DNA of 47,872 nt. It comes from Isosphaeraceae bacterium (lineage in GTDB: Bacteria > Planctomycetota > Planctomycetia > Isosphaerales > Isosphaeraceae). The notes below the pieces were generated by a model. It was not told where the DNA came from. It did not search any database and saw only the letters and a list, made by a program, of their open reading frames with translations. Made by a program: the position numbers and the translations under genes. The stretch lies in NCBI GenBank assembly GCA_025356475.1, contig JANXSX010000157.1:1-47872 (forward strand), written 5' to 3'. Below are positions 1-47,872 of the stretch, one piece after another. The first letter of the stretch is position 1; every line of letters starts with the position of its first letter.

Positions 1-181
1 TGTGGGCGAGCACATCGGCCGTGCTTGCTTCGACCATTCGGCGGCGACCTGATTGCTCAACCTTCATCAGGACGTTAATGATCCCGACTCCGACCGCAAC
101 CAGAATCGTCATCAAGGTGATCGCAGTGACAAGTTCAACGAGTGTAAAGCCGCGTGAACGATGATGAGTACGATTGATCAT
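1..181 (-). CDS. Prepilin-type pseudopilin, N-terminal part (partial at window edge)
   Basis: The reading frame begins at an ATG that overlaps the stop of the preceding pseudopilin (ATGA) and runs off the left edge, so only about 60 residues are visible. It starts with a short basic leader, then SRGFTLVELV, the prepilin peptidase cleavage and N-methylation motif with Glu at +5. A long hydrophobic helix follows and then a basic stretch (SGRRRM). This is the standard N-terminus of type II secretion/type IV pilus-like minor pilins, which sit in the inner membrane before assembly into a short periplasmic pseudopilus. It is the last visible gene of the GspE-GspF-pilin operon. Which pseudopilin (G, H, I or J) cannot be told without the C-terminal part. 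Confidence 0.85.
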   Translation of the reverse strand, partial: MINRTHHRSRGFTLVELVTAITLMTILVAVGVGIINVLMKVEQSGRRRMVEASTADVLAH

Positions 182-600
182 TGCGATTTCTCCCGCGGTG
201 CGAGAAATGCCACGAGGCGAACAGGTGCCACCGGTAGGCCGGCTCGGTCGAGATAGTGGACCTCGACCGTAAGTCGGTTTAACCCATCGACGGCTTCGGT
301 ATAATTCACCTTCAACTCACCACCCGGAAGGGCCTTCCGCGTCTCGTCGGACAGCTTGGCCCCCTTCACGCTCTCGGAACTCAGATCGTCCTTAGGAAGC
401 GATGCGAGACGTTCGAGAATGTTTGTGGCCTCATAGAGGGCTCGCTGTCGACGTTCCGAGACGCGACGTTCCGAGGCGGACCATGCTAGCACTTGGACGG
501 TTAGGGACATGACGACGGCAAAGAGCAATGCTCCGATCGCCATCTCGATGAGAGTGAAACCACGCCGGGCGGCATAGAAATGACGGGGCCGAAGCCTCAT
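178..600 (-). CDS. Prepilin-type pseudopilin
   Basis: This 140-residue protein has the type III signal RRGFTLIEMA near residue 13, followed by one hydrophobic helix (ALLFAVVMSLTVQVLAW) and a soluble domain. The Gly-Phe-Thr-Leu-Ile-Glu sequence is the prepilin peptidase site, with the +5 Glu needed for assembly. Length and placement suit a minor pseudopilin of the GspI/GspJ type, but no family-specific motif decides which. The ATG overlaps the stop of the upstream GspF gene (ATGA), and its own stop overlaps the next pilin, so the operon is translationally coupled. Likely role: subunit of a pseudopilus that works with the neighbouring ATPase and membrane platform proteins. Confidence 0.85.
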   Translation of the reverse strand: MRLRPRHFYAARRGFTLIEMAIGALLFAVVMSLTVQVLAWSASERRVSERRQRALYEATNILERLASLPKDDLSSESVKGAKLSDETRKALPGGELKVNYTEAVDGLNRLTVEVHYLDRAGLPVAPVRLVAFLAPREKSQ

Positions 601-1829
601 TGGGAAAGCCTCCCGATCAAGTTGACAAGTGGACTAAAATAAGCAATTGCAGATACGAAGACAAAACTGCCGACCATGAGCATCGCAAACGGGAAGAGCA
701 TCTCAGCAAACGCCTGAAGCCGATACGCTGCGCGTCGCTCTGCGGTCAAGGCAACGGTCCGGAGAGCCCAGGCCAGGTTACCAGCCCGCTGTGCAGAACT
801 AAGAACGGAAGCGTCGCTGCCGCGGATGAGTTTGCCCAGCTTCAGCGCCTCGATCCAATCTCCTCCTCGACTCACGCGTTCGGCAGCAACAGAGAGTCGT
901 CGCTTGAGCAGGCTGGAGGGATAGCATTTCGAGAGGATATTCAGGACATCGCCAATGGGCTGATCACCATCGACTCCCAGGGCGAGTGACCGGAGGATTG
1001 TCGTTGTGTGGGCCTGGCTGAAGACCCATGTTAAAACCATCGACACCAACGAAATAATCAGCCCGGTGAGGCTGAAACGGATCAGCCCGATAGCTCGCGG
1101 GATGATTAATATCAGCTCGACTAATGCTGCGAAGAAAAAAAACAAGGTAAAGAGCGCGAGTGGAGTACCAAAATACGAGACGCCATAGTGATTGAACTTG
1201 ATCACTTGGATCGTGACCCATGGCAATTCGACATTAAAGTCTTTGAAGATCGCTTCAAATTTTGGGATAATGAAGTAAAGGATGAATCCCGTGATTGACT
1301 GGATCACTGCCAAAAGTAACACGATATAGCCAATTTTCTCCATGATCGCCCAAAAGCTTAACGGCCTCTTAACTTCATACTCATAAGCCTCGCGCAAGGA
1401 CTCGCCCAGTAGGCCGGTTTCGCCCCCAACCCGGATTAATACCCCGGCGGACTCGGGAACAGCGTCGGGAACTCGATCGAGGGCATCGGGTAGCGAAAGG
1501 CCGAGATTCAAGAGCGTGGAGACGGAAAGGGCACGCTGACGACCCTTTCCCCCCCACTGATCTGCGAACGCTTCAACGCCGACCGCGATTGGCATATGTT
1601 TCTCGGTCGCAATCGCCAGGAGCCACAGCAAGGAATCTTGCTCAGCCTGTTTTTGTTGACGAAGTACTGAGATTGTCCCACTGATGATCGCCCCGACCGC
1701 CATCACCAAAAATGGCGATGAGAGCCATCCAAAGGCTCCGATCAGGGCCAGGACAAGCGCGATGATCAAGATCCACCACATCAGGTGGCGGATCGACAGG
1801 CCGCGACGACCGGTTGAGGGAACACTCAT
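597..1829 (-). CDS. Type II secretion/type IV pilus platform protein, GspF family (third copy)
   Basis: This protein of about 410 residues contains two T2SSF repeats, each a helical cytoplasmic bundle. The first carries the family signature around LPDALDRVPDAVPESAGVLIRVGGE (split over residues about 105-135) and the second around RGGDWIEALKLG...LRTVALTAERRA. It has a longer hydrophobic N-terminus than its two upstream paralogs (two membrane segments in the first 55 residues), then the usual central and C-terminal helices (FAMLMVGSFVFVSAIAYFSPLVNL). GspF is the inner-membrane platform that couples the GspE ATPase to pseudopilus growth. I take the ATG at 1829; a TTG sits one codon upstream. It lies 4 bp from the previous gspF-like gene. 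Confidence 0.87.
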   Translation of the reverse strand: MSVPSTGRRGLSIRHLMWWILIIALVLALIGAFGWLSSPFLVMAVGAIISGTISVLRQQKQAEQDSLLWLLAIATEKHMPIAVGVEAFADQWGGKGRQRALSVSTLLNLGLSLPDALDRVPDAVPESAGVLIRVGGETGLLGESLREAYEYEVKRPLSFWAIMEKIGYIVLLLAVIQSITGFILYFIIPKFEAIFKDFNVELPWVTIQVIKFNHYGVSYFGTPLALFTLFFFFAALVELILIIPRAIGLIRFSLTGLIISLVSMVLTWVFSQAHTTTILRSLALGVDGDQPIGDVLNILSKCYPSSLLKRRLSVAAERVSRGGDWIEALKLGKLIRGSDASVLSSAQRAGNLAWALRTVALTAERRAAYRLQAFAEMLFPFAMLMVGSFVFVSAIAYFSPLVNLIGRLSQ

Positions 1830-1833
1830 CAAA

Positions 1834-2910
1834 TCACCCCGACAGCTTGCTAATGAGACTGATCATTGGAATGAAAAGCGATGCGGCGACCACACCAATA
1901 GTGATGACGACAGATGTCACGATAATGATGGAAATCAAGGATGCCGATGAGTTCGAATAGGCTCGGGCTCGACTCTCGAACATCCCGGCGATCAGGTGTA
2001 GGGTCTCGCCCAAAGATTGGTTTCCTTCCGCCCAGTTCAACAAAACCGGCAAGCCCGACGGCAGCCATCGGACAGAACCGATCGCCTGGCTGAGGGTTTG
2101 GCCCTGCTCGATCTCATAGGCGAGACGATCTGCGGTGATTCGGATATCCGAGTCGCGGATCCCTCCACCGGCCAGCTTGAGAGCTTCGTCCAGCGGTACG
2201 TCACTCTCGATCAGCAGGCCGAGCAGATGGAAGAACTCAGCCAGGGAGGTCCACACAGCGACCCAGCCGATGATCGGAATCCGTGATGCGAACCACCGGC
2301 TCAACCGCTCGCCAAAGAAGAACTTACTGGTGAGAAGAAAGATCAAGGTTGCGCTCAGGACTGCCGCAAGGAGGTAGATCGATTCCTGATGCCGAGCCAT
2401 CAGCTCACCGGTCTGAATGACAGAGATGGTTGCCCTGGGCAGGTCGATTCCGAAGTCGTTGTAGATCGAGCTCATGTCGCGAACGATCACCGTGCCCACA
2501 AAGGCGAACAGAAAGACCATCCCCACAAGCAAAATCAACGGGTATGTCAGGCTGAGCCAGAAGTTCCTCCTGAGCTCGGAGCCCGTCTGCTCAAATCGCA
2601 CGAATTGATCGAGGATCGTCCCAAGTCTTCCCGTCCTTAGACCTGCCGCGACGAGACCTCGCAGATGACTGGGAAACCGCGAGGAGTGATTCGAGTCTCC
2701 GAGGATTTCGTCAAGCGGCTTGCCTTGCTCGATCTGAGTGCCAAGATCGCGAAACGCCCTGGCGAGACGTGGAGACGGGATCTCTTCCCCAAGCGCTTTG
2801 AGCCCCGGGCCGAGTGGCAATCCTGCCTGGGTCAGACCCGAGACGAGATGGACCAGGTCCACCACCTCTTCTCCAGAGAGACGATCTGCTTTATTCGAGG
2901 AAGCCGACAT
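1834..2910 (-). CDS. Type II secretion/type IV pilus platform protein, GspF family (second copy)
   Basis: This 358-residue protein has two T2SSF domains. The N-terminal domain shows GLTQAGLPLGPGLKALGEE and later LRGLVAAGLRTGRLG. The C-terminal domain shows LIESDVPLDEALKLAGGGI and LPVLLNWAEGNQSLGETL. Three predicted membrane helices are present, the last ending in SLFIPMISLISKLSG, a typical GspF tail. The start is an ATG with a purine-rich GAGGGG about nine bases upstream. It lies between two further GspF-like genes in the same direction. The three proteins are clearly diverged from one another rather than recent duplicates. They may form a hetero-oligomeric platform, but that is inference. 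Confidence 0.88.
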   Translation of the reverse strand: MSASSNKADRLSGEEVVDLVHLVSGLTQAGLPLGPGLKALGEEIPSPRLARAFRDLGTQIEQGKPLDEILGDSNHSSRFPSHLRGLVAAGLRTGRLGTILDQFVRFEQTGSELRRNFWLSLTYPLILLVGMVFLFAFVGTVIVRDMSSIYNDFGIDLPRATISVIQTGELMARHQESIYLLAAVLSATLIFLLTSKFFFGERLSRWFASRIPIIGWVAVWTSLAEFFHLLGLLIESDVPLDEALKLAGGGIRDSDIRITADRLAYEIEQGQTLSQAIGSVRWLPSGLPVLLNWAEGNQSLGETLHLIAGMFESRARAYSNSSASLISIIIVTSVVITIGVVAASLFIPMISLISKLSG

Positions 2911-2962
2911 CGGGGAAGCCCCTCAGATTGGGTTGGGAAGCGTGCGTTTGTAGCAAAGCCAA

Positions 2963-4063
2963 CTAGTCGGATAGCTCTTGGAGCAGGCTCGCCATTGGGA
3001 TGAACAGCGTCATCGTATAAATGATCGTGGCGGTCGCTCCGATACCGAGCAGCAGGACCGTCGGCAGAAAGACTCGCACCACGTGGGCTTGGTGCAAGGC
3101 GCGTCTCCGATACGTTTGAGCGGCCAATCCGAGCGCTTTGGCGAGCGATCCCTGCTGATATCCGGCGGCCATCAACCAACGAAGCAACGCGGGCACAGCG
3201 TGTGCCCCAACAAGAGTCTCCGAAAGCGGGGCACCTCGGCGGAGCGATTCGGACATCCGCTTCACGTCTGCCACGAGGGCTCGGTCCCCCGAGGCATCCG
3301 CCGCCAGCACAAGGGCCTCGGGCAGGGCGACTTGATGATCGATTAGAAGGGCGAGCAAGTCGGAGAAGTGGGCTGCTCGAGCATTCTTGAGCACTCCCCC
3401 CATCCAGGGGAGCCAGCCCAAACCACTCGGACCGGCGTTAGGACCGATCAACGAAGATCGTCCTGTCCAACTCCACCAAAGGATTGTCAGGATCGCCAGG
3501 ATCGGTCCGATTGGGGCCCAATAGATCGCGTATTCGCCGGCCAGATTCAGGCCATAGACAAGCTTTGGAACTGCCAGGTTGAGGGTCTCAAAGGCGTCAA
3601 GAATCCGAGGCAAAATGACCACGACAAATCCAACAAAGAGACTATAAGCAATGGCTAGAATGAGGAGTGGATAAAGCAGAGCTAGACCGATCACTCGCCG
3701 AAGCTCTCCATAACCGCTCGCAAAGTCGGCCAAGCCTTCAAGAGCTGCAGAGAGCCGCCCGGAGCTGATTCCGGCTGCGACCACGGCGCGATAGATCGGC
3801 GGAAGGTAGTCCCGCTCACCGTCCAACGCCTCGGGCAGACTCTGGCCTTGTTGCAAGCGCTGGGCAAGCCGGGTCGTTACCGAACCAAGCCGACCGTGAA
3901 GGTCGCGCCCAGCCGCCGCCAGACCCCGCTCAAGCGGGACGCCCGCTCGAACCAAAGCGACAATCTCATCATTGAGCGCAATGAGATTATCGAGAGTAAT
4001 CGGACCTGAACGGCCCGGACGTTCGATGAGGTCTAACCGCTCAGTCTCGTAAGTATCGGACAC
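2963..4063 (-). CDS. Type II secretion/type IV pilus platform protein, GspF family (first copy)
   Basis: This 366-residue GspF-type protein follows the ATPase gene directly. The first T2SSF domain contains LVRAGVPLERGLAAAGRDLHG and VVAAGISSGRLSAALEGLADF; the second contains LIDHQVALPEALVLAADASGD and LRWLMAAGYQQGSLAKALG. Three membrane helices are visible, the last ending FIPMASLLQELSD, matching the tails of the two downstream paralogs. The start codon is GTG (reverse complement of CAC at 4061-4063), with only a weak ribosome-binding site. Role: inner-membrane platform of a type II secretion or related pilus-like machine, next to the ATPase that drives it. Confidence 0.88.
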   Translation of the reverse strand: MSDTYETERLDLIERPGRSGPITLDNLIALNDEIVALVRAGVPLERGLAAAGRDLHGRLGSVTTRLAQRLQQGQSLPEALDGERDYLPPIYRAVVAAGISSGRLSAALEGLADFASGYGELRRVIGLALLYPLLILAIAYSLFVGFVVVILPRILDAFETLNLAVPKLVYGLNLAGEYAIYWAPIGPILAILTILWWSWTGRSSLIGPNAGPSGLGWLPWMGGVLKNARAAHFSDLLALLIDHQVALPEALVLAADASGDRALVADVKRMSESLRRGAPLSETLVGAHAVPALLRWLMAAGYQQGSLAKALGLAAQTYRRRALHQAHVVRVFLPTVLLLGIGATATIIYTMTLFIPMASLLQELSD

Positions 4064-4169
4064 GGCTTATGACCCCGAAAGCCCAACCTTCGACGAATGT
4101 CATGGACAGCCTACGACAGTTGTCCACGCTCGTCAATATGGAGTTGCGAATTCTCGCGAGAATCGATAT

Positions 4170-5387
4170 TTAACGATCCGTGGAGCGATTCCTTGGCAAT
4201 CCCAGGACTCGAATTGCTTCCGCAGGAGTGGTGCGTCCCTCCCCGATCGCCACGAGGGCTCGCCCCCAACGCGACACCATGCCGGCCTCAACGGCCAGTG
4301 CCTCGATCCGGTGGACTTCCTGCCGCTCCAGGATCGCGCGCCCTACCCCATTTGCTTCAGGGTCAAGGAGCTCGGCAAGAACAATTCGCCCACAGTAGCC
4401 TGTCCCTGCACATCGGTTGCAACCGACGGGTCGAAGGACCTGGGCAACCGGCAGCCCAAGTGCGGCCTGTGGGCTGGGGTCAGGAACTGCGCATTCGCAG
4501 AGTTTCCGAGCCAGTCGTTGGCTCACGACGACTCGCAACCCACTCCGCAACACGTAGGGCTCGATCCCCATATCGAGGAGTCGACCGACCGCTTCGGCGG
4601 CGCTCCCGGCGTGGAACGTGGTCATTACGAGATGTCCGGTCAACGAGGCCTGAAACGCAACCTCCGCCGTCGCCTTGTCGCGAATTTCGCCCACTGCGAT
4701 CACTTCAGGGTCCTGCCTCAAGAGCGACCGTAAACCCATCTCCAGGTCGAAGCCCGCCGCTGGGTTCACCTGCGATTGAGCGACCCCGGAGAGCGCCACC
4801 TCGATTGGGTCTTCCAAAGTGGTCAAACTGCGACGCCCATCGCTCATTCGCACAAGTTCACGCAAGCATGCGTAAATCGTTGTCGTTTTTCCGCTCCCGG
4901 CGGGGCCCGAGAGCACGATGGCCCCTCCGGTCTCTCCCAGTTGACGTTTGAGAGTCTGGACGATTTCATCGGGCAGGCCGAGGTCATCGAGGCGCTGATG
5001 GGTGTCGGCGGAGGAGAAGAGCCGGATGACCGCTTTCTCACCGAACAGGGTCGGAAAGGTGCTGACGCGCATCTCGACATCCCCCTGGACGCCGCGAATC
5101 CGGCCCTCCTGGGGAATGTCATTTCGATAGGTCAAGAGCTCGGCCATGACTTTGAGTCGGGCGACGATATTGCTCGCGACGGACGAGGGGGCCAGACCGA
5201 CACGCCGGAGTGTCCCATCAACCCGCCAATAGGATTCTAAACCTTCGGCGGCTGGGATCAGGTGAACGTCGCTTGCCCCAGCCTGACGTGCGTCGGACAG
5301 CACCTTATCCACATAATCGGTTGCGAACCGGGGGTGAGCCGGGTCGGTCGAGGACATCGCTGGGGGCTTGGGTGTGCGTGAGAGCAA
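4170..5387 (-). CDS. Type II secretion/type IV pilus assembly ATPase, GspE/PilB family
   Basis: This 405-residue ATPase has the GspE core but lacks the long N1E domain, so it is shorter than classical GspE (about 500 residues). Seen in order: SDVHLIPA (residues 39-46), Walker A GPAGSGKTT (161-169), Asp box LEDPIE (191-196), Walker B DPEVIAVGEIRD (226-237), His box LTGHLVMTTFHA (249-260), and a Cys cluster (C297, C299, C323, C326) matching the zinc-binding C-module though with an altered first pair. It powers pseudopilin insertion. It is the first gene of a minus-strand operon with three GspF paralogs and two pilins. The best start is TTG at 5387, with AAGGA six bases upstream; the ATG at 5357 has no clear ribosome-binding site. 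Confidence 0.92.
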   Translation of the reverse strand: MLSRTPKPPAMSSTDPAHPRFATDYVDKVLSDARQAGASDVHLIPAAEGLESYWRVDGTLRRVGLAPSSVASNIVARLKVMAELLTYRNDIPQEGRIRGVQGDVEMRVSTFPTLFGEKAVIRLFSSADTHQRLDDLGLPDEIVQTLKRQLGETGGAIVLSGPAGSGKTTTIYACLRELVRMSDGRRSLTTLEDPIEVALSGVAQSQVNPAAGFDLEMGLRSLLRQDPEVIAVGEIRDKATAEVAFQASLTGHLVMTTFHAGSAAEAVGRLLDMGIEPYVLRSGLRVVVSQRLARKLCECAVPDPSPQAALGLPVAQVLRPVGCNRCAGTGYCGRIVLAELLDPEANGVGRAILERQEVHRIEALAVEAGMVSRWGRALVAIGEGRTTPAEAIRVLGLPRNRSTDR

Positions 5388-5639
5388 ACGAGATCCTTAG
5401 AAAGAAGTGACGGAGCTCCGAAGAATCTCATTCTTCTTCAGAACACCGACGATCAGAGTACAAGAGCCAGGCGGGATTGCAAAGGGCGTGTCCGCAGCAA
5501 CTCCCCTCAAGTTGGATTCTCGTTCCTTGATTGCGGCGAAGGCATGGTTTACGCTCACTCAGGTGCGAGCACGGGCTTTTTCGATTCCGATGGGCCTGCG
5601 GGTCGGTCCTCACCGTTCACATTCTTGGAGGTTGGGTAG

Positions 5640-6953
5640 ATGACAAACAGTAAGTTGTCGAGGCGAGGCTTCATCGATCGCTCCGTCGCAACACTCGTCG
5701 CGGCGGGTCTGCCGCTGTGGTACGCGCGTCAGGTCGTTGCGCAGGAAGTCCAGAAGTCTGCCGAGGCCAAGAAGCCGGTCGCGGCGAACGATAAGCTGCG
5801 GCTCGGCCAGATCGGCTGCGGTGGTCAGGGGACCGGAATCACGAAGAGTGCAATGCGACATAAGGGGGTCGAACTCGTCGCGGTATGCGACGTCGACAAG
5901 TCGCGTCGCGAGAAGATTGCCAAGGAGCTCGGTGGCGATCAGGACATCAAGACTTACAACGATTACCGCGATCTCGTCGCTCGCGATGACATTGATATCG
6001 TCACGATTGGCACCCCCGATCACTGGCATGCGCTGACTGCGGTCGCCGCGATGAAGGCCGGCAAGGACGTCTACTGCGAGAAGCCACTGACCCTGTACTT
6101 GTCCGAAGGTCAGAAGATGGTCAAGGTGGCCCGATCGACGGGCCGGGTCCTCCAGACCGGTAGCCAGCAGCGATCGGACGCTCGGTTCCGACTCGCGTGT
6201 CAGCTCGTTCGCAACGGTCGGATCGGCAAGATTCGCAGTGTCGAAGCCCGAATCGGCGACAATCCGGTCGGTGGTCCTTTCCAGAGTGCTCCCGTTCCTG
6301 AAGGGCTCGATTGGGATATGTGGTTGGGCCAGACCCCCAAGGTCGATTATATCCCCGAGCGCTGTCATTACGAGTTCCGCTGGTGGCGTGAATACTCGGG
6401 CGGCAAGAGCACCGATTGGGGCGCGCACCATAACGATATTGCCCAGTGGGGTCTCGGTATGGATGGCTCAGGACCGGTCTCGGTCGAAGCCAAAGGTGAT
6501 CACACCCCCACCGACGGCAAGAGCTACAACTTTCCCAAACACTTCAAGATCACCTACACCTATGCGAATGGTGCTGAACTGATCACGAAGTCGAACGGTG
6601 AGAACGGCGTAATCTTCGAAGGTGAGAACGGCTGGATCTTCGTCAGTCGTGGTCGCATCGAAGCCAGCAACAAGAAGCTGCTCGACGAGCCGTTACGCCC
6701 TGAAGATCAGGCGCTCCAGGTCTCCAACGATCACATGGGCAACTTCCTCGACTGCGTCAGGGATCGCCAACGACCGATCTGTGATGTCGAGATCGGCCAC
6801 CGTTCGGTCAGTGTTTGCCACCTTGGCAACATCTCGCTCTGGACCGGTCGTAAGCTTCAGTGGGATCCCGCTGCCGAACAATTTGTCAACGACGCCGAAG
6901 CGAACGGCATGTTGACTCGGCCGATGCGGGCTCCTTGGAAGCTTGAAGTCTGA
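5640..6953 (+). CDS. Tat-exported Gfo/Idh/MocA-family oxidoreductase
   Basis: This 437-residue protein begins with a twin-arginine signal (SRRGF at residues 7-11, then a hydrophobic stretch and ARQVVAQE as likely cleavage area). A Rossmann NAD(P)-binding motif LGQIGCGGQGTG follows at residues 55-66, then the family marker CEKPL at 146-150. The C-terminal half (YEFRWWREYSGG, TDWGAHHNDIAQWGL) matches the Planctomycetes-type MocA dehydrogenases that act on sugars or inositols, with the catalytic His probably in GAHHNDI. Substrate is not predictable. A strong GGAGG lies eight bases before the ATG. It is monocistronic or leads a short unit, and a perfect inverted repeat follows the stop. Such exported oxidoreductases are very numerous in planctomycetes. 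Confidence 0.93.
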   Translation: MTNSKLSRRGFIDRSVATLVAAGLPLWYARQVVAQEVQKSAEAKKPVAANDKLRLGQIGCGGQGTGITKSAMRHKGVELVAVCDVDKSRREKIAKELGGDQDIKTYNDYRDLVARDDIDIVTIGTPDHWHALTAVAAMKAGKDVYCEKPLTLYLSEGQKMVKVARSTGRVLQTGSQQRSDARFRLACQLVRNGRIGKIRSVEARIGDNPVGGPFQSAPVPEGLDWDMWLGQTPKVDYIPERCHYEFRWWREYSGGKSTDWGAHHNDIAQWGLGMDGSGPVSVEAKGDHTPTDGKSYNFPKHFKITYTYANGAELITKSNGENGVIFEGENGWIFVSRGRIEASNKKLLDEPLRPEDQALQVSNDHMGNFLDCVRDRQRPICDVEIGHRSVSVCHLGNISLWTGRKLQWDPAAEQFVNDAEANGMLTRPMRAPWKLEV

Positions 6954-6962
6954 CCAAAGCGT

Positions 6963-6995
6963 TCCAGTCTCGCGAGCGAGCCTCGCGAGACTGGA
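6963..6995 (+). terminator. Perfect inverted repeat after the oxidoreductase gene
   Basis: A 13-14 bp perfect stem (arms 6963-6976 and 982-995 of the same kilobase, five-base loop CGAGC) starts nine bases after the stop codon. No T-run follows, so it may act as a rho-independent terminator only weakly, or as an mRNA 3'-end stabiliser. Its position directly behind the gene supports a 3'-end role. Confidence 0.55.
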
Positions 6996-7126
6996 TCAAT
7001 GCTCCGATGAGTGCCTCCGCCAGCGAAGCCCACCTGATTTGTGATTGTGGGCCAGGACGATTTGCGATAGATTCCCCGCGATATGGAGTTCATTGCGGAA
7101 GGTTCACAGTCAAAGGAGTGTGAGGA

Positions 7127-8260
7127 ATGGAGCTGCTGGAACTCCAGAAACATTGGGATGCGTTCGGCAAGACCGACCCCCTGTGGGCGATCCTCTCGTT
7201 GCCCGAGAAACGATTCGGCAAGTGGGATCTGGCCGAATTCTTCCAATACGGCACGGTCGAGATTGATGAGCTTCGCCAGTACCTTAAAGGCCTCGGCTGC
7301 GAATTACCCACCGGTCGGGCCCTGGACTTTGGCTGCGGTGTCGGTCGGCTCACGCAGGCACTCGCCGAGCATTGCAAAGAGTGCTGTGGTGTCGACATCT
7401 CACCTTCAATGATCGAAGCCGCCGACCGACTCAACCAACATGGCTCACGTTGTCGGTATGTTTTGAACGGGCGCGACGATCTCTCGATCTTTGAAGACGA
7501 TTCCTTCGACTTCATCTATTCGATCATCGTGTTGCAGCATATGCGCCCTGAATACATGAAGCGATATCTCAAGGAATTCCTCCGAGTTCTTGCACCCGGT
7601 GGATTGCTTGTCTTCCAGCTTCCCGGCGAGCCCTTGAAGTTGTCCGCCTACGACGCCTCGACGAGCCAGACCAGCACCGATGCGACCGTTCAGGACCAGG
7701 CTCTCCCCGATTCCGGCTTCAAGGCAGAGGTTGAGATCATCGATCCGCCGACTCGTATGAACGGGTCTACCCCCACGCCAATTCGGGTCCGGGTCAGGAA
7801 TCAGGGTGACGCAACCTGGCATCCCAACGGGCTCGAGAACGACCAATTTCGAATCAAGCTGGGAAATCATTGGCTGGATGAGGGGGGCGTACCGGTCCCA
7901 GGTGGATTCGACGACGCCAGATCCCGACTGCCTCACGCGATCTCTCCGGGTGCGGAAGTTGAGATCGAACTCGTGGTGACTGCCCCTTCCAAGCCGGGAC
8001 AATATCTTCTAGAAATCGACATGGTTCAGGAATATGTGAGCTGGTTCGGACACAAGGGCTCCCCCACCGCACGCGCCTCGATCCATGTCGAAACCGGCTC
8101 AGCCGACTTTGTTCCAACCATCGAGATGTACTGGATTCTCAAAGCTGAGGTCGTGTCCCTCATGGAAGAGAATGCAGGGAACGTGATCCATGTGCAGGAT
8201 GTCAGTTGTCCTAATAGTTTTCAAGATTTGAAGTACTTTGTCCGTAAAGCATCGACATGA
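7127..8260 (+). CDS. Class I SAM-dependent methyltransferase with C-terminal beta-sandwich-like domain
   Basis: This is a 377-residue protein. Residues about 60-165 form a Methyltransf_11/25-type Rossmann domain: motif I LDFGCGVGRLTQ, acidic loop GVDISPSMI, and the motif IV area FDFIYSIIVLQHM. After a linker, residues about 205-320 (PIRVRVRNQGDATWHP..., LGNHWLDEGG, LPHAISPGAEVEIELVVTAP, PGQYLLEIDMVQEYVSWF) look like an immunoglobulin-like domain often attached to methyltransferases and glycosyltransferases of surface-glycan clusters. A short C-terminal helical tail follows. The substrate is unknown. The start has AAGGAG about 10 bases upstream. It converges on the acyltransferase gene with a two-base gap. 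Confidence 0.85.
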   Translation: MELLELQKHWDAFGKTDPLWAILSLPEKRFGKWDLAEFFQYGTVEIDELRQYLKGLGCELPTGRALDFGCGVGRLTQALAEHCKECCGVDISPSMIEAADRLNQHGSRCRYVLNGRDDLSIFEDDSFDFIYSIIVLQHMRPEYMKRYLKEFLRVLAPGGLLVFQLPGEPLKLSAYDASTSQTSTDATVQDQALPDSGFKAEVEIIDPPTRMNGSTPTPIRVRVRNQGDATWHPNGLENDQFRIKLGNHWLDEGGVPVPGGFDDARSRLPHAISPGAEVEIELVVTAPSKPGQYLLEIDMVQEYVSWFGHKGSPTARASIHVETGSADFVPTIEMYWILKAEVVSLMEENAGNVIHVQDVSCPNSFQDLKYFVRKAST

Positions 8261-8262
8261 CT

Positions 8263-9117
8263 TCAAACTTGCTTTGTCGTCCTTTCATCTTCTTGACCTC
8301 GGATCCAGCGAGTGAGTCTTGAGAAGCGATTGTGGACCGATTCCTGGCCGGTAAAAAGGCTCGTGAATCGGTTTGCATCTTGAGTCAGGACATCGGCGGT
8401 CAACGAGTCGAGTTCGGTCGTCAGTCGCTCCTGCCAATCCACGATGAGCGTCGCTCGTTCCGACTTGTCGACCCAAACGGGCGCTCCGAATCGGACACAA
8501 GCCTCGGGGCGTTCGTCCTGCCAGAACTCGTATCGGAGTGCTGTCGGAACGATCCTGAGCCGACCGGCCTTTGCCAGCAGCACTCGCAGGCCGGCCTGGA
8601 ATTCAAGTGGGCGTGCATTGTTACAGATGATTTTCCCTTGGGGGAAGAGCCAAACCCCCGCACGTGGACCGTTAAGTAGCTCGGCGGTGTATTCAATTGA
8701 GGCCCGGACCGAGGCGGGATCGGTACGGTCGATGGAGAACGCGCCGATCCGGCGAAAGAAGCCAAATTTGAGCATATTCGAATGCTCGGTCATTCCGTAC
8801 CCATCGACTGGGATTGCTGTATTCAAGTAGTGGGCCAGGAAGAAGTCCCACCAACTCGAATGATTCGCCAAGAAGAGCACGCCGCCAGGTTCGGCATCGA
8901 GTGTAGCCCGCAGTTGTTCGACTCCCTGGGCACGCACCTGGAATAGCCCCTTCTTCATCTTCCGCACGATCATTGCGTTGACCGCGTGACGGGGCCAGCC
9001 GTGCTTATAGGCTTTGATCAGCCGAGGTGAATGCGCGGTCTTTCCAAAGGATTTGACCACCTCGGTGGTAGTGCCAGACACTTGCTGTGATGATTCCAAC
9101 ATACGCTGTTCCCCCAA
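8263..9117 (-). CDS. Lysophospholipid-type acyltransferase (PlsC family), probable carotenoid-pathway acyltransferase
   Basis: The protein has the PlsC motif NHSSWWD (H-x4-D, catalytic His and Asp) near residue 83. A later FPQGK corresponds to the family's FPEGT block. It transfers an acyl chain to a hydroxyl. The neighbours upstream in the same direction are a family 2 glycosyltransferase and a CrtN/CrtP-type desaturase, the trio known from staphyloxanthin synthesis (CrtO, CrtQ, CrtP). I therefore infer acylation of a glycosylated apocarotenoid, though a general phospholipid role is possible. The longest frame overlaps the glycosyltransferase by 113 bp. A start further in (for example GTG at 9060 or ATG at 8973) is possible, so the N-terminus is uncertain. 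Confidence 0.85.
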   Translation of the reverse strand: MGEQRMLESSQQVSGTTTEVVKSFGKTAHSPRLIKAYKHGWPRHAVNAMIVRKMKKGLFQVRAQGVEQLRATLDAEPGGVLFLANHSSWWDFFLAHYLNTAIPVDGYGMTEHSNMLKFGFFRRIGAFSIDRTDPASVRASIEYTAELLNGPRAGVWLFPQGKIICNNARPLEFQAGLRVLLAKAGRLRIVPTALRYEFWQDERPEACVRFGAPVWVDKSERATLIVDWQERLTTELDSLTADVLTQDANRFTSLFTGQESVHNRFSRLTRWIRGQEDERTTKQV

Positions 9118-10162
9118 AAGGCAAGCTCAAAGCCCACCAAGGCCCCAGACCGAGATAGGTCGTGATCGGCACCACGGCTAAGACTTGCATCACCCAACCT
9201 GCAAGCCCAACGAAGATGAATCTGGGGTCCCAGTCCGCAACCCCAAGTGCAACCGTAATCAATGGTGTCCAGACCATGGTCAGAGCGTAGATCATCCCAA
9301 ACGCATACTTATAGAACAGGTAATCCATGCCCGCATAGGCGTTCTTACGCAACCCTCTCCAGATCGCTTGGAAACTTCCATACATATGAGTCTGCGAGAG
9401 CAATGGCGCGGGTCGTGCGATGATCCGTCTCCCACTCGCCTTGATCCGTCTCGCGTATTGAATGTCCTCAATGATCTCGCCCCGGACTGCATTCATCCCA
9501 CCGATCGCGTCATGGGCTTCACGGCGAACCAGCATGAATGCGCCGTGGGCGAGGGCATCGGGACTTGTTGGATCGTTCACTCGCGTTAATGGATAAACAA
9601 GCGAGAGTGTCTCGATAACTGCCGTTGCGATTGAAGCCTGCCAGAACGTCTTGCAGCGGGGCCGACCCAGAAGCGAAACCAGATTGGCCCCGGTTCGGTT
9701 GGCCTCCGAGAGGGCTGTCCAGAGGGCACGAGGATGAAGGACCATATCGGCGTCAACGAACCAGAGCCATTGGGCCGATGTCGTTTCGACTCCTTGCTGG
9801 AGTGCCCAGGTTTTACCCACCCAGCCGGCTGGCCGATCAACGCCCCGAACCAATTTGAGCCGCTCGTCGTGCTTGGCGAGCTGTTCTACAATCAACGGAG
9901 TTTCGTCCAGCGACTGATCGTCGACCACGGTGATCCTGAGTTGGGGATACTCCTGGTCGAGCAGCGAACGGAGCGAAGCGCCAATCTCAGACGCTTCATT
10001 TCTCGCCGGCACGACGGCATCGACCCACGGGGAATCTTCGGGTATTGGATCGAGTTCCACCTCAATCCAAGGCGACGCAAACGCCCGTCTGATGCCGACG
10101 ATCGCGACATAGGTCCAAATCAGCATGACGCTAAGTGCTACCACAAATGCAAGCGTGTGCAT
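9005..10162 (-). CDS. Family 2 glycosyltransferase, CrtQ/HpnB-like
   Basis: This 385-residue protein has an N-terminal membrane helix (FVVALSVMLIWTYVAIVG), a GT-A domain and C-terminal membrane helices. GT2 signatures: VVPARNEASEIGASLRSLL near residue 50, VVDDQSLDETP near 80, WLWFVDADMVLHP near 132 (the D-x-D metal site), then HGAFMLVRREAH and a distal EDIQYARRIK acceptor-side motif. Architecture fits integral-membrane GT2 enzymes acting on lipids, such as CrtQ (glycosylates diaponeurosporenoate) or the hopanoid-associated HpnB. The adjacent desaturase (two-base gap) and acyltransferase favour the carotenoid role. That assignment is contextual. Confidence 0.85.
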   Translation of the reverse strand: MHTLAFVVALSVMLIWTYVAIVGIRRAFASPWIEVELDPIPEDSPWVDAVVPARNEASEIGASLRSLLDQEYPQLRITVVDDQSLDETPLIVEQLAKHDERLKLVRGVDRPAGWVGKTWALQQGVETTSAQWLWFVDADMVLHPRALWTALSEANRTGANLVSLLGRPRCKTFWQASIATAVIETLSLVYPLTRVNDPTSPDALAHGAFMLVRREAHDAIGGMNAVRGEIIEDIQYARRIKASGRRIIARPAPLLSQTHMYGSFQAIWRGLRKNAYAGMDYLFYKYAFGMIYALTMVWTPLITVALGVADWDPRFIFVGLAGWVMQVLAVVPITTYLGLGPWWALSLPFGGTAYVGIITASVWHYHRGGQILWKDRAFTSADQSL

Positions 10163-10164
10163 GC

Positions 10165-11688
10165 CTATTTTACCTTGGGACGTGCCTTGGCAGGGATTGA
10201 CCAGTGTAGCGTCTCCGCGACGATCTTACCCCCCTGCACCGCCATCGGCATCCCCGCCCCTGGCTGGACGCCCCCTCCAACGAAGAACAGACCCGGCACT
10301 TCGGGAAGCATGTTCACAGGTCGAAAGCCACCCGCGAGGATGTTATGCTTCGTCCCAAGTCCGTAGATCGAGCCGCGGAAGCCGAAGAATTGATCCTGCC
10401 ACTCGGACGGTGCCGACACCCGACGGGTCACGATCGCTGAGGAGAGCCCAGGCAGCCCCGTCTGATCCAGCTTGGTCAGCAATTGGTCCGCGTAGCCAGC
10501 CTCAAAGATCGAGTCGCCGTTGGCCCCGGGCATGAGTGGAGGCGCTCCAATCACGACAAACGGGTTGGATTGACCCTCGGGTGCATCGGAGGAGTCTGTT
10601 ACCGAAGTCGTGTTCACATAAATGGGCGGATCAGCCGGATAGTCGTTCCATACATAGACTTCTTCATAAACATTGGCAGACCCTTTGGTCAAGACGAGAA
10701 CATGGTGAGCTTGGCCCTCCCACACCCGGTCACAGCCAAGCTCGATCGTGAAGAAGGATTCCGACGGTTGTGCTTCGCCTCGCCGGAGCTTTTCAATGGG
10801 TGCCGAGAGAGTAGGTCCTCCCCGAATCATCTTATGAGTGTACACGTAATCACTGTTCGAGACGACAAGTTGGGTCGCGATTGACCCTGCCGATGTCGAT
10901 ACTCCGATCACTCTTCCAGTCGAATCACGTTCGATTGCTTCGACTTCAACATTCGTTCGGATCTCAACTCCAGTGTCACGACAGGCTCGCTCGACCGATC
11001 GAGGGATCGCGGCGATCCCCCCCTGCTTGGGGTACCAAACCCCTTCACGAATGATCGTCCAAGGGATGATCGCCAGCGACGCAGGTGCATGATTGGGATC
11101 AAAACCCGAGTACGTGGGGAATCCATAAAGAAGTTCACGAATCGCCGGCGATCGGAAATAGGATTTGATGAAGTCGCTATACTGCGTTTGGGGTGAGATC
11201 ACCGACGCCGAGAGCGCCAGCGGTGAGAACATCACTTGTCCCCAGTTCGTATATTGACGGTCGCAGAAGGCGTGGCCGATCAACTTGGCAAACTGATCGA
11301 GTTTGGCCATGAAAGGGCCCAGGTTCGCCCCATCGACCGGATCGATCTGGGCGAAGGCGTCGGCCAGCCCGGATTGGGCGGCGGGGATGTTTAGCGCTCG
11401 ACCGTCGGAGAGGAAGACCCGGAACGCAGGATCGAGCCGAACCAGGGGAAGGTAGGCTTCGGGGTCGAGGCCCGACGCCGCAAACAACTCTCGGTAGACC
11501 CACGGCATGACGACGATGCTGGGCCCCCGATCCCAGCGGAACCCGGCCTCATGACGCTGCCGAGCCTTGCCACCTGTCTCGGGATGTCGCTCAAGAACCG
11601 TCACCTCGTAGCCGCGCCGGCGGAGTTCGAGTGCTGCCGAGAGACCACCGAGCCCGGCTCCGATCACGACGACGTTCGAGTTAGGCAT
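10165..11688 (-). CDS. Phytoene desaturase family FAD oxidoreductase (CrtI/CrtN/CrtP-like)
   Basis: This 507-residue flavoprotein starts with the dinucleotide-binding motif VIGAGLGGLSAALELRRRG and VLERHPETGGKA, then FRWDRGPSIVVMPWVY, typical of the CrtI/CrtN family. The C-terminal signature PEVPGLFFVGGGVQPGAGMP and MAVQGGKIVAE is the FAD-binding carotenoid desaturase end. With the neighbouring glycosyltransferase and acyltransferase, it is likely to act on a C30 chain, either as dehydrosqualene desaturase (CrtN) or terminal-methyl oxidase (CrtP). The sequence alone does not let me choose. It is the first gene of the three-gene unit. No squalene/dehydrosqualene synthase is in the window, so the precursor must come from elsewhere. 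Confidence 0.9.
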   Translation of the reverse strand: MPNSNVVVIGAGLGGLSAALELRRRGYEVTVLERHPETGGKARQRHEAGFRWDRGPSIVVMPWVYRELFAASGLDPEAYLPLVRLDPAFRVFLSDGRALNIPAAQSGLADAFAQIDPVDGANLGPFMAKLDQFAKLIGHAFCDRQYTNWGQVMFSPLALSASVISPQTQYSDFIKSYFRSPAIRELLYGFPTYSGFDPNHAPASLAIIPWTIIREGVWYPKQGGIAAIPRSVERACRDTGVEIRTNVEVEAIERDSTGRVIGVSTSAGSIATQLVVSNSDYVYTHKMIRGGPTLSAPIEKLRRGEAQPSESFFTIELGCDRVWEGQAHHVLVLTKGSANVYEEVYVWNDYPADPPIYVNTTSVTDSSDAPEGQSNPFVVIGAPPLMPGANGDSIFEAGYADQLLTKLDQTGLPGLSSAIVTRRVSAPSEWQDQFFGFRGSIYGLGTKHNILAGGFRPVNMLPEVPGLFFVGGGVQPGAGMPMAVQGGKIVAETLHWSIPAKARPKVK

Positions 11689-11923
11689 GGATCAGGAATT
11701 CCTGGCAGGTGGGATGCATCGACAGCACAAATTGTATACTTCCAGCCACGATTCGGCGAATTCCAAAGAATTGTCTGGAAAGATTGGACTGGGCGTGGCA
11801 CGCTCAAGATGTCGTGCGAATCTCATTTCTGCTCCGAACGACTGATTAGCCCGGCCTACTTTCACTTCGCCTCGCAAGGCCGAGCACATCCGCGTCCCAT
11901 CCTGGCGTTGGAAGGGTCCCCCC

Positions 11924-12358
11924 ATGCAAGTTCGAGACGTTCTGATTTCCAAAGCGGGCCGCGTCATCGCAACCGGCCCCGATGCCACTGTGGCGGACGC
12001 GATTGCGACCCTGGTGAGCCATAATATCGGCTCGTTACCTGTTGTTGATGCCCAAGGGCATCTCCTCGGAATTTTCAGTGAACGTGACGTACTTCGCGGG
12101 CTACATTTTCGTGGGGAGGCGTTTCGCGCGGTGAGGATCTCAGAGGTCATGACTCGCGACCCGATCTATTGCGAGCCCAGCGACGATGTCGAATTGGTCA
12201 TGGCCAAGATGAGCGAGCGTCACGTCGCCAAGGTCCCGGTCCTCGACGGAGATCGGTTGGTCGGTGTCGTCTCAGTTGGCGATGTCATCAAACTAATGGC
12301 CGAACGGCTTAAAGCCGAGAATAATCACCTGATCAGTTACCTCTACGGGAGCGTCTAG
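11924..12358 (+). CDS. Two-CBS-domain protein
   Basis: This 144-residue protein consists of two CBS motifs with almost nothing else. The first (VRDVLISKAGRVIATGPDATVADAIATL ending GIFSERDVLRGL) and second (ISEVMTRDPIYCEPSDDVELVMAKM ending GVVSVGDVIKLM) would form one Bateman module, which binds adenine nucleotides. The closing KLMAERLKAENNHLISYLYG is common in stand-alone bacterial CBS proteins. A GGAAGGG lies seven bases before the ATG. Targets are unknown. About 235 bases upstream separate it from the divergent desaturase gene and should hold the promoters of both. A strong hairpin follows the stop. Confidence 0.92.
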   Translation: MQVRDVLISKAGRVIATGPDATVADAIATLVSHNIGSLPVVDAQGHLLGIFSERDVLRGLHFRGEAFRAVRISEVMTRDPIYCEPSDDVELVMAKMSERHVAKVPVLDGDRLVGVVSVGDVIKLMAERLKAENNHLISYLYGSV

Positions 12359-12367
12359 TCGATCGCC

Positions 12368-12396
12368 GCTTCCCTCTCGATGGTCGAGAGGGAAGC
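12368..12396. terminator. Bidirectional hairpin between convergent genes
   Basis: A perfect 13-bp inverted repeat (arms 12368-12380 and 12384-12396, loop TGG) lies in the 46-bp gap between the stops of the CBS protein and the aldo/keto reductase. CTATTTT follows on the plus side. Its placement between two converging genes indicates a shared terminator. Confidence 0.8.
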
Positions 12397-12404
12397 AACC
12401 TATT

Positions 12405-13376
12405 TTACTGGGACCAGGACGTCGGTGATCGATCCCAGCGATGCGACTTCAACTTTGCAACCAAGTTGCCGTCGAGCTTGCGACCATCACTGGTCGCGGT
12501 ATTGGACTCGACATTCTTGATCTTCCGCATCCCCGGAATAATCGTCGAGACCGTCTCATCCTCTAGAATCCAGCGAAGGGCCAGCTCGGGCATGGTCATC
12601 GAATCAGGCACGAGGGGTCGAAGGGCTTCCGCTCGATCGACACTGGCCTCCAGGTTTTCGGCAACGAAGTACGTCCCTCGCCAATCCCCTTCAGGCCATC
12701 GGGTCTCCTTAGTGAGAGTTCCCGTAAGGGTCCCCTCGTCGAATGGAACCCGGGCCAGAACTCCGATGTTGAGTTTCCTACAGAGTGGAAAAAGCTCGTC
12801 TTGGGGAGCCTGGTCGAAGATGTTGTAGATGACCTGAACCGCGTCAACGGCTCCGGTTTTGAGGGTCTCCAGCACATTCGACGGCTCCCACCGATTGACG
12901 CTGACCCCGACAGCTCCCACCTTGCCTGACGTCTTCAAGTCTTCCATTGCCCGCTGCCATCGTTCGTCGGATGCCCAGGAATCCTCCCAGACATGGAACT
13001 GAAGCAGGTCGATCTGGTCGAGTCCCAGGTTGACAAGCGATTTCTCGGCATAGTCAACAATATGCTCAGGCGGAAAGCAGTCATCCAGGGTGAACTCACG
13101 GCGGGAGGGCCAGATGAAATTCTTGGGAGGAAGTTTGGTGGCGACGTAGAGTTTCTGGGCGGGGTAGGCCCGGACCAACTGCCCGAGCAAGCCCTCGCTA
13201 TGGCCAGCCCCGTAGCCCCAAGCGGTGTCAAACAGGTTGCAGCCAAGTTCCACCGATCGACGCAGGGAGTTCAGAGATTCCACATCGTCCGAGCCCGTCC
13301 AACCTCCCATACCCCACATGCCATAGCCGATCTCGCTGACCTGCCAACCGGTTCGGCCCAATGTTCGGTACTTCAT
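12405..13376 (-). CDS. Aldo/keto reductase
   Basis: This 323-residue TIM-barrel oxidoreductase begins MKYRTLGRTGWQVSEIGYG. The catalytic Asp and Tyr are in NLFDTAWGYGAGHSE, the catalytic Lys in LYVATKLPP, and the His follows LLQFHVW. The NADPH-binding C-terminal part includes LALRWILEDETVSTIIPGMRK. The ordering and the IIPG block match the AKR family seen in many bacteria (YghZ/Tas-like group). The physiological substrate is not predictable. It is transcribed toward the CBS gene and shares a terminator hairpin with it. Confidence 0.92.
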   Translation of the reverse strand: MKYRTLGRTGWQVSEIGYGMWGMGGWTGSDDVESLNSLRRSVELGCNLFDTAWGYGAGHSEGLLGQLVRAYPAQKLYVATKLPPKNFIWPSRREFTLDDCFPPEHIVDYAEKSLVNLGLDQIDLLQFHVWEDSWASDERWQRAMEDLKTSGKVGAVGVSVNRWEPSNVLETLKTGAVDAVQVIYNIFDQAPQDELFPLCRKLNIGVLARVPFDEGTLTGTLTKETRWPEGDWRGTYFVAENLEASVDRAEALRPLVPDSMTMPELALRWILEDETVSTIIPGMRKIKNVESNTATSDGRKLDGNLVAKLKSHRWDRSPTSWSQ

Positions 13377-13581
13377 GCCCTAAGTCGCTCCTGGATATCG
13401 CTTCATCGAGTGATCTCAAGACCACAACGACCTGTAAAATACCAGATCATTCCGATTGGAGGGCCAATTTCGTGCCTGAAAGAAGACTCGCCTTTCAGGG
13501 TTTCTCAATCTTCAGGGTGATCGAGCTTGTATTTCTTCAAAGCTAAGGTACAAGTAAGTGACTTCAACGAGGTATCATTCC

Positions 13582-13797
13582 ATGGAACGGTCCGCTCTGG
13601 CGAATCCAATCACGCATCCAGGTGAAGTGAAGACACCGCCCTGCGATCGTTGTGACTCGAACATGACACCCACGGGCTGGGTGCCCCAGCCCGATGGTCG
13701 TGGTGGACTGCGTCGGATCATCGTCTATCGATGTGACGGCTGCGGTCGCTTGTACGACCCCTATTGGGGTTTCCGGGTCATGACAGGAAGTCTCTGA
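13582..13797 (+). CDS. Small zinc-ribbon-like protein
   Basis: This 71-residue protein has two Cys pairs, CDRC near residue 21 and CDGC near 52, separated by a beta-rich stretch (MTPTGWVPQPDGRGGLRRIIVYRC). That is the layout of a single zinc ribbon. After the second pair comes GRLYDPYWGFRVMTGSL. I do not recognise a named family. I choose the ATG at 13582 (GAGG nine bases upstream) over an in-frame GTG at 13558. It stands alone on the plus strand between two minus-strand units. Confidence 0.65.
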   Translation: MERSALANPITHPGEVKTPPCDRCDSNMTPTGWVPQPDGRGGLRRIIVYRCDGCGRLYDPYWGFRVMTGSL

Positions 13798-13802
13798 TCG
13801 CT

Positions 13803-13961
13803 CTAACGACCGATCCCCAGCATCGATCGAACGATCGCCACGGCTTGCTGCCGGCGAGCGGTCGCGACCATCTCCACATATTGAGCCCCGAACCAAATCG
13901 CCCAGATCAGGGTGACCCACGCTCTCCAGTCGATGGGCTTGAGTCGATTAGAAGGGTGCAT
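13803..13961 (-). CDS. 52-residue small membrane protein at the end of the glycan operon
   Basis: This short frame encodes a basic/aromatic N-terminus (MHPSNRLKPIDWRAW), one hydrophobic segment (VTLIWAIWFGAQYVEMVAT) and a basic C-terminal helix. It has a GGAG seven bases before the ATG and overlaps the last 14 bases of the family 9 glycosyltransferase gene in another frame, so it looks like the last translationally coupled gene of the operon. Function unknown. It could be a small accessory subunit for the membrane-bound glycan machinery. Its overlap, ribosome-binding site and plausible composition support it as real. Confidence 0.55.
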   Translation of the reverse strand: MHPSNRLKPIDWRAWVTLIWAIWFGAQYVEMVATARRQQAVAIVRSMLGIGR

Positions 13962-15285
13962 GGGGCGACTCCGCGTTGTTTAACCGAGCCCACCACCACT
14001 TAGCCGCCCGGTGGATCCGCTCGGGCGTAATTCCGGTCATACACGGGTGATCAACGAGTGGACAGATCTTGCGGTGGCACGGTCCGCAGGGGACACGATG
14101 CCGGACAACCATCGATCGTCTCGACCAAGGACGCCACTGGGCAGCTCGATTCGTGCCGCTGAAGAGTACGACCGAGGGAACTCCCGCACAGGCTGCCAGA
14201 TGGGCAGGCCCGGAGTCGGGACCGATAAACAGATCGGCCCGTTCGAGCAGAGCCGCTGTCTCGGCCAAGGCAAACCGACCGGTCCAATCCCGAAGCGCCG
14301 AGTGCCGGTCGAGCGACCCCGCCAGCTCGGCATCATCGACCCCTCCCACGACCACGACGCGCCACCCCTCGGACAGGAACTTTTCGATGAGAAGCCGCCA
14401 GTGAGCGATCGGCCAGCGTTTGGCGGCAGTACCCGCGCCGAGGTGGATTGCCAGCAGAGGTGCCTCCGCCCCAAAGCGACCGGCATGAAGCCACTCGGGC
14501 TCGTCGTGTTCTTCAGGCCGATTCCGGTTCGATCGGGCGACGACTCCCGGACCTCCACCGACCCGAGCCATGCTGAGCGCGCGGTGTGATCGGTCCGGCC
14601 AGGCTTCGCGAAGAGCCCGCGACACTTCGAGCCGGTCCTCAGCCGAAATCGTCACCGAGACTTTCGCTGGTGCATCGCCACCGATCCCGAGGGTTTCCAG
14701 GATCGCCAGCCGAGACAGCACCTCATGCCGACCTGGGACCCAGGCCGCGACATCGGTCAGCAAGAAGCCTCCCCCACCCATCGACCAGCCTGCCCGACGG
14801 GGAATCGCAGCGATTGCCAGCACGAGCACCGTCAGGATATCGCCTCGGACGTCGATCCCAAGGTCATACCGTTCGCAGCGAAGACGTCGCCCGAGTGCGA
14901 AAACCGCCGACCAGAGTGCAAAACGCCCCGGCTTTCGCTCGAACCAGGTTCGAGACGCGACATGCACATGATTGAGTGTGGGGTCATTGGCGAAGACTTC
15001 TCGATTCGAGGGCGAGGCCAGCACATCGATCATCGCTTCAGGGTACGCCTCGCGAAGCCTCGGGAAGAGGACGCTGGAGAGCACGGCATCGCCAAGGTGG
15101 TCGAGTTGAACGACGAGAATCCGCCGAGGCTCACTGACGATTGGTTTCGGGCGAAACATGCGCCAGATCCGTGCGAGGACGGTTCCCACCATGTCGAACA
15201 GGCCGACGAGCAGACGCCATCGCCACTTACTATAGCGATAACGACCGAGAACAACGGGCCGGATCTCAAGCGGTGATGTGTTCAT
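13948..15285 (-). CDS. Family 9 glycosyltransferase (heptosyltransferase-like)
   Basis: This protein of about 445 residues has the GT9 pattern. N-terminal RRILVVQLDHLGDAVLSSVLFPRLREAYP is the start of the acceptor-side Rossmann domain. Later ATAKRWP...LLAIHLGAGTAAKRWPIAHW and ADLFIGPDSGPAHLAACAGVPSV (nucleotide-sugar side; quoted in part) are the conserved ADP-heptose-type blocks, ending with PCGPCHRKICP, the usual Cys-rich tail region. I set the start at ATG 15285 with GGAGG three bases upstream; upstream in-frame Met codons lie deep in the preceding gene. A 20-bp overlap with the GT4 gene shows coupling. It likely adds a sugar to a lipid A-core-like or other surface glycan. Confidence 0.88.
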   Translation of the reverse strand: MNTSPLEIRPVVLGRYRYSKWRWRLLVGLFDMVGTVLARIWRMFRPKPIVSEPRRILVVQLDHLGDAVLSSVLFPRLREAYPEAMIDVLASPSNREVFANDPTLNHVHVASRTWFERKPGRFALWSAVFALGRRLRCERYDLGIDVRGDILTVLVLAIAAIPRRAGWSMGGGGFLLTDVAAWVPGRHEVLSRLAILETLGIGGDAPAKVSVTISAEDRLEVSRALREAWPDRSHRALSMARVGGGPGVVARSNRNRPEEHDEPEWLHAGRFGAEAPLLAIHLGAGTAAKRWPIAHWRLLIEKFLSEGWRVVVVGGVDDAELAGSLDRHSALRDWTGRFALAETAALLERADLFIGPDSGPAHLAACAGVPSVVLFSGTNRAAQWRPWSRRSMVVRHRVPCGPCHRKICPLVDHPCMTGITPERIHRAAKWWWARLNNAESPHAPF

Positions 15286-16363
15286 AAACCTCCGCCGTGA
15301 TCCTGGCCACTCTCGCCCAGGGAAAATGGTCGGCGATATGCTGGGAAAGCTCGGGGTGGGCCCCTTGCATCCAGGCGGTTTGGATCGCTGACCGGATCGA
15401 TTTTGGTCGGTCGGGACGTGCATAAAGGACCCGGTCGCCGAAGTACTCATGGGTGCAACCAAACGGTGTGATCACCACGGAGCACCCCGCCAGACCCGCC
15501 TCGAGCGCGGCCAGACCAGGGGTCTCGAACCAGCTCGGGAGCGCGAAGACCCGGGCAGCGGCATAGGCTGAGGCCAGGAGCGGATCGTCATGTTCCACTC
15601 GGCCTAACCATCGGACAAAGCCCTGGCCTTCAGCCCGACATGCCGCGCGATACTCGTCCTGACGGGGGGGCATCTCGCCAAGAATCACTAGAGGGTAGCC
15701 CGTCGGTCTGACGGCTCGGATCAGGCCGAGAACATTCTTGCGTGGTTCGAGCCGACCGACATACAGGACAAAGTCATCCTCACCGTAGGTCGCACGGAAG
15801 AGTGATGGATCAGCGGATGCGAACGCGGGCTGGACCCCATTCGGCACGACCTGGATCTTACGCGGGTCGGTCCCAAACATGCCGATGAGTTGGTCCGCTT
15901 CAGCCTGAGAGTTCGGCAAAACCGCATCGGCGAGATCCAATAGTTCTCGACGCCAGCTTGGTAGTCGAGGGAAAACGCGGCGAACCGCCCACTTTGCCAG
16001 GTCGACCCCACCCCGGACCGGGTTGGTTGCCAGAGCCCGAAGGGCCGCCGGCTCGAACCAACAAATCGGTGAGACGATCACGGGGACTCGTTGGGCGTTT
16101 GCCAGCCGAGCGACGTCCAACCCCTCACGCGACATCCCGAAGAGATGGATCAACCTCGCCTGATCAATGCGATCGACCCATCGTGAGAAGAGACGGATCG
16201 GCAAACCAAGCTCATGAAGCTCCGATCCCGTTTGGACAAGTTGATTCTCACCCCCGCCTGGGGCTTGGAACACTGTGCTCGGGGCATGCCAGAGGATTCC
16301 CCCCAGCTCCATCGGAGTGGACGATCGTTCAAGAAGCCAGTCGTGGGCGAGCGCCGTGGTCAT
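15266..16363 (-). CDS. Family 4 glycosyltransferase
   Basis: This 365-residue GT-B enzyme has N-terminal GGILWHAPSTVFQAPGGGENQLV. Mid-protein VLPNSQAEADQLIGMFG and VVPNGVQPAFA are typical of GT4. Then come FVLYVGRLEPRKNVLGLIRAV and the donor-binding region VFALPSWFETPGLAALEAGLAG with the E-x7-E motif (nucleotide-diphosphate sugar binding). It begins in an ATGA overlap with the deacetylase-like gene and ends 20 bp inside the GT9 gene. Acceptor and sugar are unknown. Role: one step in assembly of the surface glycan encoded by this operon. Confidence 0.88.
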   Translation of the reverse strand: MTTALAHDWLLERSSTPMELGGILWHAPSTVFQAPGGGENQLVQTGSELHELGLPIRLFSRWVDRIDQARLIHLFGMSREGLDVARLANAQRVPVIVSPICWFEPAALRALATNPVRGGVDLAKWAVRRVFPRLPSWRRELLDLADAVLPNSQAEADQLIGMFGTDPRKIQVVPNGVQPAFASADPSLFRATYGEDDFVLYVGRLEPRKNVLGLIRAVRPTGYPLVILGEMPPRQDEYRAACRAEGQGFVRWLGRVEHDDPLLASAYAAARVFALPSWFETPGLAALEAGLAGCSVVITPFGCTHEYFGDRVLYARPDRPKSIRSAIQTAWMQGAHPELSQHIADHFPWARVARITAEVYEHITA

Positions 16364-17874
16364 GGACGACTCCCCCCTCGGGTCGCGTCACTCCAGCGTC
16401 TGAGCCCCTTTTTGACCCGAGCCTGGATCGTGCTGGTTGGCAGTTCTGCACATGGAGTGACCGTCTCCCAATCGAGGGACTCACGGAGTCGAGACTTCCA
16501 GTCGCCGGCCCGAGGAACCCGCCGAGGTGGCGGTGCGGCCGCTTCTGTCTCCCAACGCTCAAAGACCAGACTCTCACGATCGAACTGCAAACGAGACCGA
16601 CGCACTGGAACCGAGGCGACATGGTCCCCGGCGGCGATCTCGATCGCTAGCGGGTACCGGGGGTCCCAATCTTCGAATCGAGCCTGGAACTGCCCCTCAC
16701 CGAGATCGTCGACCGACCACCGACGTGTCGATCGCCATCGCCACCACTCGGCGAATGCCGTCATGGTCGTGCGCCAGACGAGTGACTCGTTGAGGATCGA
16801 ACGGCTCAACGCCCGAAGGACTTCCGGCATGCGGGCGAGTCGCCGCTCGGGGTGACCATACACAAAGGCAGGCTCACGTGCATGAATCTTCGCTCGAACC
16901 ATGCTCTCGAAGTGATAAGCAATGTCTTCGGCGTTGCTAATCCCCGCATCAAGAAACAGACCCTCGCAGATCGGGTGGACTGGAACTTGAAGGACCGAGG
17001 AGAATCGCTCGCCAAGCCAGGGGAAGAATGGAAGGTCGTCGTACCCCAGACCGAAGTCCGACGAGTAGTTGTAGCCCAGCTCGTCAAGTACGCCGTCGAG
17101 CCCGCGATTCCATCGGCCGTGCGGAGCGGTGTATCCCGAGACCCGAATCTCCGCGTTGGTCAGGATCTCGTGAGCCCTGCGCAGATTGATGCGATTGAAG
17201 TCCTGATCTGAGCTGACCACATGATGGTGACCATGCGACTGAGTGTCGAGTCCCTTGAGGTCGGCGAGAACTGCCGGGAGTTGCCCATAAGCGGCGGTGC
17301 TTACGAAGTGGGTTGTGCAATCCTCGATCGGTTTCCGAGCCGAGGCGAACAAGGCGTAATCGGTGGGATTTCGCTCGTCGAGATCCACCCTCAGGTTGAA
17401 GGCGGATCGATAGGGGTGGGGGTAAGGGCTAAGCCTGGCCCAGAGTCCACCTTGCGTCTGGACCAAGAGACGAAGCTTGGACATCAGCCGACGCCGGATT
17501 GATCCCTTGTCGCGTCGACTCACCCGCTCAACGAGACTCTTGTCATTGACTGTCCATGCCATCCGTGTCGATTTGAGGTCGACCAAGGCTCGGAACGGAT
17601 CGGTCGATTGGTCCTGGCGAAGGACATCAATGTCGATTCCAACTTGACCTGCGCAGAGACGCGCTTCGATACGTTGACGCGACTCAGACCTGCCATCGAA
17701 CAGGACGAATCGCCCTGCTCGACTTGAGTCTGGCTCGTCCGCACTGACGATTCGATAGGGAATTCCCTCCTGGGCGAGCGCGAGCGCCAGCCCAGGGGGG
17801 GTCGCATCAAGGACCAGTGGTAGCAGAGGAATAGAGGAACTCAGAGGGCCTCCCCGGGGGCACGGCCCGACCAA
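16360..17874 (-). CDS. Polysaccharide deacetylase-like protein
   Basis: This protein of about 500 residues has a central NodB-like region. FNLRVDLDE carries the acidic catalytic/metal site, DTQSHGHHHVV resembles the H-[ST]-x2-H metal motif, and YTAPHGRWNRGLDGVLDELG resembles the R-x-P-x-G substrate motif. The N-terminal about 150 residues and the C-terminal about 150 residues are not recognised; the C-terminus has beta-rich character. It probably removes an acyl group from a sugar of the glycan made by this operon. The start is unclear: the longest frame uses TTG at 17874, overlapping the methyltransferase by 34 bp, while a GGGGAGG near 17860 points to initiation close to that gene's stop. 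Confidence 0.72.
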   Translation of the reverse strand: MVGPCPRGGPLSSSIPLLPLVLDATPPGLALALAQEGIPYRIVSADEPDSSRAGRFVLFDGRSESRQRIEARLCAGQVGIDIDVLRQDQSTDPFRALVDLKSTRMAWTVNDKSLVERVSRRDKGSIRRRLMSKLRLLVQTQGGLWARLSPYPHPYRSAFNLRVDLDERNPTDYALFASARKPIEDCTTHFVSTAAYGQLPAVLADLKGLDTQSHGHHHVVSSDQDFNRINLRRAHEILTNAEIRVSGYTAPHGRWNRGLDGVLDELGYNYSSDFGLGYDDLPFFPWLGERFSSVLQVPVHPICEGLFLDAGISNAEDIAYHFESMVRAKIHAREPAFVYGHPERRLARMPEVLRALSRSILNESLVWRTTMTAFAEWWRWRSTRRWSVDDLGEGQFQARFEDWDPRYPLAIEIAAGDHVASVPVRRSRLQFDRESLVFERWETEAAAPPPRRVPRAGDWKSRLRESLDWETVTPCAELPTSTIQARVKKGLRRWSDATRGGSRP

Positions 17875-18536
17875 AGGACGAACCGTCGCGCTGCGGGAAA
17901 TGACCGAAACACGATTCCCGACTCGTCAGGCGATTCGAGATATGAGACCGCAACATCTGCAAAGTGCCGGCTAAGGTGGCTCTTGAGCCTCCCCGGCCAG
18001 AACCATCGTTCCCGAACGGGTCCCCCAGCGGGATACATCCAGAGGCCTCGCCGCTCGTCGAGCCATTTCACTGCGAGGCCGGGCAACCAAGGGCGCTGGG
18101 CGTTCAGGCAGGAGGCGTTCTTGTCGATCGCCAGGAATTGGCCACCCGGCCTCAAGCAGCGAGCGACTTCCTTGAGAATTGGCTCGATGGGGAAGATATG
18201 TTCAAGAACTTCGATCGACACCACAACATCAAACGAGTCGGTCGCGAACGGGAGCCGGCCCGCCGATGCCTGAACACGGGGAATCTGGTTGGTTCCGCGC
18301 TTAAGCATGCCCAACGACCGATCGACACCGATCACGTAAGCACCGGCCTCGGCCAGCTTGAGGGCGAACCGTCCCTGACCGCATCCCAGGTCAAGAACCT
18401 TCCGATTTGTGAGCTTTCCAACCTTGTTCAGAACCGCTTCGAGTCGAAAGTCGTGTTCGCCCACCACCGGCTTGAAACGGTCGGAGATCCGGTCGAAGCG
18501 GAGAGCGACTTCGGCCTCGTATTTGATCGAGGTCAT
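17841..18536 (-). CDS. SAM-dependent methyltransferase (Methyltransf_11 type)
   Basis: This 231-residue enzyme has motif I VLDLGCGQGRFALKLAEAG, the acidic loop GVDRSLGML, then FDVVVSIEVLEHIFPIEPI (motif IV) and CLRPGGQFLAI (post-motif). This is the UbiE/Bud23-like small-molecule methyltransferase fold. The ATG at 18536 forms an ATGA overlap with the upstream glycosyltransferase stop, which makes it a better start than the longer frame. Within a glycan operon it probably methylates a sugar, lipid carrier or related intermediate. The substrate is not visible. Confidence 0.85.
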   Translation of the reverse strand: MTSIKYEAEVALRFDRISDRFKPVVGEHDFRLEAVLNKVGKLTNRKVLDLGCGQGRFALKLAEAGAYVIGVDRSLGMLKRGTNQIPRVQASAGRLPFATDSFDVVVSIEVLEHIFPIEPILKEVARCLRPGGQFLAIDKNASCLNAQRPWLPGLAVKWLDERRGLWMYPAGGPVRERWFWPGRLKSHLSRHFADVAVSYLESPDESGIVFRSFPAARRFVLWSGRAPGEAL

Positions 18537-19300
18537 GACGCTCTCCTTGCCTGGATTAGCTCGCGGTGCTTCCAGTGTCGGACGGCCACCGAGACTCCCG
18601 AGAGGGCGCAGAAGGCGAAACCCTCCAGGCCATCGCGGAACCCTTGTTTGCCGATATAGAGCTTCAAGAAGGTCCAACCTGGCCGTAAGACGATATCCAA
18701 CGTCCGGAATCGACGGCTCTCACGCTCGAACTTGATCGCTTCCAAAGTCGTATAATGATTCATCTTGCGGAGGAACGTCTGCATATCAGGGATTGTCCGA
18801 TGCTTGAGCGGATGCTCAAGCAGGCCAATTTCACCCTCGATTTGAACGGTCTCGTGAACTGCCCCGGACCACTGTCCTTGGCCCCTCTGGAAGAGGCGAA
18901 GAGGACGATCGTGCTGAGTTCCCGAGAATCGGAACGAGCGGCCTAAGACGACACTCTCGATCGGGACGCGGAAGCCCACAAAGGGGTTGGCCACCTGGTT
19001 GATCAAGCGGCGGACCTCGGTGGCGAGCTCGGGGGTTGCCCGCTCGTCGGCATCAATCGCGAAGACCCAGTCACCCGAGGCGAGTTCGAGAGCGGCATTG
19101 CGCTGGCTCGCGAAATCGTCGAACGTGCGGATGGCCACGAGGTCGGCACCTCGCTGTGCGATGAGTTCCGTGCCGTCTCGACTGGCTCGATCGACGACCA
19201 CGATCACCTCGTTCGCCCAACCGACAGTGGCCAGGCACTCGGGCAGGTTCTCCGCCTCATTCTTGGCGAGGATCAAGACACTGACACGGGGTTCAGCCAT
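18533..19300 (-). CDS. Family 2 glycosyltransferase, WaaE/KdtX-like
   Basis: This 255-residue GT-A protein has VSVLILAKNEAENLPECLATV, DEVIVVVDRASRDGTELI-like text (here ANEVIVVVDRASRDGTEL) and GDWVFAIDADERATPEL, where the D-x-D is the metal site. Then come FRVPIESVVLGRSFRFSG and GAVHETVQIEG, characteristic of the WaaE/KdtX branch that adds glucose to lipopolysaccharide inner core. The C-terminus holds a membrane-associating helix (FAFCALSGVSVAVRHW). It starts in an 8-bp overlap with the phosphatidyltransferase gene and ends in an ATGA overlap with the methyltransferase. Confidence 0.87.
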   Translation of the reverse strand: MAEPRVSVLILAKNEAENLPECLATVGWANEVIVVVDRASRDGTELIAQRGADLVAIRTFDDFASQRNAALELASGDWVFAIDADERATPELATEVRRLINQVANPFVGFRVPIESVVLGRSFRFSGTQHDRPLRLFQRGQGQWSGAVHETVQIEGEIGLLEHPLKHRTIPDMQTFLRKMNHYTTLEAIKFERESRRFRTLDIVLRPGWTFLKLYIGKQGFRDGLEGFAFCALSGVSVAVRHWKHRELIQARRAS

Positions 19301-20324
19301 GCGCCACCCCCTTCGTGATCCCACGCGCGACCGCCCGGATTGGGAAGTAGAATGCGTAGGCCACAAGGGCAAGTTCGAGATGTCCCACCAGGGCTAAGAA
19401 TATCCACAGGTGCCAACGGATATCAGCGTGCCCTGCAAGACGAACAGCCTGCTTGATGGGGCTTACTTCGGAGGCGACTTCGGTCGCGGCGTCGGCAGCG
19501 GTTGCAGTGTCCTGATGACCAACTATAAAGAGATACTTGCCCATAGCGTAGATCATCCCGACCAGTAGCCAACCGGCCCGGCCATCGTGGACGAAACATG
19601 CCCATGCAATCGATGCGTGCAGGGTCATGTCGCAAACTTCGTCGAGATTCGAGTCGAGCCAACGGCCAAAATCGCTTGCTGTCCCCTGGAGACGGGCCAG
19701 GTGTCCATCGGTCGTGTCGAGTACGAGGGCGATGGCCAGGGCCAGCCCCGCAAGGCATCGTGAAGCCAGGTTCATACCGCCCCAAGCCACGATTCCAGCT
19801 CCCATCAAGAAGACGGCGGCGGAAGCGAGAGTGACCATATTGGGACGGACTCGCGTTGGCACGAGTGCCCGAGCTAACGCCTGAGCGGGCCGGAATGCCC
19901 AGTAAGCACCGAGCGGTTGGTAAGACAGCCGACGGACGAGTTCCTCCTCGACCCCTTTGAGGCCATGTGGCCCGTCAAGTCGCCAGAGGACTGCCATTTC
20001 TGGGTCGCGACCCTGTTCGATGGCTCGTTTGAGCTTGATCGGGTCGTAGACTCGGTCCGACCTGAGGATCGAGGCGTTCGCAGGCGGAGGTCCCGTTACA
20101 AATGCCAGCCGGGGACGCTCGAACTCATCAAACAGGGCGGCAAAACTTGCTTGTTCCTCAATGCGAGCATGGACTGAGACTGGCTCATCGACATCGTTGC
20201 CACTCGCAAGACGTGCGAGTTCGACGAGGCGAGCCAGGACAGGCCGACCACCGATCAGTTCGGTCGCGAGCGGGCCACGTGGGCCACGTGGGCGAGCGTC
20301 GATGATCAGAGGAACACGCGACAT
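19293..20324 (-). CDS. CDP-alcohol phosphatidyltransferase with an extra N-terminal domain
   Basis: This 343-residue protein has a C-terminal membrane CDP-alcohol phosphotransferase domain with a perfect D-x2-D-G-x2-A-R-x8-G-x3-D-x3-D motif (residues about 203-228, beginning DTTDGHLAR). Several membrane helices surround it. The first about 135 residues form a soluble domain (GPLATELIGGRPVLARLVELA, then DPEMAVLWRLDG) that loosely recalls a degraded sugar-phosphate nucleotidyltransferase, as in bifunctional inositol-phosphate enzymes. The usual nucleotide-binding signature is not visible. It transfers a phosphoalcohol between a CDP-alcohol and an acceptor. In this operon it may make the lipid anchor or a phosphodiester-linked head group. 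GGGAGG lies seven bases before the ATG. Confidence 0.85.
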   Translation of the reverse strand: MSRVPLIIDARPRGPRGPLATELIGGRPVLARLVELARLASGNDVDEPVSVHARIEEQASFAALFDEFERPRLAFVTGPPPANASILRSDRVYDPIKLKRAIEQGRDPEMAVLWRLDGPHGLKGVEEELVRRLSYQPLGAYWAFRPAQALARALVPTRVRPNMVTLASAAVFLMGAGIVAWGGMNLASRCLAGLALAIALVLDTTDGHLARLQGTASDFGRWLDSNLDEVCDMTLHASIAWACFVHDGRAGWLLVGMIYAMGKYLFIVGHQDTATAADAATEVASEVSPIKQAVRLAGHADIRWHLWIFLALVGHLELALVAYAFYFPIRAVARGITKGVAHG

Positions 20325-20406
20325 CGGGGCGCCTCCCTGCGCCAATCGATCCTACGGGCGGCGTTACCGTTCATCCATGGACGGACCACCCTGCCTTGAC
20401 TCAATA

Positions 20407-21354
20407 TTACCAGGCAAACTCCCGGAAGAAGGCCTCCTGTCGCTCGGCCCAGCCGGGATTGTTTTCGTGCAGGCTGCGACGTTTCTGGCGGACATCCCCA
20501 AGGCGTTTGAAGGCACCTAGGAGTGCCCGAAAGAACCCCCAACGACGGCCACCAAATGCGTAAAGAGCCCGAACCGGGAGCCAGGCCAGGTGCTCAATGA
20601 GCTTACCACCGGCGAGGTTCTTCCAGGCGAAGATCATGCTGTTCCTGAGTGCGAGGTCATCACAGCCCGACCGACCAAAGGCGGGCTCAAACGAGCCAAA
20701 TCCCTTGTGGTAGGCCAGGGACTGGGGGACATAGCGACCGGTGAAACCCGCCATCCAGCCTCGGAACCCGAGGTCAAGGTCCTCGATCCTGCCTGGGAAG
20801 TACACAGGATCATACCCCCCGAGAAATAGGAACTTCTCTCGATCGACCATCAAGATCGGTCCCGCCGATGCCGTAAGCCCCTCACGGTGAATCGCCGACT
20901 CGAAGCCGGGGACGCGTGCTAGACCTTGGATCAGACCGAACCGAGTGCGGACCAGAGTCCTCATCCCCTCGTAGACGCTCCCATCGAACGTCCAGCAAAG
21001 CGGAGCAGCGAAGAGCGCGTCGTTGTGGACTTCTAGAGCGTCCAGCAGCGGTTGAATCGCGTAAGGGTCGAGCTTTACGTCGTTATTGAGGAGGAGAACG
21101 GTCTGTTCGTTCATTCGTTTCAGAACAAAGTTAAAGGAAGCCAAACCCCGGTTGGGCTCGCGGATGACGTTGATACCCGGCCAAACCTCGGCGAGGTAGG
21201 CCAACGAATCGTCGGTCGAGTCGTTATCCACAACCGTGATCGGGCAAGACCCAGGCGCATTGCGAGCGGCCTCGACTAGCGAGGGCAAGCACTGACTGAG
21301 CAGGTCTCGACCGTTATAGTTCAGGACGAGGACGTGCGTCCGCATGGGTTCCAT
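20407..21354 (-). CDS. Family 2 glycosyltransferase, rhamnosyltransferase-like
   Basis: This 315-residue GT2 protein has HVLVLNYNGRDLLSQCLPSL, ITVVDNDSTDDSLAYL and REPNRGLASFNFVLKRM. LLLNNDVKLDPYAI carries the N-D-x metal site typical of the dTDP-rhamnosyl/galactofuranosyl-like branch. FLFLGGYDPVYFPGRIEDLDLGFR (split) gives the acceptor-side E-D-x-D block. The C-terminal part is rich in aromatic residues and may associate with the membrane. Two starts are possible, ATG 21354 and ATG 21345. It appears to be the first gene of the minus-strand glycan operon; the 83-bp gap to the next gene is the largest in the operon. Confidence 0.86.
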   Translation of the reverse strand: MEPMRTHVLVLNYNGRDLLSQCLPSLVEAARNAPGSCPITVVDNDSTDDSLAYLAEVWPGINVIREPNRGLASFNFVLKRMNEQTVLLLNNDVKLDPYAIQPLLDALEVHNDALFAAPLCWTFDGSVYEGMRTLVRTRFGLIQGLARVPGFESAIHREGLTASAGPILMVDREKFLFLGGYDPVYFPGRIEDLDLGFRGWMAGFTGRYVPQSLAYHKGFGSFEPAFGRSGCDDLALRNSMIFAWKNLAGGKLIEHLAWLPVRALYAFGGRRWGFFRALLGAFKRLGDVRQKRRSLHENNPGWAERQEAFFREFAW

Positions 21355-21547
21355 CCCTCGCTCGGCACGCGTCCGGTCCATTCCGGGACCGGTTCGGCGG
21401 GTAACATACGAACCCAAGCCCAGTCAGTCAATCCCGGCCCAAGACTCGCTCACGGACGGTCAGGCTCCGTCTCTCCAGTTTCGGGACTGACCCTCCTGAG
21501 ATCGCCACCCTCGCGAGTAGCGATCGCAGGCCAATTGTGGAGATTCC

Positions 21548-22501
21548 TCAGGCAGTGTAAGTTGCACCCTTGAGGGATTCCAGGAGCTTCTTGGTGGCCA
21601 AGATCCCTTCGGGTTCGGTCATCTTGTCGCCTTCGTACTCGATCCCGACGTAACCCTTATAGCCACTATCCGTCACGATTTTGAGGATGCGGGCATAGTC
21701 GAGCTTGGTCTCCTTGCCCGAGCTATCAAAGTCATAACTCTTAGCGGAAACGCCTTTGGCGTGCGGCATCATCCGAGCAATCGCGTCGTAGATGTCGATC
21801 GAATAGTCGCCCGAGTTCTTGGTCTTGGGGAAGTTACCGAAGTCGGGCAAGGTGCCAAACGTCGGCTTGCCCACGGCCTTGATCAGGGCGAGCAGGCTGT
21901 CGGGATCGCTCGAAGGTCCGCCATGGTTCTCACAGATCACGTTGATCTTGTTGGTCGCACCATAGGCAGTCAAAGCACCACATGCTTCGGCGGCGGCACC
22001 GGTGTTGGTGGGGCTGTAGTTGTTGCCGGTGTTCACCCGGATCGAGTGACAGCCCAGAGCCGCAGCGGCATCGACCCAGCGCTTGTGGTTCTCGACCGCC
22101 AGGTCCCGGGCCGTCTTGTCAGGATCGGAGAGGTCGCCTTCACGGTCGATCATGATCAGGACACAGGTCACGCCATTATCGTTGGCCCGACCCTTGAGGG
22201 TCTTCAAGTAGGCTTCGTCCTTGGGCTTGTCCTTGAAGAACTGATTGACGAATTCCACGGCTTCGATGCCATACTTCTCGCGGGCGACCCGAGGGAAGTC
22301 CAGGTTATCGATCTCCTTGGCGAACAGCGCCTTGTGCAGCGACCACTCGGCGAGCGAGATCTTGAAGTCGCCGATCTTGCCCGAGGCGGGTGCGCCCGAG
22401 ACATCGGCGGCAAAGCTTCGGCTGCTTCCAAGCGCGAGTAGGCTGCCGCTAGCGATCGCGGAGCAGAGGAAATCACGTCGGGAAATGTCAAAATGCTTCA
22501 T
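21548..22501 (-). CDS. Tat-exported sugar phosphate isomerase/epimerase-like protein (AP endonuclease 2 fold)
   Basis: This 317-residue protein has a twin-arginine signal (ISRRDFLCSAIASGSLLALG, cleavage near SFAAD). A xylose-isomerase-like TIM barrel follows: EWSLHKALFAKEIDN, GIEAVEFVNQFF, CHSIRVNTGNN, INVICENHGG (metal-binding Glu/His), GTLPDFGNFP, and YVGIEYEGD near the C-terminus. This domain binds a divalent metal and isomerises or epimerises sugars or inosose-like compounds. Substrate unknown. Planctomycetes have many such exported isomerases, often paired with MocA oxidoreductases; none is adjacent here. It is monocistronic by appearance, with about 130 bases to the glycan operon downstream. 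Confidence 0.9.
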   Translation of the reverse strand: MKHFDISRRDFLCSAIASGSLLALGSSRSFAADVSGAPASGKIGDFKISLAEWSLHKALFAKEIDNLDFPRVAREKYGIEAVEFVNQFFKDKPKDEAYLKTLKGRANDNGVTCVLIMIDREGDLSDPDKTARDLAVENHKRWVDAAAALGCHSIRVNTGNNYSPTNTGAAAEACGALTAYGATNKINVICENHGGPSSDPDSLLALIKAVGKPTFGTLPDFGNFPKTKNSGDYSIDIYDAIARMMPHAKGVSAKSYDFDSSGKETKLDYARILKIVTDSGYKGYVGIEYEGDKMTEPEGILATKKLLESLKGATYTA

Positions 22502-22544
22502 CGATGTACTCTCATGTAAGTGGAAAATGCCGACTCTTGATGCT

Positions 22545-22835
22545 TCAACTTGCCTTCGGTGACTTGGCTCGATCCTTCTCCAGCCACTCCCAAAATTCCC
22601 TAGGTATCAAACCTTTTCGGTCAGAAACGTCGAGCTTGCAGATGAATAAAGTTCCACCTGGACGCACAAACACCGAGAGCCGTCGATTCCAAGTTTCCGC
22701 ATCTTTCGAGGTATAAATGATCCAAAACGTAGGGTTAAAACGAAACCAATCGAGGGCCATGTTGAACTTTTTCTCAACCTGCTTGGAATCGATACCTGCT
22801 TTTGTAATGAGAGAGACTTGATAGGATGTTGGCAT
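22545..22835 (-). CDS. Small protein resembling the SinR/Cas2-like ferredoxin fold (tentative)
   Basis: This 96-residue protein has a beta-alpha-beta pattern: YQVSLITKAG at the start, an amphipathic helix VEKKFNMALDWFR, FWIIYTSKDAETWNRRLSVFV, GGTLFICKLD, and a C-terminal GLIPREFWEWLEK. The order, the central 'W-x-I/Y-T-S' strand and the final W-x-W-L resemble small proteins annotated SinR-like or Cas2/VapD-like, but this is pattern similarity only. A strong AAGGA eight bases before the ATG lies inside the end of the upstream gene, so the two are coupled. Base composition is lower in GC than the core genes around it. Confidence 0.6.
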   Translation of the reverse strand: MPTSYQVSLITKAGIDSKQVEKKFNMALDWFRFNPTFWIIYTSKDAETWNRRLSVFVRPGGTLFICKLDVSDRKGLIPREFWEWLEKDRAKSPKAS

Positions 22836-22837
22836 AG

Positions 22838-23083
22838 TTAGTCCTTCTTCTTCCTTTGACCTCGGGGTCTTGTGTCTTCCGCCTTCCCAACAGAAGGAAC
22901 GTCCGACTTGACATCAGTGGAGGAGTCGTCTTCGATCAAGTCTGGTTCATGAGCCGCGTCTGAAGAATGATCCCTGGTGTCCGGATTCCTTTGATTGAGC
23001 TGGTCCAGATTTCGAGAGGTCTCAGCGATTGCATCGTCGGGAGAGACGCTCAAACTCGGCTTTTCTTTCGAGCCGAACTGCAT
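22838..23083 (-). CDS. Hypothetical hydrophilic, probably disordered 81-residue protein
   Basis: The protein is almost devoid of hydrophobic residues and rich in Asp, Ser, Glu, Asn and Lys. It has an acidic middle (EPDLIEDDSSTDVKSD) and a basic tail (RPRGQRKKKD), so it is probably unstructured. No family recognised. It ends two bases before the SinR-like gene, whose ribosome-binding site lies in the last codons of this frame. That placement is the main evidence that it is translated. Its own start has no good Shine-Dalgarno sequence. Confidence 0.45.
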   Translation of the reverse strand: MQFGSKEKPSLSVSPDDAIAETSRNLDQLNQRNPDTRDHSSDAAHEPDLIEDDSSTDVKSDVPSVGKAEDTRPRGQRKKKD

Positions 23084-23151
23084 CCTGATCTGCTTAAGAG
23101 GTGGAGCGATGATCGAGGGTCTCTAACTCTTCAAGCGTCTCGCAGGGAGGT

Positions 23152-23370
23152 TTAGTTTGCCACGGCTAGAATCGTTTCTTCCACCTCTGGGTTCAATCCT
23201 AAGAGCCAAGGCACTGGCGGGTCAATCGCCCACCCTTGCCAATTCGGCCTTGCGAGCTTTTCGGGGGCAAGGTACAAGGTCGCCCGTCCTAGATCGCAGG
23301 GGGAAGGAATCTCCGACGACGGGACGGCAGCGAATTGATCGAGCGCCAGACACGCTGAGGAACGGACCAT
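23152..23370 (-). CDS. Hypothetical 72-residue protein
   Basis: A frame from the ATG at 23370 gives a plausible small protein with SACLALDQFAAVPSS, then LARPNWQGWAIDPPVPWLL, and an acidic end (NPEVEETILAVAN). Third-position GC looks similar to real genes here. The start lies only 18 bases from the divergent ispE start, with no clear ribosome-binding site, and the frame continues upstream antisense to ispE, so it may be chance. If real it would head a small minus-strand group with the two genes downstream. Confidence 0.35.
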   Translation of the reverse strand: MVRSSACLALDQFAAVPSSEIPSPCDLGRATLYLAPEKLARPNWQGWAIDPPVPWLLGLNPEVEETILAVAN

Positions 23371-23388
23371 GATCGGCCGCGACCAACC

Positions 23389-24276
23389 ATGATCGTTGAG
23401 CCGACGGAATTGGGCCTTCGGGTGCGTGCTCCGGCCAAATTGAACCTCTTCCTTGAAGTCCTTGGGCGAAGGCCCGATGGCTACCACGAGATCGAGTCGT
23501 TGATGGTCACGGTCGACCTGTACGACATTCTTACAATCCAGAATGATCCCAGTGGACAGATCCACTTGGTCTGCGATGATCCCGCGTTACCTACGGACGA
23601 GTCGAACCTTGTCGTCAAAGCCGCTCAGCGGCTGCGGGCCAGGGTGAACTTACCGCTGGGAGCCTCGATTGATCTTAGGAAATCGATTCCGGCCCAGGCT
23701 GGACTTGCCGGTGGATCGAGTGACGCCGCCGCGACTCTGGTTGGCTTGAATCTGGTCTGGAATTTGCAGCTTCCCACAGAGACATTGGCATCGATCGCAG
23801 GAGAGATTGGCTCAGACGTCGCATTCTTCCTCCACGCTCCGGCTGCCATTTGCCGAGGTCGGGGTGAGATTGTGGAGCCGATCGACCTGTCGTTGTTGCC
23901 CCCCTTGCAGTTCGTTCTCGTCTGTCCGCCCCTGGGTGTCAGTACTGCTGATGTCTATCGGCGTCTAGTTGTCCCCGCTCGACCCCGGTCGATCGGCCCC
24001 ATCGTGGATGCCCTGACCCGAGGAGATTCCTCGGCTCTTGGCTCCGAGATCTTCAACCGGCTTCAACCGGTTGCCGAATCACTGGAACCGGATCTGATCC
24101 GGGTCCGCGAGGAATGGGAGACCCTTGGCCCATCGTTACTCGATGGGTACGCGATGAGTGGAAGCGGGTCGGCCAGTTTCGGCCTGGCCCGCACCCGTGA
24201 CGCGGCATGGAACGCCGCCGAGCGGTTCGGCGCGAGCGGACTGGGAACAGTCCGGGTCGTCGCCTGCAGCAATTGA
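23389..24276 (+). CDS. ispE: 4-diphosphocytidyl-2-C-methyl-D-erythritol kinase
   Basis: This 295-residue GHMP kinase has the IspE N-terminus [23 protein letters not shown] (catalytic Lys17, substrate motif GYHE). The ATP-binding glycine-rich loop is [15 protein letters not shown] (residues 101-115), and GSDVAFFL carries the catalytic Asp143. The C-terminal GHMP motif is [13 protein letters not shown]. It phosphorylates CDP-ME in the cytoplasmic MEP pathway to isoprenoids, so it feeds precursor to the carotenoid and quinone pathways. spoVG follows 31 bases downstream, the same neighbourhood as in Firmicutes. No Shine-Dalgarno is visible before the ATG. Confidence 0.95.
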
Positions 24277-24307
24277 GTGGAGAACGCCCCGTAAAGGAGT
24301 ACCGGCT

Positions 24308-24940
24308 GTGGAAATCACCGAAGTTCGCATCAAGCTCATGGAAGACAACTCGGGCAGCAATGAACGCCTGCAGGCCTTCTGCAGCATCACGTTTGACGAC
24401 ATGTTCGTCATTCGTGACCTGAAGATCATCGAAGGGGCCAAAGGCTTCTTCGTCGCCATGCCGTCACGCAAGCTGACGGATCGCTGCGGTCATTGCGGCA
24501 CCAAGAATCACCTGCGAAGCCGGTTCTGCAACCAGTGCGGCAGCCGCCTGGATGAGAACCGAGCCCTTCGCGATGCCGACGGTCGTGCCAAGCTGCACGC
24601 CGACATCGCCCACCCGATTAACTCCACCTGTCGAGAGAAGATCCAGGCCTCCGTGCTGGCCTCCTACGCCGACGAGCTGGAACGCGCCAAACTGCCGGGT
24701 TATGTCTCTCGGTACGATGATCTCGACGGCGGCGAATTCGACGTTCCGGTCCCAGGTTCGACCCCAGAAGCCGTTGGCTCGGGCGAGCCCCCACTGCGTC
24801 GCGGGCCGCTTCGTGGCCACACCCAGCACGCCCGAAGCACGGTCTTGCGTGGACCTCACGTCTCGCCACGCCGAGACCCAGCGCAGCATGAAGGGGTCTC
24901 CTCCGAACGCTCCGAAGGGGGCTTCGGCAGCGGCCTCTAA
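24308..24940 (+). CDS. spoVG: SpoVG family protein with inserted zinc ribbon
   Basis: The first about 54 residues ([43 protein letters not shown]) and residues about 96-113 ([17 protein letters not shown]) together make a complete SpoVG, a small nucleic-acid-binding regulator. Between them lies an insert with four cysteines (C60, C63, C74, C77) in a CxxC-x10-CxxC zinc ribbon. After residue 115 a long hydrophilic, Pro/Arg/Ser-rich tail follows, unlike the roughly 95-residue Bacillus protein. The start is GTG with AAAGGAG eight bases upstream; longer frames would run back into ispE. It is probably co-transcribed with ispE and is followed by a strong hairpin. Confidence 0.9.
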
Positions 24941-24960
24941 GGCCAGACTGGCGAAATCCT

Positions 24961-24998
24961 AACGACCACGACTGCTCCGGGGAGCGGTCGTGGTCGTT
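24961..24998 (+). terminator. Terminator hairpin after spoVG
   Basis: A 12-bp perfect stem (arms 24961-24972 and 24987-24998) with additional pairing inside the loop (GCTCC with GGAGC), directly after the spoVG stop. A short T-run (the last arm ends in TT, then TC) follows. It likely ends the ispE-spoVG transcript. Confidence 0.8.
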
Positions 24999-25052
24999 TC
25001 GCGTCCTGGATCCTCATCGCGAAGTGTCCGAGAGTCCCCAATAGGGGCGGTT

Positions 25053-26486
25053 ATGACCTTCTCCTTGAAGCATGAACGTATGATCGTCGGCGCGGTGCTG
25101 CTCCTCACCTTGGTCGGTCGTTGCCTACGTCTGGACCAGCCGATCCTTGAGAACTATGTCGGGCGGCAGGTTCCCACGGCCATGGTCGCCAAGAACCTGA
25201 CGCGTGGCTCGGGCTTCCTCTACCCTCAGCTTGATACCTCTCCTGCCCCCAACTTCTTCCTGGTCGAGCCCCCGATCTTCGCCCAACTCACAGCGTGGGT
25301 CCATGAGCTGACCAGCCTTGAGATCGGGGCTTCGGGGCGGCTGATCTCCGCACTCGCGACGACCCTGGCCGCTTGGGGAATCTACCGACTCGCCCGGCAA
25401 CGCGAAGGGCCAATCGTCGCGATCATCGCCTTAGCTGCCTTCGCCTGCTTCCCGATCACGATCCGCTATGGGCGAGCATGTCAGCCTGAGATGCTGATGC
25501 TCGGCCTGATGATCGCTGGCATGGCGCTGGTTGATAAACCGAGGTCCCGAATGGGCGTCGCCCTAGGGGCAATCCTCCTCGCGAGCGGTCTTGCGGTCAA
25601 AGTGACAGCATGCTACGTGTTGATCCCGACGGGTCTTGTCTTAGTTGCGGATCGACCCCGATGGCGGTGGTTCGCGCCTGTGGTCGTGATCCCGACTGGG
25701 CTCTGGTATCTACATGCATGGCAGTTGATCAATGTGCCAGGCGGGTCACTTGCCTCCTTGGATAACGGCTCAATCTGGCTCCAATCCCTGATTCCGGTCG
25801 CGGTGTTCAAGCTTGCGACCTTGAGCAACTTCGCCCGCTATCTCTTCATCCGAGCCTTCACTCCCGTCGGTTTTGTGCTGGCGGCCTGGGGACTGTTTCG
25901 GATGGACCGGCTCTTCGTGATCTGGGGCCTATCGGCAGTTGCGATGCTAGGGGGCTTGGCCGCGAAGGCCCACCATGAATACTATTGGGTTGCACTCGCG
26001 CCTGTCGCTGCGGTCGGTATTGGTCGAGCGATCGCCCAAGTCAGCCGTTGGCGGCCCGTTGCGGGAGTGGCGAGCCTCCTCGTTCTGATCGTGTTTGGGC
26101 TGGCTCAATCCCGATCGACCTGGGCGACTCCTGTGGAATGGGCGGCCTGGAGAGAGGCTCGAACCGCGATCGCCCGCTTCGTCCCGCGCGACGAGCCGCT
26201 GATCGCCCCGGAGGCCCTCCTTTACTTGGCCGATCGGCACGGCTGTCGTCTGGAAATCGGTCGCGAAGCTCAGGAGCGAGCGGCCAGAGAGTGGGGCCAG
26301 CGGATTGTTGCGACAGACCCGATCGCCCTTATCGACTTCTATCGAGACCACGGGGCGGTCTATTTTGCAGACCTTCTGGACCCTAGCGACCTTCGTAGGA
26401 CTGAGCTTCACAACTCCATCCGTAAGCGTTTCATCATCTGGTACGACGAGTCCGGCGTCTTGATTGCCCAGCTCGAACGACCTTGA
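25053..26486 (+). CDS. Polytopic membrane glycosyltransferase, GT39/ArnT-like
   Basis: This 477-residue membrane protein has about ten hydrophobic helices. The N-terminal loop LENYVGRQVPTAMVAKNLTRG carries the acidic/basic residues expected before the first periplasmic loop of PMT/ArnT-type GT-C enzymes. The next loop includes FLVEPPIFAQLTAWVHEL, and RYGRACQPEMLML is a further family-like element. Such enzymes use polyprenyl-phosphate sugars at the outer face of the inner membrane. The C-terminal about 100 residues form a soluble domain (ALLYLADRHGCRLEIGREAQ). I choose the ATG at 25053 (AGGGG upstream). panB follows 10 bases after its stop, so they may be co-transcribed. Confidence 0.82.
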   Translation: MTFSLKHERMIVGAVLLLTLVGRCLRLDQPILENYVGRQVPTAMVAKNLTRGSGFLYPQLDTSPAPNFFLVEPPIFAQLTAWVHELTSLEIGASGRLISALATTLAAWGIYRLARQREGPIVAIIALAAFACFPITIRYGRACQPEMLMLGLMIAGMALVDKPRSRMGVALGAILLASGLAVKVTACYVLIPTGLVLVADRPRWRWFAPVVVIPTGLWYLHAWQLINVPGGSLASLDNGSIWLQSLIPVAVFKLATLSNFARYLFIRAFTPVGFVLAAWGLFRMDRLFVIWGLSAVAMLGGLAAKAHHEYYWVALAPVAAVGIGRAIAQVSRWRPVAGVASLLVLIVFGLAQSRSTWATPVEWAAWREARTAIARFVPRDEPLIAPEALLYLADRHGCRLEIGREAQERAAREWGQRIVATDPIALIDFYRDHGAVYFADLLDPSDLRRTELHNSIRKRFIIWYDESGVLIAQLERP

Positions 26487-26496
26487 GAACCAAGCC

Positions 26497-27297
26497 ATGC
26501 CCCCCGTTGATAAGCCGATCACCTCGCCGGACTTCGCCCGCTTCAAGTCGGAGGGGCGGAAGATCGCCGTGCTGACGGCCTATGACTACACAATGGCCCG
26601 GCTCCTCGACGAGGCGAACGTCGATTGCTTGCTCGTCGGCGATACTCTAGGGATGGTCGTTCAAGGGCACGACACAACCTTGCGCGTGACGCTTGATCAG
26701 ATGATCTATCATCTCGAGATGGTCGCCCGAGGCACAAAACGAGCCTTGGTCGTCGGCGATCTCCCATTCGGTAGCTATCAAGTCTCGATTGAACAGGCGA
26801 TGCTCTCGGCCACCCGGTTCCTCAAGGAGACTCAGTGCGGGGCCGTCAAAGTGGAAGGGGGTCGCCGCATGGCCGCGACCGTCCATGCCTTGGTTGAGGC
26901 AGGAATTCCGGTGATGGGTCATGTGGGGTTGACCCCTCAATCGGTGCGAAGTCTCGGTGGTTTCAAGGTCCAGCGCGATGAGGAAGCGATCCTCGCCGAT
27001 GCCCTCGCCATCGATGAAGCCGGGGCATTTGCGATTGTCCTCGAATGCATCCCAAGCGAGCTTGCGGCCAAGATCAGTTCCCAGGTCCAGGCAGCCACGA
27101 TTGGCATCGGCGCAGGGGTCGGCTGCGATGGCCAGGTCCTCGTGACCCCCGACCTGCTCGGCCTCTTCCAGGGTTTCCGTCCCAAGTTCGTAAGGCGATA
27201 CAGCGATCTCGGCACCGAGGTCCGTAAGGCCGCCGCTGCGTTTGTCGCTGATGTCCAGAGCGGCAACTTTCCCAATCCCTCCGAGAGCTTTCGGTAA
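26497..27297 (+). CDS. panB: 3-methyl-2-oxobutanoate hydroxymethyltransferase
   Basis: This 266-residue TIM-barrel enzyme catalyses the first step of pantothenate synthesis, adding a hydroxymethyl group from methylene-tetrahydrofolate to ketoisovalerate. Family blocks: KIAVLTAYDYTMARLLDEA, DCLLVGDTLGMVVQGHDTTL (metal-binding Asp), VVGDLPFGSY, GAVKVEGG, PVMGHVGLTPQS, LECIPSELA (catalytic Glu region) and IGIGAGVGCDGQVLV. The length is normal. The ATG at 26497 is ten bases after the previous stop; an in-frame ATG further upstream lies within the preceding gene and is less likely. The pterin dehydratase gene follows after 24 bases. Confidence 0.96.
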   Translation: MPPVDKPITSPDFARFKSEGRKIAVLTAYDYTMARLLDEANVDCLLVGDTLGMVVQGHDTTLRVTLDQMIYHLEMVARGTKRALVVGDLPFGSYQVSIEQAMLSATRFLKETQCGAVKVEGGRRMAATVHALVEAGIPVMGHVGLTPQSVRSLGGFKVQRDEEAILADALAIDEAGAFAIVLECIPSELAAKISSQVQAATIGIGAGVGCDGQVLVTPDLLGLFQGFRPKFVRRYSDLGTEVRKAAAAFVADVQSGNFPNPSESFR

Positions 27298-27321
27298 CGT
27301 CCAACCATAAGAGATCCAACA

Positions 27322-27693
27322 ATGAGCACCATTGCCTCGACCACCGAACAACTCGTCCGCAAGAAATGCGTCCCATGCGAAGGGGGCGTCCCGAAGCTGA
27401 CGGCCGACGAAGCGAACGGTCTGCTCAAGAACGTCACTGGCTGGAGCCTCACCCACGACGGAGAACGCATCAGGCGTGACTGGCGGACCAAGAACTTCAT
27501 GGCGGGAATTGAGTTCTTCAACGCCGTTGCCAAACTCGCCGAGGAGGAGGGACACCACCCCGACCTTCACCTCGAAGGGTATCGCAACGTGGCGATCGAG
27601 ATCTGGACCCACGCCATCGGCGGCCTCTCCGAGAATGACTTCATTCTCGCCGCCAAGATTGACCAGATCCCGATCGCAGTTAAGACCCACTGA
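27322..27693 (+). CDS. phhB: Pterin-4a-carbinolamine dehydratase
   Basis: This 123-residue protein has the family pattern. LTADEANGLLKNVTGWSL is followed by FFNAVAKLAEEEGHHPDL with the catalytic His pair (H78, H79), NVAIEIWTHAIGGLSENDF (Trp95, His97), and a closing AAKID. It dehydrates 4a-hydroxy-tetrahydropterin. Many bacteria carry it without a known aromatic hydroxylase, and no such partner is in the window. Its position after panB is probably transcriptional convenience. It converges on the MuiA-like gene, eight bases away. The first about 20 residues include two Cys (CVPC) common in the bacterial branch. Confidence 0.92.
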   Translation: MSTIASTTEQLVRKKCVPCEGGVPKLTADEANGLLKNVTGWSLTHDGERIRRDWRTKNFMAGIEFFNAVAKLAEEEGHHPDLHLEGYRNVAIEIWTHAIGGLSENDFILAAKIDQIPIAVKTH

Positions 27694-27701
27694 TCGACGA
27701 A

Positions 27702-29591
27702 TCAACGCATACCGCCGCCCATGCCTCCCATCCCGCCGCCCATTCCTCCGATCGGTGCCTCCATCAAGCCACCCGATGAGAGGTACTGAAGTGTCATCTC
27801 ACGGGCATATTCAAGCTTGAACTGATAGACGATTGTGACCGACTTCTCGCCGGTGGAGTTGGGGGGGATCTCCAGGTCCCAGCGGAGCAAGTTGTCGGGC
27901 TTGAACGTGCGGACGAAACCGGGTTCCATGCTGAGTTCGGGCTTGGAACTCGTCAGGCTGACTGCGACCGATTCGGCTTCAGCCTTCGGTAATCGGTCAT
28001 GGACTTGCATTGTGACGGGCGTGGTCTTGTAACTCCGGATTGTGATCCGAAACTCGTAGTCATAAACTTGATTCCCCCCTTGCATGGTTCGCTTCTTAGT
28101 AACCAACCGACGGGCGATTTGCAACTGAGGATCGACCCCAAGCCCGACTGTGAATTGTTCACCAATCGCCACCAGAGGCAAGTTCATTCGTCCCACAAAG
28201 TCACTACCAACATACATGGATGCCTCGCCTGGCAGGAGTATAAATTCGCTGGAATTGGTGAGCTTCGCCTGGCGATAGACGTGGGGGGATAGGACCGGGA
28301 CGGCTCTGGCATAGTACTCAGGAGCGAGTTCGACTCGGGCAACTTCGATGACCTGTGGATCTCGTCGAGACGGGACGCTGAAGACCCCTTTGAGGTGGTA
28401 GGTGACACTTGGCCCCTCGACGAGTTCTTCGTCGTCACCGGGAACTGCGGGCTTATCGTCGTCCTTGGCGAGCAGTTCGTTTGCTTGATCAAGTGCGGCC
28501 GCCTCGTTCAGGAGGGCTCCGTTTGCCTTGGCGTTCCTGACCAGCGTTTGTTGCTCGGCCATGCCTCGATATTGCTGGGCCTGGAGTCGATTGTCCGATG
28601 CGCTAGGCTCGACGGCCGGTCCAGCACCGCCAGGCTTGTTCGATTCTGCAGGCCCAATCGCGGAGATTACGAGCGGTTTGAGGGAGGGAGGAGTCGCGTT
28701 GAGCGATGGCTGAGCGGTTGAAAGCGTAATCGCCACATCGGTCCACGGCTCGCCCGAATTTTGCTCAATCGACGCGAGATATTCAAGCTGCATCGGCTCT
28801 TTGGCCGTACCAGCCCGGACTCGATACGAGGGATCCCAGCTCGCGAACCCAACCACATAGTTGAGTTTGACAGTCCCAGCCTTGATATTTACTCGGTCGA
28901 CAACAATAACCGCATCCATCTCTTTACGGACCGAGCCGGCCGAGATCTCCTTGAGTTGGCGTTTGGCGAAATTGATCGCCTCAGTCGTTGTGGCGAGCTG
29001 CTGCTCAAGCTCAACCTGACCCGCCGAGACCTCGGTCCGACTCTCGATGACGTACTTGCTCAGGTCGATCGTCGCTTCGCCGTCGAGCTTCCCCTTGTCG
29101 GTCACACTCTGCATTGTTGCCGATGTGAAGTTCTCTAGCTTCGCCAGGAAGTCTAGATTCTGCTTATGAACCTGAGATGCGCGAGTCGACTGTTCGGCCT
29201 CGCGCGATAGCGCCTTGATTTCCTCTTGAAGGTTCCGCACCTCTGCGCGAGCGTCATCTTTCACAGCCCGAGTTCGGTTCCGGGTACTCAGGACCCGAAG
29301 CCCGACCGCCCCTTCCCCATAGAGAGAACCGGCAATGGTCGCAGCGGGAAGCGGGGTGACCACCACCTCCACTAACCCATTGCCGTCGGGGATCGTCACT
29401 TCACGAGTCACCAGGGCATTACCTCGGAACACAGTCACCGCGACCACCTTGCTGGGGGCCGATTTGGGGACCGGTAAATCCTCGACCACCTCCTCAGCTT
29501 GCACAGTCACTTCGACAGGGAGCGAAGGTGCCTGACCACGGGCAAACCCTGCACAAACCGACAAGACGGCAAGCCATTTCCAGGCGATCAT
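27702..29591 (-). CDS. MuiA-type DUF4139/DUF4140 protein, exported
   Basis: This 629-residue protein starts with a signal peptide (MIAWKWLAVLSVCAGFARG). The N-terminal DUF4140 domain has VVAVTVFRGNALVTREV and VVTPLPAATIAGSLYGEG. A coiled coil follows (residues about 110-220, VRNLQEEIKALSREAEQ), then the DUF4139 domain with LNYVVGFASWDPSYRVRAG, ISTAQPSLN-like text and a beta-rich C-terminal half (YDYEFRITIRSYK, VTIVYQFKLEYAREMTL). The last residues are a Gly/Met repeat (GGMGGGMGGMGGGMR). It is named from the mucoidy inhibitor MuiA. Function is unknown, probably periplasmic or outer-membrane. The ATG at 29591 gives a clean signal peptide; the longer frame adds nine residues. Confidence 0.85.
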   Translation of the reverse strand: MIAWKWLAVLSVCAGFARGQAPSLPVEVTVQAEEVVEDLPVPKSAPSKVVAVTVFRGNALVTREVTIPDGNGLVEVVVTPLPAATIAGSLYGEGAVGLRVLSTRNRTRAVKDDARAEVRNLQEEIKALSREAEQSTRASQVHKQNLDFLAKLENFTSATMQSVTDKGKLDGEATIDLSKYVIESRTEVSAGQVELEQQLATTTEAINFAKRQLKEISAGSVRKEMDAVIVVDRVNIKAGTVKLNYVVGFASWDPSYRVRAGTAKEPMQLEYLASIEQNSGEPWTDVAITLSTAQPSLNATPPSLKPLVISAIGPAESNKPGGAGPAVEPSASDNRLQAQQYRGMAEQQTLVRNAKANGALLNEAAALDQANELLAKDDDKPAVPGDDEELVEGPSVTYHLKGVFSVPSRRDPQVIEVARVELAPEYYARAVPVLSPHVYRQAKLTNSSEFILLPGEASMYVGSDFVGRMNLPLVAIGEQFTVGLGVDPQLQIARRLVTKKRTMQGGNQVYDYEFRITIRSYKTTPVTMQVHDRLPKAEAESVAVSLTSSKPELSMEPGFVRTFKPDNLLRWDLEIPPNSTGEKSVTIVYQFKLEYAREMTLQYLSSGGLMEAPIGGMGGGMGGMGGGMR

Positions 29592-29715
29592 GATGAACTC
29601 CAGCGTCGGTGGCCTCACGGATCGGTCAGAACGACCAACCCCCCAAAACCCTTAGACGCCAGATGTTACCGGTCTGTTCGAGATCGACCCGAAAACGAGA
29701 ATCGAAGGTCGAAAT

Positions 29716-29748
29716 AAGGGGCTGAACCTGTCATGGCATCAGCCCCTT
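29716..29748 (-). terminator. Hairpin terminator after the sugar isomerase gene
   Basis: A 10-bp perfect stem (arms 29716-29725 and 29739-29748) lies just downstream of the minus-strand isomerase. Read on the minus strand, it is followed by TTATTTCG, a modest T-rich tract. It separates this gene from the MuiA-like gene. Confidence 0.7.
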
Positions 29749-29764
29749 TGCAGACCTAAAAGCG

Positions 29765-30559
29765 TCAGGCTTTGGGGGCAGGTTGGTAGGCCTTCCAGAG
29801 CGAACGGAAGTAACGGAGAACTCGCTCGGGGTCGGTGCTTTCCTGGATCTCCGCCAGGGTGAAGCCCATATAATTGTTGGCGGCCAGCAGGGTGAAGAGC
29901 TCGCGCCAGGGGTAGGCTTCATCGGTCAAGTCGCGGAGGTGGACCTCGCGGATCTTGGATGCAACCATGGCGAATGTCGATTTGATCGAGCCGTCAACCA
30001 CGTCGGTCTGGTTGGAGTTCCAGCATACGTACACATTGGGATGATTGGCGTATTCGATGATCTTGGCCAGGTTCGGTAGCAACTGGGTCGTGCCGCCGTG
30101 AACCTCGACCCGGATCTCGATCCCAAATCCCGAGGCATCCTCGCCAACTTCGTGGAGGGCTCGACCAATCTGCTTCAAGGTCGCGTCGAGGTCCGCGCCT
30201 CGGGGGATCCCATTGGGGCGAACCTTCACACTGGGGGCGTTGATGTCATGGGCCAAGCGAACATATTCCTTGGTCTCAGTGATGTTCTTCTTGACCTCGG
30301 CAGGGTCAGTCGCCTGGTACTCGAAGGCACTCCCCATCCCCGCGAGTGCGACCGGGCTATCTTCGAACCGCTTGCGAACTTCGGCCCGCTGAGCTTTGTT
30401 CAGAGTGACTTCAACCCCGTGCTTATGCCCGGTCCGAAGCTCAACTCCTTCGTACTTGAGAGCCTCAAGCTTGGTCAGGAGGGTCGGTAGGTCCCAGTCT
30501 TTGGCGATATTGTAGGTGATCGTGCCCAGACTGTAGGAAACCGCGCGCTCATTTGTCAT
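29765..30559 (-). CDS. Sugar phosphate isomerase/epimerase (cytoplasmic TIM barrel)
   Basis: This 264-residue xylose-isomerase-like protein has no signal peptide. Visible blocks: SYSLGTITYNIAKDWDLPTLL, ALKYEGVELRTGHKHGVEV (metal Glu), SVKVRPNGIP, FGIEIRVEVHGG (Glu and His ligands), NVYVCWNSNQTDV, SKIREVHLRDLTDE (His ligand) and GFTLAEIQESTDPERVLRYF. Substrate unknown. A good AAAGGAG lies eight to ten bases before the ATG. It is divergent from the DUF2971 gene; the about 107-bp gap is A/T-rich and should carry both promoters. Confidence 0.9.
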   Translation of the reverse strand: MTNERAVSYSLGTITYNIAKDWDLPTLLTKLEALKYEGVELRTGHKHGVEVTLNKAQRAEVRKRFEDSPVALAGMGSAFEYQATDPAEVKKNITETKEYVRLAHDINAPSVKVRPNGIPRGADLDATLKQIGRALHEVGEDASGFGIEIRVEVHGGTTQLLPNLAKIIEYANHPNVYVCWNSNQTDVVDGSIKSTFAMVASKIREVHLRDLTDEAYPWRELFTLLAANNYMGFTLAEIQESTDPERVLRYFRSLWKAYQPAPKA

Positions 30560-30666
30560 AGTGTATAGCTCCTTTGGAGATAGTTCTCATTGGCACTTAG
30601 TATAGCCTGTCTCTCACAACAATACACCTACTGGGTCGCCCAGACCCCTTTCCAGAAACTTATACT

Positions 30667-31656
30667 ATGGACACCAATATGAACACAACGGACGCTTTTG
30701 ATTCAAATCTCATAAAACCATTGGGTGAGTTGATTCGAACACTTCTGAAAGAAGCGGGAATCGACAGTCTGACAAAGTGGCCAAAACCGCTGTTCCATTA
30801 TACGACTGCCACTGGATTAGAAGGGATTATAAGATCAAAACAAATTTGGGCGACGAACACAGATTATTTGAATGACCCATCAGAGATTGCATATGGGCGA
30901 ACTCTAGCTATTAATGTTTTGAGGGAGGAATGCAGGATTCTTAATGAAGAATTACCCAATTCCATCTTTCCGCCGTACGATAAAGAAGAGCCTAAATCCC
31001 TAAAGGACAAGAAAGTAATTATAAAAATAATTACCGATTTGCATGAGTCACTTAGCAACGATAAGATACTAAATTATTACGTTGTATCGTTCTGCCAGTC
31101 TGGTGATCTTCTGTCACAATGGAGAGGATACGGAAATAATGGTGGCGGATACGCCATTGGGTTCAAGATCAAGAAATCAGAAGGGAGTACTCACACAAAT
31201 GCCAGTCTTCGCAAGGTACTTTATAACAAGAAGAAGCAGCACACCTTAACGCAGGGGCTCATAAAAGGCCTGCGTAACATTCTCTCCGCCTACTTTTCCA
31301 CTGTCGAACATGAGGAAAACCCAGATCTGAAGGATATGGTAACATTAGCAAACGTCTTTGTTCGGAAGTCATTGATCCAACTTAAGTCGCCTGATTTCTC
31401 TGGCGAACGCGAGTGGCGGTTGTGCGTCGAACGCTTCGAGGAAGATCCAAACGGACTCAATTTCCGGGACATGAGAGGAATTTTGGTGCCGTATCTTGAA
31501 TTGCCGATCGTGTCTCCAGAAATTGAGATTGTGTCCATACGTTGCGGGCCAACTTTACATCCGGAGCTCTCTGTTCAGTCTGTCGAAATGTTGTTAGCTA
31601 AGCATGGAATGAAGCAGGTTCAAGTGTATCCATCGGGCATCACATTACGGAGTTAA
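30667..31656 (+). CDS. DUF2971 family protein
   Basis: This 329-residue protein has the DUF2971 hallmark LFHYTTATGLEGIIRSKQIW and ATNTDYLNDPSEIAYG (residues about 42-78), then VVSFCQSGDLLSQWRGYGNN and GGGYAIGF near 140-168. DUF2971 is of unknown function; the HYT...LNDPSE layout has been compared with ADP-ribosyltransferase-like folds, which I mention only as a possibility. Base composition is much lower in GC than neighbouring genes and many codons end in A or T, which suggests recent transfer. It lies alone between an isomerase and the DUF1549 protein. There is no visible partner gene or mobile element end. Confidence 0.85.
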   Translation: MDTNMNTTDAFDSNLIKPLGELIRTLLKEAGIDSLTKWPKPLFHYTTATGLEGIIRSKQIWATNTDYLNDPSEIAYGRTLAINVLREECRILNEELPNSIFPPYDKEEPKSLKDKKVIIKIITDLHESLSNDKILNYYVVSFCQSGDLLSQWRGYGNNGGGYAIGFKIKKSEGSTHTNASLRKVLYNKKKQHTLTQGLIKGLRNILSAYFSTVEHEENPDLKDMVTLANVFVRKSLIQLKSPDFSGEREWRLCVERFEEDPNGLNFRDMRGILVPYLELPIVSPEIEIVSIRCGPTLHPELSVQSVEMLLAKHGMKQVQVYPSGITLRS

Positions 31657-31761
31657 ACCCCCAGTGCCCAGTTGCGCCATCGAGGTCGTCCTCAGTCGAG
31701 TCTATGGAGAGGTTCGACTTTGCAGACTATCGTGGTGGAGCAACCTTCGCCAGTCGGAGGG

Positions 31762-34215
31762 TCAGTCGTTGAACTGAAATTCCTTGGCATTGATCAAAGC
31801 CCATAGGATATCTTGATAGGCTTCAACCTTCTTATCACCTTTGCCGACAATGTGGTCGCTGGCGGTGGTGGACTCACCACTCGACGGACCTCGGGCGAAG
31901 GCCGACCAGAAGAGTTCTTCAACCTTGATCGTGTCGGTTCGAGGGTCGGCGACAAGCTGTTTTGCTCGGTTTTCCGGAGCGTTCAGCTTGGCATGAACAT
32001 CGGCGGAGTTGATCATCATCAAGCTCTGGCCCAGGCTGGCGTCGGCGGCTCGTTCGCATTCACAGGCGGAGTCACGCTTGGGTCTACCGAACGTATCCAA
32101 GAATGCAGAAGCGACACTCTCATCGGGGAGTTCGATCGCCCGAGTTCCAGGAGGTAAGCCATCGAATGCGGTCGGCACTGCGGTCAGTTGTGAGATCGCG
32201 TCGAGCAGAACTTCCGCCGACATCTTGCGAGGATAATGACGGGCAAAGCTCTGCTTGTCCGTTGTGTTTGTGTCGTTGGGTACACTTGAAAGCGCATAGA
32301 CTTGACTGGTGCAGATGGTCCGCACGAGTTGTTTGAGGTCGTACCCACTGCGCTGGAACCCAGCGGCCAGGGCATCGAGGAGTTCGGGATTGGTTGGTGG
32401 ATTGGTAAGCCTCAGATCGTCAAGCGGCTCGACGATCCCCCTGCCGAAGAAGTGTGACCAGTAGCGATTCACGAGGGCGCGGGCGAAGAACGGATTCTGG
32501 GGCTCGGCCATCCAATCGACCATCGTCTGCCTGGGGTCCGAGGTCATCGCAACCTTGAAGACCGGACCTCCCAGGCCTTTGGGTTCCATCGTTTTGCCTG
32601 TTTTGGGATTGGTGACCGATCCCGATCGGGCGTTAAAGATCGCCTCCTCGCCCCGACCTCGCTGGCCATTATTGCCACCCGCGGCGCCGAATGGCTTGCG
32701 ACCAACCCGACCAAAGAAGGCGGCAAATCCGTAATAGTCGTCCTGGCTCCAGACCTCGAACGGGTGGTGATGGCACTTGGCACACTGGAGCCGCATCCCG
32801 AGGAAAACCTGGGCGGTGTCATCAACAAATGCGTCAGTGGCTCGGATTCGCCGGTACCACATCACCGCCGGCGACATCTCTGGCGTCCCTGTAGCGGCCA
32901 GAATCCCTCGCGCGAACTGATCGTAGGGCGTATTCCTGGCGATGTTCTCGCGAATCCAGTCGTAAAACGAGAACGTCCCGCGCTGGAAGGCGGGGTTGCC
33001 GTCTCGCTTGTTCCGCAAGATGTCGGCCCACTTGACCGCGAAAAATGAGGCGTATTCTGGACGTTCCAGCAACCGGTCGATCAGGGCGACGCGTTTCTGA
33101 GGGTCCTGATCTGCAACGAATGCCTTCACCTGCTCGGCGGTCGGCAAAGTCCCAACAATGTCGAGACTCGCCCTGCGCAGGAATTCGGAATCGGTACAGG
33201 TTTCGGAGGGACTGATGCCCAGCATTCCCCACTGTTTGGCGACTAAGGCATCGATTGGTTGACGTGTCGAGAAGGTGCTGGACTCAGCGATCACCTGCCC
33301 CCGAGGAACGGTCGCGCGGAAAACCGCGACCTGTCCTTGGTAACGGGCCATCACGGCGGCCTGGCCGGAAAGTTGGCCAGCCGCAATCCGCCCGCCATCG
33401 GCGACCGCCGCCACCTCGGTATCATTCGACTGGTACTGCGTCCAGCGCGTCACATCCTCCGTCGAGCCATCGGTGTAGACAGCGGTCACCACGATCTGTT
33501 GCTCGGCCCCCCGATCGAGGACCCGAGTGGGAGGATAGACTTCGATCCGCGCCACATTCGGGGCATCGGCCGCTCCTTGGGGCATCCCTTCGGCGATCCA
33601 TCGAGCCACGATATGGTACTCGTGCGAGCCGGGTTCCATCCGGCGACCACCACCATGGGGGACTTTCGCGGTGGCTTTGGTCAACAAAAGGCTTTGGTCG
33701 GGCGCGGCAGGAAAGAGCCTGCGACCTCGCCCTTCCTTCACCAGGGTCTCGTAATCGATCGGAGGCTCGAATCCAAGTAGACTGAGCCGGAACCCATTCT
33801 GGCCACTCGACTTACCGTGACACCCCCCCGAGTTGCACCCAAGCTTCGTGAAAATGGGCACGACCTGGTTGGCGAAGTGGATCGGAGGACCAGGAGCAAA
33901 GTCCTTGACCGTGACCGGGACCTCAACCTGCTGAGCGTCGAACGCGACAATGACCTTCGCGTCGCCATCACCCCGCGCCGTGACAATCCCGCCCGAATCG
34001 ACTGTAACCACTGCCTCGTCCGAGCTTATGTAAGTCGCAAGTCCAGTCCGGTCCTTGGGTTTCGTCTCGTCAGTGATCTCGACCGCAAGCTGCTGAACGG
34101 CGTCAGGCCCACGGAGAGTCGCACGCTCGGGGAAGACCTTCACGATTGAACCTGCCGATGTGGACCCGCCTGCCAGGAGGGTCACGCTCAGGATGATCAT
34201 CAATCGAATCCGCAT
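31762..34215 (-). CDS. Exported DUF1549/DUF1553 protein with Big_2 domains and cytochrome c-like motifs
   Basis: This 817-residue planctomycete-type protein starts with a signal peptide (MRIRLMIILSVTLLAGGSTSAGS). Order: a Big_2-like domain (KVFPERATLRG, SSDEAVVTVDSGGIVTARG); a c-type haem-like site GCNSGGCHGKSSGQNG with C-x4-CH spacing; a second Big_2 domain (IEVYPPTRVLDRGAEQQI); DUF1549 (FLRRASLDIVGTLPTAEQV, ADILRNKRDG); a canonical CAKCHHHPFEVW haem motif; and DUF1553 (ALVNRYWSHFFGRGIVEPL, NPELLDALAAGF). These proteins usually sit with a DUF1501 partner, which is absent here. The ATG at 34215 gives the signal peptide; a longer frame to 34368 has none. Confidence 0.92.
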   Translation of the reverse strand: MRIRLMIILSVTLLAGGSTSAGSIVKVFPERATLRGPDAVQQLAVEITDETKPKDRTGLATYISSDEAVVTVDSGGIVTARGDGDAKVIVAFDAQQVEVPVTVKDFAPGPPIHFANQVVPIFTKLGCNSGGCHGKSSGQNGFRLSLLGFEPPIDYETLVKEGRGRRLFPAAPDQSLLLTKATAKVPHGGGRRMEPGSHEYHIVARWIAEGMPQGAADAPNVARIEVYPPTRVLDRGAEQQIVVTAVYTDGSTEDVTRWTQYQSNDTEVAAVADGGRIAAGQLSGQAAVMARYQGQVAVFRATVPRGQVIAESSTFSTRQPIDALVAKQWGMLGISPSETCTDSEFLRRASLDIVGTLPTAEQVKAFVADQDPQKRVALIDRLLERPEYASFFAVKWADILRNKRDGNPAFQRGTFSFYDWIRENIARNTPYDQFARGILAATGTPEMSPAVMWYRRIRATDAFVDDTAQVFLGMRLQCAKCHHHPFEVWSQDDYYGFAAFFGRVGRKPFGAAGGNNGQRGRGEEAIFNARSGSVTNPKTGKTMEPKGLGGPVFKVAMTSDPRQTMVDWMAEPQNPFFARALVNRYWSHFFGRGIVEPLDDLRLTNPPTNPELLDALAAGFQRSGYDLKQLVRTICTSQVYALSSVPNDTNTTDKQSFARHYPRKMSAEVLLDAISQLTAVPTAFDGLPPGTRAIELPDESVASAFLDTFGRPKRDSACECERAADASLGQSLMMINSADVHAKLNAPENRAKQLVADPRTDTIKVEELFWSAFARGPSSGESTTASDHIVGKGDKKVEAYQDILWALINAKEFQFND

Positions 34216-34401
34216 CGAGAGGCCCCCGGAAGGATCATGATCGCGGGTATCCCGCTCGCTGTCATTCTCTGCAATCCCTACTATCTTACCTGATTGTTGA
34301 GGGGGTTCAACCCGTTTGTTTAACGTTAGTTGGACGCCAAATGGGAAGTAGGGGCTGGACGAATGCAACGAGAGACCCTAAATTGTTATTTGTTAGAGAC
34401 T

Positions 34402-34770
34402 GACCGGGTAGCTCAGTCGGTAGAGCAACGGACTTCAATCGGAGTGTCGAAATAGGAGCCTCTCGCGGGTAGAAACCGAACCGCGAAGAGTGAATGTCGC
34501 AGTTTGCTGGAACACCCTGAGAACCTCAACCACCACAACGCGGCTGGCAACGGCGATCGTGACGGTTTGAAAAGGTTGAGGATTGGGCAATCAGCAGGCA
34601 AGGACCCGTCGGATCGATGGGCCCAGCCTCAGAGACTAAACGCGACACGCCTGCGATGGCGATGAGATAGTCCAGACTTGCAACGCTGGTCGGTCGAGGA
34701 CTCAGCGGTCGGTGAAAGCCGATGCGGTACGTTAATCCGTTGGTCCTGGGTTCGAGTCCCAGCCCGGTCA
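34402..34770 (+). tRNA. tRNA-Lys(UUU) gene interrupted by a group I intron
   Basis: Exons 34402-34435 and 34732-34770 join to a perfect cloverleaf. The 7-bp acceptor stem is GACCGGG/CCCGGTC. The D arm is GCTC/GAGC, the anticodon stem ACGGA/TCCGT with loop CTTTTAA, giving anticodon UUU (positions 34-36). The variable region is TGGTC, the T arm CTGGG/CCCAG with loop TTCGAGT, and A73 ends it; CCA is not encoded. The intron lies between U34 and U35, inside the anticodon. Without the intron the T-arm-containing part alone would look like a broken tRNA. A terminator follows at 34788. Confidence 0.95.
34436..34731 (+). ncRNA. Group I self-splicing intron (IC3-like) in tRNA-Lys(UUU)
   Basis: This 296-nt intron has the full core traced by hand. 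P1: exon bases 34432-34435 pair with 34442-34445, giving the U-G wobble at the 5' splice site. P2: CTCTCGCGG with CCGCGAAGAG. P3: 34495-34500 with 34642-34647 (TGTCGC/GCGACA). P4: 34505-34509 with 34592-34596. P5: CCC 34515-34517 with GGG 34585-34587, then an 8-bp extension 34524-34531/34574-34581. P6: 34597-34599 with 34626-34628. P7: 34634-34638 with 34668-34672 (GACTA/TAGTC) inside the R and S elements CAGAGACTA and GATAGTCC. P8: CGCC/GGCG. P9: 34684-34688/34703-34707, then a GAAA-capped hairpin (34708-34723). The last base is G (34731). No open reading frame is inside. Confidence 0.94.
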
Positions 34771-34787
34771 CTCAACTCTCCCAAAAA

Positions 34788-34837
34788 ATCCCAGGACCAG
34801 ACTCACTCGTGGGTTTGACTCCTGGGATCTTTGTTTT
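34788..34837 (+). terminator. Rho-independent terminator after tRNA-Lys
   Basis: A perfect 9-bp stem (ATCCCAGGA at 34788-34796, TCCTGGGAT at 34820-34828) is followed by CTTTGTTTT and lies 18 bases after the tRNA 3' end. Confidence 0.88.
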
Positions 34838-34912
34838 GGTTCGAATGCCTTGTATACCTGAGCTGATGAAGTCCACTGAGTTCGCTCTCATTCATCTCAA
34901 GAGGTTGTCCCC

Positions 34913-36046
34913 ATGCTCCACCTCATCCGTTGGTCTCTTCTGTTGCTGCCAACACTCCTGGTAGGGGTAGCTCTCGGCCAGAACGGTCCCAGTAATCCGT
35001 TCGAACTGTATGACAAGGATAAGAATGGAAAGCTGAGCCGAGACGAGATGCCCGAGAAGGATCGGGACCTTTTCGACCAGATCGACACCGATAAGGATGG
35101 CGAGGTCACCAAGGAGGAAGCCATGGCGTTCATTCGCAAGGCGCAAGAGGTTAATCGCTTGCCGACCGGTTTCCCAATCCCCAACTCCGTCACGATCGAA
35201 CGCGAAATCCCCTACGCGGCCACGACGAATCCCAAGCAAACGGTCGATCTGCTCCTTCCCAAGAAGCCCAAGGGTGATAAACCGCTCCCCGTCGTCGCCT
35301 TCATTCATGGGGGTGCGTGGCAAGGAGGCGACAAGACGATGGGTCTGCCAATCCTCTCGGGCCTCGTCAGCAGCGGCGATTATGCCGGGGTCGCGATCGG
35401 CTACCGACTGAGCGGCGAGGCGAAATGGCCAGCTCAGATCTTTGATGTGAAGGCTGCGATCCGGTGGATCAAGGGGAACGCCAAGAAGTATAACCTCGAC
35501 CCGGAACGGATCTGTGTGATGGGAGGATCTGCGGGAGGCCACCTCGTCGCCATGCTGGGGACAACTGCGGGCGTTGCTGAGCTTGAGGGCGATCTCGGCG
35601 AGTTCAAGGGCATGAATACACGCGTCCGTTGTGTTGTCGACGAGTTTGGACCTACCGAACTGCTCGCGATGGGCGAATTCCCCAGCAGAATCAATCACAA
35701 CGGGCCTGACTCGCCCGAGTCCCGGCTCCTGGGCGGACCGATCCAAACCCTCAAGGTCCAAGCCAAAGCCGCATCACCGATGACATACATCACGAAAGAG
35801 GCTCCCCCATTCTTGATCATCCATGGAAGTGCCGATCCGATTGTTCCTTACGATCAGTCGGTCCGGTTCCATAAGGGACTCAAGAACGCAGGGGTCGAAG
35901 TCTATTTCATCAGGGTCGAGGGAGGTGAGCACGGCGGATTCCACAACCCCGAGCTAGCTAAACAAACTCGCCTCTTCATCGACAAGATCCTGCTGGGCAA
36001 GGCCGTCACCATCAACGAGTCGGCCGTGTCGAGCAAGGCTCAGTAA
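34913..36046 (+). CDS. Exported alpha/beta hydrolase (acetylesterase-like) with N-terminal EF-hand pair
   Basis: This 377-residue protein has a signal peptide (MLHLIRWSLLLLPTLLVGVALG). Two EF-hand calcium loops follow (residues about 34-45, DKDKNGKLSRDE, and 58-69, DTDKDGEVTKEE). The esterase domain shows oxyanion HGGAWQGGD (132-140), nucleophile GGSAGGH (Ser206), acid in HGSADPIVPYD (Asp309) and His in GGEHGGFH (His340 or 344). That is a complete alpha/beta-hydrolase fold-3/BD-FAE-type catalytic triad. It may deacetylate or de-esterify polysaccharides outside the cytoplasm, with calcium binding at the N-terminus for stability or anchoring. It follows the tRNA-Lys terminator and has its own promoter region. 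Confidence 0.9.
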   Translation: MLHLIRWSLLLLPTLLVGVALGQNGPSNPFELYDKDKNGKLSRDEMPEKDRDLFDQIDTDKDGEVTKEEAMAFIRKAQEVNRLPTGFPIPNSVTIEREIPYAATTNPKQTVDLLLPKKPKGDKPLPVVAFIHGGAWQGGDKTMGLPILSGLVSSGDYAGVAIGYRLSGEAKWPAQIFDVKAAIRWIKGNAKKYNLDPERICVMGGSAGGHLVAMLGTTAGVAELEGDLGEFKGMNTRVRCVVDEFGPTELLAMGEFPSRINHNGPDSPESRLLGGPIQTLKVQAKAASPMTYITKEAPPFLIIHGSADPIVPYDQSVRFHKGLKNAGVEVYFIRVEGGEHGGFHNPELAKQTRLFIDKILLGKAVTINESAVSSKAQ

Positions 36047-36102
36047 GGATTGACCGACGGTGTTGCTGAGCCGGGGGGATTGGCTTCGATTCGGCGTAAA
36101 AT

Positions 36103-37071
36103 TCAGGCAGAAGTCCGGCTCAGGTACTCCTGATGTCGCGCAGCTTTTTGTTGGTTGCGACGGTAAAGCCGATTGCCCGACCGCGCCGGCTCGACGTTAC
36201 TGACCGCAACCACAGGGACCGCGACAACGGGAATTGGCTTCGTTTCGGTAACGGCGGGAGCCGGAATCGTGACCGGCTTGGGCTTGGACTTCTCCAACGC
36301 CTTGAGGGCTCGCTCGAACGAGCGGATCGACTCGCGTTCGTAACGTCGGATCAACTTGAGACTTGCGTCTTCGAGATGGATCGAACCTTGGATATGCATC
36401 TTGCGGAGCTTGGCATTCTGCGCTTCGGATTTCAACTGCTCAACTTCAAGCTTGGCGATCTCGCCCAGGATCAACGCCATCGAAGACGCCTTCTCGTAGA
36501 ACGTGTTTTGGAGGTCGGTCCGCGCATCTCGCAAGGTCTTAGGCACCCCCAGCAGGTCGAGGGCCACGTGGTACTCGGTATCCGTCCACTTGGGGACGCC
36601 ATCGCCTGAGAAAGCGACCAATAACTGCTTCCACTGCATAATCAGCCAGTCTCGTCCTGCGGGAGTCAATCGGAGCTTGAGCAGCACGAGTGCGGGATTG
36701 CGTTTAAGGGAGTCGCCCAACTTGTAGGCTTCGATCAAGCGGTGCGTATCCCAATCCGCACTCATCGCGAGTTCAGCAATCTCGGCTCTTCGTTCCGACT
36801 CACTCGTGTGGCAAAGCTCGATCCGTAGCGATGCGGCAACCGCGAGGTTGACCTGAAACACCTCGACACAGGTCTCCGGCTTGAGAGCCTCGCTCCAGGT
36901 CTGAAATCTCGCCCTTTGTGCACTTTCCTGCGTCGGGGGCGTCACAATCGTTGCGGTCATTCCATGCTGGAGCGAGTTCTGCCGCGACGTCGCCTTGCCC
37001 TCTTCTGTTCGAGGACCGGTGCTGAGTGCAGAGTTGCGCCGATTGGCATCAATTTGCTTCTGTGACGACAT
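36103..37071 (-). CDS. Hypothetical protein of the STGPRTEEGKA family
   Basis: This protein of about 322 residues starts QIDANRRNSALSTGPRTEEGKATSRQNSLQHG (split), the N-terminal signature of a large, functionally unknown protein family that is abundant in Planctomycetes and Acidobacteria. The middle is helical and includes a coiled-coil-like stretch (ILGEIAKLEVEQLKSEAQ). The C-terminus is Pro/Val-rich (KPKPVTIPAPAVTETKP) and ends in a basic helix (RRNQQKAARHQEYL). The start is ATG 37071 with AAGGAA about eight bases upstream. The family often occurs in multiple copies per genome; a nucleic-acid or mobile-element role has been suspected but is not shown. Confidence 0.75.
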   Translation of the reverse strand: MSSQKQIDANRRNSALSTGPRTEEGKATSRQNSLQHGMTATIVTPPTQESAQRARFQTWSEALKPETCVEVFQVNLAVAASLRIELCHTSESERRAEIAELAMSADWDTHRLIEAYKLGDSLKRNPALVLLKLRLTPAGRDWLIMQWKQLLVAFSGDGVPKWTDTEYHVALDLLGVPKTLRDARTDLQNTFYEKASSMALILGEIAKLEVEQLKSEAQNAKLRKMHIQGSIHLEDASLKLIRRYERESIRSFERALKALEKSKPKPVTIPAPAVTETKPIPVVAVPVVAVSNVEPARSGNRLYRRNQQKAARHQEYLSRTSA

Positions 37072-37255
37072 GGGAGGTTCCTTCCGTGAGGGTTGTGCCA
37101 ATAAGTCCAGGAACCTCGCTGGACCGCATACGCAACCATTACGTGAAAGATATCACATTATTGACGACAAGGATTCCGTGATCAGGATATTCTTTGCGGG
37201 CCACCCAGATCACCTTCGTCGGAGCGACAATCGCACCCTTGGAAGGGGGGCTGCG

Positions 37256-37579
37256 TCATTCCGGTTGGCTTGGGCCACCGAGGAAGACGTCGCCCAACTT
37301 GTCGAACTCCCGCAAATCTTCGAGGCCCCGTCGAACGGCAGCGGCGAAGGCGGAGTCATCGATCGTATCGGGCTCGAATCGCGACGGGTCCCGGAGGTCG
37401 ACCAATCCCCGAAAGGCCAGGAGAAACGCCTCCTGCGCCACGTCGGACGCGGCATGGTCGTCGCGAAGGACCCGCCAAGCGGTCGCCCAAACCGCGCTTT
37501 CGTGCCGAGCGACCAACAGCGCGAACGACTCGCGGTCGCCATCGATGATCGACCGAACGATCTCCGCGTCCGATATCAT
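37256..37579 (-). pseudogene. ECF sigma factor with region 2 only, region 4 missing
   Basis: From the ATG at 37579, the frame encodes DAEIVRSIIDGDRESFALLVARHESAVWATAWRVLRDDHAASDVAQEAFLLAFRGLVDLRDP. This is sigma-70 region 2 (segments 2.1 to 2.4, with the DAxDVxQEAF block that binds core polymerase and the -10 element). After that the sequence diverges (EPDTIDDSAFAAAVRRGLEDLREFDKLGD) and stops at about 107 residues. Region 4, which binds the -35 element, is absent, and no continuation was found in other frames to 37102. It is either a decayed gene or a region-2-only regulator. An upstream extension to 37723 is unlikely. No anti-sigma gene is adjacent. Confidence 0.65.
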
Positions 37580-37847
37580 GGCCTTGCCCCGTGACACCTC
37601 GCGATTTTCAGCACTAATGACATAGAGACCATTGGGGGCTGGTTTGCGACCGATTTTTTGGGTCGCGTGCGAAATGGTTGAGTCAAGGACGGTTTTTGGA
37701 GGAACAGGACGCGTCGTGGTCACTCATTTCTTAAAACTAAACCTCTCGGATACTGAGGGATGATGTCTGGAGGTGGGATTTGAGGCAAGGAAAAGGATGG
37801 TATGATTACTGTTTCTCCATCCCTCAACCTCGACGCAGGGTCTCCAG

Positions 37848-40661
37848 ATGATTCCTTGGTCCGAAATCCGTCGGAACGCGGTTGAGTTCGTCACGGAATG
37901 GCGAGCGGAGAAGAGAGAGGCGGAGGCCCGAACTTTCTGGGACCAGTTCTTCAAGGTCTTCGGGTTCAATCGGAGGCGGCTGGCGAGCTTCGAAGTCCCG
38001 ATCAAGTTCCTTGATGGCAAGCGAGGGAGGATCGACCTTTACTGGAAGGGGACACTCCTCGCAGAGCACAAATCGCGAGGAGAAAACCTTGATGCCGCTT
38101 ACGTCCAAGCGACGGACTATTTCGAGGGGATTCCCGAAGAGGACCATCCGAAGCATATCGTGGTCTCAGACTTCGCCCGTTTTCGGATCTATGATCGAAG
38201 GGCTGGGGACGCCTACCACGAATTCGCCATTGAGGATTTTCCGAAGCATATTGAACGCTTTGCCTTCGTTCTGGGGCAGATCCCTCGGGAGTATGAGGAT
38301 GCGCCGCCGATCAACATCAAGGCGGCAGGGCTCATGGCGAAGCTTCACGACGCACTTAAAGCGAATCGATACGAGGGTAAGGATCTGGAGATTTTTCTTG
38401 TCAGGATTATGTTCTGCCTGTTCGCCGACTACACAGGGATTTTCGCCAGGAAGAACGACTTTCGCTATTACATCGAGACGAAGACGAAAGCCAACGGGTC
38501 CGACCTCGGGATCCATCTGAGGGAGATCTTCGAAGTACTAAATAAACCTATCCAGGAACGTCAAATTGACTTGGACCCCGACCTGGCCGTCTTCCCGCAC
38601 GTGAATGGGCACCTCTTCGAGGAGTCGATCAAGGCACCGTCATTCAAAGCCGAGACGCGAGAGATCTTACTCCAGTGCTGCGCCTTCGATTGGAGCGAGG
38701 TCTCGCCTGCTATCTTTGGAACGCTTTTTCAGCTCGCAATGAATCGCGATCTTCGCGCCAAGTTGGGCGGTCACTACACCTCGGAGAAGAACATCCTGAA
38801 GGCAATCCGGGCGCTTCTCGTCGACCCTTTGCGGGCCGACCTCGGGAAGATCGCGACGGAATCCGACCTCAATGCGATGTTAGACAAGATCGCGAAGGTC
38901 AAAGTACTCGACCCTGCCTGCGGCTGCGGTAGCTTTCTCATCATCGCGTATCGCGAGTTGAGACAGCTTGAGATCGACATCCACGCGAAGCTTGTCGCTC
39001 TCCACCGCCAGCAAGTCCTGACGGTTGATTTCACACAAGGGATCGATGTCGATTCCATGTACGGCATCGACATTGACGAACTGCCCGTCCGCATCGCGGA
39101 GACGGCCCTCTACCTTGTCGATCACCAGATGAATATGAAAGCTTCACTCCAGTTCGGGAACTATTATACTCGCCTGCCGCTGAAGAAATCGCCCCACCTG
39201 AAGAAGAGAAACGCCCTCGATTATGACTGGGCGGAACTCGTCAAACCCGAGGAATTGACCTGTATTGTCGGTAACCCGCCGTTCCTGGGGAAGAAGAAAC
39301 GGACCCCGGAACAGAACGCCGACATGCGTACCGTCTTCGGTAGCTGGAAGAATCACGGCGAGTTGGATTACGTGTCCTGCTGGTACGTGAAAGCCCTCTC
39401 GTACATTCAGGGTACCAAAGTAAGATGCGCGTTAGTCGCCACGAACTCGATCACCCAGGGGGAGCAAGTCGGCATCCTCTGGAAGACTCTCGTGTCGAGG
39501 GGGCTCAGGATTCACTTCGCCCATCGTACTTTTCGATGGACGAACGACGCCCCGAATGTGGCGAGCGTCTTTTGCGTCATCGTGGGGTTTGCCGCGTTTG
39601 AACCGACCAGTAGGTTCCTCTACGATTACCAGAATCCCGACTCCGACCCCGTCGAGGCCCGACCGACCAGGATTAATCCTTACCTCGTTGACGCGGATGA
39701 CGTCTTCGTTGAATCGCGCCGGACGTCAATCTGCAGCAGTGCCCCCACGATTCGTTTCGGGAACATGCCGAACGATGGTCAGAATCTTCTCCTGGAGGAT
39801 GATGAGAAGAAGGCACTCCTAGCCTCCGAGCCGGGGGCTGCTCTCTATATCCGTCGATTCCTTAGCGACAAGAAATTCCTCCAGAATATTCCCCGATGGT
39901 GCCTCTGGCTGGATGGGGTGGCACCTAGCAAAATCAACGCCTTGCCGGAAGTTCGTAAGCGGGTTGAGGCCGTCAAGGCATATCGAGAAGCCAGCGGCAG
40001 GGCAGAAACCAGGAGGCTCGCTGAGACTCCTTATCTCTTCGGAGAGATTCGTCAGCCGGGGAGTCGTTACATCCTCATCCCTAGGCACACATCGGAGCAT
40101 CGCCGCTGCATCCCCATCGCAATCTGCGAGCCGGTCGATATCGTAGCCGATTCGTGCGCGGCGGTGTACTCGGAGGATCTCTATGTCCTCGGCGTCCTGA
40201 TGTCGGCGATGCACATGGCGTGGGTCCGACAGGTCTGCGGGAGAATCAAGAGCGACTTCCGATACTCAAATGAGATTGTTTACAATAATTTCCCCTGGCC
40301 CAAAGCCCCGACTGAGGCGAAGCAAGCGAACGTACGGATAGCTGCTCAAAGCGTACTAGCCTCACGGCTAAAATACCCGGATGAATCGCTTGAGGATCTC
40401 TACGATCCCGTTTCCATGCCCTCTGAATTGACAGCCGCTCACAGAGTGCTAGATCGGGCTGTGGATTCTTGCTACCGGACGAGTACCTTCACGACGGAAG
40501 CGATCCGGCTTCGATATCTCTTCGAGCTGTATGAAGCCTATGCCGCCGATGGTCAAATGAGCCTGCCTCAACCGAAGAAGCGTACCCCTAAGGTACCTTC
40601 CGCTCTCTCCAAGGAACCCAAAGGTAAAGTCGGGCACCCACCGAAAAGGAGCGGAGAGTGA
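37848..40661 (+). CDS. MmeI-like single-chain restriction-modification enzyme (type IIL)
   Basis: This 937-residue protein (MmeI itself is about 919) has the full fused layout. The N-terminal nuclease has D63 in GRIDLYW and E73-x-K75 in LLAEHKS, a PD-(D/E)xK site. A helical linker follows, then a gamma-class adenine methyltransferase with motif I LDPACGCGSF (residues about 352-361) and motif IV NPPF (about 474-477). The target-recognition region follows, ending RYSNEIVYNNFPWP (about 804-818), the MmeI-family mark. One protein would recognise, cut at a distance and protect by N6-adenine methylation of one strand. It stands alone, as type IIL systems need no partner. Regions flanking it are accessory in character. 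Confidence 0.9.
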   Translation: MIPWSEIRRNAVEFVTEWRAEKREAEARTFWDQFFKVFGFNRRRLASFEVPIKFLDGKRGRIDLYWKGTLLAEHKSRGENLDAAYVQATDYFEGIPEEDHPKHIVVSDFARFRIYDRRAGDAYHEFAIEDFPKHIERFAFVLGQIPREYEDAPPINIKAAGLMAKLHDALKANRYEGKDLEIFLVRIMFCLFADYTGIFARKNDFRYYIETKTKANGSDLGIHLREIFEVLNKPIQERQIDLDPDLAVFPHVNGHLFEESIKAPSFKAETREILLQCCAFDWSEVSPAIFGTLFQLAMNRDLRAKLGGHYTSEKNILKAIRALLVDPLRADLGKIATESDLNAMLDKIAKVKVLDPACGCGSFLIIAYRELRQLEIDIHAKLVALHRQQVLTVDFTQGIDVDSMYGIDIDELPVRIAETALYLVDHQMNMKASLQFGNYYTRLPLKKSPHLKKRNALDYDWAELVKPEELTCIVGNPPFLGKKKRTPEQNADMRTVFGSWKNHGELDYVSCWYVKALSYIQGTKVRCALVATNSITQGEQVGILWKTLVSRGLRIHFAHRTFRWTNDAPNVASVFCVIVGFAAFEPTSRFLYDYQNPDSDPVEARPTRINPYLVDADDVFVESRRTSICSSAPTIRFGNMPNDGQNLLLEDDEKKALLASEPGAALYIRRFLSDKKFLQNIPRWCLWLDGVAPSKINALPEVRKRVEAVKAYREASGRAETRRLAETPYLFGEIRQPGSRYILIPRHTSEHRRCIPIAICEPVDIVADSCAAVYSEDLYVLGVLMSAMHMAWVRQVCGRIKSDFRYSNEIVYNNFPWPKAPTEAKQANVRIAAQSVLASRLKYPDESLEDLYDPVSMPSELTAAHRVLDRAVDSCYRTSTFTTEAIRLRYLFELYEAYAADGQMSLPQPKKRTPKVPSALSKEPKGKVGHPPKRSGE

Positions 40662-40982
40662 GGGATCAAGCCGTCTGGGCTGTCCCCACAAAGCTGGTCC
40701 AGTCGTTATGGGATTCGTACGACGAGTTGTCCCAATCGAGCGAATCTTGACGCTACCGACAAAAGTTCCGACTGGGTATCTCGGCCAGATGGGTAAAATG
40801 CGGAAGCTCGACCATAACCTACTGTGCTTAATGGTTTTACAGGGCTAGGATTGTGATTTTTCCATTGATTTCGATCGATGGATGTGCACAGGCGTTCAAT
40901 TTTGTCGGTGACGTCTGTCATATCGTAGGATGGGCTTCAGCTTGCCCTATGCGATAGAGTCATTGTCCAACTGCCTGGGAGA
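40662..40982. other. 321-bp intergenic stretch between the restriction enzyme and helicase genes
   Basis: No convincing gene is present. A hairpin with a TTCG loop (ccattgat / atcgatgg, one G-T pair, around 40861-40881) is visible, but no T-run follows it on the plus strand, so I do not call it a terminator. The helicase promoter should lie here. Confidence 0.5.
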
Positions 40983-43265
40983 ATGTGGCCGATGTCGTTG
41001 GAGATTCCGTCGCGCGACGAGTTGTACGTGCGGTATATGGACCAGTTGCCCTTCGAGCCCTATCCAGTCCAGGACCTTGCGCTGGCGGCCTGGTTCGAGT
41101 CCGAACAGGGAATCCTCGTTTGCGCGCCGACGGGCACGGGCAAGACCCTGATCGCAGAGGCGGCCCTCTTCGAAGCACTGAATACGGGGAAGGTCGCCTA
41201 CTACACGACGCCCCTGATCGCGCTGACCGAGCAGAAATTCCAGGAGATGCAGGACCGCGCAGTCGAGTGGGGTTTCCGCCGCGAGGACGTGGGGATGGTC
41301 ACCGGCAGCCGCAAGGTCAACCCCGAGGCCTCAGTGCTTGTCGTCGTGGCCGAGATCCTCCTGAACCGGCTGCTCAACCGGTCCGACTTCTCCAACGTGA
41401 CGGCCTGCGTCATGGACGAGTTCCACAACTTCGCCGAGATGGATCGCGGGATTGTCTGGGAGTTGTCGCTCGGAATGCTGCCCAAGCACGTCCGCCTGCT
41501 CCTGCTCTCGGCCACGGTCGGGAATTCGACCGAATTCGTCGGCTGGCTGGCGAGGCAGCACGACCGCAAGATTGCGCTGGTAGAGGGCAAGGAACGCCGG
41601 GTGCCGCTGACCTATGAATGGGTGCCCGACAAGTTCCTCAACGAACAACTCGTCGTGATGGCGGTCGGCGACGAGGAAGGTCCTCGGACGCCCGCCCTGG
41701 TCTTCTGCTTCGACCGCGAGGAGTGCTGGAGCGTCGCCGAGAACGTCATGGGCAAGGACCTCAACCTGTCCGACGAGAAGAAGAAGGACCTCCACGATCG
41801 GGTCAATGCGCTTGACTTCAGCCAGGGTGCCGGCCCCAAGCTCAAGCGATTGCTCCACCGAGGGGTCGGCGTCCACCACGCGGGGCTCCTGCCGAAGTAT
41901 CGCCTGGCCGTTGAGGACCTCTTCCAGCGCAAACTCCTCCCGGTCGTCGTCTGCACCGAGACCCTGGCGGCCGGTATGAACCTCCCGGCGCGATCGGTGG
42001 TGCTCTCATCGCTGGTGAAGGGCCCCTTCGGCGCGAAGAAGCTGATCGACTCCAGCATCGCCCACCAGATATTCGGCCGGGCTGGCCGACCGCAGTTCGA
42101 CGACCGGGGCTTCATTTACGCCCTGGCCCATCCCGATGACGTCGACATCCTGAGGTGGAAGGCGAAGTACGATTCCATTCCTGAGGACACCCGCGACCCG
42201 GGCCTGATGAAGGCGAAGAAGGCTCTCAAGAAGAAGAAGCCGAAGCGCCGAGAGACCGAGCAATACTGGGTCGAAGGGCACTTCAACCAGCTTCAGGCCG
42301 CCCCGCCCGGGAAGCTCTACAGCAAGGGGCCGCTCCCCTGGCGGCTGCTGGCTTATCTGCTCGAGGTCTCGCCGGAGGTCGAGGGCATCCGCGTCGCGGT
42401 TCGTAAGCGGATGATGGACGAACCGCGGATCGCCGCTGGCGAGAAGGCGCTCGACCGGATGTTACTGGCGCTGCACACCGGCGGGTTCGTGACCTTGAGC
42501 CCCGAGCCTCCACCGCCACCGGAGGCTGGTCAGCCCCCGACACCTTACAAGCCGACCCTGGCCCAGCCGACGCCCGCGCTGGGGAAACTGTTGGCGTTCC
42601 GGAGCATCCATCCCCTCTACGGTGCCTTCTTGACCGAGATCCTGGCCGGGGCCGATGCCGACGAGCGTATGCAAGCGATGGAGAGCGTCCTGGAGGTGCC
42701 CGGGCCAGTCCGGAAGCGTCTGCGAGTCCCGCTCAAGCTGCTGGAGTCGGGTGCCCTCGCCACCTCGAAGCTCGACGCCGAGCTGATCCAGCGCGGTCTC
42801 ATGGTCGCGCCGGTCGAGGAAGAGCAGGATGACGACGAAGACGATTGGGAGAAGAGGCCTCCGGCCCTGGCGGAGAAGCTCCGGTCCTACTTCGACCACT
42901 GCTACCCCGAGATCACTGACGTCCGCACACACCCGCTCTGGTGCATCGGCGAGCTGGTCGAGTTCGGCGGCAACTTCAATAAGTTCGTGACGACCATGGA
43001 CCTGACCAAGCAGGAGGGGATCATCTTCCGCCACGTCCAACGGATGATCATGCTCTGCGCCGAGTTCGAACGGGCCTGCGCCCTTGATGTCGAAGCCTCC
43101 CCCTCCACCCTGGCCTGGCGGACCGAGCTGCACGAACTGGCCGCAAAGCTGACCGAGAGCTGCCGGGTCGTCGACCCGACCAGCACCGATCAATTAATCG
43201 TGAAGATCGGCGAGCCCGACATGATCGATGCCGAAGCGGCGAAGCTCGCGGTCGGGGCGACCTGA
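40983..43265 (+). CDS. DEAD/DEAH-box Ski2-like helicase
   Basis: This 760-residue helicase is high in GC, like the core genome. Motifs: Q-region LPFEPYPVQDLALAAW, motif I CAPTGTGKT (residues about 47-55), Ia YYTTPLIALTEQK, motif II VMDEFHNF (about 142-149), III LLLSATVG, IV GVGVHHAGLLPKYR, V VVVCTETLAAGMNLPAR and VI HQIFGRAGRPQFDDRG (about 361-376). The ratchet-like C-terminal region lacks the arch of eukaryotic Mtr4. Similar helicases occur as conserved single genes in planctomycetes and may act on RNA. There is no adjacent nuclease. ATG 40983 or 40992 could be the start. Confidence 0.88.
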   Translation: MWPMSLEIPSRDELYVRYMDQLPFEPYPVQDLALAAWFESEQGILVCAPTGTGKTLIAEAALFEALNTGKVAYYTTPLIALTEQKFQEMQDRAVEWGFRREDVGMVTGSRKVNPEASVLVVVAEILLNRLLNRSDFSNVTACVMDEFHNFAEMDRGIVWELSLGMLPKHVRLLLLSATVGNSTEFVGWLARQHDRKIALVEGKERRVPLTYEWVPDKFLNEQLVVMAVGDEEGPRTPALVFCFDREECWSVAENVMGKDLNLSDEKKKDLHDRVNALDFSQGAGPKLKRLLHRGVGVHHAGLLPKYRLAVEDLFQRKLLPVVVCTETLAAGMNLPARSVVLSSLVKGPFGAKKLIDSSIAHQIFGRAGRPQFDDRGFIYALAHPDDVDILRWKAKYDSIPEDTRDPGLMKAKKALKKKKPKRRETEQYWVEGHFNQLQAAPPGKLYSKGPLPWRLLAYLLEVSPEVEGIRVAVRKRMMDEPRIAAGEKALDRMLLALHTGGFVTLSPEPPPPPEAGQPPTPYKPTLAQPTPALGKLLAFRSIHPLYGAFLTEILAGADADERMQAMESVLEVPGPVRKRLRVPLKLLESGALATSKLDAELIQRGLMVAPVEEEQDDDEDDWEKRPPALAEKLRSYFDHCYPEITDVRTHPLWCIGELVEFGGNFNKFVTTMDLTKQEGIIFRHVQRMIMLCAEFERACALDVEASPSTLAWRTELHELAAKLTESCRVVDPTSTDQLIVKIGEPDMIDAEAAKLAVGAT

Positions 43266-43580
43266 GGGCGGAAGGGTCCTATCGCCTTCGTATCTGTCAC
43301 ACTTGGCGCGGGGGAGAGTGATCCTCGCCTCACTACTTTGGGCTACGGTTGCAACGCCGCCCGTTTCGCTTCGCTGGTCTAGTCAGCCCCGCATAATTCA
43401 TCTCACTTGAGGTTATGCTGCTACTCGGCTGGATTCTTCGCAGGTGCTGAAGTGGACATACTTATTCATTGACAGGTGCTAAAAAGAACATGTGTGTTGA
43501 ATGAGACATTGGTATTCATTGACGCACTTCAGGTGTTCTAGATAAATTCCGTGAGATCCTTGTGGCGAGGAGTGGATCGA
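43266..43580. other. Intergenic stretch with repeated blocks, probable insertion-element debris
   Basis: No gene seen. The block caggtgct occurs at 43441-43448 and 43473-43480, and tattcattgac at 43463-43473 and 43513-43523, while cttcaggtg (near 43528-43536) is the inverse of the start of the first block. Repeats of this kind are typical of degraded insertion-sequence ends. The family is not identified. Confidence 0.45.
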
Positions 43581-43823
43581 ATGCCTCGAACGGTGCGGGC
43601 GGGTCTCGGTGTGTAACGCTATCACGTCTTAAATCGAGGCAATGCCCGATCCCAAGATTTTCATAAGCCAGAGGATTGCATCGCTTTTCTCCAGGCCCTG
43701 AACGAATCGTCCGTGCGGTTGCCGATGCGACTCCTGGCCTACTGCCTCATGCCTAACCACTTTCATCTGGTGCTGAGGCCTCATTGCGACGGCGATCCCC
43801 CACACTGGATGCAATGGTTAACG
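43581..43823 (+). pseudogene. REP-associated tyrosine transposase (RAYT, IS200-like) remnant
   Basis: The frame from ATG 43581 reads MPRTVRAGLGV, then a TAA (43614-43616), then YHVLNRGNAR, SQDFHKPEDCIAFLQAL and LLAYCLMPNHFHLVLRP. The last part carries the HFH (H-x-H) metal-binding motif of HUH/RAYT transposases. The protein breaks off after PHWMQWL, where the catalytic Tyr and the C-terminal part should follow. The internal stop and the truncation mark it as a pseudogene. The joined sequence downstream (43820 onward) is a copy of a repeat found again at 46172. Confidence 0.8.
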
Positions 43824-43994
43824 AAGCGCGGCGAGATGGACGGTTGGGAGTCGGAGCGTCTCGTAGTATCGATGAAGCGGGGGAACAGGCCCTCTTGGAC
43901 CCTGTGGAGAAAAGGGGACGCCGCGTTGTGGGATCGCCGTCTGGAACCACGCGAGGGCGTAGGACCTCAAAAGCGTGTCACCATCAGGGCGTCG
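43820..43994 (+). repeat. Direct repeat copy A flanking an unknown operon
   Basis: A 175-bp segment matches 46172-46334 in the same orientation with about six substitutions and one 12-base length difference by eye. In one frame (ARRDGRLGVGASR..IDEAGEQALLDPVEK..) four of six substitutions are synonymous, so it derives from coding sequence, perhaps the decayed C-terminus of the adjoining RAYT gene. It directly abuts the truncated transposase. Confidence 0.85.
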
Positions 43995-44333
43995 AAACCG
44001 TTTGAGGGCAGGCACCATAACGTGACGAGTCAGATGCGGAAAATCTGCACGCCTGGATCTGTGGGAGATCTGGAAGGGCACCTTCCCAGGGCAACCCGGC
44101 CCTTCGCTGGTCCCTGACCCCTTCACCGGTCCCAAGGCGTAAAGTGGACACGGGTTTAAATCCAGTTTCGAGCTAGATGAAGCCGCCGGTGGGATCTATC
44201 GAAAAAACCAAATAATGAAGTGCCTGGTGCCTGGTGTACGGACCACTCTATTCCGGTAAGATGTCAAGAGGGCCTCGGTTCTGCGCTGAACCGCCTTGCC
44301 CTTTTTCTAAGGAATTGGTGTTGGATTGCACGC

Positions 44334-44708
44334 ATGAACTTCTCGAAGGACTGGCCTCCCAATTGTCCATCCGAGGATACGCCCGATGCTGCAGGTGATG
44401 TCTTTCGAATCTCGAAGGAGAAACCAGTTACGGCGGCGTCCATGCAAAGTCACTATGAATCGGGTCGACTGCCCAATGCCGACCCGTGCTTACGTTGTGG
44501 GCTTTCCGTATTTCGGGCTCTAGAAGATGCCATTAATCAACATAATCTAATGCCAAGGCTCGGCAACATTGTAGCGAGGGCCGCGTTGCTCGCCGAACAT
44601 GGTAAGGCGTGCCTCACGGAAGGTCAGCAGCGTACTCACACGACCTGGTGGCCATACGAAGGGGTCGATCGAGCTGCGATGTTCGTCGTCATTCGGGACT
44701 TGTCGTAA
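44334..44708 (+). CDS. Hypothetical 124-residue protein, first gene of a coupled pair
   Basis: The family is not recognised. The protein begins MNFSKDWPPNCPSEDTPD and contains VFRISKEKPVTAASMQSHYE, GRLPNADPCLRCGLSVFRALEDA (a single CxxC), and a C-terminal block HTTWWPYEGVDRAAMFVVIRD. It looks like a genuine soluble protein with conserved-looking aromatic and acidic positions. Its stop overlaps the next gene's start in TAATG, so the two are translationally coupled. I prefer ATG 44334; longer frames run into transposon debris. The region between 43995 and 44333 shows no other gene. The pair is framed by the direct repeats at 43820 and 46172. Confidence 0.6.
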   Translation: MNFSKDWPPNCPSEDTPDAAGDVFRISKEKPVTAASMQSHYESGRLPNADPCLRCGLSVFRALEDAINQHNLMPRLGNIVARAALLAEHGKACLTEGQQRTHTTWWPYEGVDRAAMFVVIRDLS

Positions 44709-45895
44709 TGTGGGAGATTACGGGTAAATCTGTCGGCCCGAAGCGGTTTATGCCGTTCGAGCCGCTCCACGTCTTAAACTATTACGACGGCCCCCGGATT
44801 TTCACCTTCTACGACGCGGATGATGCTTTGTGCCTGGCCTGTTGGAGCGACGAAGACGACAAGAATTCCCGTTTCCTGGTGGTCGCGACTACTAATGAGA
44901 TTATCGGTGGGCTGGAAAGCGGCCTCTTGTCTGTAAGTGAGGCATTGGCACAGCCTCGTCTTTGGGTAGTCGATTGGGCGATCGACGGCGATCTCGTCGG
45001 TGCTTGGCTAGTATCGCAAAAAGACGTTCCAAAAGATTGTCAGCCCCATCCTCGCACCATGTTGCATCGGTCTTTAGATCCCATACTTAGCCTACGTGCT
45101 ACTGGTCCGACGATCCGTACCGGTGAGATTCCAGGCAGCGTCATTAAGAGTACGGTCGAAGGAGCGCAGCGCGCGATCAAATGTCTTGCTGAATACGAGA
45201 TGGAGATGCCAGATCAAAGAGGGCGTCCTTCGCGTGCTCTCCAAAAACTGTATGACCTGCCAGTTCAGAGAACTCTTGCCGCAAGTTTCGAGGTCCAATT
45301 CCGTTCGCCCCTAAACGAACCTGATCTATTCGTAGGATTGGGTGAGAATGAAATCAACGAAGAGCGTGAAGTCCTGAAACGTGTGGCCGATCATCTCAAG
45401 GCTGGTCTGAACTGGTTGACATCGCCCCCAGCGGATGCCTCCGCCTTACCAGTGCCTGGCAACCCAGAATTGAGCCGTGCCATCATCAAGGCACTTAAGT
45501 TTCTCACCCCATCTCCCCGCAGTTCGATACGGGATATGGAGATCCGAGGTGAAATGGCAACTCAATCGGTCGAGCCGATCAAACTCACACGCAGCGATCG
45601 CAGCATTCTGAACGGAGCGCTTTCCCGAATACCGGCTATGAAGGAGCATCGAGTCGAACTAAAAGGGAGAATTAGAGAAGTCAACGAACACTTGATGCGA
45701 TTCGAGCTGCACGACGAGACGACCCCGAATGTTTTAGTTCGTGTTTGTATATTTGAGCCTGACCTATGGGACGATGTTTACGAAATGCTGGGAGTCGAAG
45801 ATACGGTAGATATCTTCGGAATTGAGACCGGCCCCACTAGCACAGTCCGCGTGATCGACTTGATCAGACCCGACGTTGCCGAACCGATGGTTTGA
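44708..45895 (+). CDS. Hypothetical 395-residue protein, second gene of a coupled pair
   Basis: The N-terminal about 130 residues (FEPLHVLNYYDGPRIFTFYDADDALCLACWSDED, in part, then RFLVVATTNEIIGGLESGLLSVSEAL) resemble the beta-rich DUF6575-type proteins of unknown function. The middle is helical, and the C-terminal about 100 residues (HRVELKGRIREVNEHLMRFELHDE, VLVRVCIFEPDLWDDVYEML) look like a small beta-barrel. No enzyme motif is visible. It starts in a TAATG overlap with the 124-residue gene, and the cyclase-like gene follows 543 bases on. Base composition is closer to the core than the cyclase gene. Function unknown. Confidence 0.7.
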   Translation: MWEITGKSVGPKRFMPFEPLHVLNYYDGPRIFTFYDADDALCLACWSDEDDKNSRFLVVATTNEIIGGLESGLLSVSEALAQPRLWVVDWAIDGDLVGAWLVSQKDVPKDCQPHPRTMLHRSLDPILSLRATGPTIRTGEIPGSVIKSTVEGAQRAIKCLAEYEMEMPDQRGRPSRALQKLYDLPVQRTLAASFEVQFRSPLNEPDLFVGLGENEINEEREVLKRVADHLKAGLNWLTSPPADASALPVPGNPELSRAIIKALKFLTPSPRSSIRDMEIRGEMATQSVEPIKLTRSDRSILNGALSRIPAMKEHRVELKGRIREVNEHLMRFELHDETTPNVLVRVCIFEPDLWDDVYEMLGVEDTVDIFGIETGPTSTVRVIDLIRPDVAEPMV

Positions 45896-46438
45896 AGCTG
45901 GCCTACAGTTTGCTTCGGTATCGCCACCCGCATCACCTTCCACATGGCTTCTCACCAAGGCGGCCTCGACGCCCGTTTTTCTTTCACGGTGGCGTGCCGA
46001 CGACGGCGGCCGAACTGCTCGCACAGATTGCCAGGCCGCTGAAGGGGGGAACAGTGAAGGGGACATCCTTGAATGGCATGAACTTAAGCCGCATCCTTCT
46101 TTTCCAGCAAGCGTTTACGGAGTACGGGTCGGGAGACCGGACCAGATCTATCCCCAATGCTCAGCGAAGGAAACGAAGCGCGGCGAGATGGACGGTTGGG
46201 AGTCGGAGCGTCTCGTACTATCGATGAAGCGGGGGAACAAGCCCTCCTGGACCCCGTGGAGAAAAGAGGACGCCGCGTTGTGGGATCGCCGTCTGGAACC
46301 ACGCGAGGGCGAGCGTGTTACCATCAGGGCGTCGCCCCGGGAGCGAGAGATGACGCGCCGGATTCGACAGCTCTCTCATTATATGGTTCAATAGGGGGAG
46401 GGCTTGGGGATATTTTCGTGGCGTGAAAGGACAATTCC
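45896..46438. other. 543-bp scarred intergenic stretch before the cyclase gene
   Basis: No intact gene. It holds repeat copy B and, upstream of it, non-coding sequence including a block (gtgaaggggacatccttgaat, near 46036) that recalls the insertion-element-like blocks at 43441. It may be remains of the same element. The last about 50 bases before 46439, with GTGAAAGGA, should hold the cyclase ribosome-binding site. Confidence 0.5.
46172..46334 (+). repeat. Direct repeat copy B
   Basis: The partner of the 43820-43994 segment, 2352 bp away and in the same direction, lacking 12 bases present in copy A. The rest of the transposase is not found next to this copy. Confidence 0.85.
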
Positions 46439-47515
46439 ATGAACGGGCCATATACAACCAAAGCCGAAGCTGGGAAAATTCAAATCTTTGATTCTGCAGG
46501 ATCTATTGTGGAGGATCCAGCACACCAATCGTACTGGGATTACGAAACATCGAAGTCACTCGAGACGTCATACTATTTTACAGATATGGATAGGATGATT
46601 GAACATTTTAAGAAAAGGGAAAGCCTTATTTATGTGACTTGGAATTGTAATGTTCAGAATCCCGAAAGGTCCGTATCAAACGACATTGAAGATCTCCATT
46701 TTAATGAGAAGTATCGAGTAATTAACGTCCCAAAGGGTGTAGTTCAACAACAACATCCCGATTTCACTCTATCGGGTTTTGGTGCAGAGGAGACAAATGG
46801 GCTTTCTAGCTCGCCATCCAAGACTTGGATAACGGAAGACCTTTGGGTCGATTTGAATAAAAAGATTCAAGACGACGCCCACCCCGCTAGAAAGATTTCC
46901 ACTTGGCCCATCGAGCGGAGTTTTGTGTATTTTGATGTCTCGGATTTTTCGCGAATGCTTCCCGGACACCAAGCGCTTGTCATCAATTCGATTGTACATA
47001 TTGTTCAAAACGATACGTACTGGGCGCCAGTTTCAGTCTCCGATATTCGCGAAGATATGGATGCCAAGATTTGCATCGGTGACGGATATATATTTGTATT
47101 CCGTAATGCATTGAAAGCGACCCGATTCGCTGCTTATTTGGCTCAGCTCACAGAGCATTTACATGCCCACCGCAAAATTCCAGTTGAATATCACTTTCGG
47201 ATCGGCGTGCATGTGGGACGTGTCTATTGTTTTTGGGACCCCGGTCGCAACGATTGGAACTACATTGGTGATGGTATTAATGGAGGTCAACGTGTTTTAG
47301 GGGCGGTTGGGAAAGATACCGATGATGTCATGTTCGTATCTGCTCAGGTACGTCAGAAAATCGCATCAGAGCCAGATTCTTATTGGCGTAATCAGGTCCT
47401 TGGTATGCTTCATAATCGGGGTCGGAAAGCTGATAAACATGGGAATCCCTGGCGTGTTTACGAAGTGAGTCATACTGGGCTGATGTCGCATGTTACAACT
47501 TCTTTGAATCCTTGA
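46439..47515 (+). CDS. Class III nucleotide cyclase homolog with unknown N-terminal domain
   Basis: This 358-residue protein has a C-terminal cyclase homology domain. FVYFDVSDFSRM (residues 162-173) gives the first metal Asp (D166) and KICIGDGYIFVF gives the second (D215). FRIGVHVGRVY follows near 253, then DGINGGQRVLG with the N-x3-R pair (N281, R285) that stabilises the transition state, and VMFVSAQVRQKI. All four catalytic positions are present. The first about 155 residues are not recognised (YWDYETSKSLETSYYFTD). Low GC and codon use differ from the core. Cyclic-nucleotide anti-phage (Pycsar-type) signalling also uses this fold, but no effector gene is visible downstream in the window. 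AAAGGA lies about eight bases before the ATG. Confidence 0.8.
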   Translation: MNGPYTTKAEAGKIQIFDSAGSIVEDPAHQSYWDYETSKSLETSYYFTDMDRMIEHFKKRESLIYVTWNCNVQNPERSVSNDIEDLHFNEKYRVINVPKGVVQQQHPDFTLSGFGAEETNGLSSSPSKTWITEDLWVDLNKKIQDDAHPARKISTWPIERSFVYFDVSDFSRMLPGHQALVINSIVHIVQNDTYWAPVSVSDIREDMDAKICIGDGYIFVFRNALKATRFAAYLAQLTEHLHAHRKIPVEYHFRIGVHVGRVYCFWDPGRNDWNYIGDGINGGQRVLGAVGKDTDDVMFVSAQVRQKIASEPDSYWRNQVLGMLHNRGRKADKHGNPWRVYEVSHTGLMSHVTTSLNP

Positions 47516-47593
47516 TTCGTCAAGCCGTGCTGCATTGATATTGAGTCGAACGCTGTGCAGTCTGGTCCCAACTAATTCAAACTTGGAGATTCT

Positions 47594-47731
47594 ATGATCA
47601 AAGTTCTGTATCTGAGACAAGAGATGAGGAAGAGGACAGGCAATGCGATAGAGATGAGGAAGAGGACAGGCAATGCGATGAGGAAGGAGAGGAAGAGGAC
47701 AGGCAATGCAATCTTAAAAAACCTAAGCTGA
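47594..47731 (+). CDS. Possible 45-residue repeat peptide
   Basis: An ATG frame reads through the tandem repeat, giving a basic peptide with a 10-residue unit (MRKRTGNAIE) repeated two to three times because the repeat length is a multiple of three. There is no strong ribosome-binding site, though GGAGATTCT is nearby. Function and reality are unclear. Confidence 0.2.
   Translation: MIKVLYLRQEMRKRTGNAIEMRKRTGNAMRKERKRTGNAILKNLS
47621..47710 (+). repeat. 30-bp tandem repeat, three units
   Basis: Two near-identical units (47621-47650 and 47651-47680) start GAGATGAGGAAGAGGACAGG and differ only at the last base. A third, degenerate unit (about 47681-47710) keeps GGAAGAGGACAGGCAATGC. It follows the cyclase gene. 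Confidence 0.9.
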
Positions 47732-47872
47732 TAGTTCTACTGTATCAGGCAACGATAGAGACACAAACCATTTGATATCTTGTATTTATGAAGACTAGAC
47801 ATTTCGGCGATCTTCCGACCTTGAGACGAGCCTCCTTTTCGGTACTTGGGCGAGAATCCCTCTTTTTCCAGA

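What the first reader, a model, noticed from the sequence alone, without database searches (positions are those of the whole stretch)
34402..34770. tRNA-Lys(UUU) split inside the anticodon by a group I intron
The two exons rejoin to a flawless tRNA-Lys with anticodon UUU, and the 296-nt insert has every core helix of a group I intron: P1 with a U-G wobble at the 5' splice site, P2 to P9, R and S elements and a terminal G. From established knowledge, bacterial tRNA group I introns are mainly known in tRNA-Leu(UAA), tRNA-Arg(CCU), tRNA-Ile(CAU) and tRNA-fMet; I do not recall tRNA-Lys as a described host. tRNA-Lys(UUU) is probably essential, so the intron must splice for the cell to live.
Basis: partly seen in the sequence, partly recalled or inferred. 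Interest (0 to 1): 0.92.

Follow-up and report, generated by a model that had tools for sequence, protein, structure and literature searches.

The report
Self-splicing intron inside tRNA-Lys(UUU) gene
In this bacterium and almost all its relatives (family Isosphaeraceae, Planctomycetota), the only gene for the tRNA that reads the lysine codon AAA is cut in the middle of its anticodon by a group I (self-splicing RNA) intron that must be removed for the cell to live; I found no earlier report of such an intron in this tRNA, and close relatives sit in the same tRNA of large phages.

Summary
Confirmed and extended. Exons 34402-34435 and 34732-34770 join to a perfect tRNA-Lys(UUU). The 296-nt insert (34436-34731) matches Rfam group I intron RF00028 (42 bits, E 2.4e-9; below the curated cut-off of 50). 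The genome (99.98% complete) has no other tRNA-Lys(UUU), only Lys(CUU). The split gene recurs at the same site in about 37 of 45 Isosphaeraceae genomes, including Singulisphaera acidiphila, Paludisphaera and Tautonia. Four genomes of one genus carry an intronless gene identical letter for letter (73/73) to the joined exons: a natural empty site that fixes the splice register and argues against a pseudogene. In 34 relatives the fold P2-P8 shows 95.9% pairing and 29 of 61 pairs with compensatory changes. Outside the family the Lys intron is rare in Planctomycetota, but compact 183-204-nt versions sit at the same site in tRNA-Lys(UUU) genes of phage contigs. One is 82% identical to an intron in a huge-phage tRNA-Leu(UAA), whose 5' exon ends in the same GGACUU, suggesting retargeting. 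The genome also has a group I intron in a CAU tRNA, most likely Ile2. Splicing itself is inferred, not shown. A new host tRNA for a known kind of ribozyme.

The parts
34402..34435 (+). 5' exon of tRNA-Lys(UUU): acceptor, D arm, anticodon stem, C32 U33 U34
   Evidence: identical to intronless alleles
34436..34731 (+). Group I intron, 296 nt, terminal G at 34731; no homing endonuclease ORF
   Evidence: RF00028 42 bits E 2.4e-9; covariation in 34 relatives; longest stop-free frame 69 codons on the + strand
34732..34770 (+). 3' exon of tRNA-Lys(UUU): U35 U36 A37, anticodon stem, T arm, acceptor, discriminator A73; CCA not encoded
34455..34458 (+). Internal guide sequence GGAG: GAG pairs with exon CUU (34433-34435), U34.G wobble at the 5' splice site; GAG invariant in 34 relatives; possible P10 (34453-34455 with 34732-34734)
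   Evidence: (invariant columns), sequence inspection; alternative GGAGU at 34441-34445
34460..34490 (+). P2 hairpin
   Evidence: 95.4% cells paired, 5 pairs with compensatory changes
34495..34500 (+). P3 5' strand, pairs with 34642-34647
   Evidence: 99.5% paired, 3 pairs with compensatory changes
34505..34596 (+). P4-P5 domain with P5a/P5b extension and GNRA loop 34547-34550
   Evidence: P4 invariant; P5 1, P5a 6, P5b (two helix segments) 2 and 4 pairs with compensatory changes
34597..34628 (+). P6/P6a
   Evidence: 6 pairs with compensatory changes
34632..34638 (+). P7 5' strand (G, bulged A, GACUA), pairs with 34668-34673
   Evidence: 100% paired; A-U/C-G swap in 7 of 34
34642..34647 (+). 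P3 3' strand
34648..34661 (+). P8 hairpin
   Evidence: 100% paired, G-C/A-U swap in 6
34668..34673 (+). P7 3' strand
34684..34722 (+). P9 (34684-34688/34703-34707) and P9.1 (34709-34712/34719-34722)
   Evidence: sequence inspection; not covariation-tested

Best explanation
This is a group I intron inserted between U34 and U35 of the only tRNA-Lys(UUU) gene found in an Isosphaeraceae bacterium. After transcription the intron folds (P3-P8 core, pseudoknotted P3/P7), aligns the 5' splice site through a U.G wobble in P1 (exon CUU with guide GAG), and is removed by two transesterifications that start with a bound guanosine and end at its terminal G, leaving tRNA-Lys with anticodon UUU, which reads AAA. 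The intron encodes no endonuclease and is kept in the family by descent: because the host gene is single-copy and needed, it persists as long as it splices. One genus appears to have lost it precisely. Shown here: sequence, fold, covariation, single copy, empty-site alleles. Inferred: catalysis, protein-free splicing, essentiality.
For: Exon join folds as tRNA-Lys(UUU). RF00028 E 2.4e-9, full-length. Covariation over 34 relatives: 95.9% paired vs 88.1% shuffled, 157 vs 44 doubly changed cells, slid structures at most 42.7% paired. No other Lys(UUU) in a 99.98%-complete genome, only the two halves. Same split gene in about 37 of 45 family genomes at one site. Intact alleles seen only in genus g17, 73/73 identical to the joined exons. 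AAA is used: 143 of 493 Lys codons in the 28 long ORFs of the window.
Against: Score is under Rfam's curated cut-off. P1 is only 3 pairs with the conserved guide, and a second GGAGU nearer the splice site could compete. No RNA data. The genome is a 232-contig assembly, so a second copy in a gap cannot be wholly excluded.
Confidence: 0.93

Rival explanations
1. A dead, intron-carrying tRNA pseudogene, with AAA read by another tRNA.
For: Rfam score is below the gathering cut-off; tRNA-Lys(CUU) is intact in the genome.
Against: CUU cannot read AAA by standard wobble; both exons form a complete tRNA in nearly every relative read; the core covaries as under selection; no intact UUU copy was seen in intron-bearing genomes.
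Confidence: 0.03
2. The junction is one base to the left and the product is tRNA-Asn(GUU), as ARAGORN's intron mode calls it.
For: and the shifted join also folds as a tRNA.
Against: The intronless alleles read CTTTTAA; group I introns as a rule have a U before and a G at the end of the intron; discriminator is A; an intact tRNA-Asn(GUU) exists.
Confidence: 0.01
3. The intron is real but needs a host protein (a maturase-like synthetase or RNA chaperone) and does not self-splice alone. This is a variant of the best explanation, not exclusive of it.
For: Short P1 with the conserved guide; many natural group I introns need helpers in vivo (PMC3984707).
Against: Complete core; compact relatives at the same site lack the P5 extension and still keep the core.
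Confidence: 0.3
4. The Lys intron is a copy of the CAU-tRNA (Ile2) intron of the same genome, moved within the genome.
For: Both are group I introns in anticodon loops of the same family.
Against: Ile introns form one clade (99.5/100) apart from Lys introns, which group with other planctomycete and phage Lys introns; different site (36/37 vs 34/35) and guide.
Confidence: 0.07

Closest known systems
[quoted passage not shown]
   Same: Group I ribozyme in the anticodon, position 34/35 (from general knowledge), no endonuclease, long vertical persistence
   Different: Host tRNA is Lys(UUU); found in Planctomycetota and phage contigs; has a P5a/P5b extension
[quoted passage not shown] Acidovorax, Burkholderia in PMC8450103)
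   Same: Small group I intron in an anticodon loop of a single-copy tRNA; a relative is in this same genome (L001)
   Different: Site 36/37 and guide differ; separate clade in the tree
Group I introns of tRNA-Arg(CCU) and tRNA-fMet (Agrobacterium, cyanobacteria)
   Same: Kind and place of insertion
   Different: Other host tRNAs; some fMet introns carry an endonuclease reading frame (general knowledge; PMC5733544)
tRNA introns of Lak megaphages (PMC6784885)
   Same: Introns in phage tRNAs
   Different: Described as enigmatic; in the passages read they are not classified as group I
Plastid trnK(UUU) intron with matK
   Same: Same tRNA species interrupted
   Different: Group II intron, other mechanism (general knowledge)

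Membership tests
Group I intron | Match to covariance model RF00028 | tested here: inconclusive
   42.0 bits, E 2.4e-9, full-length, but gathering score is 50; Lys introns of five family genomes first found score 25-42, those of five phage contigs 44-69
Group I intron | P3-P8 core with P3/P7 pseudoknot and bulged P7 | tested here: met
   P3 99.5%, P4, P7, P8 100% paired, compensatory changes in P3, P7, P8
Group I intron | U.G wobble in P1 at the 5' splice site | tested here: met
   U34 before the intron; guide GAG invariant in 34 sequences. The pairing itself is by inspection; a second possible guide exists in the window
Group I intron | Terminal G of the intron | tested here: met
   G at 34731; register confirmed independently by empty sites. 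The collection pattern required the G, so it is not independent
Group I intron | Guanosine-initiated splicing | not testable with these tools
   needs RNA experiments
Bacterial tRNA anticodon-loop introns (subgroup IC3) | Subgroup IC3 structural signature | not tested
   No subgroup models at hand; the P5 extension is unlike the minimal Azoarcus form (general knowledge)
Mobile group I intron with homing endonuclease | Endonuclease ORF in the intron | tested here: not met
   longest stop-free frame 69 codons, 296-nt intron
Functional tRNA-Lys(UUU) | Complete cloverleaf with anticodon UUU after joining | tested here: met
   identical to intact alleles

The most novel reading that the evidence does not exclude
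A family of compact group I introns circulates among tRNA genes of large phages and moves between tRNA-Leu(UAA) and tRNA-Lys(UUU) because both end their 5' exon in GGACUU at position 34; one such intron entered an ancestor of the Isosphaeraceae, gained a P5 extension and became fixed in the sole tRNA-Lys(UUU) gene.
Probability: 0.35. Interest if true: 0.75.

Novelty: new variant of a known kind. Interest (0 to 1): 0.62.

Why it matters
It adds tRNA-Lys(UUU) to the few known bacterial hosts of group I introns, points to a whole family that would be unable to read AAA without a ribozyme, and explains why standard annotation misses the gene (ARAGORN without introns finds nothing; tRNAscan-SE is stated in PMC8450103 not to be designed for such introns). 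The same-site introns in phage tRNA-Lys and tRNA-Leu genes go beyond the 2014 statement that phage group I introns had been seen only in protein genes (PMC3984707), and offer a direct test of how tRNA introns change hosts. The intronless genus is a ready natural control.

Tried and rejected
Rfam at gathering threshold found nothing; only the E-value mode did. The pattern CGGACTTN{3,10}AGGAGTGC in viral contigs gave mostly unrelated hits and was not used. ARAGORN's call of tRNA-Lys in LR756511 was rejected on reading: the 3' half looks like tRNA-Leu(UAA). Plasmid matches to the window intron cover 27-28% only and were not followed. The weak Rfam hit L094 has no tRNA recognised around it and was left unexplained. 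The Asn register and pseudogene readings were rejected on the empty-site alleles and conservation. In the intron tree deep branches are long and many supports are low, so mainly the Ile/Lys separation is leaned on.

Full report
Observation. The tRNA exons are at 34402-34435 and 34732-34770 and the insert is 34436-34731, 296 nt. ARAGORN without introns sees no tRNA in the window. Rfam at its curated cut-off sees nothing, but with E-values RF00028 matches 34426-34688 full-length with 42.0 bits, E 2.4e-9. The joined exons are called tRNA-Lys(UUU).

Single copy. The window lies in a 5.92-Mb, 232-contig genome, 99.98% complete. A tRNA search gave 46 tRNAs over the cut-off plus weak hits that include the 3' parts of two split tRNAs, the window gene and one on C137. 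The anticodons include Lys(CUU) at C136 but no intact Lys(UUU). A search with the 73-nt joined sequence finds only the two halves at full identity. AAA makes up 143 of 493 lysine codons in the 28 long ORFs of the window, so the tRNA is needed; a CUU anticodon does not read AAA by standard wobble (general knowledge).

Second intron. The stronger group I hit of the genome (65.3 bits, L001) splits a CAU tRNA between positions 36 and 37. The two other CAU tRNAs are intact, so by elimination and by its sequence this is most likely tRNA-Ile2(CAU), a known host (PMC8450103). Nearly every family member examined has it.

Distribution. RF00028 among 59 relatives, with the split-tRNA reading of the hits, showed further weakly scoring Lys introns in G019, G014, G035 and G028, and also in G022 and G032. 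A pattern for the 3' end of the intron and start of the 3' exon found matches in 37 of 45 family genomes and in 24 of 26 good ones; nearly all of the loci read are the split tRNA-Lys(UUU), while the three-mismatch hit of G059 is not shown to be. Named holders from the genome collection are Singulisphaera acidiphila DSM 18658, Paludisphaera soli, Tautonia sociabilis and Singulisphaera sp. GP187. G019 has a chromosome of the length I recall for Isosphaera pallida; that identification is from memory. The family is Isosphaeraceae, Planctomycetota.

Empty site. Intact tRNA-Lys(UUU) was found only in four genomes of genus g17, genomes without the split gene. The intact genes equal the joined exons of the window in all 73 letters. 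This fixes the junction between U34 and U35, ending in G, and rejects the Asn(GUU) register of ARAGORN's intron mode. Shared neighbouring proteins link the intronless locus with the loci of Tautonia (L130) and KatS3mg108 (L134), while the DUF1549/DUF1553 gene beside the window tRNA has close relatives near the tRNA in S. acidiphila, GP187, L140, L130 and L126. In the tree of the Ile introns g17 lies within the family (low support), so precise loss is likelier than primitive absence.

Structure. 34 intron cores were aligned without regard to structure and a hand-drawn group I fold was counted: 95.9% of cells paired (shuffles 88.1), 29 of 61 pairs with changes on both sides (15.2), covariation 0.243 (0.095); sliding the partners by 1-3 columns gives at most 42.7% pairing and 0.067. 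Compensatory changes fall in P2, P3, P5, P5a, P5b, P6, P7 and P8; P4 never varies. The structure was drawn on the window sequence, which favours it over the slid versions; the doubly changed pairs do not depend on that. RNAalifold found nearly the same nested helices unaided. The guide GAG before P2 is invariant; the window has another GGAGU closer to the splice site (34441-34445), so which one is used is open. P9 and P9.1 are seen by inspection only. The P5a/P5b extension ends in a GNRA loop and is absent in the compact phage relatives.

Outside the family. In 392 genomes sampled over the phylum four matched: two of the family, G272 (same class, another family), which has the intron, and G340 with three mismatches and no split tRNA. 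The genome collection gave Gemmataceae MAGs (L138, L150), RI_361 (L139) and a MAG labelled Kuenenia (L151), with introns of 223-280 nt at the same site.

Phages. IMG/VR contigs L158-L161, L163-L165 and L282-L284, several inside tRNA arrays, carry tRNA-Lys(UUU) split at the same site by 183-204-nt introns; five of them score 44-69 bits with RF00028 and two more 37-38. Tests of single ORFs gave few clear phage genes, so the viral label rests mainly on IMG/VR and the tRNA arrays. Among GenBank phages, a 735-kb huge phage (LR756501) and Agrobacterium phage Atu_ph07 have introns in tRNA-Leu(UAA), and a Microcoleus phage one in tRNA-Arg(CCU). These three were placed by split-tRNA reading and similarity; cmscan at E 0.01 did not list them. 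The Lys intron of L161 and the Leu intron of LR756501 are 82% identical, and both 5' exons end in GGACUU. In an ML tree all Ile introns form one clade (99.5/100), separate from planctomycete Lys introns, which group with some phage Lys introns (98.1/95), while L161 joins the phage Leu introns (74.8/95). This supports, without proving, retargeting between Leu and Lys and a phage link.

Literature. A 2014 review lists tRNA and rRNA as bacterial hosts and says phage introns had only been seen in protein genes (PMC3984707). Lak megaphages have tRNA introns called enigmatic (PMC6784885). tRNAscan-SE 2.0 reports group I introns in fMet and Ile2 and says it is not designed for them (PMC8450103). One cyanobacterial paper claims a group I intron in tRNA-Lys(CUU), but the inserts are 22-49 nt, too short for a group I core (PMC5733544). 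No paper found in the open library describes a group I intron in tRNA-Lys(UUU); most subscription papers are not in it.

Mechanism. Shown: intact exons, conserved fold, one site, single copy, empty-site alleles. Inferred: guanosine-started two-step splicing, and that the cell depends on it. Whether a protein helps is open.

Noticed in passing
L001 1503-1842 (G000:C137): A second group I intron in the same genome splits a CAU tRNA, most likely Ile2, between positions 36 and 37; nearly all Isosphaeraceae genomes examined have it.
   Followed up: yes
L287 1455-1745; L288 1461-1822; L294 611-896; L291: GenBank phages (huge phages, Agrobacterium phage Atu_ph07, a Microcoleus phage) have group I-like introns in tRNA-Leu(UAA) or tRNA-Arg(CCU); the one in LR756511 (L291) appears to hold an HNH-like reading frame (by eye).
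   Followed up: partly
L093 570-880 (G022): A tRNA-Leu appears to be split by a group I-like intron that seems to sit between positions 33 and 34 rather than 34 and 35.
   Followed up: no
L162 20-1507 and 1209-1579: A viral contig of Isosphaeraceae type has an integrase reading frame running over part of the intron-bearing tRNA-Lys, as if the tRNA were an integration site.
   Followed up: no
L151, L152, L155, L156: MAGs labelled Candidatus Kuenenia stuttgartiensis carry Lys introns; at least L152 and L155 match genomes placed in the window's family (G022, G065), so the record names look wrong.
   Followed up: no
L094 (G003:C107): Weak RF00028 match with no recognised tRNA exons around it.
   Followed up: no
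window 37848-40661: MmeI-type restriction-modification enzyme (five MmeI Pfam domains).
   Followed up: no
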